This document shows, one piece after another, positions 1 through 64,000 of a stretch of DNA of 64,000 bases. The notes below the pieces were generated by a model. The model was given only the letters and a program-made list of their open reading frames with translations. It searched no databases and was not told the DNA's origin. Both the position numbers and the translations under genes were made by a program. Every line of letters begins with the position of its first letter. Positions within the stretch are counted from its first letter, which is position 1. The stretch is from assembly GCF_002095395.1 (NCBI RefSeq), contig NZ_MJEI01000105.1:62001-126000 (forward strand). Direction: 5' to 3'. The stretch is from Williamsia sp. 1135 (GTDB taxonomy: Bacteria; Actinomycetota; Actinomycetes; Mycobacteriales; Mycobacteriaceae).

Positions 1-1806
1 TCGTCGGTCCGCGACATGGCCCGTGCGCTCGGCTATTCGGTGGGACAGCAGGATGCCTGGAGCAAACAGGTGCAGCGGTACGACAAGGCCCAGCCGACCG
101 ACAGTGACATCCCCGATGATGTGCTCGATCTGGCCGGTCAGATCAACGGCATGCCGAGACATCTGGGGATCCACTCCGGTGGCATGGTGATCTGCGACCG
201 GCCCATCGCCGATGTGTGCCCCACCGAATGGGCCCGGATGCCCAATCGCAGCGTGCTGCAATGGGACAAAGATGATTGTGCTGCAATCGGATTGGTGAAG
301 TTCGACCTGCTGGGTCTCGGCATGCTCTCGGCCATCCACTACGCCATCGACTTTCTCGCCGAGCACCGCGGCATCCACGTCGACCTGGCGAAGATCGACC
401 TCACCGAGCCGGCGGTCTACGACATGCTCTGCAAGGCAGACACCGTAGGGGTGTTCCAGGTGGAGTCGCGGGCGCAGATGGCGACCCTGCCCCGGCTCAA
501 GCCCCGCGAGTTCTACGACCTCGTCGTCGAGGTCGCGCTGATCCGGCCGGGCCCGATCCAGGGCGGTTCGGTGCACCCGTACATCCGGCGCCGCAACGGC
601 CTGGAAGAGCCCACCTGCGAACACCCCTCGATGGAACCGGCATTGCGCAGGACGCTCGGGGTGCCACTCTTCCAGGAACAGCTGATGCAACTGGCAGTGG
701 ACGTCGCCGGATTCAGTTCCGCTGAAGCCGACCAGCTGCGACGGGCGATGGGGTCGAAGCGTTCCCCGGAGAAGATGGAGCGACTGCGGGCACGGTTTTA
801 TCAGGGGATGAAAGAGCTGCACGGCATCACTGGCGAGGTGGCCGACCGCGTCTTCGAGAAGATGGCTGCATTTGCCAATTTCGGTTTCCCGGAAAGTCAT
901 TCGCAGAGTTTCGCCTCGCTCGTGTTCTATTCGTCCTGGCTCAAACTCCATCATCCCGCCGCGTTCTGCGCCGCCCTGATCAAGGCGCAGCCCATGGGTT
1001 TCTACTCACCACAGTCACTGGTCGCCGATGCCCGAAGGCACGGCGTCAAGGTGCACGGGCCGGACGTCAACTTGTCGCAACCGCACGCGGACCTGGAGAA
1101 CGCGGGCTTGGACGTCCGGCTCGGCCTGGGCTCGGTGAAACACATAGGTATCGACCTGGCCGAGGCGATCGTCGCCGAACGCGAATCAGGTGGGGCGTTC
1201 ACCAATGCCGCCGACCTCTCCCGGCGCTGCGACGTCAACACCCGGCAGCTCGAGGCGCTTGCGACCGCGGGTGCACTCGAGTGCTTCGGGACCAGTCGGC
1301 GCCAAGCTCTCTGGGATGCGGGTGCGGCAGCGCAGGAGAAGTCCGATCGGCTCCCGCTGCACGAGATCAACACCTCGCCCACGCTGCCGGGGATGAGCGA
1401 TGTCGAGATGGCCGCCTCGGACGTCTGGGCCACCGGGGTCAGCCCAGATAACTACCCGACCGAGTTCATCAGGCCCCAACTCGATGCGCTGGGCGTGATC
1501 GCGGCCGTCGATCTGCTGTCGGTACCCGACGGCTCGCGGGTGCTCGTCGGGGGAGCGGTCACCCACAGACAGCGGCCCGCCACCGCGTCAGGGGTGACCT
1601 TCGTGAACCTCGAAGACGAGACCGGGATGATCAACGTGGTCTGCTCGGTGGGGTTGTGGGCCAAGTACCGCAAACTCGCCCAGACGGCCCCGGCCCTGCT
1701 GATCCGCGGCCGGGTGCAAAACGCTGAAGGAGCCGTGACCGTGGTGGCAGAACGCCTCCAACGCATGGACTTGAGAGTAGGAACCCGCTCCAGAGACTGG
1801 GCTTAA
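1..1806 (+). CDS. dnaE2: Error-prone DNA polymerase DnaE2 (3' part)
   Basis: The reading frame is open to the left edge, so only the C-terminal 600 or so residues are present. DnaE2 is the C-family polymerase of the mycobacterial SOS mutasome, which works with ImuA'/ImuB in translesion synthesis. Seen here: the third palm aspartate in VKFDLLGLGM (Asp codon 304-306), the VGVFQVESRAQM and RPGPIQGG motifs, the helix-hairpin region AFANFGFPESHSQSF, and a C-terminal OB-fold with VNLEDETGMINVV. The short C-terminus after the OB-fold and the GPIQGG motif favour DnaE2 over replicative DnaE1. The first two catalytic aspartates and the PHP domain lie outside the window. No imuA' or imuB is visible next to it. 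Confidence 0.93.
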   Translation, partial: SSVRDMARALGYSVGQQDAWSKQVQRYDKAQPTDSDIPDDVLDLAGQINGMPRHLGIHSGGMVICDRPIADVCPTEWARMPNRSVLQWDKDDCAAIGLVKFDLLGLGMLSAIHYAIDFLAEHRGIHVDLAKIDLTEPAVYDMLCKADTVGVFQVESRAQMATLPRLKPREFYDLVVEVALIRPGPIQGGSVHPYIRRRNGLEEPTCEHPSMEPALRRTLGVPLFQEQLMQLAVDVAGFSSAEADQLRRAMGSKRSPEKMERLRARFYQGMKELHGITGEVADRVFEKMAAFANFGFPESHSQSFASLVFYSSWLKLHHPAAFCAALIKAQPMGFYSPQSLVADARRHGVKVHGPDVNLSQPHADLENAGLDVRLGLGSVKHIGIDLAEAIVAERESGGAFTNAADLSRRCDVNTRQLEALATAGALECFGTSRRQALWDAGAAAQEKSDRLPLHEINTSPTLPGMSDVEMAASDVWATGVSPDNYPTEFIRPQLDALGVIAAVDLLSVPDGSRVLVGGAVTHRQRPATASGVTFVNLEDETGMINVVCSVGLWAKYRKLAQTAPALLIRGRVQNAEGAVTVVAERLQRMDLRVGTRSRDWA

Positions 1807-2038
1807 GTTTGTCTGCTCGCTCCGCTCGCTTGTCGGTGTGGCCATCAGGCGGTCGTTCTTCCCTTCTCCTCACCTCGCTGGCGCTCGTTCGTCGGCAGTC
1901 CAGAACAACCGCGGCCACCCCTCCCGGGTCCTCCTACCGCTGCGCTCGCTCAGACCCTCGTGCGTGGTTCCGTCGACCGTGCCGAAACTCCCGCCGACCG
2001 TGCCCTTGTTCGCATCGATCGGGCCCATAATCGTCTCC
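1807..2038. other. Intergenic stretch, low complexity, with a two-copy 21-nt repeat
   Basis: No convincing gene lies between the dnaE2 stop and the DUF167 start. The DNA is rich in CTCGCT and GCTCG words, and open frames through it look like by-products of that composition. Near its end sit two tandem 21-nt units, listed separately. A frame continuous with DUF167 runs back to about 1838, but the extra sequence is unlike any DUF167 N-terminus. Confidence 0.5.
1972..2013. repeat. Two tandem 21-nt units with core GNCGACCGTGCC
   Basis: Units at 1972-1992 and 1993-2013 begin GTCGACCGTGCC and GCCGACCGTGCC and have different 9-nt tails. The same 21-nt period and nearly the same core (GCCGAGCGTGCC) occur in three tandem copies at 52334-52396, also intergenic. 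A dispersed intergenic repeat family is the simplest reading. The function is unknown. Confidence 0.6.
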
Positions 2039-2266
2039 GTGGACGACATCGTGGTGACCGTCAAGCCGAACAGTCGCAAGGGGCCACTGGTCGAGGTTGC
2101 AGGCGACGGCGCTCTGACGATCTTCGTGCGTGAACCAGCCACCGAGGGCAAGGCCAACGCCGCTGTTGCGCACGTCCTGGCGAAGCACTTCGGCGTGGCC
2201 AAGTCTCGTGTCATCCTCACCGGTGGTGCGACCGCTCGCACGAAGAGGTTTCGTATCGACCGATAG
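2039..2266 (+). CDS. DUF167 (YggU family) protein
   Basis: This small protein of about 75 residues covers the whole DUF167 fold: VTVKPNSRKGP near the N-terminus, then a strand ending in FVREPATEGKANAAVAHVLAKHF and the C-terminal RVILTGGATARTKRFRI. The P.EGKAN motif is the family signature. The biochemical role of the family is not established. I chose the GTG at 2039 because homologs start just before the first strand. An upstream in-frame extension runs into repetitive DNA. No strong ribosome site is visible. Its stop codon sits in the loop of an 8-bp inverted repeat, immediately before the retron RNA. Confidence 0.75.
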   Translation: MDDIVVTVKPNSRKGPLVEVAGDGALTIFVREPATEGKANAAVAHVLAKHFGVAKSRVILTGGATARTKRFRIDR

Positions 2267-2274
2267 TCGATACG
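2252..2274. promoter_or_regulatory. 8-bp inverted repeat and candidate retron promoter
   Basis: CGTATCGA (2252-2259) and TCGATACG (2267-2274) form a perfect inverted repeat around the DUF167 stop codon. TACGAT at 2271-2276 could be a -10 element, which would place a transcript start near 2283, exactly at the retron a1 sequence. A weak -35 (TTTCGT, about 2249-2254) lies 16 nt upstream. The hairpin could instead be a weak terminator for the DUF167 gene. Both readings are inference. Confidence 0.35.
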
Positions 2275-2283
2275 ATGGACCTG

Positions 2284-2441
2284 TGCGCGGTGGGGAGGTG
2301 AGAGTGGGTTCTTGGAACCCGTCTCAGGGGCAACCCCTGGGTACATCTCACAGTTGGTATCAGCGTCCGACGCCGCTCCGCACGCTCCGCGTGCCAGCCG
2401 GCGCCGCCGACACAAGCTCGTGGTCACCTCCCCGCCGCGCA
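2284..2441 (+). ncRNA. Retron msr-msd RNA
   Basis: The ends are complementary over 18 positions. a1 is TGCGCGGTGGGGAGGTGA at 2284-2301 and a2 is TCACCTCCCCGCCGCGCA at 2424-2441, with a single G.U wobble (2291 with 2434). Inside, the msr part has two perfect 6-bp, 3-nt-loop hairpins: 2306-2320 (GGGTTC/GAACCC) and 2325-2339 (CAGGGG/CCCCTG). The msd part is a long imperfect hairpin. Its arms are 2365-2385 and 2389-2411, with the apical stem CACGC/GCGTG around loop TCC at 2386-2388. This order (a1, msr hairpins, msd hairpin, a2, then the reverse transcriptase) is the standard retron layout. The branching guanosine should be one of the first unpaired G residues after a1 (2302 or 2304). That assignment is a guess. 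Confidence 0.88.
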
Positions 2442-2466
2442 TCTGATTCGTGACGGGCCAACCTTC

Positions 2467-2706
2467 ATGAACGACAGCTATTCCCTGGGTGGTCTGGGGC
2501 CACGTATGCGCCTGACCGCGGACTCGGTCGAGCACTTGCTGACGAGGCTCGAGGTCGATCCGCGCTGGACGGTCTCGGCGCTCGTCGAGATGCTCGTGGC
2601 GACGATGGAACAGGCCGTGGTCACGGAGCTACTCGGAATGCTGCTCGATCGATTCCTGAGCGACCCACCGATCTGGGTGATGTTCGGACGTTTCTCGCGC
2701 CGCTGA
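2467..2706 (+). CDS. Out-of-frame N-terminal extension of the retron reverse transcriptase (candidate)
   Basis: A 79-residue frame starts 25 nt after the retron a2 repeat and ends 47 nt before the reverse transcriptase ATG. It contains predicted helices (residues about 17-67) with no recognised motif. In frame it stops after a tail ending MFGRFSRR. In the -1 frame, the DNA from 2670 reads DLGDVRTFLAPLIGEP and runs without a stop into the reverse transcriptase. Joining the two at 2670 would give one protein of about 425 residues, similar to myxobacterial retron enzymes, which have N-terminal extensions. I therefore read this as the N-terminal part separated by a one-base deletion or a sequencing error. 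A separate small protein remains possible. Confidence 0.5.
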   Translation: MNDSYSLGGLGPRMRLTADSVEHLLTRLEVDPRWTVSALVEMLVATMEQAVVTELLGMLLDRFLSDPPIWVMFGRFSRR

Positions 2707-2753
2707 TCGGCGAGCCGCGGCGCCGGGAGTTCGAGGATCCGGCGGAACTGGTC

Positions 2754-3743
2754 ATGCGGTTCGACCTGCCGCGGTTACAGGACTATTCGGACGTGGCGCG
2801 CTGGCTCAACCTGACTGTCGGTGAACTGGAGTGGTTCGCCGATCGTGGTCACTGGCTGCGGACGAAGGATGGCCCGCTACAGCATTATCGGTACTGGCAG
2901 GTGCCGAAACGTCATGGCGCCCGGATGATCGAGGCGCCCAAACCCCACCTGCGGGAAATCCAACGACGCATCCTGCGCACAATTCTCGACCACATCCCAC
3001 CGCACCGGGCCGCCCAGGGGTTCGTTCCCGGCACCTCGACCGCAAGCTTCGCCTGGCCGCACACCGATCGCCCGGTGGTGGTCCGATTGGACCTGCGAGA
3101 CTGCTTCTCTTCGATCGGAACAGCCAGGGTGCGGGCCATTTTCGCGGCGGTGGGCTACGAGAGGATCGCGCGAGTCCTGGCAGAACTGTGCACGACAACC
3201 ACGCCCATTGCCCATCTTCGGGACATCGACCAGCGGCAGGCGACACTGCTGAGGCAGCGGCATCTACCGCAGGGCGCACCGACTTCTCCGGCGTTGGCGA
3301 ATCTCGTTATGCGTGGCATGGATCGCCGGATCTGGGGATACGCCCAACGAAACAGATTGCATTACAGCCGGTATGGCGACGACCTGGCGATCTCAGGCGA
3401 CCACATGAACCCGGAAGCAGTGCTGTGGGTGGTGTTGCGCATCATCGCGGATGAAGGTTTCACCGTGCACCCGGACAAGACGAAGACCATGCGTGCGCAT
3501 CAACGCCAGCAGTTGGCCGGGCTGGTGGTCAACGATCAACCGCGAGTCGCCCGACGTGACTACGACAACCATCGAGCATTGCTGCACAACGCGATTCGTA
3601 CCGGTGCGCAGGCGCAGAACAGGTCGGCGCACCCAAATTTCCGCGCGCATGTGCTCGGCAAGATCGCCTGGGTAGGGGCGACCAGCCCGCGACGACGAAG
3701 CACCTTGCTGGCGTTGGCGGAGCAGGTGGACTGGGATCGCTAG
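2754..3743 (+). CDS. Retron-type reverse transcriptase
   Basis: This 329-residue protein should reverse-transcribe the upstream msd RNA into branched msDNA. Seen in order: an N-terminal substrate-binding region (HYRYWQVPKRHGARMIEAPK, about 44-63), motif A RLDLRDCF with Asp113, the strongly conserved QGAPTSPALAN at 173-183, catalytic YGDD at 207-210 (3372-3383; most retrons have YADD), HPDKTKTM at 239-246, and LAGLVVN at 254-260, the counterpart of the retron VTG motif. The C-terminus (HPNFRAHVLGKIAWV) resembles myxobacterial Mx-type enzymes. All core blocks RT1-7 are present, so the ATG at 2754 could give an active enzyme. A weak GGCGGAA lies 6 nt upstream of it. However, the frame stays open upstream without a start, which suggests a lost fusion to the 2467 frame. 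Confidence 0.92.
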   Translation: MRFDLPRLQDYSDVARWLNLTVGELEWFADRGHWLRTKDGPLQHYRYWQVPKRHGARMIEAPKPHLREIQRRILRTILDHIPPHRAAQGFVPGTSTASFAWPHTDRPVVVRLDLRDCFSSIGTARVRAIFAAVGYERIARVLAELCTTTTPIAHLRDIDQRQATLLRQRHLPQGAPTSPALANLVMRGMDRRIWGYAQRNRLHYSRYGDDLAISGDHMNPEAVLWVVLRIIADEGFTVHPDKTKTMRAHQRQQLAGLVVNDQPRVARRDYDNHRALLHNAIRTGAQAQNRSAHPNFRAHVLGKIAWVGATSPRRRSTLLALAEQVDWDR

Positions 3744-3801
3744 AGATGAACACCCCCCGACCGCCCTATACCTCCGAGCGGAAGGCGCCTAACATCGGTA
3801 A

Positions 3802-4221
3802 ATGAGCCTGAGCAATTATTCGAGCAATCTCGACCGCCAAACTCCCGGTGCTGCGGACCCCAGCGACACCAAGCAGAACCTCGACGCCCAACTCCAGCAT
3901 GTACTCGGACTCGAGGACGGCTGGCAGGGTGCCGACTCACTGGCCCCGACCTCGGCCGCAAAAGAATTCTTCGAGAGATATTTCGACGGACTGCAGAGTT
4001 CATACTGGGCGGAATCAACGCCTACCGCGACCCCTGAGGGCGGCCTGCACATGGAATGGAGTCGCGACAACAGCGTCTATTCCGCGGATATCCTCGCCGG
4101 CGGTCAGCTGGTGCTGAACGTGGTCGCCCCAACTGCGACCGACAACGCCGAGCTACGTATCGAGAAACCGACCACCGCAATGCTGCGCAAATTCATCATG
4201 CGGGGACTGCCGATCGATTGA
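3802..4221 (+). CDS. Small retron-associated protein, candidate effector or accessory
   Basis: The gene lies 58 nt after the reverse transcriptase, on the same strand, and encodes 139 residues. Visible motifs are GWQG at 40-43, followed by a helix (SAAKEFFERYFDGL), then TPEGGLHMEW at 77-86 and a strand-rich C-terminus. This GW.G, helix, P.GG...EW arrangement recalls a widespread family of small uncharacterised proteins. I do not know a tested function. There is no signal peptide or membrane segment. The DNA has more AT-rich codons (AATTATTCG, TTCATACTGG) than its neighbours, consistent with transfer. TAACAT at 3790-3795 could be a -10 for its own promoter. Position alone suggests it is the retron partner. 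It ends 12 nt before the convergent trmL. Confidence 0.65.
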   Translation: MSLSNYSSNLDRQTPGAADPSDTKQNLDAQLQHVLGLEDGWQGADSLAPTSAAKEFFERYFDGLQSSYWAESTPTATPEGGLHMEWSRDNSVYSADILAGGQLVLNVVAPTATDNAELRIEKPTTAMLRKFIMRGLPID

Positions 4222-4233
4222 TTCGCCGACCGA

Positions 4234-4698
4234 CTACACCGCGCCAGGGAACCCGTGCTGCCGCCAGGCCTCGTACATCACAATGCTGGCGGCGTTCGCC
4301 AGATTGAGTGATCGCCGCCCTGGCAGCATGGGAATGCGGACCCGCTCGGTCACGTGAGGGTCCGCCAGCACGGTCTCGGACAGCCCGGTCGGTTCGGGAC
4401 CGAACAGCAGCACGTCGCCCGGTTGGTAGCTGATGTCTGTGTAGAACGTGTCCGCGTGAGCGGTGAACGCGTATACCCGTTGCGGGGCAAGTTCTTTCCA
4501 GGCGGCGAACAGGTCGGGGTGGACGGTCACCGATGCCATGTCGTGGTAATCGAGCCCGGCTCGCTTGACCTTTGGTTCGGACAGGTCGAAGCCGAGCGGT
4601 TCTACCAGGTGTAATTCACACCCGGTGTTGGCGGCGAGCCGGATCGCATTTCCCGTGTTCGGTGGGATGCGAGGTTCATGGAACAGCAGTCGAAACAC
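4234..4698 (-). CDS. trmL: tRNA (cytidine/uridine-34 2'-O)-methyltransferase, TrmL/CspR family (SPOUT)
   Basis: This SPOUT-class enzyme should transfer a methyl group from S-adenosylmethionine to the wobble ribose of tRNA. The family signature is clear: RLLFHEPRIPPNTGNAIRLA at the N-terminus, HLVEPLGFDLSEPKVKRAGLDYHD next, LLFGPEPTGLSE in the cofactor knot, and IPMLPGRRSLNLANAASIVMYE at the C-terminus. The protein is about 154 residues from the GTG at 4698, the start that matches homologs beginning just before the first strand. In-frame ATGs at 4716 and 4725 would add 6 to 9 residues, and no start has a good ribosome site. It converges on the retron partner gene and corresponds in position to Rv3366. 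Confidence 0.88.
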   Translation of the reverse strand: MFRLLFHEPRIPPNTGNAIRLAANTGCELHLVEPLGFDLSEPKVKRAGLDYHDMASVTVHPDLFAAWKELAPQRVYAFTAHADTFYTDISYQPGDVLLFGPEPTGLSETVLADPHVTERVRIPMLPGRRSLNLANAASIVMYEAWRQHGFPGAV

Positions 4699-4741
4699 CC
4701 CCCGAGCTTGCCGCATAAGTCGCATCGTCGACAAACCGGTG

Positions 4742-5353
4742 TCAGCCCAGTAGTGCCCATCCTGACTCCACGGACCTCGCGCACCGGCTCGGCTCGTCTC
4801 CCGCGGAGACGAACAGCGCTGTCAGCATGGGCACGGCGTGGGCGAGTGCAGATACGGGTAGGGGACCCCCTGCTACCAGGGATGCCAGCCCGTGCCCGAT
4901 CATCCACTGCTGGGTCGCCAACGCGGTCGGATCGATATCGGAGCGGAATCGTCCTGCGCTCGAACAGCGTTCGGCGCCGATGACGAGATGGTGCAGGCTT
5001 GCTTCGGCTGCGGCCGCATCCTCCAGATCCGCGCTGGTGTCGAACATGACCCGATAGAGATCGGGGTTCTGCAATGCGTTCGACAGATACGCGACGCCCA
5101 TCATGGTCTGATCGCGGACCGGATCGTCGGACATCTCCAGGTCGGAAAGTCTGGCGGCGAGGCGGGTGAAACCTTCTTGGCGCAGTGCCTTCCAGAGCCC
5201 GTCCATACCGTCAAAGTAGGTGTACACGGCCATTGTCGACACCGACGACCCGGACACCAGGGAACGCAACGTCACCGTTTCTCGCGCACGCAGCATCTGC
5301 GCCGCGCGTTCGATCAGCATCGACCGTATTTGAGGATTCTTGGTACGAACCAT
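4742..5353 (-). CDS. TetR/AcrR family transcriptional regulator
   Basis: A 203-residue one-component repressor. Residues about 10-55 form the TetR helix-turn-helix: ERAAQMLRARETVTLRSL followed by the recognition helix SVSTMAVYTYFDGMDGLWKAL. The remainder is the variable ligand-binding domain, with no assignable ligand. It is divergent from the RidA-family gene with a short intergenic region carrying inverted repeats, so autoregulation and control of that gene are likely. The conserved YTYF and downstream aromatic residues are intact. Confidence 0.85.
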   Translation of the reverse strand: MVRTKNPQIRSMLIERAAQMLRARETVTLRSLVSGSSVSTMAVYTYFDGMDGLWKALRQEGFTRLAARLSDLEMSDDPVRDQTMMGVAYLSNALQNPDLYRVMFDTSADLEDAAAAEASLHHLVIGAERCSSAGRFRSDIDPTALATQQWMIGHGLASLVAGGPLPVSALAHAVPMLTALFVSAGDEPSRCARSVESGWALLG

Positions 5354-5362
5354 GGCACCACA

Positions 5363-5390
5363 TTACATAACAATGCTATGTTAACAGCAT
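5363..5390. promoter_or_regulatory. Candidate TetR operator in the divergent promoter
   Basis: Two overlapping imperfect palindromes lie between the divergent regulator and RidA genes: ACATA (5365-5369) with TATGT (5377-5381), and ATGCT (5373-5377) with AGCAT (5386-5390) around the palindrome TGTTAACA (5379-5386). This AT-rich island stands out against the GC-rich surroundings. It overlaps plausible -10 elements for both directions. Binding is inference. Confidence 0.45.
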
Positions 5391-5431
5391 GGCGACGCGC
5401 GGGCGACGCCGACGACCGAGAGGGGAACCCC

Positions 5432-5839
5432 ATGGCAATCGAGCTGATCAACCCGGAGGGACTGCCGAAACCCGATGTGTATCGCCAACTCTCGATCGCG
5501 ACGGGATCCAGACTGGTGTTTCTGGCCGGGCAGGTGGCGAGGGATGCGGAGGGCAACCAGGTCGGCGCGGGAGACTTCGCCGCGCAGGTCGAGCAGGCAT
5601 ACCTCAACATCGGAACTGCGCTGGCGGAGATCGGCGGCTCGTTCGACGACGTCGCGAAGCTGACCATCTACGTGGTGGATTGGTCCGAGGACAAGTACCC
5701 GTTGCTCGGTGAGGGCGTCGCGAGGGCGGCGGCGAAGCTCGGTGTCGATCCGGTGAAGCCGATCACCCTGCTCGGCGTCGCATCACTCGGTGAACCCGAC
5801 CTCATGGTCGAGGTCGAGGCGACCGCAGTGCTCGACTGA
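5432..5839 (+). CDS. RidA (YjgF/YER057c) family protein
   Basis: A 135-residue protein of the trimeric RidA fold, with FLAGQVARDAEGNQVG at about 32-47, the EQAYLNIGTALAEIGGSFDDV helix and the C-terminal strand MVEVEATAVL. RidA proteins usually hydrolyse reactive enamine/imine intermediates. Here the segment that normally holds the catalytic arginine (PAR-S in E. coli RidA) reads DPVKPITLLGVASLG, with no arginine. Imine deaminase activity is therefore doubtful, and a Rid subfamily of other function is likely. AGAGGGGA at 5419-5426 is a good ribosome site for the ATG at 5432. The gene is divergent from a TetR regulator. Confidence 0.85.
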   Translation: MAIELINPEGLPKPDVYRQLSIATGSRLVFLAGQVARDAEGNQVGAGDFAAQVEQAYLNIGTALAEIGGSFDDVAKLTIYVVDWSEDKYPLLGEGVARAAAKLGVDPVKPITLLGVASLGEPDLMVEVEATAVLD

Positions 5840-5870
5840 TCACCTCGGATGACCGTGTAGACATGTGCAC

Positions 5871-6476
5871 ATGAGTGTTGACGTTTCGCAGGACGAACGG
5901 TTCGATTTCGCCGACTTCTCGAACGAGAACTGGTCTGATCGTGAGTATGTCGACTGCAGTTTCATCGAATCCGATCTGAGTGAAATCCGAACGCGCGGTG
6001 TCACATTCACCAACTGTGATTTCAGTGGCGCGAACCTCTCCCGTTCGAGTCACAGCGCGAGCGCCTTTCGGAACTGCCATTTCGAACGCACGCATCTGAA
6101 CAAGGCCGAGATGACCGACTGCAGTCTGCTGGGCACCGTGATCTCCAACTCCCGGGTCAGGCCGCTGACGTTGATCGACTGCGACCTGTCGCTGACATCG
6201 ATCGGAGGGGTCGATCTGTCAGGTGTGGTGCTGCGGGGTTGCCGGCTGCGAGAGGCCAACCTGTCGGATTCGACTCTGATCGGCGCGGATCTGTCCGGGG
6301 CCGACCTCACCGGAGTGCGCGCCATCGGGACAAAACTCGACAAGGCGGATCTGCGCGGCGCGAGGGTGGACCCGGTGCTCTGGCTGCAGGCATCCGTGGT
6401 CGATGCCCTGGTGGATGCCGGCCAGGCCCTGGAGTTCGCAGCAGCTCACGGGCTGCGAATCGGAGGGCAGGGGTGA
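5871..6476 (+). CDS. mfpA: Pentapeptide-repeat protein MfpA (DNA-gyrase-binding DNA mimic)
   Basis: About 201 residues made almost entirely of A(D/N)LXX-type pentapeptide repeats, for example FTNCDFSGANLSRS, GVDLSGVVLRGCRLREANL and IGADLSGADLTGVRA. The central FRNCHFERTHL, the RPLTLIDCDL segment and the C-terminal RGARVDPVLWLQAS ... AAAHGLRIGG correspond closely to MfpA (Rv3361c), as I remember it. MfpA forms a right-handed quadrilateral beta-helix dimer that mimics B-DNA, binds gyrase and can protect it from fluoroquinolones. The ATG at 5871 follows a GTG at 5865, and either could start it. Its stop overlaps the GTG of the next gene by 4 nt, indicating translational coupling. Confidence 0.88.
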   Translation: MSVDVSQDERFDFADFSNENWSDREYVDCSFIESDLSEIRTRGVTFTNCDFSGANLSRSSHSASAFRNCHFERTHLNKAEMTDCSLLGTVISNSRVRPLTLIDCDLSLTSIGGVDLSGVVLRGCRLREANLSDSTLIGADLSGADLTGVRAIGTKLDKADLRGARVDPVLWLQASVVDALVDAGQALEFAAAHGLRIGGQG

Positions 6477-7507
6477 CCGGTCGACCGAGAGGGCGCAAGC
6501 CGACGATCGCACCGGTCAAGTGGACGCCGACTCCGGTGGACACCGCCGGCTGGCCTACGCAGCTCACCCCGGAGATCACCGTGGTCGACGTCGGGTCGTC
6601 CTCGCCCGAGGACGTCGTCGCCGACGATCACGGCCGGATCTGGACAGGGACGGTCGACGGGAACATCATCGCCATCGACGCAGGCACCGGTCGGTGGGAT
6701 GTGGTCGCGAACACCGGCGGTCAGCCTCTGGGGCTCGAGGTGATCGGCGAGACCCTGCTGATCTGCGACAGTAAGCGCGGGCTCCTCTCGATGGACATGA
6801 GCAGTGGCGACATCGAGGTCGTCCTCGATCAGGTCGACGGTGAGCCGTTGACGTTCTGCTCCAACGTGATCGTCACCCGCCACTCGGGTGGATCGACACC
6901 GCGACCTCTGGAACTGCACCTGACGCAGTCGACGACCCGATTCTCCCTGGACGACTACAAGGCCGACATCATTGAGCACGGCGGATCGGGACGACTGATC
7001 CGGGTGGACCTCAGTGACGAGTCGAGACCGCCGCGGGCGACGGTTGTACTGACCGGACTGCAGTTCGCGAACGGTCTGGTCAGCCACGACGGCCGGCTGG
7101 TCATCGCCGAGACGGGGAACTGCAGTCTGCGCTCCTGGGGGCCGACGACAGGCACGAGTGAGGTGCTGCGCGGCGGACTGCCGGGCTATCCCGACAACTG
7201 TTCACTGTCTCCGGACGGTGAGCATCTGTGGCTGGCGATGGCGGGCCTGCGCATCCGCCCGCTGGAAGTCCTGGCCGCCTATCCGCGGTGTCGGCGGCTC
7301 GTATGGAGAATCCCGGAGCGACTGTTGCCCGAGCCGGTGGCGCCGTTGTGGGTGCTCAAGATCCACCTGTTGAGCGGGCGGGTTGTCGCCGACAATCGGG
7401 TCGATCTCCCGGGGTTCGGTCAGAGCACCGGAGTGATCGAACGAGACGGGAGAGTGTGGGTCGGCGGCATCGGATCGTCGCGCGTTGCGTGGTTCGATGT
7501 CGGGTAG
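6473..7507 (+). CDS. SMP-30/strictosidine-synthase-like six-bladed beta-propeller protein
   Basis: A 344-residue protein with propeller repeats: SSPEDVVADDHGRIWTGTVDG near residue 40, LGLEVIGETLLICDSKRGLL, LQFANGLVSHDGRLVIAETGN, and GYPDNCSLSPDGEHLWLAMAG. FANG, AETG and GYPDN are typical of the strictosidine-synthase-like branch, which in bacteria mostly contains calcium-dependent lactonases or hydrolases of unknown substrate. There is no signal peptide. GTG 6473 overlaps the mfpA stop (GTGA), and the spacing fixes the start. A stop-free extension upstream lies over mfpA in another frame and is not real. Coupling with mfpA implies a shared transcript but not a shared function. Confidence 0.8.
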   Translation: MTGRPRGRKPTIAPVKWTPTPVDTAGWPTQLTPEITVVDVGSSSPEDVVADDHGRIWTGTVDGNIIAIDAGTGRWDVVANTGGQPLGLEVIGETLLICDSKRGLLSMDMSSGDIEVVLDQVDGEPLTFCSNVIVTRHSGGSTPRPLELHLTQSTTRFSLDDYKADIIEHGGSGRLIRVDLSDESRPPRATVVLTGLQFANGLVSHDGRLVIAETGNCSLRSWGPTTGTSEVLRGGLPGYPDNCSLSPDGEHLWLAMAGLRIRPLEVLAAYPRCRRLVWRIPERLLPEPVAPLWVLKIHLLSGRVVADNRVDLPGFGQSTGVIERDGRVWVGGIGSSRVAWFDVG

Positions 7508-7555
7508 TTGGCGGGGCAGCGGCGGGCAACGCACAGAACCTGAAACAATGGCGTC

Positions 7556-8425
7556 GTGAGCGCAGCTGTACTTGACGGAAAAGCCACCCGCGATGAGGTC
7601 TTCGTCGACCTCAAGGAGCGGGTGGAGAAGCTACGGGAATCCGGCATCACGCCGGGTCTCGGCACGATCCTGGTCGGGGACGACCCGGGATCGCAGGCCT
7701 ATGTGCGCGGAAAGCACAACGATTGCGCCAAGGTCGGTATCGCATCCATTCGCAAAGATCTTCCAGCCGACATCACCACCGAGCAGCTCAACGCGGCGAT
7801 CGATGAGCTCAACGCGGATCCGGGGTGCACCGGCTACATCGTGCAGCTGCCGTTGCCCAAACATCTCGACGAGAATGCGGCCCTCGAGCGCATCGACCCC
7901 GAGAAGGATGCCGACGGCCTGCATCCGATCAATCTCGGCCGACTGGTCCTCGACGGCGCCGGGACATCGAAGAGCGCGTTGCCGTGCACGCCACGCGGCA
8001 TCCTGCATCTGTTGCGCAGATATGACGTGCCGGTCAAGGGTGCACATGTGGTGGTCGTGGGCCGCGGGGTCACCGTCGGCCGTCCGATCGGGCTGTTGCT
8101 GACCCGCCGCACCGAGAATGCCACCGTGACGCTGTGTCATACCGGCACCCGCGACCTCGCTGCCGAGGTCTCTCGGGCAGACATCGTGATCGCGGCAGCA
8201 GGGGTCCCCGGACTCATCACGGCGGCCATGGTCAAACCCGGCGCCGCAGTGATCGATGTCGGCGTCAGTCGAACGGCGGACGGACTCGTCGGCGACGTCG
8301 CGCAGGACGTCTGGGATGTGGCCGGGCATGTCTCACCCAATCCGGGAGGAGTGGGTCCGCTCACACGGGCCTTCCTGTTGGCGAACGTCGTAGAACGCGC
8401 CGAAGCCGCGTCGGCTCGCGCCTGA
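7556..8425 (+). CDS. folD: Bifunctional methylenetetrahydrofolate dehydrogenase/cyclohydrolase FolD
   Basis: A 289-residue FolD interconverts 5,10-methylene-THF, 5,10-methenyl-THF and 10-formyl-THF, supplying one-carbon units for purines and initiator tRNA. Seen: [15 protein letters not shown] with the catalytic lysine, [19 protein letters not shown]-type loop ([15 protein letters not shown]), the cofactor loop [16 protein letters not shown], and the C-terminal [17 protein letters not shown]. The start is the GTG at 7556. The DUF3017 gene follows within 6 nt, the same arrangement as Rv3356c-Rv3355c. Confidence 0.95.
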
Positions 8426-8430
8426 TCGCG

Positions 8431-8784
8431 ATGTCCAGGACCTCGGCAACCGAGCCGACGACCCCGGGCAGTGGCCGCGCTCGCGCGCGGCGACTGCACC
8501 GTGTCCGGCAACTGCGCTGGGTAGTGGTCCAATTGCCGTTCTTGGCAGTGATGACGGTCGTCATCGTGGCTGCCATCTTCCTGATCGTCGATCGCTGGCG
8601 GCGTGGGGCGTTCGTCTTCGGATCCGCGGCGCTGCTCGCGGCTCTCCTGCGTGCCCTCATACCGTCGTCACGAGTCGGACTGCTCGAGGTCCGCGGCCGC
8701 TTCGCAGACGTGGTCGCAACGACTCTTGCCGGCGTGGCAATCCTCTGGCTGGCGACCTCGATCGACCCTTTGGGCACAGATTGA
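8431..8784 (+). CDS. DUF3017 membrane protein
   Basis: A 117-residue protein with a basic N-terminus (RARARRLHRVRQLR) and three predicted membrane segments: about residues 30-52 (WVVVQLPFLAVMTVVIVAAIFLI), a second around FVFGSAALLAALLRALI, and a third around VVATTLAGVAILWLAT. Small three-helix proteins encoded next to folD are conserved in Mycobacteriales (DUF3017). The role is unknown. It follows folD by 5 nt and is probably co-transcribed. Confidence 0.8.
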   Translation: MSRTSATEPTTPGSGRARARRLHRVRQLRWVVVQLPFLAVMTVVIVAAIFLIVDRWRRGAFVFGSAALLAALLRALIPSSRVGLLEVRGRFADVVATTLAGVAILWLATSIDPLGTD

Positions 8785-8965
8785 TTACAATGGTTCGTGG
8801 TACTGCATCTTGAACTTGCAGCCAGTAAAGATGGAACACTTTCATCCTTACGGGCGATGCAGTTTTCAGAGGGCAGTGTTGGGGTGGTGAGAGCGGCCCC
8901 GCCGGGGGATGGCAGCAACTGCAGAACCCGGACGACCGAGATCATCATCGAGCCGGAAGAGAGTC

Positions 8966-10453
8966 ATGACCACCTCACTGGGTTTGTCCGCAGGCAGTGG
9001 AATGATCCACTGCGTCCTGCTGACCACCGATGAGGCCGGCCGTACTCACACGGTCAACCGTGTCATCGACGTCGACCCCACGGACGGGTTGACCCGCGCC
9101 GGCCGCATCAACTCCGGCATCGACCTCATGCTGGGTACGGCGCGCGACAACAACGCGAGCGTGGGCACGATCGGGGTGGCGTACCGAACCGACGAGCAGG
9201 CCCGTGAGATCGCGTCGCGCGGCACCGGTGCAAAACGCCAAATCCATCTGGTGGCAGAGACCGAGGCGATCGCGCACCACCTGATCTCCGCGGGAGAGAT
9301 CAATCGGTTCACATCAGTCGTGGTGGTGGACCTCGGCGACACCGGGATGAGTTTGTACACGATCGATCCCGCAACCAGGCGCATCAGTGATCACCGGCGT
9401 AGTACTGCTGTCTCGGGCGACGGCCTCGACGCGCTGCTCGCCGCTGAACTCAGCAGTACGGGAAAGGTTCGCGGCCGTCGAAAGTCCAGTGTCCTGAGCG
9501 CTTGCCGGACCGCGAAAGAAGAACTCTCCGTCAGGGACGCGACGTCGATGATGATGGGGAATCCCGCTGTCCCGGTGCCGGTCACGAGAACTGTGCTCGA
9601 GCGGCTCGCTCGTCCCATGGTATCTGCTGCCGCCGACGAGGTTGCCGCGTACGTGGGAGTCGAGCGTGCGACCCGACCGGAGGCCGTGGTTCTCGTCGGT
9701 GGACTGGCCAACGTACCGCTGCTGCGCGACCTCATCACCGAGCGCAGCGGTCTCGAACCGGTCTTGCCCCACGCGCCGGAGTCGGTAGCAGCACTCGGAG
9801 CCGCAAACCTGGCCGCCGCCGGGGCCAAGGCGTCCACGCTGGCCTTCATCGGTGGACGACGCAGTCGCGACTGGTTGTCGGCAGCACCGCTGGCGGTGTT
9901 CGGTGCACTGCTCGCGGGAGCGTTGATGACGGTGTACGCCGTGGGCTCCTCGCTGGCGGGAAATCCGTCGACTCCCTCGACGCCGTCGTCGTCGGTCACG
10001 GTCGAGGCCGAGGCGACGACGACATCGCCGCCGCCACCGGACACCGGTGAGTCGCGTGTCATCCCCACGGTCACCTCGCCGCAGCAGCAGATTTCGGTTA
10101 CCGCCGCGCCACCTCCGGCGACGGTCGGCAACAGCGGCGGCACCGGCACCTCGACCGGAACCGGGGGTGGTAATCAGGATCCGGGTTGGGCGACAACAGA
10201 GTTGCCTGCGCCGAGTGGCCCGACCGAGCAGCCGTTGACGTCGACGTTGAGTACGTCGTTGTGGCCTTTCCCGATCCCGTCGATCACGTGGCCGCCGCTG
10301 GGACAGCTTCCGCCGACAGCACCGGAATCGACTGCGATCGTGCCGCCGCCGGTGACATCGTTACCGCCAACGCCGGCGCCGCCGGCAGAGGGTGCTCCCG
10401 CATCGCCGGCGCCACCACAGCAGTCGGTACCCACGACGCAGCCTGCAGGCTGA
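8966..10453 (+). CDS. Membrane protein with Hsp70/actin-like N-terminal domain and Pro/Ser/Thr-rich tail
   Basis: A 495-residue protein. Residues about 1-300 resemble the ASKHA (Hsp70/actin) nucleotide-binding fold: LGLSAGSGMIHCVLL at the start, VVVVDLGDTGMSLYTID in the middle, and AVVLVGGLANVPLLRDLI toward the end. This matches the arrangement of mycobacterial DUF7159-type proteins. One membrane helix follows (about 308-330, LAVFGALLAGALMTVYAVG), then a low-complexity tail rich in Pro, Thr, Ser and Gly, presumably outside the membrane. GGAAGAGAG is a strong ribosome site for the ATG at 8966. The 181-nt gap upstream presumably holds its promoter. Function and ATPase activity are not known. 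Confidence 0.7.
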   Translation: MTTSLGLSAGSGMIHCVLLTTDEAGRTHTVNRVIDVDPTDGLTRAGRINSGIDLMLGTARDNNASVGTIGVAYRTDEQAREIASRGTGAKRQIHLVAETEAIAHHLISAGEINRFTSVVVVDLGDTGMSLYTIDPATRRISDHRRSTAVSGDGLDALLAAELSSTGKVRGRRKSSVLSACRTAKEELSVRDATSMMMGNPAVPVPVTRTVLERLARPMVSAAADEVAAYVGVERATRPEAVVLVGGLANVPLLRDLITERSGLEPVLPHAPESVAALGAANLAAAGAKASTLAFIGGRRSRDWLSAAPLAVFGALLAGALMTVYAVGSSLAGNPSTPSTPSSSVTVEAEATTTSPPPPDTGESRVIPTVTSPQQQISVTAAPPPATVGNSGGTGTSTGTGGGNQDPGWATTELPAPSGPTEQPLTSTLSTSLWPFPIPSITWPPLGQLPPTAPESTAIVPPPVTSLPPTPAPPAEGAPASPAPPQQSVPTTQPAG

Positions 10454-10488
10454 TCCGAGCGCCTCGGCGCCCGACACCAGATGTATGC

Positions 10489-11631
10489 CTAGCGGCGCGC
10501 CAGGTCCACGGTCTTCTTCAAGAGCTCTGAAATGGCGTCGAACTCGGTCAGGAACCCGTCGTGGCCATTGTCCGAATGCACCACGTGCAGCCCGCCGACG
10601 CAGCCGGGCATGAGTTCGGCCAGCTCGACCTGCTGACGCAACGGGTAGAGCCGGTCTGAATCGATGCCACCGATGACGACGGGAACGTGGCAGTTCCGCA
10701 GCGCCGCCTCGACACCGCCGCGTCCGCGACCCACATCGTGGTGGTTGAGCACCTCGGACAGCACCACATAGCTACCGGGGTCGAACCGATGCACCAGCTT
10801 GTCGGCTTGGTGCTCGAGGTAGCTCTGCACCGCGTAGCGGCCTCCGTTGAGTGGATCTTCCTCGCCCTGGGGCGAATTCGCGAAACGCTCGTCCAGTTCC
10901 AGCTCGTGCCGGTAGTACATGTGGGCGATGCGGCGAGCGATGCCGAGTCCGGCGGTGGGGGTGCGTCCGGAGCCGTGATAGTCGCCGTTCTGCCAATTCG
11001 CGTCCGAGGTGATGGCCGCGATCTGGGTTGTCTGTGTGCCGATCTGGTCGGCCGACGCGCGGGCTCCGACCGCGAGGATCAGTGCGCTGCGGACTCGTTC
11101 GGGGTAGCCGATCACCCACTCGAGTGAACGTGCACCGCCCATCGAACCGCCGAGTACCGACGCGACCGAGTCGATCTGCAAGGCGTCCATCAGCGCGACC
11201 TCGGCGCGCACCTGGTCGAGCACGGTGATGTGCGGAAATCGTGAACCCCACACGCGCCCATCGGAATCCAGTGATGCAGGCCCTGTCGAGCCACGGCAAC
11301 CGCCGAGGACATTTGCCGAAATCACACACCACTCGTCGGTGTCGACGGGACCGCCGGGCCCGATCAGCCCATCCCACCAACCGGGGGAGGGCTGATCGGG
11401 TCCGGCGGGTCCGGTGACGTGGGAGTCACCGGTGAGAGCATGAAGAGCAAGGACGACGTTGTCGCGGGTCGGCGACAATGTGCCCCACCGTTGGAAGGCC
11501 AGGGTCACGTTGTCGATGCGCTGACCGTTGTCCAACTCGAGAGGACCGACCGACACACTGGTCAACTGCCCATCCGGAAGGGATTCCCAGTCCGGATGAG
11601 TGCGCGGTGGCGTGTGCGGGTCGATACTCAC
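10489..11631 (-). CDS. metX: Homoserine O-acetyltransferase MetX
   Basis: A 380-residue alpha/beta-hydrolase-fold enzyme that acetylates homoserine with acetyl-CoA, the first committed step of methionine synthesis. Seen: [14 protein letters not shown], the nucleophile elbow [15 protein letters not shown], the [11 protein letters not shown] substrate region, the catalytic Asp in [14 protein letters not shown] and the catalytic His in [12 protein letters not shown]. The GTG start is one base after the metY stop, so translation is coupled. Expression should follow the SAM-IV riboswitch ahead of metY. Confidence 0.95.
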
Positions 11632-11632
11632 C

Positions 11633-12949
11633 TCACTTGGCCGCGGCGAAGCCGGTGTCGAGGTCGGCCAGGATGTCGGCGATGTTCTCGATGCCGACCG
11701 CCAGGCGCACGAGGCCGGGGGAGACGCCTGCGGCGATCTGCTCCTCCGGGATCAGCTGCGAGTGGGTGGTCGACGCGGGATGGATCACCAGCGAGCGCAC
11801 GTCGCCGATGTTGGCGACGTGGCTGTGCAGGGTGAGTGCGTCCACGAACCTCTTGCCCGCGTCCACACCGCCGGCGATCTCGAAACCGATGATCGCGCCC
11901 TGACCGCGTGGCGCCAGTTCCTGGCCCCGCTTGTACCAGCGAGAGGATTCGAGGCCCGCGTAAGCAACGGACTCGACCTGCGCGTGCTTGGACAGGTACT
12001 CGGCTACGGCCTGCGCGTTCGACACGTGACGCTCGATGCGAAGGCTCAGCGTCTCGATGCCCTGCGCGATGAGGAACGCGTTGAACGGCGAGATGGCGGC
12101 ACCGGTGTCGCGGAGCCACTGCACCCGAGCCTTGAGCGCGAACGCCGGCGCACCGAGGTCGGCGAAGATCGCGCCGTGGTAGCTCGGGTCCGGCGTGGTG
12201 AAGCCGGGGAACAAGTCCTGGCCGTCGCGCTGGCCGCGCCAATCGAACGTGCCTCCGTCGACGATGACGCCACCGACCGATGTGCCGTGTCCACCGAGGT
12301 ACTTGGTGGCGGAGTGGACGACGATGTCCGCACCGTGGGCAAGCGGGTTGATCAGATACGGCGTCGCGACTGTGTTGTCGACGATGAGGGGAAGGCCCGC
12401 CTCGTGCGCGACGCCCGAGATTCCGACGAGATCGAGGATCTCGTTGTTCGGGTTCGAGATGGTCTCACCGAACAGCGCGCGGGTGTTGGGCTGGATTGCT
12501 GCGCGCCAGCTGTCGAGGTCTTCGGGATCCTCGACGAAACTGACCTGGATGCCGAGCTTCGGCAGCGTGTAGTGGAAGAGGTTGTAGGTGCCGCCATAGA
12601 GACGCGGGCTCGAGACGACGTGCCCACCGTTCTCGACGACGTTGAGGATCGCGTACGTCTCCGCGGCCTGACCCGAAGCCACGAGCAGCGCGGCGACGCC
12701 GCCTTCGAGAGCGGCGATGCGCTGCTCGACCGCGTCCTGGGTGGGGTTCATGATGCGCGTGTAGATGTTGCCCGGTTCCGCGAGGCCGAAGAGATTCGCG
12801 GCATGCTCGGTGTCGCGGAACGTGTAAGAGGTCGTCTGATAGATGGGAAGGGCCCGCGCAGAGGTCTGCGAGTCGGGGGCCTGGCCGACATGGACCTGCT
12901 TGGTCTCGAAGCTCCAGTTGTCAGCCGGATTGACGTCATTGTCAGACAT
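11633..12949 (-). CDS. metY: O-acetylhomoserine sulfhydrylase MetY (PLP enzyme)
   Basis: About 438 residues of the Cys/Met-metabolism PLP family, converting O-acetylhomoserine plus sulfide to homocysteine. Seen: the substrate site [49 protein letters not shown], the PLP lysine in [16 protein letters not shown], and the C-terminal SVGIE-type end [18 protein letters not shown]. The long insert after the PLP lysine is typical of MetY rather than cystathionine enzymes. The start chosen is the ATG at 12949 with AGAAAGAGAA upstream. A farther in-frame start at 12985 would lie in the leader RNA. It forms an operon with metX. Confidence 0.94.
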
Positions 12950-13033
12950 GCAAGAGTTCTCTTTCTCGGTCGGTGAAGCATCCAATTGAAATTGGGTCCG
13001 ACCTGCGGACCCGCGCTTGCTGCGGCGAACCGC

Positions 13034-13120
13034 AACCAGGTCATCACCCGGAGCACCCCACCGCGGTTGGAGGGTTGCCGGTCAGCGAGCCGGGGCTTGT
13101 TGCTGACACTCATGACCTTT
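13034..13120 (-). promoter_or_regulatory. SAM-IV riboswitch in the metY-metX leader
   Basis: On the minus strand the leader carries GGTCATGAGTGTCAGC, then CCCCGGC, CCGGCAACCC and GGTGGGGTGC, and closes with CCGGGTGATGACC. These are the conserved blocks of SAM-IV aptamers of Mycobacteriales as I remember them. The P1 helix is explicit: 13117-13112 pairs with 13044-13039. TATAT on the minus strand near 13133-13137 could be the -10. Binding of S-adenosylmethionine would lower expression of the methionine genes. About 85 nt separate the aptamer from the metY ATG, room for an expression platform. Confidence 0.9.
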
Positions 13121-13381
13121 CGCAGTAGAGGATATAACACGCGGGGAAGTGGCTGAGAACCCTCTCGCGCACCTCAATTCCTCTCCGTTTCGAGGTCCCG
13201 AAATCCCGTACTGTTTCTTGCCCCGCAGACGCCGGCCTAATGCCCTATGGCCCTGAGTGGTTCATACGTTCAGTGGATATCAGGGAACGGGTGTGGACTT
13301 TTATGATTGTTTCTTCGGGAGTAGCCATCGTTCTTCTGCGATACCTCGACCGCTCGCAGTCACAACAATCAAGGGGCCGGA

Positions 13382-14869
13382 ATGGGTTCGCATAGCAAGC
13401 GGGCGCATGCCCGGAAGCGTTCGGCCACCCGGCGTCGGACGATGGCGGCCACGGCGACCGTCGCGGTGACCCTGCCGGTCGTCGGGTTCCTGGCTCAGCC
13501 GGCAACCGCGGCCGATGATCCGGTCGATTGCGCGCAAGGTCGTGTGTTCGTCGTGCCCGGAACCGCCGATCCGAACTCCTTGCACACAGCCGGCTTGGAG
13601 ACGCGCTACGGAACGCAGGGCAAGGACTATCGGATCGAGGTCGTCGAGTATCCGGGTGTGCTGTGGCCCCTCGGTGCGACGTCCTACGATCAGAGTGTCG
13701 ACGAGGGGATCGCGAACCTCGAGACCGCGGTGGCGGCGTATCACGCAGCGTGTCCGGAGCGGCCGGTCGTGATCGTCGGGTACTCCCAGGGTGCCCGTAT
13801 CGCCGGGGACGTGTTGTCAGAGATCGGCCGCGGGCAGAGCTCGGTGGACATCGATCCGGCGCAGGTATCGGGTGAGCTGTACTCCGACCCGCGTCGCACC
13901 GGAGACGCCCAGGGCCGCGGCATCGAGTTGATCCTCCCAGGAGTACTCCCCGGCATCACCATGAGCGGTCCGCGGGAAGGGTTCGGCCAAGTCAGGGTCA
14001 CCCAGTTCTGCGTCGAAGGGGATCCGATCTGCGACCTCCAGGACCCACTCCACTACCCGCTGCGGGCAGTGGACGGATTGCTCGGCTACTTCGTCAAACA
14101 CGTGACCTATGACGACGACATCACCACGGGCCCCGATGTCAGTGAGAATTCGCCCAGTGATGTGCTCATCCCGTCGGACCCCGCGTTCGGGGTGATCCTG
14201 AGAAGTCTCGGATTGCCATACCACCACATAGCGGTCGAGAATCCGTTGCAGTACCCGGATCTCGCGGTGCTTCGTCCGCTGTTCCATGCGGTGGACCAGT
14301 TCCTGCCTGCGCTGCCGAACCTTGGGCACGGCGCGTACCTGCCGGACCTCTGGGTTCTCCGGGACGCCCTCTCTGGGAGTCCTACTGCATTGCAGGCCAT
14401 CGGCGACAGCGCCATCAGCATCCTGCGTTACCCGGAGAACTTCGTCCGCGACTGGATCGCCGAGATCGACCGGCAGCTCGACCGGCTCGACGGCGCCAGG
14501 CTCGGTGTCGCTCCCAAGTCCGGCCCGACCACGCCCGCTCCTGCGGCGCAGCGGACGGTGGAGGCACCGCGGGAGGACCAGGTCTGGATCGAACCGCAAG
14601 ATCTACCGCCGGCAGTGGCACCTGGGCCTGCAAGCGTGTCGACCCCGCCGCATGCGACCGAGCCAGTCGCTTCCGGGCCGGCTGTGGCGGAACCTGCGGC
14701 CGCCGAGCCAACTGATGAGTCCGCCGCGCCGGAGAGGTCTCCGGTCAGCACGCCGGCTCCGTCGCCGGAACCCGTGCGTTCTGCGACTCCCTCGGGTGAC
14801 GTCGCATCGGTCGATGGGTCCGGTGCCGGCGCTGTCGACAAGGAGCTGGAACCGGCGGCCGCGTCCTGA
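13382..14869 (+). CDS. Secreted serine hydrolase with cutinase/PE-PPE-like domain
   Basis: A 495-residue protein. Residues 1-43 are a Sec-type signal: a long basic stretch with several Arg/Lys, hydrophobic VAVTLPVVGFLAQP, and an Ala-rich cleavage site (ATAADD). The catalytic domain follows, with FVVPGTADPN, VEYPG and the nucleophile elbow VIVGYSQGARIAGDVL (G-Y-S-Q-G). PE-PPE and cutinase-like hydrolases of mycobacteria have this motif and act on esters of the cell envelope. The C-terminal 120 residues are Pro, Ala, Ser and Glu rich and probably disordered. AAGGGGCC is the ribosome site. The substrate is unknown. Confidence 0.78.
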   Translation: MGSHSKRAHARKRSATRRRTMAATATVAVTLPVVGFLAQPATAADDPVDCAQGRVFVVPGTADPNSLHTAGLETRYGTQGKDYRIEVVEYPGVLWPLGATSYDQSVDEGIANLETAVAAYHAACPERPVVIVGYSQGARIAGDVLSEIGRGQSSVDIDPAQVSGELYSDPRRTGDAQGRGIELILPGVLPGITMSGPREGFGQVRVTQFCVEGDPICDLQDPLHYPLRAVDGLLGYFVKHVTYDDDITTGPDVSENSPSDVLIPSDPAFGVILRSLGLPYHHIAVENPLQYPDLAVLRPLFHAVDQFLPALPNLGHGAYLPDLWVLRDALSGSPTALQAIGDSAISILRYPENFVRDWIAEIDRQLDRLDGARLGVAPKSGPTTPAPAAQRTVEAPREDQVWIEPQDLPPAVAPGPASVSTPPHATEPVASGPAVAEPAAAEPTDESAAPERSPVSTPAPSPEPVRSATPSGDVASVDGSGAGAVDKELEPAAAS

Positions 14870-14887
14870 CGGAATCGCAAACCCAGC

Positions 14888-14935
14888 TACCTCAGGCAAA
14901 CCCAGCGGTGGCAGCACGTGGGTTTGCCTGAGGTA
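14888..14935. terminator. Perfect 17-bp inverted repeat, likely terminator
   Basis: TACCTCAGGCAAACCCA (14888-14904) and its exact complement at 14919-14935 flank a 14-nt loop, 18 nt after the hydrolase stop. There is no T-run, as in many actinobacterial intrinsic terminators. The region 14870-15173 otherwise holds no gene. Confidence 0.6.
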
Positions 14936-15003
14936 CATGGGTCTGTGTGGCCGGTGTGGTCTACGCGGAACAGTACGAGAACCGGCGCGCTCGGCGCTCG
15001 GGG

Positions 15004-15045
15004 GACGGGTATGCTGATTTAGCAGTACGCCCGTCATATTTTCTT
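15004..15045 (+). terminator. Stem-loop followed by a T-rich tract upstream of icd
   Basis: GACGG (15004-15008) pairs with CCGTC (15031-15035), GTA with TAC, and TGCT (15012-15015) with AGCA (15021-15024), with single-base bulges. The stem is followed by ATATTTTCTT. It has the form of an intrinsic terminator for + strand transcripts. It could also be a leader hairpin of icd, whose ATG lies 130 nt downstream. Confidence 0.5.
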
Positions 15046-15173
15046 GGATGATACGGCCGGTTCGTTCGCGCCGTGTCAGGTTGGATGCGTCGGACGTGCG
15101 CGCGACTCACGAGGTCGCTCCGAGACAAGCCCCGTTTCGCAGGGCAGCACATCGCAGGAGGGCGCGTAGCCAT

Positions 15174-16397
15174 ATGGGCAAGATCAAGGTCGAAGGAACA
15201 GTTGTAGATCTGGACGGCGACGAGATGACACGAATCATCTGGCAGTTCATCAAAGAGAAGCTGATCCACCCCTACCTGGACATCGACCTCGACTACTACG
15301 ACCTCGGAATCGAGGAGCGCGACCGCACCGACGATCAGGTGACCATCGATTCCGCGAACGCCATCCTCGAGCACGGCGTCGGGGTGAAGTGTGCGACGAT
15401 CACACCCGACGAAGCCCGCGTCGAGGAGTTCGGCCTCAAGAAGATGTGGCGTTCTCCCAACGGCACCATACGGAACATTTTGGGCGGCACAATCTTTCGT
15501 GCCCCGATCATCATCTCGAACGTGCCGCGACTGGTCCCCGGGTGGACGAAACCGGTCATCGTCGGGCGCCATGCCTTCGGTGACCAGTACCGCGCAACGG
15601 ATTTCAAGGTCCCCTCGGGCGGCAAGGTCACCATCACCTACACGCCGGACGACGGTTCGGAGCCAATCGAGCACGAGATCGTCCAGATGCCCGCCGAGGG
15701 CGGCGTCGTGATGGGAATGTACAACTTCAACAAGTCCATCGAGGACTTCGCGCGGGCATCGCTGAACTATGGTCTGCAGCGCAATTACCCGGTCTACCTG
15801 TCGACGAAGAACACGATCCTCAAGGCCTATGACGGCGCCTTCAAGGACATCTTCCAACATGTCTTCGACACTGAGTTCAAGACCGAGTTCGATGCTGCCG
15901 GAATCCATTACGAGCACCGCCTCATCGACGACATGGTTGCCTCCAGCCTCAAGTGGGAGGGTGGTTACGTCTGGGCGTGCAAGAACTACGACGGTGACGT
16001 CCAGTCGGACACCGTCGCGCAGGGGTATGGATCGCTCGGTCTGATGACCTCGGTCCTGTTGACCCCCGACGGCAGCGTCTGCGAAGCCGAGGCCGCCCAT
16101 GGCACAGTCACGCGGCACTACCGCCAGCACCAGCAGGGCAAACCGACCTCGACCAATCCGATCGCGTCGATCTTCGCGTGGACCCGGGGCCTCGATCATC
16201 GGGGCAAGCTCGACAGCACCCCGCAGGTGCGGGAGTTCGCGCAGAAGCTCGAAGACGTGGTCATCGAAACCGTGGAGGGCGGCAAGATGACCAAGGACCT
16301 CGCGCAGCTGGTCGGCGGCGATCAGGCCTACCTCACCACCGAGGAGTTCCTCGGTGCCCTCGACGAAAATCTCGAAGCGGCCATCAAGGCGGGCTGA
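15174..16397 (+). CDS. icd: NADP-dependent isocitrate dehydrogenase (homodimeric, eukaryotic-like type)
   Basis: A 407-residue TCA-cycle enzyme converting isocitrate to 2-oxoglutarate. Seen: [21 protein letters not shown] at the N-terminus, [19 protein letters not shown] (phosphate and substrate loop), [18 protein letters not shown], the metal-site [28 protein letters not shown], and [12 protein letters not shown] for NADP. The length and sequence belong to the subfamily shared with eukaryotic cytosolic enzymes, as Icd1 (Rv3339c). AGGAGGG lies 11 nt before the ATG at 15174. The in-frame extension to 15048 lacks homolog-like sequence. Confidence 0.95.
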
Positions 16398-16564
16398 CAA
16401 CCGACTCGACGGCGATTCACCGCCATCCACCCCCGGCCGCCGGGGTGGGCCACTGTGTGGCAGTTCACGTGCAATTGCGGAATGCTGCGACTCCTGCAAC
16501 GGTGTGCACCTTAGTTACCCCGGCAACGGAGCCGTCTCCCCGAACGTCCCGAGAGGATTGATCC

Positions 16565-17815
16565 ATGTCTGCAGTCAGTGCCACCACCCCAGCTCCAACG
16601 GGGGGTATGCGTGGCAGCAGACGGACCGTCGTCCTCGCGTTGGCGCTCGGTGCCTTCGGTATCGGCACGACAGAGTTCGTCGCCATGGGCCTGCTGCCCT
16701 CGATCGCCGAGTCGCTGGGAACCAGCGAACCGACGGCCGGCCATGTGATCTCCGCCTACGCGCTCGGCGTGGTCGTCGGTGCGCCGCTGATCGCGGCCCT
16801 GACCGCCCGGATGTCGCGGCGCACCCTGCTGATCGCGCTGATGATCGCCTTCACGGTCGGCAATGCCGCCACCGTCTTCGCGCAGTCCTACGGGATGCTG
16901 ATGTTCGCCCGCTTCATTGCGGGTCTGCCCCACGGTGCCTACTTCGGTGTGGCATCCCTCGTCGCGGCCCACCTCGCAGGCCCGGCCTCGCGAGCGAAGG
17001 CGGTCGGGCAGGTCATGCTCGGCCTGAGTGTCGCGAACGTTGTCGGGGTACCCGCTGCCACCTGGCTGGGCAGCACGCTCGGATGGCGGGCGGCTTTTGT
17101 GGTCGTCGCGGTGATCGGACTGCTGACCATTGCAGCGCTCTGCTGGTACCTGCCCTCGCTCACCGACATGAAAATCACCAATCCGATGACCGAACTGGGT
17201 GCACTGGTGCGACCGCAGGTCTGGTTCACCCTGTTCATCGGGATCGTCGGATTCGGCGGCATGTTCGCGTTCTACACCTACATCAACACCACATTGACGA
17301 CTGTTTCCGGCGTCGCCGAGTCCTTGATCCCGTTCGCGCTCATGTTGTTCGGGCTGGGCATGGTGGCCGGCAACATCGTCGGTGGGGTACTCGCGGATCG
17401 TGGCGTGGTGCGCGCCATCGCCATCGGGCTCGTCGCGATCATGGCCATGCTGCTGCTGTTCACGCTGGTGGCAAGCAACCCCTGGGCTGCCCTCGCCTTG
17501 ACCTTCCTGATCGGACTGAGCGGCACAGCACTGACGCCTGCGTTGCAGATCCGGTTGATGGACGTCGCCGATGACGCTCAGACCCTCGCGGCAGCACTCA
17601 ACCACTCCGCGCTCAACATCGCCAATGCCGGCGGAGCGTGGCTCGGCGGTCTGGTGATCGCGGCAGGTTACGGCTACCGGGCGCCGTCTGTACTGGGCGC
17701 AGGTCTTGCGGTCGCGGGGCTGGCAGTGCTGGGACTCGCGATGCTCTACGCGCGGCGCACCAGGCGGCTCGCGACCCCTGCCCCCGAACCGCTGGTCACC
17801 GTAGACGCGCGGTGA
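16565..17815 (+). CDS. MFS transporter, DHA1 family (AraJ/YdhP-like)
   Basis: A 416-residue membrane protein with about 12 hydrophobic segments. The first ones carry GAFGIGTTEFVAMGLLPSIAESLG and the loop LTARMSRRTLLIALM, the MFS motif-A region. GLPHGAYFGVASLVAAHL, and the long cytoplasmic loop after TM6, fit the arabinose-efflux/YdhP branch. These are proton-coupled exporters of sugars or drugs. The substrate cannot be told. GAGAGGA precedes the ATG at 16565. It stands alone between icd and xth. Confidence 0.85.
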   Translation: MSAVSATTPAPTGGMRGSRRTVVLALALGAFGIGTTEFVAMGLLPSIAESLGTSEPTAGHVISAYALGVVVGAPLIAALTARMSRRTLLIALMIAFTVGNAATVFAQSYGMLMFARFIAGLPHGAYFGVASLVAAHLAGPASRAKAVGQVMLGLSVANVVGVPAATWLGSTLGWRAAFVVVAVIGLLTIAALCWYLPSLTDMKITNPMTELGALVRPQVWFTLFIGIVGFGGMFAFYTYINTTLTTVSGVAESLIPFALMLFGLGMVAGNIVGGVLADRGVVRAIAIGLVAIMAMLLLFTLVASNPWAALALTFLIGLSGTALTPALQIRLMDVADDAQTLAAALNHSALNIANAGGAWLGGLVIAAGYGYRAPSVLGAGLAVAGLAVLGLAMLYARRTRRLATPAPEPLVTVDAR

Positions 17816-17917
17816 TGTCGCCGGCGAATTCCGAACCCGGTGGCCGAGGTGAAGAAGATCAGGTCGACCACGTCCCGCCCGCTCTCGTGTCGGTACCCGC
17901 ACGTAGGCTCGGCTGAC

Positions 17918-18724
17918 GTGACGACAATCGTGACCACGATAAACGCAAACGGCATTCGCGCGGCAGTGAAGGAGCGGTCGGAGCGCAATCTCGGATTGCT
18001 GCCCTGGCTGCGCGACACCGACACGGATTATGTTCTGCTGCAAGAGACTCGGGCCACCGAGGAGCAGGCGTTCGAGGCGCTGGCGCCGGCCTTGGCGGAC
18101 GGGTGGCATCTGTGTATGAGCGAAGCCGCCATCAAAGGGCACTCCGGGGTCGCGATCCTGTCCCGAACCGAACCGGACAAGATTCGGCGGGGCTTCGGCA
18201 GCGACGAGTTCGACTCCACCGGCCGCTATCTCGAGGCCGACTTCGGTGACCTGACGGTCGCGAGCCTGTACCTCCCGAAGGGTGCCAGTGACGGGCCGAA
18301 GAGGGAGGAGAAGTTCCGGTTCCTCGACGAGTTCACCGCACATCTCGGCAAGGCCGCACGTAAGCGCCGCGACATCGTCGTCGGTGGTGACTGGAACATC
18401 GCGCCCACCGAACTCGATCTGAAGAACGCCAAGGGGAACGTGAAGAACCCGGGCTTCCTGCCGGAGGAGCGTGCATGGGTGGCCGGGCTCCTCGAGAGCG
18501 GCTGGAACGATGTCGCGCGGGAGCTTGCCGGGAACGTCGCCGGTCCGTATTCCTGGTGGAGCTGGCGCGGCAAGGCTTTCGACAACGATGCGGGCTGGCG
18601 GATCGATTACCAGCTGGCGAACAAGCGACTGGCCGCCAAGGCGACGAAGTCGTATGTGCACCGCGCCGATGCGTACGACCTGCGGTGGTCCGACCATGCG
18701 CCGGTCACGGTGGAGTACTCGTAA
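17918..18724 (+). CDS. xthA: Exodeoxyribonuclease III / AP endonuclease
   Basis: A 268-residue base-excision repair nuclease of the EEP fold. It has the metal glutamate in YVLLQETRA, the catalytic GGDWNIAPTELDLKN, the region FLPEERAWVAGLLESGWNDVAR, SWWSWRGKAFDNDAGWRIDYQLAN, and the terminal WSDHAPVTVEY that holds the catalytic Asp-His. GTG at 17918 begins directly at the first strand (TTIVTTINANGIRAAV), the usual family start. It precedes trpS by 32 nt. Confidence 0.93.
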   Translation: MTTIVTTINANGIRAAVKERSERNLGLLPWLRDTDTDYVLLQETRATEEQAFEALAPALADGWHLCMSEAAIKGHSGVAILSRTEPDKIRRGFGSDEFDSTGRYLEADFGDLTVASLYLPKGASDGPKREEKFRFLDEFTAHLGKAARKRRDIVVGGDWNIAPTELDLKNAKGNVKNPGFLPEERAWVAGLLESGWNDVARELAGNVAGPYSWWSWRGKAFDNDAGWRIDYQLANKRLAAKATKSYVHRADAYDLRWSDHAPVTVEYS

Positions 18725-18744
18725 AACCGGTCGCGGTCGAATGA

Positions 18745-19797
<1,053 letters not shown>

Positions 19798-19827
19798 GAT
19801 GGACTGACCAACCGAACGGGGAATCCG

Positions 19828-20943
19828 ATGTCACCAGCGCGCCACCCGCGAAGTGGGGGTCGCGACTCCACGAACGTCGAAGCCAAGGCACCGGAGCAGA
19901 AGTACACCTCCGCGACGGAGGAGAAGGCCGGTAAACCGTCCTTCCTCGACAAGCAGCGCCTGGCTCGTCCCTGGTTGGACCACCTCGTCGAGGCAGGTCA
20001 GCGCTATCAGGCCAGCAAGGGTGACTACTTCGCGGCCGGGACAACGTATTTCAGCATCTTCGCCCTGTTCCCGCTGCTGATGATCGGGTTCGCCGTGGCG
20101 GGCTTCGTCTTCGTCAACAACCCTGATCTCCTCGACCGCGCCAAGGAGAAGATCGCGGAGTCGGTGGACGGCAGCATGGGGGACCAGTTGACCGATCTGA
20201 TGAATCAGGCGATCGACTCCCGGACGACGATCGGTGTCATCGGTTTGGTGGTGGCGCTGTACGCCGGACTGGGCTGGATGGCGAACCTCCGTATGGCGCT
20301 GACGGTGCAGTGGGGTGACGAGCCCGAGTCCGACGGCGTGGTGAAGACCAAGCTGGCCGATCTCGCTGCGCTGCTCGGGCTGTTCGCGGCCATGGTGGTC
20401 ACTTTCGCGCTGTCTGCCCTCTCCAGCAGCGGTCTGACCGCGAAGATCCTCGAATGGCTGCAGCTCGACGAGCTACCGGGGGTGTTCATCGCGATCAGGG
20501 CTGTGTCCATCCTTCTTTCGATCTTCGCCTCGTGGTTTCTCTTCACCTGGGTGATCGCGAAGTTGCCGCGCATCGCGTTGCCCCTGCGCAACGCAGCGAA
20601 GGCGGGTCTGCTCACGGCCGTCGTGTTCGAGATCTTCAAGTTCGTCGCGAGCTTCTACTTGCAGTCGGTGATCACCGGCCCCGCAGGCGCCACGTTCGGC
20701 CCCATTCTGGGCATCATGGTGTTCGCGTTCGTCACCACCCGCATCATCTTGTTCGCCACCGCCTGGGCCGCGACGGATCCACGAAATCGTAAATACGAAC
20801 CGACCTCGGTTCCCGAGCCCGTGGTCATCGATCCGCGTGTGCAGGTACGCGAGGGTCTCGGTCCGCGCGGTGTCGCCGCCGCCATCGGTACCGGTGTGGT
20901 CGCTGCCGTCGGTATCTCGGCGGTAACCCGGCGCAGTCGCTAG
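19828..20943 (+). CDS. YihY/BrkB family inner membrane protein
   Basis: 371 residues with a hydrophilic 75-residue N-terminus, about six membrane helices and a basic C-terminal helix ending RRSR. The conserved AAGTTYFSIFALFPLLMIGFA in helix 1 and TFGPILGIMVFAFVTTRIILFATAWAA near the end are the YihY signature. Family members were once called ribonuclease BN or BrkB in error, and their function is unsettled. CGGGGAA precedes the ATG. It is convergent with dacB, with 27 nt between stops. Confidence 0.85.
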   Translation: MSPARHPRSGGRDSTNVEAKAPEQKYTSATEEKAGKPSFLDKQRLARPWLDHLVEAGQRYQASKGDYFAAGTTYFSIFALFPLLMIGFAVAGFVFVNNPDLLDRAKEKIAESVDGSMGDQLTDLMNQAIDSRTTIGVIGLVVALYAGLGWMANLRMALTVQWGDEPESDGVVKTKLADLAALLGLFAAMVVTFALSALSSSGLTAKILEWLQLDELPGVFIAIRAVSILLSIFASWFLFTWVIAKLPRIALPLRNAAKAGLLTAVVFEIFKFVASFYLQSVITGPAGATFGPILGIMVFAFVTTRIILFATAWAATDPRNRKYEPTSVPEPVVIDPRVQVREGLGPRGVAAAIGTGVVAAVGISAVTRRSR

Positions 20944-20970
20944 CCGCGTCCGATCTGGCCTGCTGTCCGG

Positions 20971-22302
20971 TCAGTGGCGTTTGTTCATGCGCAGGCCGGC
21001 GTACACGAGTCCGACTACGACGAGTGCACCGATCAGCCCGATGAAGAGTCGAACGGTCCAGTCGGTGTCGGCGTCGGATTCGGGGGCAGCGACCCGGTTG
21101 CCGTCTCGGGGCTCGGCACCTGCGGATTCGGTCGTCTGACCCGGCTCCTCGATCAGGGTGCCGATGTTCTGCTCGGCGGCCTGGGCGAAACCGTAGTCGA
21201 GCATGGCCTCGGCCTGGCGCCAGTACGAGCCGGGCCCGTCGTTGAGTCCGTACATCTGCACGATGAGGATCTGGCGCCCGTCACGCTCTGCCGCGCCGAC
21301 GAATGTCTTGCGGGCATCGTCTGTGTATCCGGTCTTTCCGGCGATCATCCCTGGATAGCTGTAGAGCAACTGGTTCATGTTGTAGAGGTCGATACCAGGG
21401 TCGCCGGATGGGGTGGTCTCCGCGGTGGTCTCGGTCGACGAGTCATTCCCGTCGGCGTCGGTGACGGTGGTGTCGGTGGGCATGCCGGGATAACCGGGAA
21501 AACGGAGTTCGTCGTGTCTCGAGATCTCCACGAACTCGGGGAACTGCAGGGCCGCACGGAAGATCAGTGCCTCGTCGTAGGGTGAGCTGCTCATGCCGGG
21601 TCCGTCGAGACCGGACGCGGAGGCGGCGCGGGTGTCGGTTGCCCCGAGTTCTGCCGCTTTCTCGTTCATCTTCTCGACGGCAGCGTCCTGACCGCCGAGT
21701 TCACGGGCCAGGGCGTGCGCGCAGTCGTTACCCGACACGAGCATGAGTCCGGCGAGCAGGTCGCGGACGGTGTAGGTGCCGCCGGGACCGACTCCGGCGG
21801 CGTCGCCCTCGATCTCGTCGTCTTCTTGGGTACCGGCGATCGTCGCGTCCAGATCCAGTTCGTCGAGGACCACCAGGGCGAGCAACACCTTGATGGTGCT
21901 GGCCGGGCGGTAGCGACCATGCGGATCCTTGGCTGCGAGGACCTTGCCGGCGGTCAGATCGGCGATCAGCCACCCTGCGGCGGTCAGTCCTTCAGGCGCG
22001 GGTGCGGCCCCGGGGGCGAGGACGACCCCGCAACCTCCGAGTAGGTCACCGCCGACCGGGGGTTCGGGTACCGGCAAGGGTGTCGGGGACGGCATCCCGG
22101 CCGGTACGACCTCCGACTCGTCGACGGGCGAGACCGGGGTGGTCTGGTACGGGCAGCCATCGGTGATCGTCTCGGGCGCCGGTACGCCGATCGGTGGCGT
22201 CAGCGTGACGGGCGCGGCGCCGACCACGACAGGTCCACTGAGCGATAGCAGGAGTATCAGCGAGGCCACCAGGACCGAAGCACGCTGTAGCGGTCGAATC
22301 AT
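20971..22302 (-). CDS. dacB: D-alanyl-D-alanine carboxypeptidase (PBP, S11 family)
   Basis: A 443-residue secreted, membrane-anchored enzyme that trims the terminal D-Ala of peptidoglycan pentapeptides. It has an N-terminal signal (ASVLVASLILLLSLSGPVVVGAA), a Pro-rich linker, SxxK in RPASTIKVLLAL, SxN in LVSGNDCAHALA and KTG in IAGKTGYTDDARKT. A C-terminal membrane helix (LFIGLIGALVVVGLVYAGL) anchors it. A Thr/Asp/Ser-rich insert (TDADGNDSSTETTAE) lies between the SxN and KTG motifs. It corresponds to DacB1 (Rv3330). It is divergent from the glycoside hydrolase gene. Confidence 0.92.
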   Translation of the reverse strand: MIRPLQRASVLVASLILLLSLSGPVVVGAAPVTLTPPIGVPAPETITDGCPYQTTPVSPVDESEVVPAGMPSPTPLPVPEPPVGGDLLGGCGVVLAPGAAPAPEGLTAAGWLIADLTAGKVLAAKDPHGRYRPASTIKVLLALVVLDELDLDATIAGTQEDDEIEGDAAGVGPGGTYTVRDLLAGLMLVSGNDCAHALARELGGQDAAVEKMNEKAAELGATDTRAASASGLDGPGMSSSPYDEALIFRAALQFPEFVEISRHDELRFPGYPGMPTDTTVTDADGNDSSTETTAETTPSGDPGIDLYNMNQLLYSYPGMIAGKTGYTDDARKTFVGAAERDGRQILIVQMYGLNDGPGSYWRQAEAMLDYGFAQAAEQNIGTLIEEPGQTTESAGAEPRDGNRVAAPESDADTDWTVRLFIGLIGALVVVGLVYAGLRMNKRH

Positions 22303-22428
22303 CGCCTGCGACAGTACCGGTCACAATGCACTTCGGGTGTCGTCAAACGGCGGAATTCGACCGTTCGGTGCATGGGTTCGCTCAGGTGAGCGCCCGACCA
22401 CCCGGCTGGAGGGGCATACGATAGGGCG

Positions 22429-23572
22429 ATGAGCCGCGGAGCCTGTGCCGAGCGGCGCCCTACAGAGCGTCATGGGTCGCCGCGGCTGGCGGCCGCGGCG
22501 GTGATCTTGGCGCTGGTTGCCATTGTCGCCGGATGCGGCGAGGGCAGTTCGGGGGACGTACGTGGCTCTTCCCGCGTGTCGACGACCGCCGACGGACTAC
22601 TCCTGGACGGTCGACCCTGGTGGCCGATCGGGTTGAACGCCTACCAACTCGGCACCGATTGGACAGTGAACAACGGCTGCGGGGCGCAGGTCGACCTCGA
22701 TTCGTACTTCGGTGCGTTGCCGGAGGATTCGGTCACCCGGTTCAACCTCTTCGCCTCGATGGCGGTCGACAAGGACACCCACGAGACCGACTTCTCCCGG
22801 TTGGATTCGATCTTCGATGCCGCGGGCCGGCACGATCAGCTGCTGGTACCGGTGCTGGCCTCGGGTGAAGGTGCCTGTGAGGACGCGAAATTCAAAGATC
22901 ACCCAGTGGTACTCCTCCGGATGGGACGACATGCCACCGGAGACCGCTCCGATGCCGTACGCCCGCTGGCTCGACACCGCAGTGGCCCGCTGGGGCTCGT
23001 CATCGTCGCTGGCCGGTTGGGAACTGATGGGTGAGCCGGAGGCGAGCAACTGTGGCGACGCGGCCTGCACCTGGCAGGCCCGAACCTGCCCGGCCGACGC
23101 CGCCCGCGTGTTGCGTTCGTTCTTCGACGACGCCGGCGCGCGTCTGAAGTCGCTCGATCCCGACACCCCGGTGTGGGCCGGGCTGGCCGGCGGCGGGCAG
23201 TGCGGAGCGCAGTTCACCGAGTACGGCGACGTCGCCGCATCGGCGGGCATCGATGTTCTCGACTACCACGACTACAGTCCGCAAGAGCTGATACCGGGCA
23301 ACCATCACGATGGACTGGCGATGCGGCTGACACAGGCGCAGGCAGTGGGCAAACCGCTGGTCGTGGCGGAGATCGGGCAGCCTGCGGGCGGCTGCGTCAG
23401 TTTGCAGGACCGCGCGGACACGCTCCTGCGCAAGGTATCGGCGCAGAACGAGGCAGGTACGGCGGGTGCACTGTTCTGGGCGTTTGTGCCAGATCCCCGA
23501 CTCGGTGAGTGCACCTTGGACATCGGACCCGGCGATCCCATTTTCGGGGTCATTCGCAAGCTCGCGGCCTAG
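22429..23572 (+). pseudogene. Frameshifted glycoside-hydrolase-like lipoprotein (GH5/mannanase-like)
   Basis: The N-terminal part (22429 to about 22890) starts with a lipoprotein signal ending in VAGC (Cys at about residue 36), then LLLDGRPWWPIGLNAYQLG and RFNLFASMAVDKDTHETDFSRLDSIFDAAGRHDQLLVPVL, typical of a TIM-barrel hydrolase. Near 22880-22900 the frame must change by +1: TTCAAAGATCACC would read smoothly (F-K-I-T-Q-W-Y) if it had two A residues instead of three. The second part, in the other frame to 23572, carries the acid/base region SLAGWELMGEPEAS and the nucleophile region PLVVAEIGQPAGGC. Either the gene is broken or the base is a sequencing error. It points toward the polysaccharide operon on the other strand, a likely functional partner. 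Confidence 0.7.
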
Positions 23573-23599
23573 TCGCAGCCGTCGCGCCGACCGCCACGA

Positions 23600-25294
23600 T
23601 CAGTCGTCGACGGACTCGAGCACGCGGTAGATTCGCCAGACCGGTTGACTCTCACCATCGTTGGGCACTTCGAGGGCCAGCGCCGCGATGTCGGCGCCGG
23701 TCTCGTAGAGCGTCGGGTAACGGAGGTTGAGCGCATCTGATTCACCTCGGCCGGTGTTGGGCACCGAGAGCAGATACTTCACGTTGTTGGCCGCAGGATC
23801 GTTGAGGATGGTGGTGAAATCCTGATCGGACGGGACGACGAAGGTCTTGGGTTTCGTGGAGGCGACAACGACGGCGAATCCGTAGACGGTGTCGGTCAGG
23901 ATCGATCCCTCGGGCAGATCGAGTCCGTCGAGGTACTGCGCCATTTCGCGCTCGGTCGAGAAGGTGGCCGCGATACGATGTTCGGTTGCCTTGCGGGCGG
24001 TGACGTTGTCGGGTTCCGGCGCGAGCACGGCCCCGAGCGCATACTCCTGGGGGGCATAGTGCGGCTTGCTCATTCCCCACGCGGAACTGGGCACGGTGAC
24101 TGCCAGCAACAAAGCCGCGGCGACGAAAGCCGGCCACTTCGGGGCGTGACTGATCCGGTGCCGGGGCGCCGGATGGCGCGATGGTGAGAGCGTTTGCGCC
24201 GGTGCATATTTGCCGCGCCGTTTGGTGATCGTGCATGCACGGGCGGGCAGGAGCAGGATTGCCGTCGTCGCCGCCAGCGGTACCGCGAGAATGTAGAAGC
24301 GCAGAAAGCCGAACGTGGACCCGCTGGCGTAGCTGTAGGCCTGAAAGGCCAGCACCGCCCCGAAGATCAACACCGGCACGAGTAAGGGTATCCAGTCGCG
24401 GCGCCACCAGCCGGCCACCCCGGCCAGCACCAACAGTGGGATCAAGGTCGGAGCGAGGAGCAAAGTCGAGGTGAACGAAAATTCGAGACCGGGCAGGAAC
24501 TGGCCAGGGGTGTCGGCCCCCGATTGCTGCATGATCGAGGAATTGCCGTACTGGGAGCTGAATTGGGCGAACGCCTGTCCGGTGATCAGCCAGCTGGTGG
24601 CCGCCCAGCCGAGAAACGCGAAGAAGCCAGGAGCCGCGACCAGTCCGCCGTCGAGGGCAGCGCGACGCCAGCGCAGGTGCGGGGTGCTACGAAATGCCGT
24701 GACCGAGGCGACGAAGATGGCGGCTGCGCCGATGGCTGCCACGGCGTCGTATCGGGTCAGGTAGCCCAAGCCGAGTGCCACGCCGGCAGCAGCGAGGTGG
24801 TGGACATCGTCATCCGTCGCCCAGGCGATCAGTCGGCGGACGGCCCAGCAGGTGAAGAAGACGAAGGGGGCTTCGCTCATCCCGTTTGAGCCGTAGAAGA
24901 CGATCATCGGGTTGAAGGCGAAGAGAACGGTGATCAGCAGGGTGAACGGGCGCGGGAGACCACGATCCACGCCGATACCGAGCACCTGTACCGCGGCGCC
25001 GGCCATGAAAAGGGCCGACATGATCACTCCCGAGTAGGCGAGTTCGGTCATCGGCTGCCAGATCTCGCTGAACCCCACGGCCGGTAATTGCACGAGTGCG
25101 GTCAACGGCGTGAAGATGAAACCGATTGCGGCGACATGGGGATCGCGGCTGAAGAGCACAGTCTGCGCTGACGAGACCCTGGACAAGGCGTCGCCGATGA
25201 TGAAGCCGTGACGCACACACAGGTAGTACCCCACCACCAGATACACCGCGGCGCAGACGGCGTAGACGATCGTACTGAGGCGTCTGCTACCCAT
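23600..25294 (-). CDS. GT-C-type membrane glycosyltransferase-like protein (GT39/ArnT-like)
   Basis: About 564 residues with some 10 to 11 membrane helices in the N-terminal two thirds and a soluble C-terminal domain of about 180 residues. An acidic residue lies in the first external loop (HGFIIGDALSRVSSAQTVLFSRDPH), the position of the catalytic Asp in GT-C enzymes. GYLTRYDAVAAIGAA in the middle is typical of the GT39/mannosyltransferase group. Such enzymes use lipid-linked sugars. The ATG at 25294 has GGAGGG 6 nt upstream and overlaps the GT2 stop, so it is the last gene of a coupled operon. Confidence 0.7.
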   Translation of the reverse strand: MGSRRLSTIVYAVCAAVYLVVGYYLCVRHGFIIGDALSRVSSAQTVLFSRDPHVAAIGFIFTPLTALVQLPAVGFSEIWQPMTELAYSGVIMSALFMAGAAVQVLGIGVDRGLPRPFTLLITVLFAFNPMIVFYGSNGMSEAPFVFFTCWAVRRLIAWATDDDVHHLAAAGVALGLGYLTRYDAVAAIGAAAIFVASVTAFRSTPHLRWRRAALDGGLVAAPGFFAFLGWAATSWLITGQAFAQFSSQYGNSSIMQQSGADTPGQFLPGLEFSFTSTLLLAPTLIPLLVLAGVAGWWRRDWIPLLVPVLIFGAVLAFQAYSYASGSTFGFLRFYILAVPLAATTAILLLPARACTITKRRGKYAPAQTLSPSRHPAPRHRISHAPKWPAFVAAALLLAVTVPSSAWGMSKPHYAPQEYALGAVLAPEPDNVTARKATEHRIAATFSTEREMAQYLDGLDLPEGSILTDTVYGFAVVVASTKPKTFVVPSDQDFTTILNDPAANNVKYLLSVPNTGRGESDALNLRYPTLYETGADIAALALEVPNDGESQPVWRIYRVLESVDD

Positions 25295-26837
25295 TGCCGC
25301 CCTCCGCACCGGTCGGCGCGTCGCCCGGATTCACGTCGGTTTTGACCGAGAGACCGTGAAAGGTCTTCTCCCAGTAAGACGGGTTGCGGATCAGCTGATA
25401 GCACCCCTTCGCAGACGCGATACTCATCATCACCCAGTAGATGGGGACGGTCAGCGCTGGTATCAGGAGGTCGGGACGGTCGTCTTCACGGATGGCGATC
25501 AGGTTCATGTAGATCGTGGCGCCATTGCCGAAGATGAGCGAGACCAGGGCCGGAAAGTAGATGTACCAGGGGAACACCTCCCCGATGAAGGCCGGCTGAC
25601 CGAGAAACCACATCACCGTGATGAGCCAGAAGACCAGGTTCAGGCAGGCGATGACTGGAGTACCCGCCAGCAGCAGGGTGAATCGGATGAAGCTGACGGC
25701 ACCGATGGCCTTCCACAGAGTGACCGGCCGCCGCACATGTACCAGCCAGGTCTGCAGATAGCCCTTATACCAGCGTGATCGCTGGCGGATCCAGTTGATC
25801 GGGTCGCTGTTCGCCTCCTCGAGGGTCACTGAATCGATCACCGCTGTGCGGTAGCCGGTTTCAGCGATCCGCACCCCGAGGTCGGCGTCTTCGGTGACGT
25901 TGAACGGATCCCACGCGCCGATCTCGCTCAGTACAGAACGCCGCAGATGATTCGATGTGCCGCCGAGCGGGATGGGTGCGCGACTGCGCATCAGCCCGGG
26001 GAGCAGATAGCCGAACCACAATCCGTAGTCGTTGGTGAACCAACCGGTCAGCAGGTTCTGCCTGCCGTTGTGGAACGCGAGTTTCGCCTGGACGCACGCG
26101 ATCGAGTCGTCGCCGTCGGCGAAAGCGAGGACCGCACGCCGCAATTGGAGCGGATCCGGGAGATCTTCCGCGTCGTAGATGGTGACGATCTCGCCGGTGG
26201 CGAGGTGGAGGCCGTAATTGCAGGCCTTGGGTTTGGTTCTCGGTTCGGCGGGCGGTACCAACACGATGGTGATCATCTCGACGCCCTTGCACGCCTCCGC
26301 CGCGTTGATCGTCACGTCATCGTCCGCTTCGAGCAGCAGCAGTACCTGCATCTTCTCGGTAGGGTACTCGATCGCGGCCATCGCTCCGATGAGGTCGGCC
26401 ACCACCTCGGGCTCGTTGTAGGCCGGCACGAGAATCGTGTACATCGGGAGGTCACAGTCCGGGACAGCCCGGGCGCGTTCATCACTGATGGAGATGGGGC
26501 CGGACGCGAGCCCGCGCCGGAAGATCAGGAGCCGGTCGCCGAGTGACCCGACGTAGAACAGGGTGCAGAGTCCGATCAGGGTGGTCGCCGTGGCAACGGG
26601 CTGCCAGATGGCAAGACCGATGACGACGACGCAGAACCCGATCAGCACGACCTTTTGCCAACCCACCACCGCCGTGGAGGCCGATCGTAGCGGGTCGACC
26701 GCGCGTAATCCTTCGATCGCGTCGAACAGAGCGGTGGTCTTGAACTCGTCGGATTCCGGGTCCATCCCGTCGGTGCTCATGCCGTTCGACAACGGGGTAC
26801 CGCGTCGCGGGCCCCCGGGTTCGGAGGGTCCGGTCAT
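25287..26837 (-). CDS. Family 2 glycosyltransferase, cellulose-synthase-like
   Basis: A 516-residue processive-type glycosyltransferase in the membrane. Two N-terminal helices (about 63-95) precede the catalytic domain: YTILVPAYNEPEVV, LLLLEADDDVT, IYDAEDLPDPLQLRRA (D-x-D region), FNVTEDADLGVRIAETGYRT (TED) and the QxxRW motif in RQRSRWYKGYLQTW. Several helices follow (from about 365 on). All four conserved D, D, D and QxxRW elements needed for processive synthesis are present. There is no PilZ domain. The start overlaps the upstream gene by 4 nt and the end overlaps the next gene by 8 nt. The product polymer is not predictable. Confidence 0.85.
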   Translation of the reverse strand: MTGPSEPGGPRRGTPLSNGMSTDGMDPESDEFKTTALFDAIEGLRAVDPLRSASTAVVGWQKVVLIGFCVVVIGLAIWQPVATATTLIGLCTLFYVGSLGDRLLIFRRGLASGPISISDERARAVPDCDLPMYTILVPAYNEPEVVADLIGAMAAIEYPTEKMQVLLLLEADDDVTINAAEACKGVEMITIVLVPPAEPRTKPKACNYGLHLATGEIVTIYDAEDLPDPLQLRRAVLAFADGDDSIACVQAKLAFHNGRQNLLTGWFTNDYGLWFGYLLPGLMRSRAPIPLGGTSNHLRRSVLSEIGAWDPFNVTEDADLGVRIAETGYRTAVIDSVTLEEANSDPINWIRQRSRWYKGYLQTWLVHVRRPVTLWKAIGAVSFIRFTLLLAGTPVIACLNLVFWLITVMWFLGQPAFIGEVFPWYIYFPALVSLIFGNGATIYMNLIAIREDDRPDLLIPALTVPIYWVMMSIASAKGCYQLIRNPSYWEKTFHGLSVKTDVNPGDAPTGAEGGNG

Positions 26838-28321
26838 GAGGCCTGCCTTGCGGGTTCGAGTTGTGCGGCGACCAATTCCCGACCCAGCACGGTGAGCATC
26901 CCGGCGTCCTTGAAGTTCGGATTGTTGTTGTCCACCACCGAGTTGCCGCGAATGAGGACGGTGAACAGGGTGTTCAGATTGTCGACCAAGGCATCCTCGG
27001 GTTCGGGGAACGGGGCGTCCGCGTCATGGTTGTCGACGGTGAGCAGCGTGACCCGTTGGGCGGAGGACCTGTTGCGCCAGGTCCATGTCAGTTTGGTCCA
27101 GGTCACCAGCAGTGTGTCGTCGACGACGGTGAAGATCTCGCCGATGACGTCGTTACCGAGATCGATGGTGCGGCCGTTGCTGGTTCGGGTGGCGGTCATG
27201 TTGTAGATGACGTTGTCGGGGTACACGGAGAAGGCCACCGGACGGAGGGTGGTGACGCTGTCGACGATGACGGTCCGCGGGCGGGACAGCTTGTCCCAGG
27301 CGGGGTTCCCTTCCTCGGCGAGCAGGCGTTGGCGGATCAGTGTGGACGTGCGACCGAAGAAGCGCTTGACGAAGTCGTACTCGGTGACATCGGTGGTCTG
27401 CCACCCCGGTGGGGCGATGAGGGGGGTGCCGAACTCGAGTGCGTTGTCCCGCAGCACGGGAGGCGCCGTCGACCGCGGCAGACTGACCAGCGACAGCGCC
27501 ACAGCGAATGCGGTCACCATGGTGACGGCCAGCAGGATGGTCTTCGCCGAGAGTGGGTTGATGGGGCGGTCCATCGGCGTTTTCGCCGTCCCGCGTCTGG
27601 AATAGAGATACATGGCCTCGGCGACGAGTGCGGTGGCCAGCAGTGGGGGGATCTGGGTGTACGCCATGACCGGAGCCGTCGGGAAGTAGACGTACATGAC
27701 GAGCAGGATGCCCATCCCGACGACCACGGTGCCGGTCGCTCCGATCAGCCCACGTCTGCGGGTGCGGCCCACCGCCAAGGCGGTCGCGCCTGCGGCCAGG
27801 ACGACCATGACTCCGGCTGCCGCATAACGTGTGCCACCCAGAGTGATGACAATGATCCGAAACGCGAGCGGGAAGACGGTGAGCAAGAGGAGCCATACCA
27901 GCGCGAAGCGGGACACCGGGCGCAGCCCGAACAACACCACTGCGGCACTGACCACGAACAACCACATCGCAAGTAGGTCGAGTCGAATGAGGTGGTATTG
28001 GTCGGCGTACCTGCCTACCAGGACCCCTTTGATCAACAGGGCCAGTACCAAACCCATGAAACCGATGATGAAGTCGGTTTGCCGGTCATGAATGGGGAGC
28101 TCGCCCGACCGACGTCTGGCCACGCCCTGCGCTGCGAGCAGCGCGAGCCAGGGGATGGCCAGGACATAACCGATGAGGCTGCCCGAGTACGACTCCTCGA
28201 GCAGGCTCGCCAGAGAGGTCCAGAACGCCACCACAGTGAGGACGGCGATCAGCGCCCAGCGGAAGATGATCCGGTAGACCGGGTGCAACGACGAGAAGAG
28301 CGGAAATTCAGCGGCCGCCAC
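26834..28321 (-). CDS. Polytopic membrane protein, exosortase-like architecture
   Basis: A 495-residue protein with about 10 membrane helices in the first 290 residues and a soluble beta-rich domain of about 190 residues at the C-terminus. The N-terminal half (SYSGSLIGYVLAIPWLALLAA ... LFGLRPVSRFALVWLLLLTVFPL) looks like the exosortase/EpsH scaffold, and the tail could correspond to an EpsI-like domain. However, the protein contains no cysteine, so the exosortase catalytic Cys is missing. This assignment is tentative. It lies between the BcsB-like and GT2 genes, 6 nt after the first and overlapping the second, so it is likely an assembly or export component of the same polysaccharide machine. 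Confidence 0.5.
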   Translation of the reverse strand: MAAAEFPLFSSLHPVYRIIFRWALIAVLTVVAFWTSLASLLEESYSGSLIGYVLAIPWLALLAAQGVARRRSGELPIHDRQTDFIIGFMGLVLALLIKGVLVGRYADQYHLIRLDLLAMWLFVVSAAVVLFGLRPVSRFALVWLLLLTVFPLAFRIIVITLGGTRYAAAGVMVVLAAGATALAVGRTRRRGLIGATGTVVVGMGILLVMYVYFPTAPVMAYTQIPPLLATALVAEAMYLYSRRGTAKTPMDRPINPLSAKTILLAVTMVTAFAVALSLVSLPRSTAPPVLRDNALEFGTPLIAPPGWQTTDVTEYDFVKRFFGRTSTLIRQRLLAEEGNPAWDKLSRPRTVIVDSVTTLRPVAFSVYPDNVIYNMTATRTSNGRTIDLGNDVIGEIFTVVDDTLLVTWTKLTWTWRNRSSAQRVTLLTVDNHDADAPFPEPEDALVDNLNTLFTVLIRGNSVVDNNNPNFKDAGMLTVLGRELVAAQLEPARQAS

Positions 28322-28327
28322 CTGAGA

Positions 28328-30307
28328 TCAGCTACCTGGTTCGCGGCGCCGGCTGCGCAGGATCAGGAATCCGACGCCAAGTGCGATGGCCACCAGCACG
28401 CCGACCCCGATGTAACGGATCAGCTGCTTGTTGTCATCGTCTCCGGATGTGGACTGCTCTGAGTCGGCGACATCAGTGATCATCGCGATCGGATCCTGGT
28501 CGGGTACCGCGATCAACGCGCTTCCGTTCAAGGTGATCCAGCGCTCTTCGTCGGCCTCGAGCCAGGCCAGCAGCGAGTCGAGTTGTCCCGCAGCGCCCGT
28601 CGAGGAGGCCACCAGTACCGTCCGATCGCCGTCCCGCACCGTCTGCAGCGATCCGAAGGCCACAGCCGGGTCGAGCGTCAGCGTGGTCTTGTCTCCGGAG
28701 CTGTCGACTCCTTCGATGTCGATCGGGCCCCCTGCGGTGGTACTCACCGGCAGATCGATGCCCGGCTCATTCCAGCCGTCGGCTGAGATCAGGATCGCCG
28801 GATTGCTCGATGCGACAGCCTCTGCGAGAGGAACCACGGTGGTCTCGATCGGCACGGAGCTCAGCCGCTGCAGACCGGTGAGAATGCTGGACGCACGCGC
28901 GGTGTCGTCCAGCGATCCTACGGTCAGACCGACCTGGACCGATGGCATGAATGCCTGCGGAATCGACTGAAAGCCGGGAGGAACGGGTGGATCTGCGGGG
29001 GTGCTCTGTACCGGGCTGTCGCCGTCGATGGTGAGTGTGATGGGCGAGCTCTGGCCGCATCCGCCGGTGTCACCGGCCGCGTCCACTGCGACATTGAGGT
29101 CGGTGAAGCGCTGCAGCAGCCGGTCGGGGATGTCGACCCACTTGTCGATGGTTCCGTTCGCGTCGGCGGCCCACCGGGAGACCACTTGATCGCCGACAGA
29201 AACGACCACCTGCCCTCCGTAGTTGGGCGGCAACGGCGTATACGAACCCTTGAGGTTCACCCGGATGTTCCCGGCCGGCCGCCCGAGACGGGTCTGGTCG
29301 ATGCCGATCGAGACCTGGGGGTCGGTCAAAGCCGTTGCGCTGACGCCGGGTTCGCCGAGGTCGCGCAGGGTGGTCGAGTCGGGAGGCAATTGTGGGCTGA
29401 CGCGCAGCGGTCCGGCCACGGCTCTGGAGCTGACCGCGAGTCGGGAGATGTCACTGGTCAGCAGGAGGGTCTGGTTGCTCAGTTCGGCTGCGGGTCCACT
29501 GATCACCAACGCCGGCACGCCGGGGCCCTCGAGCAGGGTGACCCCATTGGTCGGCTGTTCGATGATCGTGATCTGGCGCTCGAGTGGCGCGGAGGGGACG
29601 TCGGGTACGTTCCGTCCGGCCGGGAGTGCCTGCACCACAACTTCGACCGGCTGAGCCCCGTAGTGCGCGACCACAGCCGACGACAGTGCGACGGCAGCAT
29701 TGGACTCACTCTGGCTGGGCGTCGCGGGAACGGATACCGTGAGCTTCTCCAGAACGGGCGGTAAGAACTCTGCCACGGAAGTGGGCGCTGTTTCGGTTCC
29801 GGTGAACGCCACCGAGGCGTCGGTGAGGCGCAACGGGTCCGCCTTGTCGAATACACAGATCCCGCTGGCCGGCACCAGGAACGACTGCAGTGTGATCGCG
29901 ACCGAGTTCTCGACGACGGTCGCCCCACGCAAGGGAATCGTGACGGCTGCCCGGTCAGCGGTGGGAATGTCGACCCGGGAGAGCGTGCGATCCTGCTGGA
30001 CGGCCGAGATGCTGCCGCTTTGCAGGTTCGGGGGCAATTCGACGGTAGCTCTCAGCTCGGACGGAGCGAGACCGGACGGCACCGGGATGGTGACCGTCTG
30101 GGTGCCTTGCTGTCCGAAAAAGGACAGGGTGTCACCCGCACCGAGCGCGGGCAGCGCCAAAACGGGTGATTGCGAGGGTGATCCACCGTCGCCGGGCGCA
30201 GCCGCGGCCGAAGGAAGCAGAAAGGCCGGGATAACCACAATTACAGTTGTGGTGATCGCGGTGAATATGCGAAGGGACCGCTGATATGCCGGAGTCATCA
30301 CGGTCAT
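28328..30307 (-). CDS. BcsB-like polysaccharide synthase accessory protein
   Basis: About 659 residues with an N-terminal signal (FTAITTTVIVVIPAFLLPSAAAA), a large extracytoplasmic beta-rich region, and one C-terminal membrane helix (IGVGVLVAIALGVGFLIL) ending RSRRREPGS. Two repeated halves each pair a carbohydrate-binding-like jelly-roll with an alpha/beta domain (for example QVVVSVGDQVVSRWAADANGT and ERQITIIEQPTNGVTLLEG). This is the BcsB plan: a membrane-anchored partner that guides the nascent glucan out of the synthase. The start is uncertain among ATG 30307, ATG 30298 and a TTG at 30319. It is the first gene of a four-gene operon. Confidence 0.65.
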   Translation of the reverse strand: MTVMTPAYQRSLRIFTAITTTVIVVIPAFLLPSAAAAPGDGGSPSQSPVLALPALGAGDTLSFFGQQGTQTVTIPVPSGLAPSELRATVELPPNLQSGSISAVQQDRTLSRVDIPTADRAAVTIPLRGATVVENSVAITLQSFLVPASGICVFDKADPLRLTDASVAFTGTETAPTSVAEFLPPVLEKLTVSVPATPSQSESNAAVALSSAVVAHYGAQPVEVVVQALPAGRNVPDVPSAPLERQITIIEQPTNGVTLLEGPGVPALVISGPAAELSNQTLLLTSDISRLAVSSRAVAGPLRVSPQLPPDSTTLRDLGEPGVSATALTDPQVSIGIDQTRLGRPAGNIRVNLKGSYTPLPPNYGGQVVVSVGDQVVSRWAADANGTIDKWVDIPDRLLQRFTDLNVAVDAAGDTGGCGQSSPITLTIDGDSPVQSTPADPPVPPGFQSIPQAFMPSVQVGLTVGSLDDTARASSILTGLQRLSSVPIETTVVPLAEAVASSNPAILISADGWNEPGIDLPVSTTAGGPIDIEGVDSSGDKTTLTLDPAVAFGSLQTVRDGDRTVLVASSTGAAGQLDSLLAWLEADEERWITLNGSALIAVPDQDPIAMITDVADSEQSTSGDDDNKQLIRYIGVGVLVAIALGVGFLILRSRRREPGS

Positions 30308-30412
30308 AGTAAGCAGCAAACAGAATGTTTTTGCGGTCGAACCGCGCTTCAGGCGCGCCTCGGTTATCTAATTGGTTCGCAAACCCTGGTTTCAGTTGTG
30401 GGGGAGCTCGGC

Positions 30413-31420
30413 TCAGAGACCGCCGCCGGCAAGAAATCCGGTCACGCTGGCTTCGCTGGCCGGTTCCCATCCGACGAGCGAGCGCGGCGTTTCGACGATC
30501 GAGTATCCCGATGCGTCGCCTTCCAGCGATGTCGAACGCAACCGATTGACCCCGACAGGTACGTCTCCCGCGAGTGTGACGCGATTCACTCGGCGAAATT
30601 GATTTCCGAAATCGGCGACACCGTAATGCTGAGTGGACCGATTGTCCCAGATGGCCACGTCGCCGTCATTCCAATTCCACCGGAATGTGTTGTCAGGTCG
30701 TTCGATCCGCGCCTGCAGTAACCGCAGCAGGTCTGCGGTCTCCGAAGTCTTGAATCCCGAGAACGATTGCACGAAATGCCCGAGGGTCAATGCACGCTCG
30801 CCGGTTTCCGGATGGACCCTCACGACTGGATGTTCGGTACGAAACACCGTCTTCGAGAACTCGGCGCGGTAGGCGGCATCGGAGCTGTCTCCGACGGTGA
30901 GGTGCTCTGCGTAGTCGTAGTCATTCGAGTGGACGGCGCGCAGTTGATCGGCCAGGGCTCGCAACGGAAGCGGCAGTGCCGCGTAGGCCGCCACCGTGGA
31001 CGCCCACATCGTGGCGCCGCCGTAACTCGGACGAACGGTGGGCCGCAGCACGGAGATCTTCGGGATGCGGTCGACGAAGGTGACGTCGGTGTGCCACGAG
31101 TTCGCGGCTCCCTCGAGCGGCAGCAGGTCTTCGCCGCGGGAGAGCACCGTCGGATGGGCCTTGGTAGGGGTCCCGAGCAAGGCGGCGAAGGCGTACTGCG
31201 CGAGGTCGTCGAGATGCTGCTGACCGGTGAAGATGACCGCCTTGTGGGTGGCGATCACCGTGCGGATGGCCTCCACGGTGTCGGCATCGAGATCGGCGGA
31301 GAGCCGGACGCCGTCGACCCTGGCCCCGAGGTGTTCGCCGAGCTTGGTCACCGTCAGCAGATCTGCCGGACGCGAGTGCGAATCGGGGGTGACGACAGGG
31401 GATTCGGCAAGAGCGGTCAT
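30413..31420 (-). CDS. TauD/TfdA-family Fe(II)/2-oxoglutarate dioxygenase
   Basis: A 335-residue non-heme iron oxygenase. The facial triad shows as SWHTDVTFVDRIPK (H-x-D) at about residue 105, with the distal His in NRSTQHYGVADFG, followed by the 2-oxoglutarate arginine in RRVNRVTLAGD. The sequence is nearest the alkylsulfatase/taurine dioxygenase group, which releases sulfite or sulfate from organosulfur compounds. Start at ATG 31420, and longer in-frame sequence upstream does not look like the family. It is followed by the ABC importer on the upstream side, so a sulfonate or quaternary amine use is possible but not shown. Confidence 0.88.
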   Translation of the reverse strand: MTALAESPVVTPDSHSRPADLLTVTKLGEHLGARVDGVRLSADLDADTVEAIRTVIATHKAVIFTGQQHLDDLAQYAFAALLGTPTKAHPTVLSRGEDLLPLEGAANSWHTDVTFVDRIPKISVLRPTVRPSYGGATMWASTVAAYAALPLPLRALADQLRAVHSNDYDYAEHLTVGDSSDAAYRAEFSKTVFRTEHPVVRVHPETGERALTLGHFVQSFSGFKTSETADLLRLLQARIERPDNTFRWNWNDGDVAIWDNRSTQHYGVADFGNQFRRVNRVTLAGDVPVGVNRLRSTSLEGDASGYSIVETPRSLVGWEPASEASVTGFLAGGGL

Positions 31421-31499
31421 GACTCCAGTTTGCGTCTGACCGCAGATCCTCGACACCTTAGATTCACGCTGATCGGAATTAGGTCGCAGCGGTAAGGAT

Positions 31500-32492
31500 C
31501 TACCCCTCGGTGATGAACCCCTGCGCGACCATCCAGTCCCGGGCCACGATGGCGGGGTCGCGGCCGTCGACATCGACCTGCTTGTTGAGTTCGGTGATGA
31601 CCTCGTTGGTGAGGGCTGCGGTCACCGGTGCGGTGACCGGTGCGATCTCAGGGTGCTTCTCGAAGAAACTCGCCTTCATCGTGACCGACGGATTGTAATG
31701 CGGGAAGAACTGTTTGTCGTCGGTGAGGACGGTGAGTCCGAGCCCGGCGATACGGCCGTCGGTGGTGAACACCTCGCCGAATTTGCATTGATTACCGGTG
31801 GAGGTCGCCTGATAGATGATTCCCACTTGAAGAATCGGTGTCTGGGCCTGAGCCGGATCGAATCCGTATGCGGCCGCCATTCCCGGGAAACCGTCTTGTC
31901 GGGCCCGGAATTCGGTGTCGACGCAGGTGGCTGCCGCGGCCGGGTTGCTTTTGACGAGTTCGGCGTACTCCGAAAGATTTGTCACGCCGGTTTCGTCGAT
32001 GACCTTTTGGCTCGCCGCGAGGGCGTAGGTGTCGTCCATGGGACCAGGTTCGAGCCAGATCATGTCGTTCTTGGCCAGATCCTCATCGCGTACGGCCTCG
32101 AATTGTTCCCTGGTGTCGGCGATGGGCTTTTCGTGCCCGAGGTAATTGATCCACGCATTGCCGGTGAATTCGTAGGCGACGTCGACCTGTCCGGCGATCT
32201 GTGCGTCTCGGGTACTGCGCGAACCCACGATTCCGGTCATGTCGCGGACGTCGGCTCCTGCGGCGACCAGGGTGAACTCGAGGATGTATCCGAGGATGAC
32301 CTGCTCGGTGTATTCCTTGGATCCCACGGTGATCTTGACGCCCTTGAGGCCTTCGTTCTCGGTGATCGACCCGGGGCCGACTTTCAACGGCACTGCGCCT
32401 CCGGACGACAGACCGCACCCGGCGAGGACCACTGCGCAGATGAGGGCGAAGACGACCGGGACCAGCCGGCGACGTGGTGAGGAATGCGTCAT
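31500..32492 (-). CDS. Glycine betaine/choline-type ABC transporter substrate-binding lipoprotein
   Basis: A 330-residue OpuAC/ProX-like protein. It has a lipobox (ALICAVVLAGCG, Cys at about residue 26), then ITVGSKEYTEQVILGYILEFTLVAAG and DVAYEFTGNAWINYLGHEKP typical of betaine/choline/carnitine binding proteins of the OpuC class. Start ATG overlaps the permease stop by 4 nt. It is the distal gene of a four-gene operon (permease, ATPase, permease, binding protein), reading from 35156 down. Confidence 0.88.
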   Translation of the reverse strand: MTHSSPRRRLVPVVFALICAVVLAGCGLSSGGAVPLKVGPGSITENEGLKGVKITVGSKEYTEQVILGYILEFTLVAAGADVRDMTGIVGSRSTRDAQIAGQVDVAYEFTGNAWINYLGHEKPIADTREQFEAVRDEDLAKNDMIWLEPGPMDDTYALAASQKVIDETGVTNLSEYAELVKSNPAAAATCVDTEFRARQDGFPGMAAAYGFDPAQAQTPILQVGIIYQATSTGNQCKFGEVFTTDGRIAGLGLTVLTDDKQFFPHYNPSVTMKASFFEKHPEIAPVTAPVTAALTNEVITELNKQVDVDGRDPAIVARDWMVAQGFITEG

Positions 32493-33259
32493 GCGCGCAC
32501 TCCTTTCGGTCCGAGGTAGTACTCGGCGAGCGCGCCGACCCAGTCCACGAGCAGTGCCAGGCACACGGCCAGCACACTGCCGAGGATCAGGGTGACGTTG
32601 TCGCGCAGTTTGTACCCCGTGTCGATGAGAACACCGAGTCCACCCGCATTGACGAGGAAGCACAGGGTCGCGGTACCGACGGCCAATACGAGGGAGGTGC
32701 GTAACCCGGCGAGGATGTACGGCACGGCGAGCGGGAGTTCGACCCGGAACAGGATCGACGACGGCGACATACCTTGGCCCTGGCCGGCGTCGATCAGGGA
32801 CTTGTTGACCTGATTGATGCCCAGGATCGTGCTGCTGAAGACGGGGAGCAGCGAGTACACCGCGATGGGGAGGACGCCGATCCAGAAGCCGGTCTCACCG
32901 GTCCAGAGAAAGAGCAGCACGAGCAGACCGACGGCGGGCGCTGCTTGGCCGATGTTCGCCACGCCGATGAACGGCGGTCGCAGAAACCTGGCGCGACCAC
33001 GGGTGACCAGGATCCCTGCCGGGACGCCGACAAGGACCACGATCGCCGTCACCGTGATCGTGATCAGCAGGTGCTGCCACACCAGCGTGCTCACGTTTCC
33101 GACGCTGACGTTCACCTTCTGTGTCGCCGTCAGATCCTGGCTGAAAGCCCAGAAGATGACCGCGGCGGCCGCGATGACCACGAGGATGGGCTGAATGATG
33201 AGACGGAGTTTGTCCGCCGTGCTGATCGAGGGTGTCGGTGCCTCGACTGCGGTGGTCAT
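32489..33259 (-). CDS. Glycine betaine/choline-type ABC transporter permease
   Basis: A 256-residue membrane protein with about six helices. The EAA loop region KSLIDAGQGQGMSPSSILFRVELPLAVPYILAGLR interacts with the ATPase. VANIGQAAPAVGLLVLLFLW resembles ProW/OpuCB permeases. Overlaps of 4 nt with both neighbours show tight coupling. A second, different permease is at 34476, giving the heterodimeric channel typical of OpuC systems. Confidence 0.88.
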   Translation of the reverse strand: MTTAVEAPTPSISTADKLRLIIQPILVVIAAAAVIFWAFSQDLTATQKVNVSVGNVSTLVWQHLLITITVTAIVVLVGVPAGILVTRGRARFLRPPFIGVANIGQAAPAVGLLVLLFLWTGETGFWIGVLPIAVYSLLPVFSSTILGINQVNKSLIDAGQGQGMSPSSILFRVELPLAVPYILAGLRTSLVLAVGTATLCFLVNAGGLGVLIDTGYKLRDNVTLILGSVLAVCLALLVDWVGALAEYYLGPKGVRA

Positions 33260-34479
33260 TTCTCGAGGTCCGGGGCGTCGGTGATCTCGGTGGCCGGCGG
33301 GTCGGCGGTGGGGGTGTTCCGGAGATGGGTGATGGTCGAGATCAGTGTCTCCAGGGTGACCACACCCTGGTAACGGTTGCCCGCACCCGCGACGACGGCG
33401 GACGCGTGGTCCTCGGCCAGCATCGCTTCGAGTGCATCCTGCAGGGTGGCCTGGATGCTGATCAGTTCGTTGAGCGGTTCGGCGACGTCGTCGACGGTGT
33501 TCGCCTGCCGCAGCCGACCTTCCCGCACCCAGCTCACCGGGCGCTCGCGGTCGTCCAGGACGACGGCCCAATCGTGTTCGCTGGTGGCCAATTCCGTGCG
33601 CAACACGTCGACACTGTCACCGAGGTGGGCCGTGGGCCGGGTCTCGAGGTCGATGTCCTTGACGCGGACGAGTCCGAGCTGACGGAGCGAGGCGCCGGTG
33701 CCCACGAATCCGGCGACCGTGTCGTCCGCGGGGTTGGCGAGGATCGCCTGTGGCGTGTCGTACTGCAGGATCTTCGACTGCTGACCCAGCACGGCGATGC
33801 GGTCGCCGAGTTTCACGGCTTCGCTGAAGTCGTGGGTGACGAACACGATCGTCTTGCCCAGTTCGCTCTGCAGTCGCAGCAATTCGTCCTGCAGGGAGCT
33901 GCGGGTGATCGGGTCGACGGCGCCGAAGGGCTCATCCATGAGCAGGACCGGCGGATCTGCCGCCAGGGCCCGCGCGACACCCACACGCTGCTGCTGACCA
34001 CCGGACAACTGCCGCGGGTACCGGCCCGCATATTGGGCCGGATCCAGCCCGACGAGATCGAGGAGTTCGTCGACGCGGTCGGCGATCTTCTTCTTGTCCC
34101 ACTTGAGCAATCCCGGGACCAGCCCGATGTTCTGGCGAATCGTCATGTGGGGGAAGAGGCCGGCCTGCTGGATCGAGTAGCCGATCGAGCGGCGTAGTTC
34201 GGTGGGCTTGATGGACAGCGCGTCCTTGTCGCCGATCGTTATCTTGCCCGACGTCGGTTCGCTGAGACGATTGATCATCCGCATGGTCGTGGTCTTGCCG
34301 CAACCGGAGGGTCCCACGAACACGACGACGTCGCCGGCGGGGATGTGCAGTGAGACGTCATCCACAGCAGGTGTTTTCGACCCGGGGTACGTCTTCGACA
34401 CGTGATCGAGCGTGATCTGCACGCCGGTGGGGTTTTCGGTGCGCAGACTCTTGGATACTGCGGCTGACTGTTCTGTCAC
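33256..34479 (-). CDS. Glycine betaine/choline-type ABC transporter ATP-binding protein with CBS domains
   Basis: A 407-residue ATPase. Walker A is VGPSGCGKTTTMRMI, signature QLSGGQQQRVGVARALA, and Walker B VLLMDEPFGAVDP. The C-terminal third (from about 270) holds two CBS domains (GDSVDVLRTELATSEHDWAVV and LQDALEAMLAEDHASAVVAG), a feature of OpuA/OpuC-type ATPases that sense ionic strength or nucleotides. GTG start at 34479. Overlaps with genes on both sides. Confidence 0.92.
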   Translation of the reverse strand: MTEQSAAVSKSLRTENPTGVQITLDHVSKTYPGSKTPAVDDVSLHIPAGDVVVFVGPSGCGKTTTMRMINRLSEPTSGKITIGDKDALSIKPTELRRSIGYSIQQAGLFPHMTIRQNIGLVPGLLKWDKKKIADRVDELLDLVGLDPAQYAGRYPRQLSGGQQQRVGVARALAADPPVLLMDEPFGAVDPITRSSLQDELLRLQSELGKTIVFVTHDFSEAVKLGDRIAVLGQQSKILQYDTPQAILANPADDTVAGFVGTGASLRQLGLVRVKDIDLETRPTAHLGDSVDVLRTELATSEHDWAVVLDDRERPVSWVREGRLRQANTVDDVAEPLNELISIQATLQDALEAMLAEDHASAVVAGAGNRYQGVVTLETLISTITHLRNTPTADPPATEITDAPDLEK

Positions 34480-35156
34480 CGGATGCCTTTCGACGTTGTG
34501 AGCCGTCCGAGAAGTACGTAGAGAGCGTCGAGAACGAGGGCGAGGATGACGATGAGCAGGGTGCCGCTCAGCGCCATCGGCACTGCGGTCGGACTACCGA
34601 CACGTGCGAGCCCGGCGAAGATCAGGTTGCCCAGTCCGGGGCCCTTGACGTAGGCGGCGATCGCGAGGACACCCATCGCCATCTGGGTGCTCAGCCGCAT
34701 ACCGGCGAGAATCGCCGGCCAGACGAGCGGGAGCTCGACACGCACGAGCGTGATCACCCGGCCCATGCCGATGCCTCTGGCGGCGTCGATGAGCGCGGGT
34801 TCGATGTTGTTCATGCCCACGATCGTGTTTCGGATGATCGGCAGCAACGAATACAGCACCAATGCCGTGATGCTGGGGATCACGCCGAGCCCGACGAGGG
34901 GGATGAGCAGGCCCAACAGCGCGAACGACGGAACGGTGAGGACGGCGCTGGAGATCGAGGTCGCCAAGTTCGACGCGATGTCGTTGCTGTAGGTGAGCAG
35001 GCCGATCACGACCCCGATGACCGTGGCGATGATGACGCTCTGGATAACCGCACTGACGTGCTGGTAAGAGTCGAAAACCAACTGGGATTGGTGCGACGTG
35101 ATGTAGTCCCACAACGCGTTCAAGCGATGTCCCCGCTTCCCCTCGTCTTGCGACAC
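34476..35156 (-). CDS. Glycine betaine/choline-type ABC transporter permease
   Basis: 226 residues with about five or six membrane helices, with VPSFALLGLLIPLVGLGVIPSITALVLYSLLPIIRNT and the EAA loop PALIDAARGIGMGRVITLVRVELPLVWPAILAGM. This is the first gene of the importer operon. The start is uncertain: the GTG at 35156 or a TTG at 35123 that has a better ribosome site (GGGGAAGCGGGGA). Substrate could be glycine betaine, choline or carnitine. Confidence 0.85.
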   Translation of the reverse strand: MSQDEGKRGHRLNALWDYITSHQSQLVFDSYQHVSAVIQSVIIATVIGVVIGLLTYSNDIASNLATSISSAVLTVPSFALLGLLIPLVGLGVIPSITALVLYSLLPIIRNTIVGMNNIEPALIDAARGIGMGRVITLVRVELPLVWPAILAGMRLSTQMAMGVLAIAAYVKGPGLGNLIFAGLARVGSPTAVPMALSGTLLIVILALVLDALYVLLGRLTTSKGIR

Positions 35157-35364
35157 CCACGTATGGCGACGCCGCTGTGTCGACGTACCGCACTGTCGTG
35201 TCGACCAAATAAACCACGATCAAACATTGGTGTGGTCAGGAAACGGTCGACTCGTCAGGGCCCGGGGCATCCAGTGGGGGTGTCAGGCCCTGTTCGAGAG
35301 CGCGCCCCGAGGGGCTCCCAGGGTTTAAATCAGCGCGGTTGAAAAGCCGTGGCACAACGGTTCG

Positions 35365-35392
35365 CCGACCGGGCCCGGTAGGGCCCAGTCGG
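35365..35392 (-). terminator. Stem-loop downstream of the aminotransferase gene
   Basis: CCGACCGGGCCC (35365-35376) pairs with GGGCCCAGTCGG (35381-35392) over 12 positions with one mismatch, around a GGTA loop, 33 nt past the aminotransferase stop. The remaining part of 35157-35424 shows no gene. Confidence 0.55.
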
Positions 35393-35424
35393 CGTCCGGG
35401 AGGGCTCGCTCGGCCCAACGGGGG

Positions 35425-36798
35425 TCAGATCTTGGTGTACGCCTCTGTCAGAACCGATCGCAGGATCTGCTCGATCTCGTCGAACTCGGTCTGGCCGCAG
35501 ATGAGGGGTGGAGCGAGCTGGACGACGGGGTCTCCGCGGTCGTCGGCGCGGCAGTAGAGGCCCGCGTCGAACAGTGCCGTCGAGAGGAATCCGCGCAGCA
35601 CCCGCTCGGACTCGTCGGGGGAGAAGGTCTCCTTGGTGGCCTTGTCCTTCACCAATTCGATCCCGTAGAAGTAACCTTCGCCGCGCACATCACCGACGAT
35701 CGGTAGATCGTTCAGTCGTTCCAGGGTCGCCCGGAAGTCCGGAGCGAGCTCCTTGACCCGGCTGGTCAGTCCTTCGCGTTCGAAGATGTCGAGGTTGGCC
35801 AGTGCCACCGCAGCCGACACCGGATGCCCGCCGAAGGTGTAGCCGTGGGCGAAGGAGGTGGTGTTGTCGTTGAACGGCTCGAACAGGCGGTCGGAGGCGA
35901 TCATCGCGCCGATCGGCGAGTAGCCCGAGGTCATACCTTTGGCGCAGGTGATGATGTCGGGAATGTAGTCGAAGTCGTCGCACGCGAACATCGAGCCGAT
36001 CCGACCGAACGCACAGATCACCTCGTCGGAGACGAGCAGGACGTTGTACTGGTCACAGATCTCGCGTACGCGTTCGAAGTAGCCGGGCGGCGGCGGGAAG
36101 CAGCCGCCGGCGTTCTGGACGGGCTCGAGGAACACTGCGGCGACGGTGTCGGGACCTTCGAACTCGATGGCTTCGGCGATCCGGTCCGCGGCCCAGCGTC
36201 CGTAGGCCTTGGGGTCGTCGGCGTATTCGGTGGCGCGGTAGATGTTGGTGTTGGGAACGCGGAAGGCGCCCGGCGTCAGCGGCTCGAAAGCCTCCTTCAG
36301 CGCGGGGATGCCGGTGATGGCGAGGGCGCCCTGTGGGGTGCCGTGGTAGGCGATGGACCGCGAGATCACCTTGTGCTTGCCTGGTTTGCCGGTCAGCTTG
36401 AAGTACTGCTTGGCGAGCTTCCAGGCACTCTCGACGGCTTCACCACCGCCGGTGGTGAAGAAGACCCGGTTCAGATCGCCGGGAGCGTAGGCCGCGAGGC
36501 GTTCGGCGAGTTCGATTGCGGGCGGCGTCGCGTAGGACCACAAGGGAAAGAACGCAAGCTCTTTGGCCTGCTTGGCGGCGGCCTCGGCGAGTTCGTCGCG
36601 CCCGTGCCCGGCCTGGACGACGAACAGGCCCGACAATCCGTCGAGATAACTGCGACCGCGGTCGTCGAAGATCCTGGCGCCTTCGCCGCGGGTGATCACC
36701 GGCGGTGTGGTCTGGTCGCCGTGTCGCGAGAAATGTCCCCACAGGTGACGCGTCGAGCGGGCGCCAAGGCTGGTGGTCTCGGATTCGAGAGCGGTCAT
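35425..36798 (-). CDS. Class III PLP aminotransferase (putrescine/omega-amino acid type)
   Basis: A 457-residue fold-type I aminotransferase. It has LDGLSGLFVVQAGHGRDELA near residue 60, FFTTGGGEAVESAWKLAKQY, SDEVICAFGRIGSMF with the PLP-binding Asp, the lysine region ITCAKGMTSGYSPIGAM (Schiff-base Lys), and HGYTFGGHPVSAAVALANL. The order and the nearby aldehyde dehydrogenase and amine oxidase suggest putrescine or another diamine as amino donor and pyruvate as acceptor. ATG 36798 overlaps the stop of the Lrp gene (ATGA), so the two are co-translated. Confidence 0.87.
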   Translation of the reverse strand: MTALESETTSLGARSTRHLWGHFSRHGDQTTPPVITRGEGARIFDDRGRSYLDGLSGLFVVQAGHGRDELAEAAAKQAKELAFFPLWSYATPPAIELAERLAAYAPGDLNRVFFTTGGGEAVESAWKLAKQYFKLTGKPGKHKVISRSIAYHGTPQGALAITGIPALKEAFEPLTPGAFRVPNTNIYRATEYADDPKAYGRWAADRIAEAIEFEGPDTVAAVFLEPVQNAGGCFPPPPGYFERVREICDQYNVLLVSDEVICAFGRIGSMFACDDFDYIPDIITCAKGMTSGYSPIGAMIASDRLFEPFNDNTTSFAHGYTFGGHPVSAAVALANLDIFEREGLTSRVKELAPDFRATLERLNDLPIVGDVRGEGYFYGIELVKDKATKETFSPDESERVLRGFLSTALFDAGLYCRADDRGDPVVQLAPPLICGQTEFDEIEQILRSVLTEAYTKI

Positions 36799-37259
36799 CG
36801 GGTTCCCCAATTGTATTGTTGTTTGACCAATTTCAGATAGACCAGGGTTTCGGTTCCGGTCACTCCGGGCTGCGATCGAACCTTCTTGTTCAACACCTCG
36901 AGCAGATGCTCGTCGTTTTCACAGACCACCTCGATCACCACGTCGAACGAGCCGGCGGTGAGCACCACGTAGTCGATCTCCTTGACCTGTGCGAGGGCCT
37001 CCGCCAATTCGCCGGTGTCGCCGGTGCAGCGGATGCCGATCATCGCCTGGCGGGCGAAGCCCACCTGCAGCGGATCGGTCACCGCCACGATCTGCATGAC
37101 GCCTGCATCGCTGAGTCGTTGAACCCGGTTGCGCACCGCTGCTTCCGACAGGCCCACGGCCTTGCCCACCGAGGCGTACGAGCGCCGGCCGTCGGCCTGC
37201 AGCTCCTCGATGATCTGCTTGGAGATGTCGTCAAGGACTATCGGTTGCTGATCGGTCAT
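36795..37259 (-). CDS. Lrp/AsnC-family transcriptional regulator
   Basis: A 154-residue protein. Residues about 10-60 form the helix-turn-helix (DDISKQIIEELQADGRRSYASVGKAVGLSEAAVRNRVQRL) and the C-terminal RAM ligand domain follows (VLTAGSFDVVIEVVCENDEHLLEVL). Such regulators sense amino acids or related amines and form octamers. It is translationally coupled to the aminotransferase and divergent from the aldehyde dehydrogenase, so it probably controls both directions. Confidence 0.9.
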   Translation of the reverse strand: MTDQQPIVLDDISKQIIEELQADGRRSYASVGKAVGLSEAAVRNRVQRLSDAGVMQIVAVTDPLQVGFARQAMIGIRCTGDTGELAEALAQVKEIDYVVLTAGSFDVVIEVVCENDEHLLEVLNKKVRSQPGVTGTETLVYLKLVKQQYNWGTR

Positions 37260-37316
37260 GGCCCCGATTCTTGTCGATGCGCGGTCAGGTTCGATCGTTG
37301 CACTGCCATCGTTACG

Positions 37317-37384
37317 GATTCCGCACATTTCCGCAACACATACTGACGATTTGGTCGCTTCTGAGTGGTTTAGCTCGCGGAATC
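37317..37384. promoter_or_regulatory. Spaced inverted repeat in the Lrp/aldehyde dehydrogenase divergent promoter
   Basis: GATTCCGC (37317-37324) and GCGGAATC (37377-37384) are exact inverted copies, 60 bp apart centre to centre, in the divergent intergenic region. Phased, spaced sites are usual for Lrp proteins. This is a candidate only. Confidence 0.25.
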
Positions 37385-37460
37385 AGCAGTCACTGCGTAC
37401 TCTGGCCGATAGTTCAGACGATGACCGCCACCCGTTCGACGAGGCCCACGAGGACAGAGC

Positions 37461-38951
37461 ATGAGTAACAACTCGACATTCGCCGCTGGATGGGTCGGCG
37501 GTGGCGACCACATCGGTACCGGTCCTGACCACCAGGTGATCAACCCTGCCACCGGCGGTGTCGTCGCGACCACGGCGCTCGCGACTGCGGTAGACGTCGA
37601 CACCGCGGTGACGACGGCCCGCGCCGCGCTGGGCGAATGGGCAGGCGCGACCCCGGCCGAACGCAGCGCTGTGCTCGCGAAACTTGCAGCGGGGATGGCC
37701 GCTGCCTCAGCGCAACTGGCCGACGAAGAGGTGAGCCAGACCGGTAAGCCGATCCGGCTGGCAAACGAGTTCGATGTGCCGGGGTGTGTCGACAACACAG
37801 AGTTCTTCGCCGGCCTGGCACGCAATCTCGACGGCAAGGCCAGCGCTGAGTACTCCGGCGACCACACCTCGTCCATCAGACGTGAACCCGTGGGGGTCGT
37901 CGGATCGATCACGCCATGGAACTACCCGCTGCAAATGGCGGTGTGGAAAGTCATGCCTGCCTTGGCCGCCGGTTGCAGCGTGGTGCTCAAGCCCGCTGAA
38001 CTGACACCGCTCACCACGCTGACCCTGGCCCGACTGGCCACCGAAGCGGGTCTGCCGGACGGGGTGTTCAACGTGCTGACCGGGACGGGCGCCGAGGTCG
38101 GCGCCGCGATCGCGGGACACCGCGGCGTCGACGTCGTGACGTTCACCGGATCCACCGGTGTCGGACGGCGGGTGATGACCCAGGCAGCCGTCAACGGCAC
38201 TCGCGTTCAGCTCGAATTGGGTGGCAAGGCACCGTTTCTGGTGTTCGACGACGCTGATCTGGAAGCAGCGATCCACGGTGCGGTGGCCGGAGCGCTCATC
38301 AACTCCGGCCAGGACTGCACAGCGGCCACCAGGGCGATCGTGGCCAGGCCGCTCTACGACGACTTCGTCGCCGGTGTCGGTGAGTTGATGAGCAAGGTCG
38401 TGGTGGGAGACCCGACCGACCCGGCCACAGACATGGGACCGCTCATCTCTTTCCCGCACCGCGACAAGGTGTCCGCGATGGTCGACCGCGCCCGCGACGC
38501 GGGAATCCGCGTGGTGACAGGCGGTGCTGTGCCCGAAGGCCCCGGCGCGTACTACCTGCCGACGCTGCTCGCTGACGTGCCCGAGGACGCCGAGGTGTAT
38601 CGCGACGAGATCTTCGGTCCGGTGCTCACCGTCAGCCCGTTCGATGACGACGACGACGGCGTGCGCCGGGCGAACGACACCGTCTACGGACTGGCTGCCT
38701 CGGCCTGGACCAGGGATCTGTACCGGGCGCAGCGAGCGAGCCGGGAGATCCACGCCGGCTGCGTGTGGATCAACGATCACATCCCGATCATCAGCGAGAT
38801 GCCGCACGGCGGTGTCGGCGCATCCGGTTTCGGCAAGGACATGTCCACCTATTCGCTCGACGAGTACCTCACCATCAAACACGTGATGAGTGACATCACA
38901 GGAGTTCCTCACAAGCCATGGCACCGAACAATTTTCACGCTGCCTCGTTAG
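37461..38951 (+). CDS. Aldehyde dehydrogenase (gamma-aminobutyraldehyde/betaine-aldehyde type)
   Basis: A 496-residue NAD(P)-dependent enzyme. It has GVVGSITPWNYPLQMAVWKVMPALAAG, VVTFTGSTGVGRRVM (cofactor loop), the general-base Glu in QLELGGKAP, the catalytic Cys in NSGQDCTAATR, and EIFGPVLTVSPF. The N-terminal NPATGGVVATTALA and WNYPL are typical of the aminobutyraldehyde group. This should oxidise the product of the transaminase or oxidase encoded alongside. GAGGACAG lies before the ATG. It overlaps the next gene by 34 nt. Confidence 0.88.
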   Translation: MSNNSTFAAGWVGGGDHIGTGPDHQVINPATGGVVATTALATAVDVDTAVTTARAALGEWAGATPAERSAVLAKLAAGMAAASAQLADEEVSQTGKPIRLANEFDVPGCVDNTEFFAGLARNLDGKASAEYSGDHTSSIRREPVGVVGSITPWNYPLQMAVWKVMPALAAGCSVVLKPAELTPLTTLTLARLATEAGLPDGVFNVLTGTGAEVGAAIAGHRGVDVVTFTGSTGVGRRVMTQAAVNGTRVQLELGGKAPFLVFDDADLEAAIHGAVAGALINSGQDCTAATRAIVARPLYDDFVAGVGELMSKVVVGDPTDPATDMGPLISFPHRDKVSAMVDRARDAGIRVVTGGAVPEGPGAYYLPTLLADVPEDAEVYRDEIFGPVLTVSPFDDDDDGVRRANDTVYGLAASAWTRDLYRAQRASREIHAGCVWINDHIPIISEMPHGGVGASGFGKDMSTYSLDEYLTIKHVMSDITGVPHKPWHRTIFTLPR

Positions 38952-40375
38952 ACAGATCCGATGCGTGGGCCGAGGCGCCCACCGCCCGCGGCACGGCGAT
39001 GGTCTCAGGCGCCACGCCGGCACCGTATTGGCTTGACCGGCCGGAGCGCCCCGCGCCCAGACCGCGGTTGGCGGGCCAGGCGAGTGCCGACCTCGTTGTC
39101 GTCGGCGGCGGCTTCACCGGTTTGTGGACCGCGGTACAGGCGGCCGAAGCCGACCCGACGCGTTCGGTGATGCTGCTCGAGGGCGATCGCATCGCCGAGG
39201 GCGCCTCCGGCCGGAACGGCGGATTCTGTTCTGCGAGTCTGACCCACGGTCTGTCGAACGGAATCGACCGCTACGCCGACGAACTTCCCGAACTGCTTCG
39301 CATGGGAGTGGCCACGCTCGAGGAGATCTATGCGGCCATCACCCGCCTCGGAATCGACGCCGACGTGGAGCGGACCGGAGAACTCGATCTGGCGAGCTTC
39401 GAGTGGCAGGTGCCAGACCTCGAAGAGGCTGTCGCGGAGGGCAAGCGTTTCGATCAGCCGCTCCGTTTCCTGGATGCGGCCGAAGTAGCCCAACATGTCT
39501 CGAGCCCGATGGCCCACGGCGCCGTGTACGACCCCGACGTGTTGATGATCGACCCCGCGAAACTCGCTTGGGGTCTTGCCGCGGCGGCGGAGCGGCTCGG
39601 GGTGCGCGTGCACGAGCACAGCCAGGTGACGGCGATCGCGTCCGTCGGCGACCGGGTTCACCTGACCACTGGATTCGGAAGCGTCGACACCGCGAAGGTC
39701 GTCATCGCGACAGCGGCGTCGAAACCCCTGCGCCGCAAACTTCGATACCTGATGGTGCCGGTCTGGGACTACGCGCTCATGACCGAGCCGCTGACGGAGA
39801 AGCAGTTGGCGTCCATCGGCTGGTCAGGTCGACAGGGCCTCGCAGACTCCGGCAATCGATTCCACTACTTCCGCCTCACGGCCGACGATCGCATCCTGTT
39901 CGGCGGATGGGACGCGGTGTACCACTACGGCGGCGACACCGACCCGCGCCGGGCACAACGCCCGAGCGAGTTCGGGTTGCTCGCGGAGCACCTGCTGCAG
40001 GTGTTTCCACAACTCGAGGGCATCAAGGCATCGCACACCTGGGGCGGGATCATCGACACGTGCTCGCGGTTCAACAACTTCTGGGACGTGAGCATGGGCG
40101 GCAAGGTGGTGTCGGTGCTGGGCTTCACTGGACTCGGTGTCGGTGCTTCGCATTTCGGGGCCCGGACGGCCCTCGATCTCGTCGACGGCCTCGACACCGA
40201 ACGCACCCGGCTCAAGATGGTGCAGTCCAAGCCGATTCCGTTCCCGCCCGAGCCGCTGCGGTGGTTCGGTATCACCGTCACCCGGCACCAGTTCGCCCGT
40301 GCCGACCGCAACAAGGGCAAACGTGGCCTCTGGCTCAAGGCCATGGACGCCGCGGGCATCGGCTTCGATTCCTGA
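38918..40375 (+). CDS. FAD-dependent amine oxidoreductase (PuuB-like)
   Basis: A 485-residue DAO-family flavoprotein. The dinucleotide-binding motif is ADLVVVGGGFTGLWTAVQAAE near residue 57, then IAEGASGRNGGFCSASLTHG, and the C-terminal GFTGLGVGASHFGART that closes the FAD site. The arrangement with RNGGF is typical of gamma-glutamylputrescine oxidase. It overlaps the aldehyde dehydrogenase by 34 nt in another frame. GGAGTT lies 10 nt before the ATG. The pairing supports amine to aldehyde to acid conversion. Confidence 0.83.
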   Translation: MAPNNFHAASLDRSDAWAEAPTARGTAMVSGATPAPYWLDRPERPAPRPRLAGQASADLVVVGGGFTGLWTAVQAAEADPTRSVMLLEGDRIAEGASGRNGGFCSASLTHGLSNGIDRYADELPELLRMGVATLEEIYAAITRLGIDADVERTGELDLASFEWQVPDLEEAVAEGKRFDQPLRFLDAAEVAQHVSSPMAHGAVYDPDVLMIDPAKLAWGLAAAAERLGVRVHEHSQVTAIASVGDRVHLTTGFGSVDTAKVVIATAASKPLRRKLRYLMVPVWDYALMTEPLTEKQLASIGWSGRQGLADSGNRFHYFRLTADDRILFGGWDAVYHYGGDTDPRRAQRPSEFGLLAEHLLQVFPQLEGIKASHTWGGIIDTCSRFNNFWDVSMGGKVVSVLGFTGLGVGASHFGARTALDLVDGLDTERTRLKMVQSKPIPFPPEPLRWFGITVTRHQFARADRNKGKRGLWLKAMDAAGIGFDS

Positions 40376-40378
40376 CGC

Positions 40379-40447
40379 CCCCGATCTTGGTGGGTTCCGG
40401 TGAGCGTTTCCGCAGGTCGCGGTCGCCAGAACCCACCAAGATCGGGG
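40379..40447. terminator. Perfect 19-bp inverted repeat between convergent genes
   Basis: CCCCGATCTTGGTGGGTTC (40379-40397) is exactly complementary to GAACCCACCAAGATCGGGG (40429-40447), with a 31-nt loop. It lies between the convergent oxidoreductase and UspA genes and would serve as a bidirectional terminator. No T-run follows. Confidence 0.65.
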
Positions 40448-40452
40448 TCGGG

Positions 40453-41319
40453 TCAGGGCTTGTAGTCCTTGGGGACGACGATGATCGGGGCATCGGTGTT
40501 CTTGAGGATGCGAGCGGACGTCGAACCGAGGAAGGCCCGGCGTGGGGGCGCGAGCCGGCCCGACCCGATCACCACGACATCTCCTGGGCCCCAGTGCAGC
40601 TCGTCGAGTGCTTCTTCGAGGGTGTTGCCGTCGGCGACGAGTGATTCGATCCCTTCGGTGCTACCGCAGTCTTTCGCGGCCACTGCCAGGTTCGCCTGGG
40701 CCTCGGCGATGTGGCGTTTACGAATTTCCAGTGATTCCTCGTCGTCGGCCGGGAGGTCGTCATGTGAGACCAGGGACAACAGACGAAGATTCAGACCTCC
40801 GTCGCCCGCCAGCTTCAGCGCGAACGGAAGGGGGTTGTCTTTGGACTCCGCGGTCGGTACCGCGATGGTCAGCGTGGTGATGGTCGGGATGTCGGCGCGG
40901 CTGTAGCCACGTGGTGCCAGTGCAACGGGTACCGGAGAGGCATGGGTGAGCGCAGAGGAAATGGTGCCCAGGGTGTGTTTGCCGAGGATCCCATCGCTGG
41001 TGCCGCCCACCACGATCATGGCCGCCTTGCTCGAGACAGCGAAGTCGATCAGGCACTGGGGGAACGATTCCGCGACCGGGGTGTGCAGTGCAACCTCGAT
41101 GCCGTCGGGGATGTCGGCGGCAACCTCGTCAAGCCACTGTTCGGCCTTGTTCACCAATGCCGCCTCGTAGCCGGCCCGGCCCGGGGAGCCGTCGGGTTCG
41201 GTTGCGCGGACGACACACACCAGGTCGATGGCGGCCCCCGTCGCCTTCGCGATCGCGATGGCCAGGTTCACCCCGTCGTCGCCGGTGTCTGTGTAGAGAT
41301 AACCCACGGTCAGCCTCAT
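40453..41319 (-). CDS. Universal stress protein (two UspA domains)
   Basis: A 288-residue tandem Usp protein. The first domain spans about 1-140 and ends in the ATP-type motif VGGTSDGILGKHTLGTISSALTHASPVPVAL. The second spans about 145-288 and ends VIGSGRLAPPRRAFLGSTSARILKNTDAPIIVVP. Both match G-2x-G-9x-G(S/T). It is 54 nt downstream of the APC permease on the same strand and probably shares its transcript. Confidence 0.88.
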   Translation of the reverse strand: MRLTVGYLYTDTGDDGVNLAIAIAKATGAAIDLVCVVRATEPDGSPGRAGYEAALVNKAEQWLDEVAADIPDGIEVALHTPVAESFPQCLIDFAVSSKAAMIVVGGTSDGILGKHTLGTISSALTHASPVPVALAPRGYSRADIPTITTLTIAVPTAESKDNPLPFALKLAGDGGLNLRLLSLVSHDDLPADDEESLEIRKRHIAEAQANLAVAAKDCGSTEGIESLVADGNTLEEALDELHWGPGDVVVIGSGRLAPPRRAFLGSTSARILKNTDAPIIVVPKDYKP

Positions 41320-41373
41320 GAGTTGGTGCTCGCTTTCGTCGAAGCCCTGGTGATGAGCGGTCTCGGGGCGAAA

Positions 41374-42882
41374 TCAGTAGACATCGGGCACCTTGACCTC
41401 GGTATTGGCGTTGAGGGTCTTACCCTTCCAGAAGTCCTTGGGGCCGAAGGCGAAGCACAGGAGCATCAGCGGGATACCGAGGACCAGCATGCCGACACCC
41501 ATGATGAACACGCCGCCGACGCCGGCGATCGAGGTGGACCCGTAGTCCGTCGCGTACATGTCGATGGCGCTCTGGATGAATGCCCAGGTCATGGCCAGTG
41601 CGCCGATCAGCGGGAAGATGCCGCGGAAGAACAGATTCCGGGCCGACGTGAACAGCGATCGGCGGAAGTACCAGACGCAGGCGTAGGCCGTGATGCCGTA
41701 GTAGAACGCGACAGCGAGGCCGAGGGAGGAGATCGAGTCGGCGAGGGTGTCATCGCTGACGAGTGACAGGACCAGATAGAAGAGGAGTGCCGAGGCGCCC
41801 ATGACCGCCGTACCGAATGCCGGGGTCATGTACCGCGGATGAACCTTGGCGAACCGCTTGGGGATGGCGCCGTAGACGGCCATCGACAGCGTCCCACGAG
41901 CGGTGGGCAGGATCGTCGACTGTGTGGAAGAGAGTGCCGACACCGAGACCGTCAGCAGCAGAAGCGATGCCATGATCGAACCGGCCACGGGATCTCCGAG
42001 GATCGTCAGGACATCGCTCGCGTTGTCGGGGTTGTTCAAACCGATTCCGGTCTCACCGAATCCGGCGAACGACTGGATGGCGTAGGCGACGAGAACGTAG
42101 GTGCAGACCAGGATCAATGTCGTGAGAACCGCCGCGCGGCCGGGTGTTTTGGCCGAATCCTTGGTCTCTTCTCCGACGGCGAGACAGGCGTCCCAGCCCC
42201 AGTAGATGAAGATGCACAGGATCACCGCCTCGGCGATGGACGACGCACTCAGTCCACTCGGCCAGATCCAGCTCAGGCTCGGGTTGATGGCCTGGGGGCC
42301 CGCTTTGTCGAGGCCGACTTTGAACAACGCGATCACGCTGGCGACTATCAGGACACCGAACTGGATGACGATCAGCACGTTCTGCATGCGCTCGCTGATC
42401 AGGATGCCGCGAATGCTGACCCAGGTCATCATCACGATGAGGACGCAACCGAGGCCGACCTTGATCCAGATGTTCTCCGCCCATGAGTCCAGGTGCAGGA
42501 ACCGCAGCAGATAGACACCGGCAACCTCGGCGACGTTGGCGAGCACGATGATGGCGGATACGGCGAGTCCCCAGCCGCCGATCCACCCGATCCAGGGGCC
42601 GAACGCCTTGGTGCCCCAGGTGAACGTAGTGCCGCAGTCGGGGGTGTCCTCGCCGAGTTCGCGGTAGGCAAAGGCGATGAGGAGCATGGGAATGAACGCG
42701 AGGATGAACATCGCCGGGGCTTTTTCGTGCACGGCGGCGACGACGAAACCGAGGGTGGCGGCGAGGCTGTAGGCAGGTGCGACGGCCGAGAGGCCGATGA
42801 CGACGTTGCCGACGAGTCCGAGGGAGCCTGAGCGCAGGCCTTTGTCGGGAACTTCAAAAACTGGCGGATCCGAAATGGCCAT
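41374..42882 (-). CDS. APC-family amino acid/polyamine permease
   Basis: A 502-residue protein with 12 to 14 membrane helices. The N-terminal GSLGLVGNVVIGLSAVAPAYSLAATLGFV contains the helix-1 glycine-rich break, and FAYRELGEDTPDCGTTFTWGTKAFG is the helix 2-3 loop. IYWGWDACLAVGEETKDSAKTPGRAAVL is the conserved helix 6-7 stretch of bacterial amine permeases. By context it imports the amine degraded by the neighbouring transaminase, dehydrogenase and oxidase. ATG at 42882. Confidence 0.86.
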   Translation of the reverse strand: MAISDPPVFEVPDKGLRSGSLGLVGNVVIGLSAVAPAYSLAATLGFVVAAVHEKAPAMFILAFIPMLLIAFAYRELGEDTPDCGTTFTWGTKAFGPWIGWIGGWGLAVSAIIVLANVAEVAGVYLLRFLHLDSWAENIWIKVGLGCVLIVMMTWVSIRGILISERMQNVLIVIQFGVLIVASVIALFKVGLDKAGPQAINPSLSWIWPSGLSASSIAEAVILCIFIYWGWDACLAVGEETKDSAKTPGRAAVLTTLILVCTYVLVAYAIQSFAGFGETGIGLNNPDNASDVLTILGDPVAGSIMASLLLLTVSVSALSSTQSTILPTARGTLSMAVYGAIPKRFAKVHPRYMTPAFGTAVMGASALLFYLVLSLVSDDTLADSISSLGLAVAFYYGITAYACVWYFRRSLFTSARNLFFRGIFPLIGALAMTWAFIQSAIDMYATDYGSTSIAGVGGVFIMGVGMLVLGIPLMLLCFAFGPKDFWKGKTLNANTEVKVPDVY

Positions 42883-43233
42883 GGGTGTCTCCGGACGGTG
42901 AGGGGATCAACTAGCTCACCGTACGTTTTCGCCAGTGTAGGCGCTCAATAACGACGGATTTGTTTCCAATTCAGTAACACAACGACTGAATTAGTCGTGC
43001 GCATGCCGGTGGACGCCGTGGTCGGCCGGCGGCTGGCCTACGCGCCTTCGGACTGCTGAGGTCGCGCAACTAATACAGTCCCACCCGCGGGACGCCCTCG
43101 CTAGTCGATTCTCGCCACTGACCTCGGCGCGGCGCCCAACCAGTCCACATACGACGATCCGCTCCGCTCCCGGGCCCCTGAAAACGGGAAAGACCACCGG
43201 AAGCGGAGCGGATGTCGAGAAGAGTGCGAGTGC
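42883..43233. other. Intergenic region between the APC permease and DoxX genes
   Basis: No supportable gene is seen in these 351 nt. The part next to 42882 should hold the permease promoter (AT-rich TAACGACGGATTTGTTTCC and TAACACAACGAC near 42950-42985). The far part holds the DoxX terminator listed separately. Confidence 0.5.
43157..43213 (-). terminator. 12-bp inverted repeat downstream of DoxX gene
   Basis: ATCCGCTCCGCT (43157-43168) pairs exactly with AGCGGAGCGGAT (43202-43213), with a nested TCCCG/CGGGA stem. It begins 21 nt past the DoxX stop on the minus strand. Confidence 0.6.
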
Positions 43234-43773
43234 CTACTCGGCCGGTGCGGCAGCTGCTGCCGCGGCGACGGCTTTCTGGCGACGCGCGACGACGAAGCCG
43301 GCACCTGCGCCTGCGGCGGCAAGCGCACCCACGGCCGCCTTGCTACCGGTGAAGCGGTGACCGAGGGCCGCGTCCACGGAGTACTTGCCCGGACCGGTCA
43401 GGGCCAGGGCGGCGGAAGCGAGTCCGAGTATCGCGGGGTACTCGTAGCCACCTGAGGTGGCGAAGAATCCTGCGGGCTTGTGCACCGAAGCGGCGCCCAC
43501 CATGGCGCCGACTGCGCCTGCGGCCGCGAACGGTGTGCCGGCGCCTGCGACCAGAAGGGCACCGCCGGCCTCGCTGATGCCGGCCAGTGCTGCGGACGGC
43601 TTGGCGGGCTTGAAGCCCATTCCGTCGAAAGCGCCTGCAGTGGCATCGAGGCCGTGGCCACCGAACCAGCCGAACAGCTTCTGGGTGCCGTGAGCGAACA
43701 GGGTGCCGCCGACGCCCACGCGAAGTGCGAGAAGTCCGACGTCGAGGGTGGAGCGGCTACGTGTATTGGTCAT
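43234..43773 (-). CDS. DoxX family membrane protein
   Basis: About 179 residues. Four hydrophobic segments start with VGLLALRVGVGGTLFAHGTQKLFGWFGGHG, the DoxX signature, then GISEAGGALLVAGAGTPFAAAG and AILGLASAALALTGPG. The tail is Ala-rich with a Lys/Arg cluster (FVVARRQKAVAAAAAA). DoxX proteins of mycobacteria take part in membrane oxidoreductase complexes against oxidative stress, but this member is not characterised. TAGGAG lies 11 nt ahead of the ATG at 43773. An ATG at 43782 is also in frame. Confidence 0.82.
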   Translation of the reverse strand: MTNTRSRSTLDVGLLALRVGVGGTLFAHGTQKLFGWFGGHGLDATAGAFDGMGFKPAKPSAALAGISEAGGALLVAGAGTPFAAAGAVGAMVGAASVHKPAGFFATSGGYEYPAILGLASAALALTGPGKYSVDAALGHRFTGSKAAVGALAAAGAGAGFVVARRQKAVAAAAAAAPAE

Positions 43774-43871
43774 CTGGTTCATTCTCCTAACGAGTCGCTC
43801 TAAACAGTACTCCGGTCCGTTTAATGATGCACTTTGCCCCGGCGATCGCTGATAGAGGATCATGCTCTGTT

Positions 43872-44792
43872 GTGAATCCTTCGCAGAATCCAGTCAGCGC
43901 GCTCGACCCGGACGACATCGGATCTCGAATCGACCCGGTGCTCGCGCGGAGTTGGCTACTCGTCAACGGACTGCAGTACGACCGTTTCCAGGGCGCGGCG
44001 AATTCGCGCGCAGATATCGTCGTCCTCGACATCGAAGACGCGGTGGCGCCCAAGGACAAGCTCGTCGCCCGCGACAACGTCATCCGTTGGATCGCTGCCG
44101 GAAATCGTGATTGGGTGCGCGTCAACGGATTCGGAACGCAGTGGTGGGCCGACGACCTGACGGCACTGAGCCAGGTCACGCCGGGCGGTGTGATGCTGGC
44201 GATGGTCGAATCGGTCGATCACGTCACCGAGACTGCGAAGCGGCTGCCGGGGGTGCCGATCGTTGCCCTCGTCGAGACCGCACGCGGTCTCGAGCGGATC
44301 AGCGAAATCGCCTCCGCGAAGGGAACTTTCCGGCTGGCCTTCGGTATCGGTGACTTCCGCCGGGACACCGGCTTCGGCGATCAGCCCGCCACCCTCGCCT
44401 ACGCCCGCTCCCGGTTCACCATCGCCGCCAAGGCAGCACACTTACCCAGCGCGATCGACGGTCCGACGGTGGGTTCTTCGGCCCTCAAGCTGAGTGAGGC
44501 CACCGCGGTGAGTGCCGAGTTCGGGATGACGGGCAAGATCTGCCTCACTCCGGATCAGTGCGCGGCCGTGAACGAGGGTCTCTCACCCTCGCACGAGGAA
44601 ATCGCGTGGGCGCTGGAGTTCTTCGCCGAGTACGAACGCGACGGTGGACAGATCCGAAATGGATCCGACCTGCCCAGGATCGCCCGCGGCACCAAGATTC
44701 TCGACCTTGCCCGTGCCTACGGCATCGAATTCAACGAGGAGTACGACGACCCCGACCACATGCCTGCGCCGTCGGACACCTACCACTACTGA
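43872..44792 (+). CDS. HpcH/HpaI aldolase / CitE-like lyase
   Basis: About 306 residues, a TIM-barrel CitE-like enzyme. It begins with ARSWLLVNGLQYDRF, then the metal-site motif DIVVLDIEDAVAPKDK, VRVNGFGTQWW, VALVETARGLERISEIA and FGIGDFRRDTGFG. These match the citrate-lyase-beta-like/malyl-CoA lyase fold, which uses CoA thioesters. No CitD or CitF lies nearby, so a stand-alone CitE-like role is likely. The GTG at 43872 fits homologs and has GAGGATC upstream. An earlier ATG at 43824 is in frame. Confidence 0.78.
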   Translation: MNPSQNPVSALDPDDIGSRIDPVLARSWLLVNGLQYDRFQGAANSRADIVVLDIEDAVAPKDKLVARDNVIRWIAAGNRDWVRVNGFGTQWWADDLTALSQVTPGGVMLAMVESVDHVTETAKRLPGVPIVALVETARGLERISEIASAKGTFRLAFGIGDFRRDTGFGDQPATLAYARSRFTIAAKAAHLPSAIDGPTVGSSALKLSEATAVSAEFGMTGKICLTPDQCAAVNEGLSPSHEEIAWALEFFAEYERDGGQIRNGSDLPRIARGTKILDLARAYGIEFNEEYDDPDHMPAPSDTYHY

Positions 44793-44876
44793 CGGTCAGC
44801 CCTCCGGTTCGCAGGACACTGCGCCGCAGATCTTGGGTGGGCCGGCGTCGACCCCGCACCCATCGAGGGCGAGTGC

Positions 44877-45698
44877 TCAACCCGATTCGCACGACACGCC
44901 GCCGAAGGGGAGCGGGTTCACCACCAGCACCCGGTTCGCGCCGTCGACCAGCCACGCCGCACCCCGGTTGTCCAGAGAGGCTGAATGGACCGTCGCGGCA
45001 GCCGGCCCACGCAGGACTCCGCACCGCTCGACTCCGTACACCGGGGACCGTCCTGTCAGGAACTCGTCGGGGTCGGGGCCCGGCCACGGAATCGTTGCAG
45101 CCGGGTTCTCTGCGGCCTCGAGTTCGAAGACGGTGACCTCGTCGGGGACAAGGTCTTCGGTTGGCCGACCGTCCGAGAGACCCCGCGCGGTGTCGACGAG
45201 GTCGGCGAGTCGGGCGCGTACCGCCTTCTCGTCGGCGCTGAGCCCTTCGGTGAAGCGGGATCCGTAGGCGTACACGCTCAAGGTCGCGGGAGCGGTGTCG
45301 GCATGCAGGGTGAATGTGGTGTTCCCCAGGTCGGTGACCTGCGGATCGCCGGCGTCGGTCAAGGGGGAGATGAGCCCGCCCGCTTCGGTCGCGGCGACGA
45401 ACCCGGCCACCTCGGCGGGTTCGACCCGCGACACGGAGTAACTGCCGGGAAGGTCGTAGTTCTCGGGCGGGTTCCGCACCAGGATGCGACCGTCGCCATA
45501 GATCGCGATCGCAGGCGACTGGAGAGCGAACATGATCGTGGGGCTGTAACCCGGTCCAGAGCTCACCGCGAAAACGATCTGATCGGCGGGCAATGGGGCA
45601 GGTTCGGCGGTCGGAGCGCCCGGCGAAGTCGAACTGCATCCGGCCAGAACGGCCGCGAGCACCAGCCCGCACACCGCGCGGTTTCTGCCGATTCCCAT
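44877..45698 (-). CDS. Lipoprotein of unknown function
   Basis: A 273-residue protein with a lipobox (VLAAVLAGCSS, Cys at about residue 20) and a Pro/Ala-rich linker. A beta-rich domain follows with SPTIMFALQSPAIAIYGDGRILVRNP and C-terminal AAWLVDGANRVLVVNPLPFGGVSCESG. No catalytic motif is recognised. After the TGA stop the same frame continues 26 codons to another TGA (44796-44798) and repeats a Cys-containing end (GAVSCEPEG), see findings. It is convergent with the CitE-like gene. Confidence 0.7.
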   Translation of the reverse strand: MGIGRNRAVCGLVLAAVLAGCSSTSPGAPTAEPAPLPADQIVFAVSSGPGYSPTIMFALQSPAIAIYGDGRILVRNPPENYDLPGSYSVSRVEPAEVAGFVAATEAGGLISPLTDAGDPQVTDLGNTTFTLHADTAPATLSVYAYGSRFTEGLSADEKAVRARLADLVDTARGLSDGRPTEDLVPDEVTVFELEAAENPAATIPWPGPDPDEFLTGRSPVYGVERCGVLRGPAAATVHSASLDNRGAAWLVDGANRVLVVNPLPFGGVSCESG

Positions 45699-45809
45699 GT
45701 GCCAGAGGCTAGCGCGGATCGGTCCCGCGGTGGGTCGCCGGACCCCGAGCGCACAATGGCCGTCGCCGGTGAGGGCGACGGCCATGTGCTGGAACCTAAA
45801 GAACAGTGG

Positions 45810-46598
45810 TCAGCGAGCAAACATCAACGCGCGCTTGACTTCTTGGATTGCCTGCGTGACCTGGATGCCGCGGGGGCAGGCGTCGGTGCAGTTGAACGTG
45901 GTGCGGCAGCGCCAGACACCGTCGACCTCGTTGAGGATGTCCAGTCGCTCGGCGGCACCTTCGTCACGGCTGTCGAAGATGAAGCGATGAGCGTTCACGA
46001 TGGCGGCCGGTCCGAAGTAGCTGCCCTCGTTCCAGTACACCGGGCAGCTCGTGGTGCAGCACGCGCACAGAATGCACTTGGTGGTGTCGTCGAAACGCGC
46101 ACGGTCCGTCTGGCTCTGGATCCGCTCGCGGGTCGGCTCGTTGCCGCTGGTCATCAGGAATGGCTTGACCGCGCGGTACGCGTCGAAGAACGGCTCCATG
46201 TCCACGACGAGATCCTTCTCCACCGGCAAGCCCTTGATCGGCTCGATGGTGATGGTGATCTCTTTGGACTTGTCCTTGGGGAGCAGGTCCTTCATCAGCA
46301 GCTTGCAGGCGAGCCGGTTGACGCCGTTGATACGCATGGCATCCGAGCCGCATACGCCGTGGGCGCACGAGCGGCGGAACGTCAGCGTGCCGTCGAGGTA
46401 ACCCTTCACGTACAGCAGCAGGTTGAGCAGCCGGTCGGTCTGCAAGGCAGGCACGCGGAAGCTCTCGAAGCCCTGGGCGTCGGGATCTTCGGGGTTGAAC
46501 CGGCTGATCTTGAGCGTGACCATGGTCGCCTCGTCGGGGACCGGGGGCAACGGCGGATCATCGTGCCGAGCGTCGGCGATATCGGTGGTGGCAGTCAT
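45810..46598 (-). CDS. sdhB: Succinate dehydrogenase iron-sulfur subunit
   Basis: A 262-residue subunit carrying three clusters: [2Fe-2S] ligands in CAHGVCGSDAMRING, and [4Fe-4S]/[3Fe-4S] ligands in CILCACCTTSCP and CRTTFNCTDACPRGI. It links the flavoprotein to the membrane quinone site. The ATG overlaps the sdhA stop (46596-46600), so it is coupled. Order is sdhC-sdhD-sdhA-sdhB. Confidence 0.96.
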   Translation of the reverse strand: MTATTDIADARHDDPPLPPVPDEATMVTLKISRFNPEDPDAQGFESFRVPALQTDRLLNLLLYVKGYLDGTLTFRRSCAHGVCGSDAMRINGVNRLACKLLMKDLLPKDKSKEITITIEPIKGLPVEKDLVVDMEPFFDAYRAVKPFLMTSGNEPTRERIQSQTDRARFDDTTKCILCACCTTSCPVYWNEGSYFGPAAIVNAHRFIFDSRDEGAAERLDILNEVDGVWRCRTTFNCTDACPRGIQVTQAIQEVKRALMFAR

Positions 46599-48352
46599 CA
46601 GTACTTCCGCTCCATCGGCTCGTAGCGGGTCTGGACCACGGGCTTGTAGTCCAATTCGATGTCCGACAGGAGGGAGTCGCCCTTCTTGTAGGCCATCGTG
46701 TGCCGCATGTAATTGGTGTCGTCGCGGTCCGGGTAGTCCTCGCGTGCGTGTCCGCCGCGCGATTCCTTGCGGTTCAGCGCGCCGACCACGGTCACCTCGG
46801 CCATCTCGAGCAGGAAGCCCAGCTCGATTGCCTCGAGGAGGTCGCTGTTGAAGCGTTTGCCTTTGTCGTGCACGCGGATGGAGCTGTACCGCTCTTTGAA
46901 TCCGTGGATGTCGGTCAGGGCCTGCTTGAGCGTCTCTTCGGTACGGAACACCGAGGCGTTCGCGTCCATCGAGGCCTGCAGCTCGGTGCGGATGTCCGCG
47001 ACCCGCTCGTGTCCGTGCTCGGACAGGACCAGCTCGAGCCATTCGTCGACCATCTTGGTCGGCGTCTCCGGGAGCTCGGTGAACTCGTTGGCCAGCGCGT
47101 ACTCGGCGGCGGCGATACCTGCCCGACGCCCGAACACGTTGATGTCGAGCAGCGAGTTGGTGCCGAGTCGGTTGGCGCCGTGCACCGAGACGCACGCGCA
47201 CTCACCCGCGGCGTACAGGCCGTGGACGACCTCGTCATTGTTGGCCAGGACCTCACCGTTGATCTTGGTGGGGATGCCGCCCATGACGTAGTGGCAGGTC
47301 GGGAACACCGGCACGTATTCGGTCACCGGGTCGACGCCGAGGTAGGTACGAGCGAACTCGGTGATGTCGGGAAGCTTCTCGTTGAGAACTTCTTCGCCGA
47401 GGTGCGTCACGTCGATGTAGACGTAATCCTTGTTCGGACCTGCGCCGCGACCCTCGAGCACCTCGAGGACCATGGACCGCGCGACGATGTCGCGAGGCGC
47501 GAGGTCCTTGATGGTCGGGGCGTAGCGCTCCATGAACCGTTCGCCGTCCGCGTTGCGGAGGATTCCGCCCTCACCACGTACCGCTTCGGAGATGAGGATG
47601 CCGAGGCCGGCAAGGCCTGTCGGGTGAAATTGGTGGAACTCCATGTCCTCGAGGGGGAGACCCTTGCGGAAGACGATTCCCATGCCGTCACCGGTGAGGG
47701 TGTGGGCGTTGGAGGTGGTCTTGTACATACGGCCCGAGCCGCCGGTCGCGAAGACGATCGACTTGGCGTGGAAGACGTGGATCTCACCGGTGGCCAGCTC
47801 GTAGGCCACCACTCCGGTGGCAACCTTCTCGCCTTCGGAGTTCTCTGTGAGGCAGATGTCGAGCGCGTAGAACTCGTTGAAGAACTCGACGTCGTGCTTG
47901 ACGCAGTTCTGGTAGAGCGTCTGCAGGATCATGTGGCCGGTGCGGTCTGCGGCGTAGCAGGCGCGACGGACCGGGCTCTTGCCGTGGTCACGCGTGTGGC
48001 CACCGAAGCGCCGCTGGTCGATCTTGCCCTCGGGGGTGCGGTTGAACGGCAGCCCCATCTTCTCGAGGTCGAGTACGGCGTCGATGGCCTCTTTCGCCAT
48101 GATCTCCACGGCGTCCTGGTCGGCGAGGTAGTCGCCACCCTTGACCGTGTCGAAGGTGTGCCATTCCCAGTTGTCTTCTTCGACATTCGCGAGTGCGGCG
48201 CACATACCGCCCTGCGCAGCACCGGTGTGGCTACGCGTGGGGTAGAGCTTGGTCAGCACCGCGGTACGGGTCCGGGGGCCTGCTTCGATGGCCGCTCGCA
48301 TCCCGGCGCCGCCTGCGCCGATGATCACCACGTCGTAACGATGTTCCTGCAT
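46598..48352 (-). CDS. sdhA: Succinate dehydrogenase flavoprotein subunit
   Basis: A 584-residue flavoprotein that oxidises succinate to fumarate. It has the FAD dinucleotide motif VVIIGAGGAGMRAAIEA, the covalent-FAD histidine region RSHTGAAQGGMCAALAN, the substrate-site FHQFHPTGLAGLGILISEAVRGEGG, HYVMGGI and RLGTNSLLDINVFGRRAG. Length is typical. It is the third gene of the sdh operon. Confidence 0.96.
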   Translation of the reverse strand: MQEHRYDVVIIGAGGAGMRAAIEAGPRTRTAVLTKLYPTRSHTGAAQGGMCAALANVEEDNWEWHTFDTVKGGDYLADQDAVEIMAKEAIDAVLDLEKMGLPFNRTPEGKIDQRRFGGHTRDHGKSPVRRACYAADRTGHMILQTLYQNCVKHDVEFFNEFYALDICLTENSEGEKVATGVVAYELATGEIHVFHAKSIVFATGGSGRMYKTTSNAHTLTGDGMGIVFRKGLPLEDMEFHQFHPTGLAGLGILISEAVRGEGGILRNADGERFMERYAPTIKDLAPRDIVARSMVLEVLEGRGAGPNKDYVYIDVTHLGEEVLNEKLPDITEFARTYLGVDPVTEYVPVFPTCHYVMGGIPTKINGEVLANNDEVVHGLYAAGECACVSVHGANRLGTNSLLDINVFGRRAGIAAAEYALANEFTELPETPTKMVDEWLELVLSEHGHERVADIRTELQASMDANASVFRTEETLKQALTDIHGFKERYSSIRVHDKGKRFNSDLLEAIELGFLLEMAEVTVVGALNRKESRGGHAREDYPDRDDTNYMRHTMAYKKGDSLLSDIELDYKPVVQTRYEPMERKY

Positions 48353-48380
48353 GTGTACTTGCTCCGTTTCCAGGGCCGGA

Positions 48381-48833
48381 TCAGACGCTGTTGACGTCGA
48401 AGGTGAGCAGGGCGTAGGTGCCGGTGAGCAGCACCAGGATCATCGACAGTGCCAGGAGCACGTTCAGCCAGAAACGCGTCGAGTCCTTACGGGAGTAATC
48501 GGCGATCACGGTGCGCACACCGTTGCCACCGTGCAGCTGGGCAAGCCAGAGCATGCTGATGTCCCAGACCTGCCAGAAGGGGTCTTTCCATCGTGCGGCC
48601 ACGAAGGATGCGTCGATCCGGTGCACGCCGTCGTCCCAGGCCAACATGATGAACATGTGGCCGATGGTGAGGATGATCAGTGCGAGACCCGAGAAGCGCA
48701 TGAAGAGCCAGGCGTTCTTCTCGAAGTTGCCGCCCTTGGCCCGCCGTGGTGAACGGGGGTTGTCGAGGCTGGCCGGACGGTCGTGGTCGGTGCCCACGAC
48801 CTTCGCGAGGATGGGGCTGTTCGGAGTGGTCAT
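48381..48833 (-). CDS. sdhD: Succinate dehydrogenase membrane anchor subunit SdhD
   Basis: A 150-residue membrane subunit with three hydrophobic segments, including FMRFSGLALIILTIGHMFIMLAW with a likely heme-ligand His, and the C-terminal FWLNVLLALSMILVLLTGTYALL. It is encoded between sdhC and sdhA, as in Rv3316-Rv3319. Confidence 0.88.
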   Translation of the reverse strand: MTTPNSPILAKVVGTDHDRPASLDNPRSPRRAKGGNFEKNAWLFMRFSGLALIILTIGHMFIMLAWDDGVHRIDASFVAARWKDPFWQVWDISMLWLAQLHGGNGVRTVIADYSRKDSTRFWLNVLLALSMILVLLTGTYALLTFDVNSV

Positions 48834-48845
48834 CTGCGGCGCCTC

Positions 48846-49250
48846 CTAAAGGTGTTCCACGATAAGTTGCAGCAGGCGTATCGCTGCCGCGCCGAAGAGG
48901 ATCGCGAACAGGGTCAGGATGGTCCACAGCATCTGACGCTGGTACTTGGGTCCCTTGGACCAGAAGTCGACCAGGATGATCCGAACACCATTGAGTGCGT
49001 GGTACAGAACACACGCGACCAGGCCGATTTCCATCAGGCCGATGATCGGGTTCTTGTACGTCTCGATGATCTCCGAGTACTTGTCCGGATCGATGCGGAT
49101 CACGGCCGTGTCGAGCACGTGTACAAAGAGGAAGAAGAAAATCGAGACACCGGTGATCCGGTGCAGTACCCAGGACCACATGCCTGGGTCACCCCGATAC
49201 AGGGAACGTTTGCGCACCGGCGCGGGCGCGGTCTCTGTAGGAATGCTCAT
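48846..49250 (-). CDS. sdhC: Succinate dehydrogenase cytochrome b556 subunit SdhC
   Basis: A 134-residue membrane anchor with MWSWVLHRITGVSIFFFLFVHVLDTAVI (quinone-site Ser/Arg and heme His pattern H-R-x-T-G) and YHALNGVRIILVDF. Three hydrophobic segments. The ATG chosen at 49250 has GGAGG 12 nt upstream, and a possible start at 49271 overlaps that sequence. This is the first gene of the sdh operon. Confidence 0.9.
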   Translation of the reverse strand: MSIPTETAPAPVRKRSLYRGDPGMWSWVLHRITGVSIFFFLFVHVLDTAVIRIDPDKYSEIIETYKNPIIGLMEIGLVACVLYHALNGVRIILVDFWSKGPKYQRQMLWTILTLFAILFGAAAIRLLQLIVEHL

Positions 49251-49396
49251 CGAGAAATTGGCCTCCAACATCGTTGATGGATGCGTCGAGCGCGGTTCCG
49301 GCTGCTCGATCGTGGACCCACGAAACAAACCATAAACCCAAGCTGAACCAGCGTGGAATCCTGCCCGAGTCGAACTGAGCTGCAAGGCATCTCGAT

Positions 49397-49415
49397 TTAG
49401 GGTTGCCTTACCATT
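49397..49415. promoter_or_regulatory. Candidate iron box (DtxR/IdeR site) between sdhC and cdd
   Basis: On the minus strand the 19-mer reads AATGGTAAGGCAACCCTAA. It matches the familiar iron-box form TTAGGTAAGGCTAACCTAA at about 14 of 19 positions, including the GGTAAGGC and CCTAA cores. It lies 147 nt upstream of sdhC and 60 nt upstream of cdd. Iron control of the iron-rich Sdh operon is known in corynebacteria. Here it is inference. Confidence 0.45.
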
Positions 49416-49474
49416 GTTCCTGTGCTGGTCATGGTCCGCGTGCGGACCGCGTCGTGGGCCGGTAGGGTCGTTTC

Positions 49475-49918
49475 ATGCACCCGGACATCAACTGGAAACT
49501 GTTGCGCACCAAAGCTTTAGAGGCAGTGAGGGGCGCCTATGCACCGTACTCGAACTTTCCGGTCGGTGCGGCCGCAATAGTCGACGATGGTCGTTTTGTG
49601 ACAGGTTGCAATGTGGAAAATGTCTCATATGGTTTAGGGCTCTGCGCGGAGTGCACGCTGGCAGGCAACCTGCACGTCTCCGGTGGTGGACGCCTGCTCG
49701 CGCTCTCGTGCACCGACAGTCGCGGCGAGATCCTGATGCCCTGCGGGCGCTGTCGGCAGGTACTTCTCGAGCACGGAGGTACCGAGATGTTGATCGATCA
49801 TGCCGCGGGTCCGAGGCCTCTGGGGCAATTGTTGCCCGACTCGTTCGGGCCCGCAGATCTCGAGGCGGGCAGGACGGCGACCGGCGGATCGACGGCAGGG
49901 GAGCCGGGCCGTGGATGA
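49475..49918 (+). CDS. cdd: Cytidine deaminase
   Basis: A 147-residue zinc enzyme of the tetrameric class, converting cytidine to uridine. It has APYSNFPVGAAAI, the zinc motif GLCAECTLAGN (C-A-E) and the second zinc pair PCGRCRQVL. The C-terminal tail after LLPDSFGPADLE is longer than usual and Gly-rich ([14 protein letters not shown]) because the frame overlaps the deoA start. It overlaps deoA by 8 nt, so the two are co-translated. Confidence 0.94.
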   Translation: MHPDINWKLLRTKALEAVRGAYAPYSNFPVGAAAIVDDGRFVTGCNVENVSYGLGLCAECTLAGNLHVSGGGRLLALSCTDSRGEILMPCGRCRQVLLEHGGTEMLIDHAAGPRPLGQLLPDSFGPADLEAGRTATGGSTAGEPGRG

Positions 49919-51218
49919 CACCTTCGACACCGTGTCGGTGATCGCGACCAAGCGTGACGGCGGCGCCCTCAGCGATGCCCAGATCGACTGGGTGATCGAC
50001 GGGTTCACCGCGGGCGAGATCCACGATGAGCAGATGTCGGCTCTCGCGATGGCGATCCTGTTGCGAGGCATGGACCGTCGGGAGATCTCGCGGTGGACCG
50101 CCGCGATGACCAACTCGGGGCAGCGGATGGACTTCAGCGGCCTCAGACGCGCCGGCAAACCACTGGTGACCGTCGACAAACACTCGACGGGTGGAGTGGG
50201 GGACAAGATCACCCTTCCGCTCGCTCCGCTGGTCGCTTCGTACGGGGTCGCGGTGCCGCAGTTGTCCGGACGTGGCCTGGGTCACACTGGAGGCACTCTG
50301 GACAAACTGGAGGCGATACCCGGCTGGCGCAGCGACCTGAGCTATGACGAGATCGTTGCGCTGCTGGAATCCGTGGGTGCGGTCGTGTGTGCGGCGGGAG
50401 CGTCTCTGGCACCCGCGGACAAGAAGCTGTACGCCCTGCGCGATGTGACGGGAACCGTCGAATCGATCCCGTTGATCGCGAGTTCCATCATGAGCAAGAA
50501 GATCGCCGAGGGCACGCAGGCACTGGTCCTCGACGTCAAGGTCGGAGCCGGTGCCTTCATGAAGTCCGAGGCCGACGCGGGCGAGCTGGCGCAGATCATG
50601 GTCGAGCTCGGCAACGAGGCGGGAGTCCGGACGTCCGCTCTCCTGACGGCGATGTGGGAGCCGCTCGGTATGACCGCCGGCAATGCGCTCGAGGTCGCCG
50701 AGTCGCTGGAAGTGCTCGCCGGCGGCGGTCCCGCCGATGTGGTGGAGCTGACCGTGTCATTGGCAACGGAGATGCTGGCTGCTGCCGGGATGACCGGCAT
50801 CGACGTGGCCGACAACCTACGCAACGGTAAGGCGATGGATGTGTGGGAGGCGATGGTCCGGGGCCAGGGCGGCGATCCGAAGGCGGCACTGCCCCAGGCC
50901 GACCACTCCGAGACGATCTCTGCCGAGTCGGCAGGCGTCATCGAGTCGATCGACGCGATGTCGGTGGGCCGTGCGGCCTGGCGTCTCGGTGCGGGGCGGG
51001 CTCGGCAGGGCGAGTCGGTTCAGGCCGAGGCCGGCGTCCGGATGCACGTGCGGTCGGGCGACCGCGTGAAGGCGGGTGATCCGCTGTTCACGATGTACAC
51101 CGCCACGCCCGAGAGATTTGACTCGGGAAGGGCCGCCCTCGCGGGTTCGACCGTGATCGGGTCGACACCGCCGCAGACCCTGTCGAGGGTGATCGATCGC
51201 GTTACGGTCGAGGCATGA
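49911..51218 (+). CDS. deoA: Thymidine/pyrimidine-nucleoside phosphorylase
   Basis: A 435-residue enzyme that cleaves thymidine with phosphate. It shows the family signature [21 protein letters not shown] (phosphate and base site), [36 protein letters not shown] and [14 protein letters not shown] 49911 with AGGGGA upstream overlaps cdd. The stop overlaps the add ATG. Part of cdd-deoA-add, as in Rv3315c-Rv3313c. Confidence 0.95.
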
Positions 51219-52330
51219 CAACGTCGCCGCTGGATCTTCCGTCCATCGCACTCGCTCCCAAGGTGCTGCTCCACGACCACCTCGACGGCGGTTTACGTCC
51301 ACAGACCGTGCTCGAACTGGCCGAGGCGATCGGGTACGACGAGCTACCAGCCGATGACGTTGCCGCCGTGGGCGCCTGGTTCCGGGAGGCAGCCGACAGC
51401 GGTTCTCTCGTCCGATACCTGGAGACGTTCAAACACACGGTGGCTGTAATGCAGACGGCCTCCTCCCTCGAGCGGGTGGCCCGTGAGTGCGCCGAAGATC
51501 TCGCCGACGACGGTGTCGTGTACGCCGAGGTGCGCTTCGCTCCCGAGCAGCATCTCGAAGACGGGCTGACCCTCGACGAAGTCGTCGAGGCAGTCCTGCG
51601 GGGCTTCGAGGACGGTACCGCGCAGGCTGCGGGCCGGGGACGCCAGATTCAGGTGCGCACGCTGGTGACCGCGATGCGGCACGCGGCCCGCTCGCGCGAA
51701 ATCGCCGAACTGGCGGTGCGGTTCCGCCACCGCGGGGTCGTCGGGTTCGACATCGCGGGCGCCGAAGCCGGGTATCCGCCCAGCCGACACCTCGACGCCT
51801 TCGAGTACATGCGGGCGAACAACGCGCCGTTCACGATCCACGCGGGGGAGGCATTCGGGTTGCCGTCGATCCACGAGGCGATCAGCTTCTGTGGGACGGA
51901 TCGGCTCGGTCACGGTGTTCGGGTCATCGAGGACATCACGCTACCCGGCGGCGCTGATCCTGCGGCGGCATCATTCCCGGACGCGAAGCTCGGCGATGTG
52001 GCGAACTACGTGCGGGACAAGCGGATCCCGTTGGAACTGTGCCCGAGCTCGAATGTGCAGACCGGAGCGGTCGCGAGTCTGGCCGAGCATCCGTTCAACG
52101 TGCTGGCCCGACTGCGCTTTCGCGTCACGGTCAACACCGACAATCGACTGATGAGCGACACGACCATGAGCCGTGAGTGCAAGGTGCTAGTCGACCAGTT
52201 CGGGTACGGATGGTCAGACCTCGAGCGGTTCACGGTGAACGCGATGAAGTCTGCCTTCATCCACTTCGACGAGAGACTCGCGATCATCGATGACGTCATC
52301 AAGCCCGGTTACGCGGTGCTCATCGGCTGA
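51215..52330 (+). CDS. add: Adenosine deaminase
   Basis: A 371-residue metalloenzyme deaminating adenosine to inosine. It shows the zinc motif [11 protein letters not shown], substrate site [22 protein letters not shown], the general-base region DRLGHGVRV and the metal Asp in [22 protein letters not shown] overlap with deoA. Family length is typical. Confidence 0.95.
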
Positions 52331-52333
52331 CCC

Positions 52334-52396
52334 GCCGAGCGTGCCGAAATCGCCGCCGAGCGTGCCGATAACGCCGCCGAGCGTGCCCTAGTCGCG
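52334..52396. repeat. Three tandem 21-nt units with core GCCGAGCGTGCC
   Basis: Units at 52334-52354, 52355-52375 and 52376-52396 share GCCGAGCGTGCC plus a variable 9-nt tail. The array fills the gap between the convergent add and Rv3311-like genes and runs 9 nt into the latter's 3' end. A two-unit relative lies at 1972-2013. Confidence 0.7.
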
Positions 52397-53677
52397 TTTC
52401 TTTTCGAGCCGCGTCTCGAATTCGTGCTCCAACGCGCGCCAGGCCTCGGACTCGTTGTCGAACGGCGGGCTCGGAGCCATCCGCTTCGGGTCGGGGTTGA
52501 GCGCGTAGTTCACGAACCACCCCAGCGGCGTGGTCGAGCCCAGCGCCTCGGCGACCGAATCGTCGTCGGCGAAATCAGCAGCGTCCGTGAGCAATTCGAC
52601 CGCGAGTTCGAGCTGACGCCGGTCGATGCGGCGCGGGCCGTCGGCGATGTCGTCGGTCAGACCCGGCAGCACGTACACGTTGTCGTCGTAGACGTCGATC
52701 TCGAGCGATCCGTCGGTCGCGGCGATCTGGATCTCCTCGAACGTGCTGACGGCCGACAGGTCGTGCTCGTTGTCGTCGGCCAGGAAACGCTCGAGAGCAC
52801 GCTTCGACCCGAAGGCGAAGATCTTGCCGTTCTTGCCCAGGAACACCGGATCGTCGTCCAAATAGCAACGCAGTGAGAAGAACTCGCCGGCGCTGGTGAT
52901 GATCTGAATCGGATCGATCCCGACCGAACCCCAGAAGTCGTCTTCGTCGATCTCGTCATCTTCCTCGTCGAAATCGTCATCTTCTTCGGGGGTGTCGTCG
53001 TCGTCATCGTCATCGTCGGTGTCGTCACCCTCGACCAATTCGACGTCGTCGTCCGGCTCGTCCTCGTCCTCGGCACTCGCTGCAGCGAGTATCTCGGCTT
53101 CGGCGACGGAGACGGCCTCCGCGTCGACCTCGGGGGTCGTGATGACGGCGTCTATGGCGTCGATGACGTCGTCCCAGCGCTTGTCGATGAGAGTTCCGAT
53201 GCGCTCCCACAGTTCCGCGCCATCTTTACCGACGAAGTTGCGGGTACCAGTGGTGACCGCGCCGAGGATGGGGTTCCCGTTGAAGAATTTGGTGATTGCG
53301 GTCAGTTCGCAGACCTCGCCGATGATCCTGACGATCTCCAGGACATCCTCGAGCTTCGCGATCACCTCGGGGGTCGGATCTTCGGAGGCCAGTTCAGGAA
53401 CCGAGATCAAGTCGTAGGAATTGCCCTCGGCCGGCTCGAGCTCGTCCGCCTTGAGGCCGACCACGGTGTTCCAGGCGGGATGCTCGACGAGATCGTTGTC
53501 GGTACCCGAGCGGATGAACGCGACGAGTTCAGCGACGGAGCTGAACCCGTATAGATCCTCTTCGAGACCGAGGAAGGCCTCCCACTCGTCGTCGCCCTCG
53601 CGCCAGCGCGGAGCCCACAAGGTGAACGTGTTGCCCTCGGTGATTCCGAGTTCGATTGGGACAATGTCTCCGGCCAT
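52388..53677 (-). CDS. Acidic conserved protein of Mycobacteriales (Rv3311-like)
   Basis: A 429-residue soluble protein with two similar halves (residues about 1-130 and 260-400) rich in Trp and acidic residues (TLWAPRWREGDDEWEAFLG). They are separated by an almost pure Asp/Glu stretch around 210-250, in which runs of eight or more acidic residues occur. No catalytic motif, signal peptide or membrane segment. Its position between add and upp matches Rv3311. Function unknown. Confidence 0.75.
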   Translation of the reverse strand: MAGDIVPIELGITEGNTFTLWAPRWREGDDEWEAFLGLEEDLYGFSSVAELVAFIRSGTDNDLVEHPAWNTVVGLKADELEPAEGNSYDLISVPELASEDPTPEVIAKLEDVLEIVRIIGEVCELTAITKFFNGNPILGAVTTGTRNFVGKDGAELWERIGTLIDKRWDDVIDAIDAVITTPEVDAEAVSVAEAEILAAASAEDEDEPDDDVELVEGDDTDDDDDDDDTPEEDDDFDEEDDEIDEDDFWGSVGIDPIQIITSAGEFFSLRCYLDDDPVFLGKNGKIFAFGSKRALERFLADDNEHDLSAVSTFEEIQIAATDGSLEIDVYDDNVYVLPGLTDDIADGPRRIDRRQLELAVELLTDAADFADDDSVAEALGSTTPLGWFVNYALNPDPKRMAPSPPFDNESEAWRALEHEFETRLEKKRD

Positions 53678-53819
53678 GGGGACAGAGCCTAGTCACCGAC
53701 CCCGAGCGTCGGCCACCTCGCCTCGCCCGAAGTGCACAAGGTTTGCCGAGATTTCCTGATCTGGTCGCGACCCGGCGACTTCACTGCGAGGTCAGCGCCG
53801 CGCGGATCGGGCAGGCAGC

Positions 53820-54896
53820 TCAGTTCGGGCGGTAGAAGCCTTCGAAGGTCTGGTCCAGGTTCGACGTCCGTACCGGGTTGACCTGAACCGGATCTCCCGC
53901 CTCGACCATCTGTCCGTTGCCGACGTACATCGCGACGTGTCCGGACCACACGGCGAGATCGCCAGGCTGCAGATCGGCCTGCGCCACCTGCACCCCGGCG
54001 GTGTCCTGATCCTGCGCCAACCGGGGCAGCTCGACTCCGGCTTCCCGATAGGCCCACTGCGTGAGCCCGCTGCAATCGAGCCCCTGTCCGGGTGATGTAC
54101 CTCCCCAGACGTAGGGCACACCCTGCTGGCTGAGCGCAGCCCGGACTGCTTTGGCTGCGCGCTCATTGGGTGCGTACGCGACCGAACCGTCCGGCAGGGT
54201 GATCGCGACCCCGGTGCCGCCCGGGTTGGTCGGACTCAGTCCGGCGGGCACGGTGGGCGCCGGGTCCCCACCGGCGTCGGGTCCGGTGGTTCCGGCGGCG
54301 GTCTGTACCGGACCGAACGCGGCGTTGCCCAGATTGCCCAGTTCGGTACCGACACGGGCGAGCTGGGCGTCGACAGAGTTCGACTCCGCCGGTGTGGTGG
54401 TGCGGCCGATGGCCAGAAGCCGGTCGGTGTCAGCTTTGAGCTCGGTACGGGTGCGCTCGACGACGTCGATGCCGCGCTGCAGATGTGCCATGGCGACCGG
54501 GATGATGGCCCCGAGACCCGCCGGTGTGTAGAGGGCCGGACCCATGGCTGCGGCGACGGCGACGAACGAGTCGAGAATTGCCTGCAGTTCGCCTGCGGCC
54601 CGGCGAATCTTTTCGCCCGCAGACTCGATGACGTCGGCGATCTCGGTGCTGTCGTCGGAGAAGTCTGCTGCATCGACGACCGCGCGATCCAGAACTGAGG
54701 TCGCGCGGGCAGCGCCCACCCCCGACCAGGCGGGTTCGAGTTCGCTGTTGATGCGAACCTGCCGATTGCGGGCGTCATCGAGAACAGTTGCAGTAGAGCG
54801 CAACTGGACCGCGGGGACGCCTGCGGGCAACTCCCCGGTGCCCAATGCGGCAAGAAGGGCCCGCAGCGGGATGATGAGCAACTCGATCGGGATCAT
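53820..54896 (-). CDS. NlpC/P60 (C40) peptidase with helical ESX-like N-terminal domain
   Basis: A 358-residue protein. Residues 1-180 are predicted long helices (EPAWSGVGAARATSVLDRA and DVVERTRTELKADTDRLLAIG), a Pro/Gly linker follows, and the C-terminal 120 residues form the NlpC/P60 fold. The catalytic Cys is in GLDCSGLTQWAYREAG, the His in VWSGHVAMYVG. Such enzymes cut peptidoglycan peptides. No classical signal peptide is visible, and the N-terminal helical part with the partner gene suggests type VII secretion. Overlaps the next gene by 4 nt. Confidence 0.82.
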   Translation of the reverse strand: MIPIELLIIPLRALLAALGTGELPAGVPAVQLRSTATVLDDARNRQVRINSELEPAWSGVGAARATSVLDRAVVDAADFSDDSTEIADVIESAGEKIRRAAGELQAILDSFVAVAAAMGPALYTPAGLGAIIPVAMAHLQRGIDVVERTRTELKADTDRLLAIGRTTTPAESNSVDAQLARVGTELGNLGNAAFGPVQTAAGTTGPDAGGDPAPTVPAGLSPTNPGGTGVAITLPDGSVAYAPNERAAKAVRAALSQQGVPYVWGGTSPGQGLDCSGLTQWAYREAGVELPRLAQDQDTAGVQVAQADLQPGDLAVWSGHVAMYVGNGQMVEAGDPVQVNPVRTSNLDQTFEGFYRPN

Positions 54897-55207
54897 CGCT
54901 GGATCGCCGCGATCTGTGCGGAGTTGGTGTCGTCTGCGCCGGTGTAGATGTCGACGGCATGCGTCAGACCTTGGCCGAGCGCTGCCATCCTCGTGGCGAG
55001 ATCGTCGATCTCCCGGCAGTGCCGGTCGGTGACCATCACCGCGGCCGCGGTGAACTCGGCTCCGATGAGGCCGAACGTCGGTGCCAGCACCGCCGCGTCG
55101 ACGCGGCCGGCGAGGGCCTGGGCGGCGATGTCGGCTGCGACCGAGCGGGTGCCGGCTGCAGCGGTGGTCAGGGCGGCGGGATCAACGGAGACCGAACTCA
55201 TGTGCAT
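54893..55207 (-). CDS. Small ESX-like helical protein
   Basis: A 104-residue protein, SSVSVDPAALTTAAAGTRSVAADIAAQ ... EIDDLATRMAALGQGLTHAVDIY, with two predicted helices and no signal, resembling DUF2580/ESX-type secretion-associated proteins. The start is either ATG 55207 or 55201. It is translationally coupled to the NlpC/P60 gene, so it may be its secretion partner. Divergent from upp. Confidence 0.65.
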   Translation of the reverse strand: MHMSSVSVDPAALTTAAAGTRSVAADIAAQALAGRVDAAVLAPTFGLIGAEFTAAAVMVTDRHCREIDDLATRMAALGQGLTHAVDIYTGADDTNSAQIAAIQR

Positions 55208-55252
55208 ACGACGCGGTGGTCGGGGGTGTCGGTTCCCTCGTAAGGTGAGTCC

Positions 55253-55876
55253 ATGCAGATCCGAGCAGTTGATCATCCACTGGCCGCCGCCAGGCTGACC
55301 ACCCTCCGCGACGAGACCACCGGTAATGCGGCTTTTCGCGGCGCACTCTCCGATCTCACCCAGATGCTGATCTACGAGGCGTTGATCGGCGCGCCGGTGA
55401 CCGAGGTGCCGATCACAACACCCGTGGTCGCGACGACCGGAGTGAAGCTTGCGTCGCCGCCCCTGCTCGTCCCGGTGCTGAGGGCCGGATTGGGGATGGT
55501 CGAGCAGGCACACGCGATGGTTCCGGAGGCGAATGTCGGATTCGTGGGGATCGCGCGGAACGAAGAGACCCGGGAGCCGGTGCCCTACCTGGAGTCCCTG
55601 CCGGACGATCTGACCGGCCAGCCGGTGTTCGTCCTCGATCCGATGCTGGCGACCGGCGGTTCGATGCTGCACACGATCGAGTTGCTGGTCTTGCGCAAAG
55701 CCACCGACATCACCGCGGTATGCGTCGTCGCGGCGCCCGAAGGCGTTGCTGCGCTGGAGAACTCCGGATATCCGGTCCGACTCGTGACCGCGGCCATCGA
55801 CGATGGTCTCAATGAGGTCGCCTACATCACGCCGGGTCTCGGTGATGCGGGAGATCGCCAGTTCGGTCCTAGGTAG
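55253..55876 (+). CDS. upp: Uracil phosphoribosyltransferase
   Basis: A 207-residue enzyme making UMP from uracil and PRPP. It shows [16 protein letters not shown], the PRPP loop [12 protein letters not shown] and the uracil-site end [15 protein letters not shown]. Length is typical. The last 8 nt overlap the 3' end of the convergent ABC ATPase gene. Confidence 0.95.
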
Positions 55877-56696
55877 AGCGCGCGGCCCAGCGGCCGCCAT
55901 CGCGCCGCACCTGCACGGGGTGATCGAAGCACTTCGTGATGGTCGCCGACGTCAGGGCGTCGTCGACGTGGCCCTGGACCACTGTTTCGCCGTCGCGGAG
56001 CAACAGCGCGTTACTGGTGCTGGTGGGAAGGTCCTCGAGGTGGTGGGTGACCAGCACACTCGCCAGGTCAGGAACCTCGCGGCGCAGTTGATCGACGCTG
56101 GTCAGCAGTTGTTCGCGTGCGGCCAGATCCAGACCCGTGGCGGGTTCGTCGAGAAGGATCAGCGATGGCCTGGCCATCAACGCCCTGGCGATGAGTGTTC
56201 GTCCGCGTTCACCCTGACTCATGGTGGTCCAGACGGAGGTTCGCCTGTCGGTCATGCCCAGCAAGTCGAGAAGTTCATCGGCGTGCCGATGTTCGACGTC
56301 GACGTAGTCGCGTCGATGGTCCAGCTCTGGGGTGTTCGTCAGTCCGGTGAGTACCACGTCGTGAGCCGTCAAAGGCAGGTCGAGGCGATGCCTCGGATCG
56401 ACGTGTCCGATATGGGTGCGCAACTCGCGCATATCGACACGGCCCAACCGGCGCCCCAGTACGTCAACGGTGCCGCGGGTCGGGTGCCCGAATGCGCCGA
56501 GGATGTTCAGCAGGGTTGATTTTCCGGCGCCGTTGGGCCCGAGCAGCGCCCAGTGTTCGCCCGCCTTCACGGTGAAACTGATGTCGCGCAACAGGTACCG
56601 TCCTCCGCGCACCACGTCGATGTGGGCCGCGTGAAGGACCTCTTCAGCAGGACGACGCGACGCGGTGCTCGACCGTTCGCCGGCAGTGGTGTTCAA
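55869..56696 (-). CDS. ABC transporter ATP-binding protein (stand-alone)
   Basis: A 275-residue ATPase with Walker [17 protein letters not shown], signature [17 protein letters not shown] (SQGE rather than SGGQ), Walker [14 protein letters not shown] and switch His in VTHHLEDLP. No permease is adjacent in the window. The sequence resembles stand-alone ModF/YlmA-type ATPases. The gene is convergent with upp and overlaps it. Confidence 0.85.
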
Positions 56697-56699
56697 GGT

Positions 56700-57293
56700 T
56701 CAGTTGGTCCAGTAGTAGATCATCGGTTCGGCGGCGAGCACCGAACCGTCTCGGGTGATGGTGAGCGAGGAGCCGTCGACGAGGTAAGTGGTGTCGATGT
56801 TCACCGCGGTGAATCGGTTGCCCGACCGGGTCGGGTACTGGATTTCGATGGCGCCGCCGTCGGCGAGACCCTTGTAATAGTAACGACCGGTCTGGTTGCC
56901 GACCTGGCAGACAACGACTTTCGACCGGTTGGTCTGTCCGACCATCACCGCCGGATCGCCGGCAGCGTTGCAGCGCGGCCCACTCACAAATCCCTGACCG
57001 TCGGCGCCGGGGACATCCGGGCTGGGCAGATTCGGGGTGGTCGTCGTCGTTGTTGTCTTCGAGGTGAGCGGGCTGGTCGGGACTCCGGTGGAGGGTGTCA
57101 GGGTGACGGTGGACGTCGGCTGCGTGGCAGTGGTACTCGTGCCCGCGGCGTTGTCCTCGTCCGATGGGATCAGGAGAAAGCCCAACAGGACGGCGATGGC
57201 CAGGACCACCGCGCCGGCGACGATCGCGCCGATGACCACCGGAGACGACCATGGCGATCTCGGCGGCGGTGTCGGGGGATAGGTGCCACTCAC
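56700..57293 (-). CDS. Membrane-anchored protein of unknown function
   Basis: A 197-residue protein with a short proline-rich cytoplasmic end (TYPPTPPPRSPWSSP), one membrane helix (VVIGAIVAGAVVLAIAVLLGFLLI), a Thr-rich linker (a run of seven threonines with neighbours), and a beta-rich domain with two cysteines (RCNAAGD and VVVCQVG) that could form a disulfide. No known family is recognised. It is upstream of and close to the ABC ATPase on the same strand. Confidence 0.7.
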   Translation of the reverse strand: MSGTYPPTPPPRSPWSSPVVIGAIVAGAVVLAIAVLLGFLLIPSDEDNAAGTSTTATQPTSTVTLTPSTGVPTSPLTSKTTTTTTTPNLPSPDVPGADGQGFVSGPRCNAAGDPAVMVGQTNRSKVVVCQVGNQTGRYYYKGLADGGAIEIQYPTRSGNRFTAVNIDTTYLVDGSSLTITRDGSVLAAEPMIYYWTN

Positions 57294-57317
57294 GGGCTCA
57301 CCCTACCGATGACCCAC

Positions 57318-58946
57318 TCAGCGACCTACGGATGTGCTGAACTCGGCCACCTGTGCGGTGAGTTGCTTCAGCCGTGCGTGCGCCGTCGCCTTCGCCTGTT
57401 CCAGCGGTGCGCCGGGTGCGACGGCGACCTCCAGATAGAACTTCAACTTGGGTTCGGTGCCGGACGGGCGTGCGATGACCCGGAGCTGTTCGTGTTCCGT
57501 CGAGCCGGTGAACTGCACCGCGTCGGTGGCCCGCGGGCCGGGCCGATCCAAGAAGTCCTCCGCGGTCACGGCGCTGCCGGCCATGTCCGCGGGCGGATGG
57601 GTGCGCAGCGCATCCATGACGTCGGTGATGCGGCTCAGATCGTCGACCCGTAGGGAGTACTGGCCGGTTGCGTGTACTCCGAACTGCGTGAACAGGTCGT
57701 CGAGACGGTCGCCCAGACCTTTCTCCTGCCCGGCCAGCCGCTCCGCGAGCACACAGAGTGCGATGGCAGCGCTGATGCCGTCTTTGTCCCGGACCGCCTC
57801 CGGGTCCACACAGTGTCCGATCGCTTCCTCGTACGCGTAGACCAGTCCGTCACCGGCACGGACCAGCCATTTGAAACCCGTCAACGTGGTGGCGTGGCGT
57901 GCCCCTGACGCCGCCGCGATCTTGCCGAGCAATGTTCCCGACACGATCGTGCTGGCAACCAAGGCGTTCTCGCCGCGGTGCTCGTCCAGGATTTCTGCGC
58001 CGAGCAACGCGCCGGTCTCGTCACCGGTCAGCATCCGCCAGGCACCGTCCACATAGGCGCCGACAGCACACCGGTCGGCATCGGGGTCGAGCGCGATCGC
58101 GAGGTCGGCACCCGAGTCCCTGGCGAGATCGAGTAGGAGATCGGACGCGCCCGGCTCCTCGGGGTTCGGAAACGCCGCCGTGGGGAAGTCGGGATCGGGG
58201 CTGTGTTGCAGGCCGACGACGGTGACATCGTGAAACCCGCACTCCCGCAACGCCTGTACGGCGATGTCCCCGCCGACGCCGTGCATGGCCGTCAGTGCGA
58301 CGCGGATACGACGCCGCTCCCGGCTCCCGAACCTGGTGACCAGGCGCGCGAGGTAGCGGTCGACGTTGGCGCGGGCTCGGCTGTCTGCGCCGACCGCGAC
58401 CCGGGGGATGTCCTTCGCGGGCCCCACCATGGTGATGAGTTGCTCGATCTCGGCGTCTGCGGGCGGGACGAGCTGAGCACCCTCTCCCAGGTAGACCTTG
58501 TAGCCGTTGTCCGCGGGTGGATTGTGCGACGCCGTGATCTGGATGCCCGCGGCGGCGCCGAGGTCGCGGACAGCGAAGGCGACGAGCGGTGTGGGGCCGG
58601 GTTCGGGAAGCGCGATCACGTCGAATCCTTGCGCCGCAAGAACTTGAGTGGTCGCAGCGAAGAAGTCCTCAGACCCATGCCTGGCGTCGCGGCCGACGAC
58701 GACCGAGCTGCCACGGTGGCCGTGATCGATCAGCCATTGCCCGACACCCGCGGTGGCGCCGCTGACCACTGCGACGTTCATGCCCGCCGGTCCGGCCCGC
58801 ACCGGACCCCGCAGGCCTGCGGTACCGAAATGCAGGGTGTCCGAGAACCGTTCAGCCAACGATTCGGGGTCGAGTTCTTGCAACTCGGTCCGCGTCCGTG
58901 GGTCGGGGTCCGCGGCGATCCATGCCTCTACCTGCTCATCGGTCAT
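57318..58946 (-). CDS. pmmB: Phosphomannomutase/phosphoglucomutase family enzyme
   Basis: A 542-residue alpha-D-phosphohexomutase. It has the substrate entry FGTAGLRGPVRAGPAGMN, the phosphoserine loop QITASHNPPADNGYKVY, the metal loop ALDPDADRCAVG, the sugar loop GYEEA-type YAYEEAIGHCVDP, and the phosphate loop RPSGTEPKLKFYLE. Synthesises or interconverts mannose or ribose phosphates. Its position next to deoD, as in Rv3308-Rv3307, would also fit phosphopentomutase activity. ATG at 58946. Confidence 0.85.
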   Translation of the reverse strand: MTDEQVEAWIAADPDPRTRTELQELDPESLAERFSDTLHFGTAGLRGPVRAGPAGMNVAVVSGATAGVGQWLIDHGHRGSSVVVGRDARHGSEDFFAATTQVLAAQGFDVIALPEPGPTPLVAFAVRDLGAAAGIQITASHNPPADNGYKVYLGEGAQLVPPADAEIEQLITMVGPAKDIPRVAVGADSRARANVDRYLARLVTRFGSRERRRIRVALTAMHGVGGDIAVQALRECGFHDVTVVGLQHSPDPDFPTAAFPNPEEPGASDLLLDLARDSGADLAIALDPDADRCAVGAYVDGAWRMLTGDETGALLGAEILDEHRGENALVASTIVSGTLLGKIAAASGARHATTLTGFKWLVRAGDGLVYAYEEAIGHCVDPEAVRDKDGISAAIALCVLAERLAGQEKGLGDRLDDLFTQFGVHATGQYSLRVDDLSRITDVMDALRTHPPADMAGSAVTAEDFLDRPGPRATDAVQFTGSTEHEQLRVIARPSGTEPKLKFYLEVAVAPGAPLEQAKATAHARLKQLTAQVAEFSTSVGR

Positions 58947-58953
58947 CGCCGGC

Positions 58954-59778
58954 TCAGATCTGTTCGATGACCTGGGCGAGCAGATGGCCCATCCGGGTCG
59001 CCGACGAGCGGCCCACGGCGAGCACTTCCTCATGATCGAGCGGTTCGCCGGTGATGCCCGCCGCCAGATTGGTGACCAGCGAAATGCCCAGTACGTCAAG
59101 CTTTTCCGCTCTGGCGGCGATTGTCTCGTGGACCGTCGACATCCCGACGAGATCCGCTCCGAGCACTCGCAGCATCTTGATCTCGGCCGGGGTCTCGTAG
59201 TGCGGTCCCGGGAGGCCCGCGTAGACCCCCTCGGCCAACGACGGGTCGACGCTCTGTGCGATCTGGCGCAGGCGTGGTGAGTACGCGTCGACCAGATCGA
59301 CGAATTGTGCACCGGCCAAGGGGGATCGTGCCGTCAGGTTGAGGTGATCGCTGATCAGTACCGGTTGCCCGACGGTCATGTCATCGCGCAGGCCGCCGGC
59401 AGCATTGGTCAAGACCAGTGTGCCGACACCGGAGGCGGCGGCGGTGCGGACCGCGTGCACCACGCTCGCGAGCGGATGTCCTTCGTAGGCATGAGTTCTG
59501 CCGAGGAGGACGAGTACCGACTGGCCACCGATCCGCAGGGAATGAACTGTCCCCGAGTGCCCCTCGGCGCTCGGGGGAGTGAATCCGGGCAACTCGGCCA
59601 TCGGAACACTGGCAGCAGGCGTTCCCAGGGCTGCGGCCGCCGGAGCCCACCCCGAGCCGAGGACCACGGCCACGTCGTGGCTCGCTGTACCCGTTGCTGC
59701 GGCGATGGCATCGGCAGCCGCCTGGGCGGCATGCGCGGGGTCGGTTGTCGGATCTACGTTTGAACCTTGCTCTGGCAT
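58954..59778 (-). CDS. deoD: Purine-nucleoside phosphorylase (trimeric PNP type)
   Basis: A 274-residue enzyme cleaving inosine and guanosine with phosphate. It has [81 protein letters not shown] and [12 protein letters not shown]. This pattern is of the eukaryotic-like trimeric class, as in Rv3307. Start ATG 59778, divergent from the crotonase gene. Confidence 0.92.
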
Positions 59779-59809
59779 GGTCACAACCTTAAGACGATAT
59801 GGTCGCTCC

Positions 59810-60511
59810 ATGCCGTACGTGACCACCAATGACGCTGTACACACCCTGTATCTCGGTGCAGAGGGCGCCGAACTCGATGAGACGAACCCGGAGAACAGGT
59901 TCGGGATCGATTGGCTCGACAACGTGAACGCCCAGCTCGATCGGGTCGTCGAGAGTGCGCCGGGTGCGCTCGTGATCACCGCCACCGGGAAGTTCTTCTC
60001 GAACGGGCTCGACGTCGACTACATCGCGGCCAACGGGGACAAGCTGTCCGCCTACCTCGACCGCGTCCACGCGCTTTACGTGCGCGTCCTGACCCTGCCC
60101 ATCCCCACGGTCGCGGCCATCAACGGACACGCCTTCGGTGCCGGGGCCATGCTGGCCCTGTGCGCCGATCATCGGATCATGCGCACCGAGCGCGGGTTCT
60201 GGTCCCTTCCCGAGATCCTGCTCGGGATGCCTTTCACGACGGGCATGGCCTCGCTGCTGCGGGTCCGGCTGCCTGATTCGACGGTGACCGAGGCGATGAC
60301 CACCGGTCGGCGCTATGGCGGCGCGGACGCCGCCCAGGCCGGGATCGTCGAGCAAGCTGTGGACATCGAAGAGCTGCTGCCGGCTGCCTCCGACATCGTC
60401 GCAGGTCGCGCCGCCGTCGCGGGTCCGACTCTCGCGCTGATCAAGAAGGGTCTGCGAGCACCGCTGCTGGCCGATCTCGAGCGGCCGACGCCGCCGTCGT
60501 TGCTTGCCTGA
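59810..60511 (+). CDS. Enoyl-CoA hydratase/isomerase family protein
   Basis: A 233-residue crotonase. It has [24 protein letters not shown] (oxyanion loop 1), [30 protein letters not shown] (oxyanion loop 2) and [20 protein letters not shown]. It is shorter than typical 260-residue enzymes. The reaction is not predictable. Its N-terminal [19 protein letters not shown] fits peroxisomal-isomerase-like members. Confidence 0.85.
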
Positions 60512-60553
60512 CTCGAACCGACCACGCGTGACGCGGAGTGGGAGAATGACCTG

Positions 60554-61759
60554 ATGACTGACATCGGGCGGCGAGGCGAACGTGCGGTGCGCGCGGTCGC
60601 CGGCGACCTGGTCGAGTTGTCGCATTCACTGCATTCCGAACCCGAGTTGGCGTTCGAAGAGCATCGCAGCGTAGCGAAAGTGTCCGAGCTGCTCGCCGGG
60701 TACGGATTCGAGGTGACGCCGGCGGTGGCCGATCTGCCCACCGCGTTCACGGCCTCGTACGGCTCCGGAGACCTGGTCGTCGGTCTGTGCGCGGAGTACG
60801 ACGCCCTCCCGGGGATGGGTCACGCATGCGGGCACAACATGATCGCCGCGACGACCGTGGGTGCCGCCCGCGGTCTGGCCGAGATCGCCGACGAGTTGGG
60901 CATCACGGTGCTCGTGCTGGGTACGCCCGCCGAGGAGACCGGGGGCGGCAAGATCGTGATGACCGAGGCCGGAGTGTTCGATCCGGTGGCCATGGCGATG
61001 ATGGTTCATCCCGGCCGCGCCGATGAGATCGCCGCCAGTTCACTCGCACTCGCCGATCTGGCGATCCGCTACACCGGCCTCGAATCGCATGCGGCGGCCG
61101 CTCCTGAGCGCGGCCGCAACGCGGCAGATGCCTTGACGGTCGCGCAGGTGTCGCTGGGACTGTTGCGTCAGCACCTGAAATCCGGTCAGCAACTGCACGG
61201 CATCGTCAGCGATGGTGGTCGTGCCCCGAATATCGTTGCCGGGCACAGTGAACTGCTCTATTACCTCAGAGCACGTGACCAGCTGTCGCTCGATGATCTG
61301 CGTGAACGCGCGGAGGGATGCTTCGCGGCCGGTGCGATGGCGACCGGGTGCTCCTACGAAGTTGCGACGGTGTCACCGACCTATCTCGAACTGCGGCAGG
61401 ATCCTCGACTCCTGTCCGCCTATCGCGAAGCAATCGTCGAACTCGGCCGGCCCGTGGTTCCGACCGGACTCGAAGGGGTTCGGCCCCTCGGGAGTACCGA
61501 CATGGGCAACGTCAGTCATGTGATGCCCGTGATCCACCCGCTGATCGGGATCGACAGCGGTGGGGCCGGAACGCACGAGATCGAGTTCGCGACTGCCGCG
61601 GCGTCGGGGTCGGCGGATCGGGCCGTCGTCGACGGGGCGGTGGCGCTGACCGCGACTGCGGTGCACGCCGCGCTCGATCCGGTGTTGCGAGACGAGTTGC
61701 TGCAGGCGCACGAACAACGAACGGGTGGACAGCCGCAGACCGCGGGTAGAAGACGATGA
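60554..61759 (+). CDS. M20-family amidohydrolase (AmiB1-like)
   Basis: A 401-residue metallopeptidase. It has LVELSHSLHSEPELAFEEHRSV, VVGLCAEYDALPGMGHACGHNMIA with metal ligands, LGTPAEETGGGKIVM and C-terminal IDSGGAGTHEIEFA. Related to aminobenzoyl-glutamate and N-acyl-amino-acid hydrolases. Position as Rv3306c. The substrate is unknown. Followed by a second M20 gene. Confidence 0.88.
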   Translation: MTDIGRRGERAVRAVAGDLVELSHSLHSEPELAFEEHRSVAKVSELLAGYGFEVTPAVADLPTAFTASYGSGDLVVGLCAEYDALPGMGHACGHNMIAATTVGAARGLAEIADELGITVLVLGTPAEETGGGKIVMTEAGVFDPVAMAMMVHPGRADEIAASSLALADLAIRYTGLESHAAAAPERGRNAADALTVAQVSLGLLRQHLKSGQQLHGIVSDGGRAPNIVAGHSELLYYLRARDQLSLDDLRERAEGCFAAGAMATGCSYEVATVSPTYLELRQDPRLLSAYREAIVELGRPVVPTGLEGVRPLGSTDMGNVSHVMPVIHPLIGIDSGGAGTHEIEFATAAASGSADRAVVDGAVALTATAVHAALDPVLRDELLQAHEQRTGGQPQTAGRRR

Positions 61760-61772
61760 ATGTGTGCAGAAG

Positions 61773-62969
61773 ATGAGTGGGCAAGTAGTGGATTCGGAAC
61801 GCTTTCTGAAAGATCTGGACAACTGGATCGGCGAGAACAGCGCGCAGTTGGTGGCCTGGCGCCGTGATTTCCATGTGCACCCGGAGCTGTCTAGGGGTGA
61901 ACTGCGGACCACTCAGGTGGTGGTCGAAGAGCTGCACAAGGCCGGATTGTCGCCGCGGGTTCTCCCGCAAGGTGTCGGCGTCGTATGCGACATCGGGCCG
62001 GCAGGTCCGCTCGTCGGCCTCCGCGCAGACATGGATGCGCTACCGATCGCCGAGCTGACGGGGCTTCCGTTCTCGTCCACCGTGGAGGGTGTCTCGCACG
62101 CCTGTGGGCATGACGGGCACACCGCCATCCTCCTCGGCGTCGCCAAGGCACTGGCGTCCATGGGAGACCTGCCCATCGGTGTGCGATTGGTGTTCCAGGC
62201 GGCCGAGGAAGTGATGCCCGGTGGGGCGCTCGATGCGGTGACAGCGGGTGTCACCAGGGGTGTCTCGCAGTTCTATGCGCTGCACTGCGACCCGAAGCTC
62301 GAGGTGGGCAAGGTCGGACTGCGCGCAGGCCCGATCACCTCTGCCGCCGACCACGTCGAGGTGGTTCTGCATTCGCCTGGTGGGCACACCTCGCGGCCAC
62401 ATCTGACTGCTGATCTGGTCTACGCCATGGGCACGGTGATCACCGGGCTGCCCGGTGTCTTGTCCCGCCGGATCGATCCGCGGACCAGCACTGTGATGGT
62501 GTGGGGCGCGGCGAACGCCGGTGATGCACCCAACGCGATCCCGCAAGAGGGCCGTCTGCGCGGCACCGTCCGCACCGGGGACCACGCGACGTGGGCGTTG
62601 CTGGAACCGCTGGTGCGCGAGATCATCGCGGGGTTGCTCGCGCCGCTGAGCGTTCGCTACGACCTCATCTACAAGCGCGGTGTGCCGCCGGTGGTCAACG
62701 ATGCGGTGTCGACCGAACTACTCAGTCAGGCAATCGCTTCCGTGGGACCGAACGCGCTGGCGGACACCCCACAATCCGGTGGGGGTGAGGACTTCTCCTG
62801 GTACCTCGAAAACGTCCCGGGAGCGATGGCGCGGTTGGGCGTGTGGAGCGGACACGGTCCGCAGGTCGATCTGCACCAACCGAACTTCGACCTCGACGAA
62901 CGGGCGTTGGCCGTAGGGGTGAGGACCCTCGCCGGGGTCGTCTTGCAGGCGGGCCTACACGCCCGATAG
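61773..62969 (+). CDS. M20-family amidohydrolase (AmiA1-like)
   Basis: A 398-residue N-acyl-L-amino-acid amidohydrolase-like enzyme. It has VAWRRDFHVHPELSRGELRTTQ, LVGLRADMDALPIAELTG, VSHACGHDGHTAILLG, VRLVFQAAEEVMPGGALD and C-terminal SGGGEDFSWYLENVPGAMARLG. Classic bimetal ligands His, Asp, Glu, Glu and His are present. The ATG at 61773 is a few codons after GTG 61764, so the start is uncertain. Position as Rv3305c. Confidence 0.9.
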   Translation: MSGQVVDSERFLKDLDNWIGENSAQLVAWRRDFHVHPELSRGELRTTQVVVEELHKAGLSPRVLPQGVGVVCDIGPAGPLVGLRADMDALPIAELTGLPFSSTVEGVSHACGHDGHTAILLGVAKALASMGDLPIGVRLVFQAAEEVMPGGALDAVTAGVTRGVSQFYALHCDPKLEVGKVGLRAGPITSAADHVEVVLHSPGGHTSRPHLTADLVYAMGTVITGLPGVLSRRIDPRTSTVMVWGAANAGDAPNAIPQEGRLRGTVRTGDHATWALLEPLVREIIAGLLAPLSVRYDLIYKRGVPPVVNDAVSTELLSQAIASVGPNALADTPQSGGGEDFSWYLENVPGAMARLGVWSGHGPQVDLHQPNFDLDERALAVGVRTLAGVVLQAGLHAR

Positions 62970-62970
62970 C

Positions 62971-63459
62971 TCAGGATTCCGCAGAGGGAGATTCCGGGCC
63001 GGGGCCGACGTTCCGGGATTCGCGGAGGCGAAGTTGGTGCACGTAGTCGTCCGGGGCTCCAGCGATTTCCGCTGCCTCGGCCATCACTCCGAGATACCGG
63101 GCCGAGGGCAGACCGCCCTCGAATGCGTCGAGCACGTACAGCCAGGCCAGGACCGGGCCGTTCGCGGTGTGGATGCGCGCACGGATCTTGCGGTGGATCT
63201 CGAGCTCGGATCCCTCCCAGCGGTCCAAGCTGCCCTCGTCGTCCTCGGTGACGTCGTAGAGCACCACGAAGACGCGGGCGTCGGGATCGTCTCGGTCTTC
63301 GGTGACCGTGGCAAGCGCACCTTCCCAGCCGATATCGCCGCCGCCGAAGGTCAGTCGCCATCCGTACAGCCACCCTGTTCCCGCCATCGGAGAGTGTGGA
63401 GCCCGCTCGAGCATCTGCTCGGGGTGCATGTTTGATCCGTACGCGGCATAAATCGGCAC
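62971..63459 (-). CDS. Gamma-glutamylcyclotransferase-like (AIG2) protein
   Basis: A 162-residue protein with the N-terminal substrate loop PIYAAYGSNMHPEQMLERAPHS, the acidic residue region DVTEDDEGSLDRWEGSE with a Glu that fits the catalytic position, and a terminal Pro/Glu/Ser tail. The reaction, if gamma-glutamyl-amine cyclisation, is inference. GTG start at 63459. It is convergent with the amidohydrolase by 1 nt and divergent from lpdA, matching the Rv3304 position. Confidence 0.82.
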   Translation of the reverse strand: MPIYAAYGSNMHPEQMLERAPHSPMAGTGWLYGWRLTFGGGDIGWEGALATVTEDRDDPDARVFVVLYDVTEDDEGSLDRWEGSELEIHRKIRARIHTANGPVLAWLYVLDAFEGGLPSARYLGVMAEAAEIAGAPDDYVHQLRLRESRNVGPGPESPSAES

Positions 63460-63587
63460 GGGAGGAGCCTAGATGGTCTGCTCCCCATCGGGAAAGTGGG
63501 AAGGGCGATCGACTAGATTCGACACGTGGCGACACCCCCGCCGACAGCCCATCAGGCCCATCCGACACCCCAGGGAGTTGACCTGAA

Positions 63588-64000
63588 ATGACAAAAATCG
63601 TGATCATCGGCGGAGGACCGGCCGGCTACGAAGCGGCCCTCGCCGCGGCCAGTTACGGCGCTGACATCACAGTGGTCGACAGCGACGGCATGGGCGGCGC
63701 CTGTGTGCTGTGGGACTGCGTCCCCTCGAAGACGTTCATCGCGTCGGCAGGGATCCGCACCGAGGTGCGCAGAGCTGTTGACCTGGGGATCAACCTGAAA
63801 TACGACGGCGCGCTGGTGTCGCTGCCGCAGATTCACGAACGCGTCCGGGACCTTGCTTTTGCGCAGTCCTCGGACATCCGGTCCAGGCTCCTCACCGAAG
63901 GCGTCCGGATCATTCACGGGCGCGGTCGGCTGACCGAACCCGAGGTCGGTTTCGCTGCCAGACACCGCGTGGTGGCCACCCCGTTCGAGCCGGACGGCAC
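63588..64000 (+). CDS. lpdA: NAD(P)H quinone reductase LpdA / dihydrolipoamide dehydrogenase-like flavoprotein (5' part)
   Basis: The first 137 codons only, cut off by the window end. FAD-binding KIVIIGGGPAGYEAALAAASYG opens the protein. The disulfide region reads GGACVLWDCVPSKTFIAS, so both cysteines of a C-x4-C pair are present. M. tuberculosis LpdA, as I remember it, lacks the first of these (GGAAVLDDCVPSK). The rest (LPQIHERVRDLAFAQSSDIRSRL and HGRGRLTEPEVGFAARHRV) matches LpdA. ATG at 63588. Confidence 0.87.
   Translation, partial: MTKIVIIGGGPAGYEAALAAASYGADITVVDSDGMGGACVLWDCVPSKTFIASAGIRTEVRRAVDLGINLKYDGALVSLPQIHERVRDLAFAQSSDIRSRLLTEGVRIIHGRGRLTEPEVGFAARHRVVATPFEPDG

What the first reader, a model, noticed from the sequence alone, without database searches (positions are those of the whole stretch)
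2467..3743. Retron reverse transcriptase appears split by a -1 frame change
The 2467 frame and the RT frame are both open around 2670. Joining at CCACCGATCTGG (reading CCG then GAT) yields a continuous product of about 425 residues ending in the RT. The RT frame has no start upstream of 2754 yet stays open. So the natural gene probably had an N-terminal extension. No canonical X-XXY-YYZ slippery site is visible, so mutation or sequencing error is more likely than programmed frameshifting.
Basis: partly seen in the sequence, partly recalled or inferred. Interest (0 to 1): 0.7.

Follow-up and report, generated by a model that had tools for sequence, protein, structure and literature searches.

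The report
Retron enzyme gene broken by one base
A bacterial gene for a DNA-copying enzyme of a retron (usually a phage-defence element) is split in two here because one base is missing, probably a sequencing slip or a very recent mutation, whereas most relatives examined carry it as one gene beside a matching structured RNA.

Summary
ORF 2467-2706 (79 aa) and RT ORF 2754-3743 (329 aa) are pieces of one gene. In all 7 same-genus (Williamsia) genomes that carry the RT, the 5' piece is fused in frame (one ORF, 425-437 aa). The window has one nucleotide fewer than these near 2656-2659. A profile of the N-terminal extension matches in the RT frame in 27 of 29 relatives; in the window it is split over two frames. 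There is no slippery heptamer and the two-frame layout is not conserved, so programmed frameshifting is unlikely. Both parts still show purifying selection, so the break is recent or an artefact. Four other genes on the contig have similar single-base frame changes, which tips me slightly towards assembly error (about 55:45 over true mutation).

The element is a retron of PADLOC's RT_outgroup/RT_other clade with an intact msr-msd-like RNA at 2278-2445, strongly supported by covariation (31 of 43 pairs with change on both sides) and without a match in Rfam 15 at its thresholds. It sits at a dnaE2-trmL site in Williamsia and two other genera. No partner gene was found conserved. The split is ordinary; the RNA and the fused extension are the more useful result.

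The parts
2278..2445 (+). msr-msd-like retron non-coding RNA: long terminal stem (a1/a2), two msr-type hairpins and an msd-type hairpin
   Evidence: 2270-2460 folds at -99.9 kcal/mol, z -4.3. Covariance model R1 built here: window 177.6 bits; found upstream of the RT in 27 of 31 RT-bearing sources at E<=0.01 (17 of the 21 not used to build it). 31 of 43 pairs with change on both sides, 97.2% of cells paired, 0/500 shuffles reach it. No Rfam 15 match at gathering thresholds and only chance-level ones below.
2467..2706 (+). 5' fragment of the RT gene: N-terminal extension, then residues out of frame to the stop
   Evidence: Residues 1-67 are 92.5% identical to the start of the 425-aa W. soli RT; extension profile positions 1-59, E 3e-20.
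2655..2660 (+). site of the frame change: one nucleotide fewer than in all 7 same-genus relatives
   Evidence: DNA alignment A2; pairwise blastn against W. soli.
2664..2753 (+). rest of the N-terminal extension, in the RT frame, without a standard start codon
   Evidence: Extension profile 54-87 in the RT frame, E 3e-7; no ATG/GTG/TTG in frame.
2754..3743 (+). retron reverse transcriptase core, 329 aa, YGDD active site
   Evidence: Pfam RVT_1 E 6.5e-22; PADLOC RT_other 546 bits, RT_outgroup (retron) 515 bits. Profile of 16 relatives against solved structures: best hits retron Ec86 RT, E about 5e-52.
3802..4221 (+). 139-aa protein next to the RT in Williamsia; probably not an obligate partner
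   Evidence: Found in 9 of 9 genus genomes, including G003 which lacks the RT; no room for it between RT and trmL in three other-genus loci at the same site.
16..1806 (+). DnaE2-like polymerase III alpha subunit (name from recall), left flank of the conserved site
   Evidence: Orthologous flank in Williamsia and in L043-L045.
4234..4734 (-). TrmL-like tRNA methyltransferase (name from recall), right flank of the conserved site
   Evidence: Orthologous flank in Williamsia and in L043-L045.

Best explanation
This is a chromosomal retron of the RT_outgroup/RT_other clade: a structured msr-msd-like RNA (2278-2445) followed by one RT gene whose protein has an N-terminal extension of about 96 residues. 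In this assembly the RT gene has one base fewer near 2656-2659, so extension and RT core fall in different frames. The break is either an assembly or sequencing error (about 55%) or a very recent inactivating mutation (about 45%); it is not programmed frameshifting. Inferred way of working when intact: the RT binds its RNA, is primed from it and copies the msd part into msDNA, as in other retrons. The extension, the only constant protein part besides the RT, may be the effector, a sensor or a binding module. If the break is real, ribosomes would stop at 2706 and a 329-aa RT core could be made only by restart at ATG 2754, so the element would be impaired or would lack its N-terminal domain. Shown: homology, frame break, RNA structure, conserved site. 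Inferred: msDNA synthesis, defence role, effect of the break.
For: One fused ORF in 7 of 7 same-genus genomes with the RT; one-base difference located by alignment. Extension in the RT frame in 27 of 29 relatives (11 of the 13 not used to build the profile), against two frames in the window. Three plasmid records annotate one CDS of 421, 424 and 449 aa. dN/dS window versus W. soli 0.10 for the RT core and 0.20 for the extension. No slippery heptamer. Retron RNA with covariation. Single-base mid-gene frame changes also in a MetE-like, a PrpD-like, an LLM-monooxygenase-like and a cellulase-like gene of the same contig (names read from the sequences).
Against: L019/G045 lacks nearly all of the extension while its RT core is open, so a core-only RT may work. 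ATG 2754 has a GGAA 6 nt upstream and the codon is ATG in all 7 Williamsia relatives, so a separate 329-aa product cannot be excluded. The excess of frame breaks in the window's contig is small: 4 of 151 shared genes against 1 of 152 and 1 of 152, and the 4 include the RT itself and one gene whose gap may lie before the true start. Slightly more nonsynonymous change in the RT core on the window branch (13 synonymous, 7 nonsynonymous) than on the W. soli branch (17, 4).
Confidence: 0.92

Rival explanations
1. Assembly or sequencing error: the organism's gene is intact and only the deposited sequence lacks a base.
For: Four other genes of the window's 320-kb contig have single-base frame changes in mid-gene, most beside short C runs, relative to W. 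soli and, for three of them, also W. sp. 1138. Three-way test: 4 of 151 shared genes (the RT among them) against 1 of 152 in each relative. Both parts of the RT gene show purifying selection.
Against: Small counts. The cruder test (8 of 159 against 2 of 181, Fisher p 0.05) included the RT and three genes whose gap lies before the likely start. No reads. RTs are broken in other genomes too.
Confidence: 0.52
2. Real, recent one-base deletion that inactivates or truncates the retron RT in this strain.
For: The RT decays elsewhere: matches are split into pieces in different frames in G018, G055, G056 and G064, and G003 has no RT at the same site. RT core on the window branch 13 synonymous, 7 nonsynonymous, against 17 and 4 on the W. 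soli branch, a weak hint of relaxation.
Against: Extension still constrained: window branch 1 synonymous, 0 nonsynonymous before the junction and 2, 0 after it. Other frame breaks on the contig suggest a common technical cause.
Confidence: 0.42
3. Programmed -1 frameshifting makes a 425-aa fusion, with a 79-aa protein as the default product.
For: The two open frames overlap and the shift needed is -1.
Against: No X-XXY-YYZ heptamer in 2467-2706. All 7 genus relatives encode the fusion in one frame.
Confidence: 0.02
4. Two separate genes by design: a small protein and a 329-aa RT that starts at ATG 2754.
For: GGAA 6 nt before ATG 2754. In a low-confidence model the alignment with Ec86 RT begins at residue 95, so the 329-aa ORF could hold a whole RT core. 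L019 lacks most of the extension.
Against: Extension in frame with the RT in 27 of 29 relatives. In the window the last part of the extension is left in the RT frame without a start codon.
Confidence: 0.04

Closest known systems
PADLOC retron RT families RT_other (PDLC02949) and RT_outgroup (PDLC03740)
   Same: The intact W. soli protein matches them at 573 and 540 bits, extension included.
   Different: The window's RT ORF matches only from profile position 143 (RT_other) or 80 (RT_outgroup), because the gene is split.
Retron Ec86 (Eco1) RT
   Same: Best solved relatives by profile, E about 5e-52.
   Different: Alignment with Ec86 starts at residue 95 of a low-confidence model, so the extension has no counterpart there. 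Ec86 has a separate effector (title of 7v9x); no conserved neighbour was found here.
Type XIII retron RT (PADLOC RT_XIII)
   Same: Next best PADLOC family, 315 bits; its profile also has 107 positions before the match.
   Different: Scores 200 bits or more below RT_other and RT_outgroup.
Myxobacterial retrons (Rice and Lampson 1995, seen only as cited in passages of PMC8867640)
   Same: Reported evidence for vertical inheritance of a chromosomal retron.
   Different: Different phylum (recalled); sequences were not compared here.

Membership tests
Retron | Retron-clade reverse transcriptase | tested here: met
   PADLOC RT_outgroup (retron) 515 bits and RT_other 546 bits for the core ORF; the profile of 16 relatives hits Ec86, Ec67, Kva2, Ec78, Ec83 and Eco8 RTs best among solved structures.
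Retron | YxDD catalytic motif | tested here: met
   YGDD in the window; Y303, D305, D306 invariant in the 16 relatives aligned.
Retron | msr-msd RNA next to the RT with a terminal inverted repeat (a1/a2) | tested here: met
   2278-2445; terminal helix of 18 pairs, 17 with changes on both sides in 31 sequences.
Retron | Retron-typical region X (NAxxH) and region Y (VTG) motifs (recalled) | tested here: inconclusive
   By eye the window has FAWPH and LAG at the likely equivalent places; L032, L033 and L037 have VTG.
Retron | Priming from a branching G and production of msDNA | not testable with these tools
   Needs an experiment.
Retron | Associated effector gene or fused effector domain | tested here: inconclusive
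   No ORF family other than the RT in more than 5 of 29 loci within 3.5 kb, with a simple ORF picker that can miss genes; whether the fused extension is an effector is unknown.
Programmed -1 frameshift gene | Slippery heptamer at the junction | tested here: not met
   None in 2467-2706.
Programmed -1 frameshift gene | Conservation of the two-frame layout | tested here: not met
   One frame in 7 of 7 genus relatives and in 27 of 29 relatives overall.

The most novel reading that the evidence does not exclude
An old, mainly vertically inherited retron at the dnaE2-trmL site of Williamsia and neighbouring genera works without a separate effector gene: its N-terminal helical extension is itself the effector or sensor. 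The window strain, if its break is real, would be a natural separation of that domain from the RT.
Probability: 0.2. Interest if true: 0.6.

Novelty: new member of a known kind. Interest (0 to 1): 0.3.

Why it matters
The split explains itself and warns against reading this RT as a 329-aa enzyme or as a frameshift-regulated system. The by-products are useful: a covariance-supported retron RNA that no Rfam 15 family matches at its threshold, the gene layout in Mycobacteriales, a retron at one chromosomal site across three genera, and a fused N-terminal extension with no conserved partner gene found, which makes it a testable candidate for the missing effector of this clade.

Tried and rejected
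Structure: the fold of the single W. soli protein was useless (mean pLDDT 38.5). With 7 sequences the mean was 54.7; residues about 21-80 of the extension (four helices, block means 78-89) and part of the palm were fair, the rest poor. Foldseek on PDB gave one match at E<=0.001, retron Eco2/Ec67; the viral library none; the second aligner mostly matched the palm fold. The extension was not folded or searched alone, so its fold is untested rather than new. Pfam HTH_32 in the 79-aa ORF (E 0.003, below the curated cut-off) was not accepted.

Partner: the 139-aa ORF was considered as effector and set aside, because G003, without the RT, keeps it and other-genus copies of the site lack it. Its weak match to PADLOC PDC-M32A (E 7e-6) was not followed.

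Artefact test: 8 of 159 W. soli genes matched in the window's contig looked frameshifted, the RT included. After looking at gap positions three were dropped because the gap lies before the likely start (condensation-domain-like, nitroreductase-like, aldehyde-dehydrogenase-like; names and starts by eye). The Fisher test used all 8.

Mistake mended: read minus-strand loci in the wrong orientation; replace them and 14 and 15 are not used for the gene structure.

Literature (held open-access library only): searches, of which I saw listings. Passages only were seen of PMC12548924, PMC12262390, PMC9252829, PMC8867640 and PMC8934634. None of these mentioned a retron of Williamsia, Gordonia, Rhodococcus, Tsukamurella or Dietzia in what I saw, but one search listed only 15 of 1,601 papers (all with 0 occurrences of 'retron'). 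Mestre et al. 2020, which may describe this clade and its RNA, is not held. PADLOC's own msr-msd covariance models (passages of PMC9252829) could not be run, so the RNA may be known there.

Full report
What is there. The RT frame is open upstream to a stop at 2451 and has no ATG, GTG or TTG before 2754. That alone is weak: 29% of 100-codon stretches in this window are stop-free, and 9% of those also lack a start.

Relatives settle the gene structure. Of 8 same-genus genomes searched, 7 carry the RT (G003 does not). In all 7 the upstream sequence is in the RT frame and gives one ORF of 425 aa (three genomes) or 437 aa (four) from the likely start. The DNA alignment shows one nucleotide fewer in the window near 2656-2659. 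A profile of the extension made from 16 relatives matches in the RT frame in 27 of 29 relative loci, 11 of 13 among those not used for the profile; L018, L028 and L029 are weak. The exceptions are L019, where the extension is almost missing, and L030, where it lies in another frame. In the window the profile is split: positions 1-59 in the ORF1 frame, 54-87 in the RT frame. PADLOC's RT_outgroup profile is matched from position 7-12 in five intact proteins and from 80 in the window's RT ORF. Three plasmid records (Dietzia, Tsukamurella, Burkholderia) annotate one CDS of 421, 424 and 449 aa.

Programmed frameshifting is unlikely: no X-XXY-YYZ heptamer in 2467-2706, and none of the 7 genus relatives has the two-frame layout.

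Mutation or error. Window versus W. soli dN/dS is 0.10 for the RT core and 0.20 for the extension. With W. sp. 1138 and W. limnetica as outgroups, the window branch has 1 synonymous and 0 nonsynonymous changes in the extension before the junction, 2 and 0 after it, and 13 and 7 in the RT core; the W. soli branch has 3 and 1, 0 and 1, 17 and 4. So the break is recent or not real, with at most a weak hint of relaxation in the core. I compared the window's 320-kb contig with the matching contigs of W. soli (294 kb) and W. sp. 1138 (271 kb), which is part of the 5.98-Mb assembly. Besides the RT, mid-gene single-base frame changes occur in a MetE-like, a PrpD-like, an LLM-monooxygenase-like and a cellulase-like gene (no W. 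sp. 1138 match was found for the LLM gene, and the W. sp. 1138 PrpD-like gene itself differs from W. soli near its end). A three-way test gave 4 frameshifted of 151 shared genes for the window's contig, 1 of 152 for W. soli and 1 of 152 for W. sp. 1138. The 4 include the RT and one gene whose gap may lie before the start; the MetE-like gene is not among them. These numbers are small. I put assembly error at about 55% and true mutation at about 45% of the lesion reading (lowered a little from a first 60:40 on noticing that the RT is one of the 4). RT matches are also split into pieces in different frames in G018, G055, G056 and G064, so a true mutation is plausible.

The retron. Upstream, 2270-2460 folds at -99.9 kcal/mol (z -4.3). 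A covariance model from 17 homologs found the RNA upstream of the RT at E<=0.01 in 27 of 31 RT-bearing sources (17 of the 21 not used in building; L060 only in part). It was not found for L007, L059 and L120, and for L123 only at E 0.18; L118, which lacks the RT, has none. No match at E<=0.01 lay elsewhere. It was also found in the Dietzia and Tsukamurella plasmids but not in the Burkholderia one at E<=0.001. On 31 sequences, 97.2% of cells pair, 31 of 43 pairs have changes on both sides, and no shuffle or slid version comes near. That alignment was fitted to the model; the unfitted one of 17 sequences already has 19 of 43 such pairs. Rfam 15 has no match at its thresholds; below them only chance-level ones appear. 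The RT core is closest among solved structures to retron Ec86. So the locus is a retron by RT and by RNA; msDNA has not been shown.

Site and partners. The retron lies between dnaE2-like and trmL-like genes in the window, in all 7 Williamsia relatives with the RT, and in three loci of two other genera; G018 has RT fragments between dnaE2-like and folD-like genes. G003 has the DUF167-139aa-trmL-folD order without the RT, on a contig that ends there. In the other loci examined dnaE2 and trmL were not found within about 5 kb, and some relatives are on plasmids, so transfer also occurs; no tree was built. Among 29 loci no ORF family other than the RT was shared by more than 5 within 3.5 kb, using a simple ORF picker. 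The adjacent 139-aa protein is present in all 9 genus genomes including the RT-less one, so it is not an obligate partner. The extension was predicted as four helices with fair confidence; its fold was not identified.

How it most likely works. Intact relatives: RT plus RNA make msDNA (inferred from family membership); defence is the usual role of retrons (established for others, not shown here). The extension could be effector, sensor or RNA-binding module; undecided. In the window the RNA looks intact (177.6 bits) but the protein is interrupted. If the break is real, only restart at ATG 2754 (GGAA 6 nt upstream) could give an RT core.

Verdict. The split is ordinary; the value is in the RNA family and the fused extension.

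Noticed in passing
L006 (NZ_JNYV01000003.1), whole locus: The record titled Kitasatospora arboriphila NRRL B-24581 carries Williamsia gene order and 89% identity in dnaE2; probably mislabelled or contaminated.
   Followed up: partly
window 22429-23572: A cellulase-like lipoprotein gene has a one-base frame change near 22902 compared with W. soli and W. sp. 1138.
   Followed up: partly
G000:C35 171391-173992, 158937-160617 and 54364-55831: MetE-like, PrpD-like and LLM-monooxygenase-like genes with single-base mid-gene frame changes relative to W. soli.
   Followed up: partly
L019 (G045): An RT relative keeps the ncRNA and an open RT core but has nearly lost the N-terminal extension.
   Followed up: partly
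window 13008-13117, minus strand: SAM-IV riboswitch, 110.6 bits.
   Followed up: no
window about 52336: 42-nt insertion of repeated units relative to W. soli.
   Followed up: no
window 1838-2266: A DUF167-like gene (name recalled) beside the retron was found in L002, L003 and G003 (L118) but not at the loci L001 and L004-L006.
   Followed up: no
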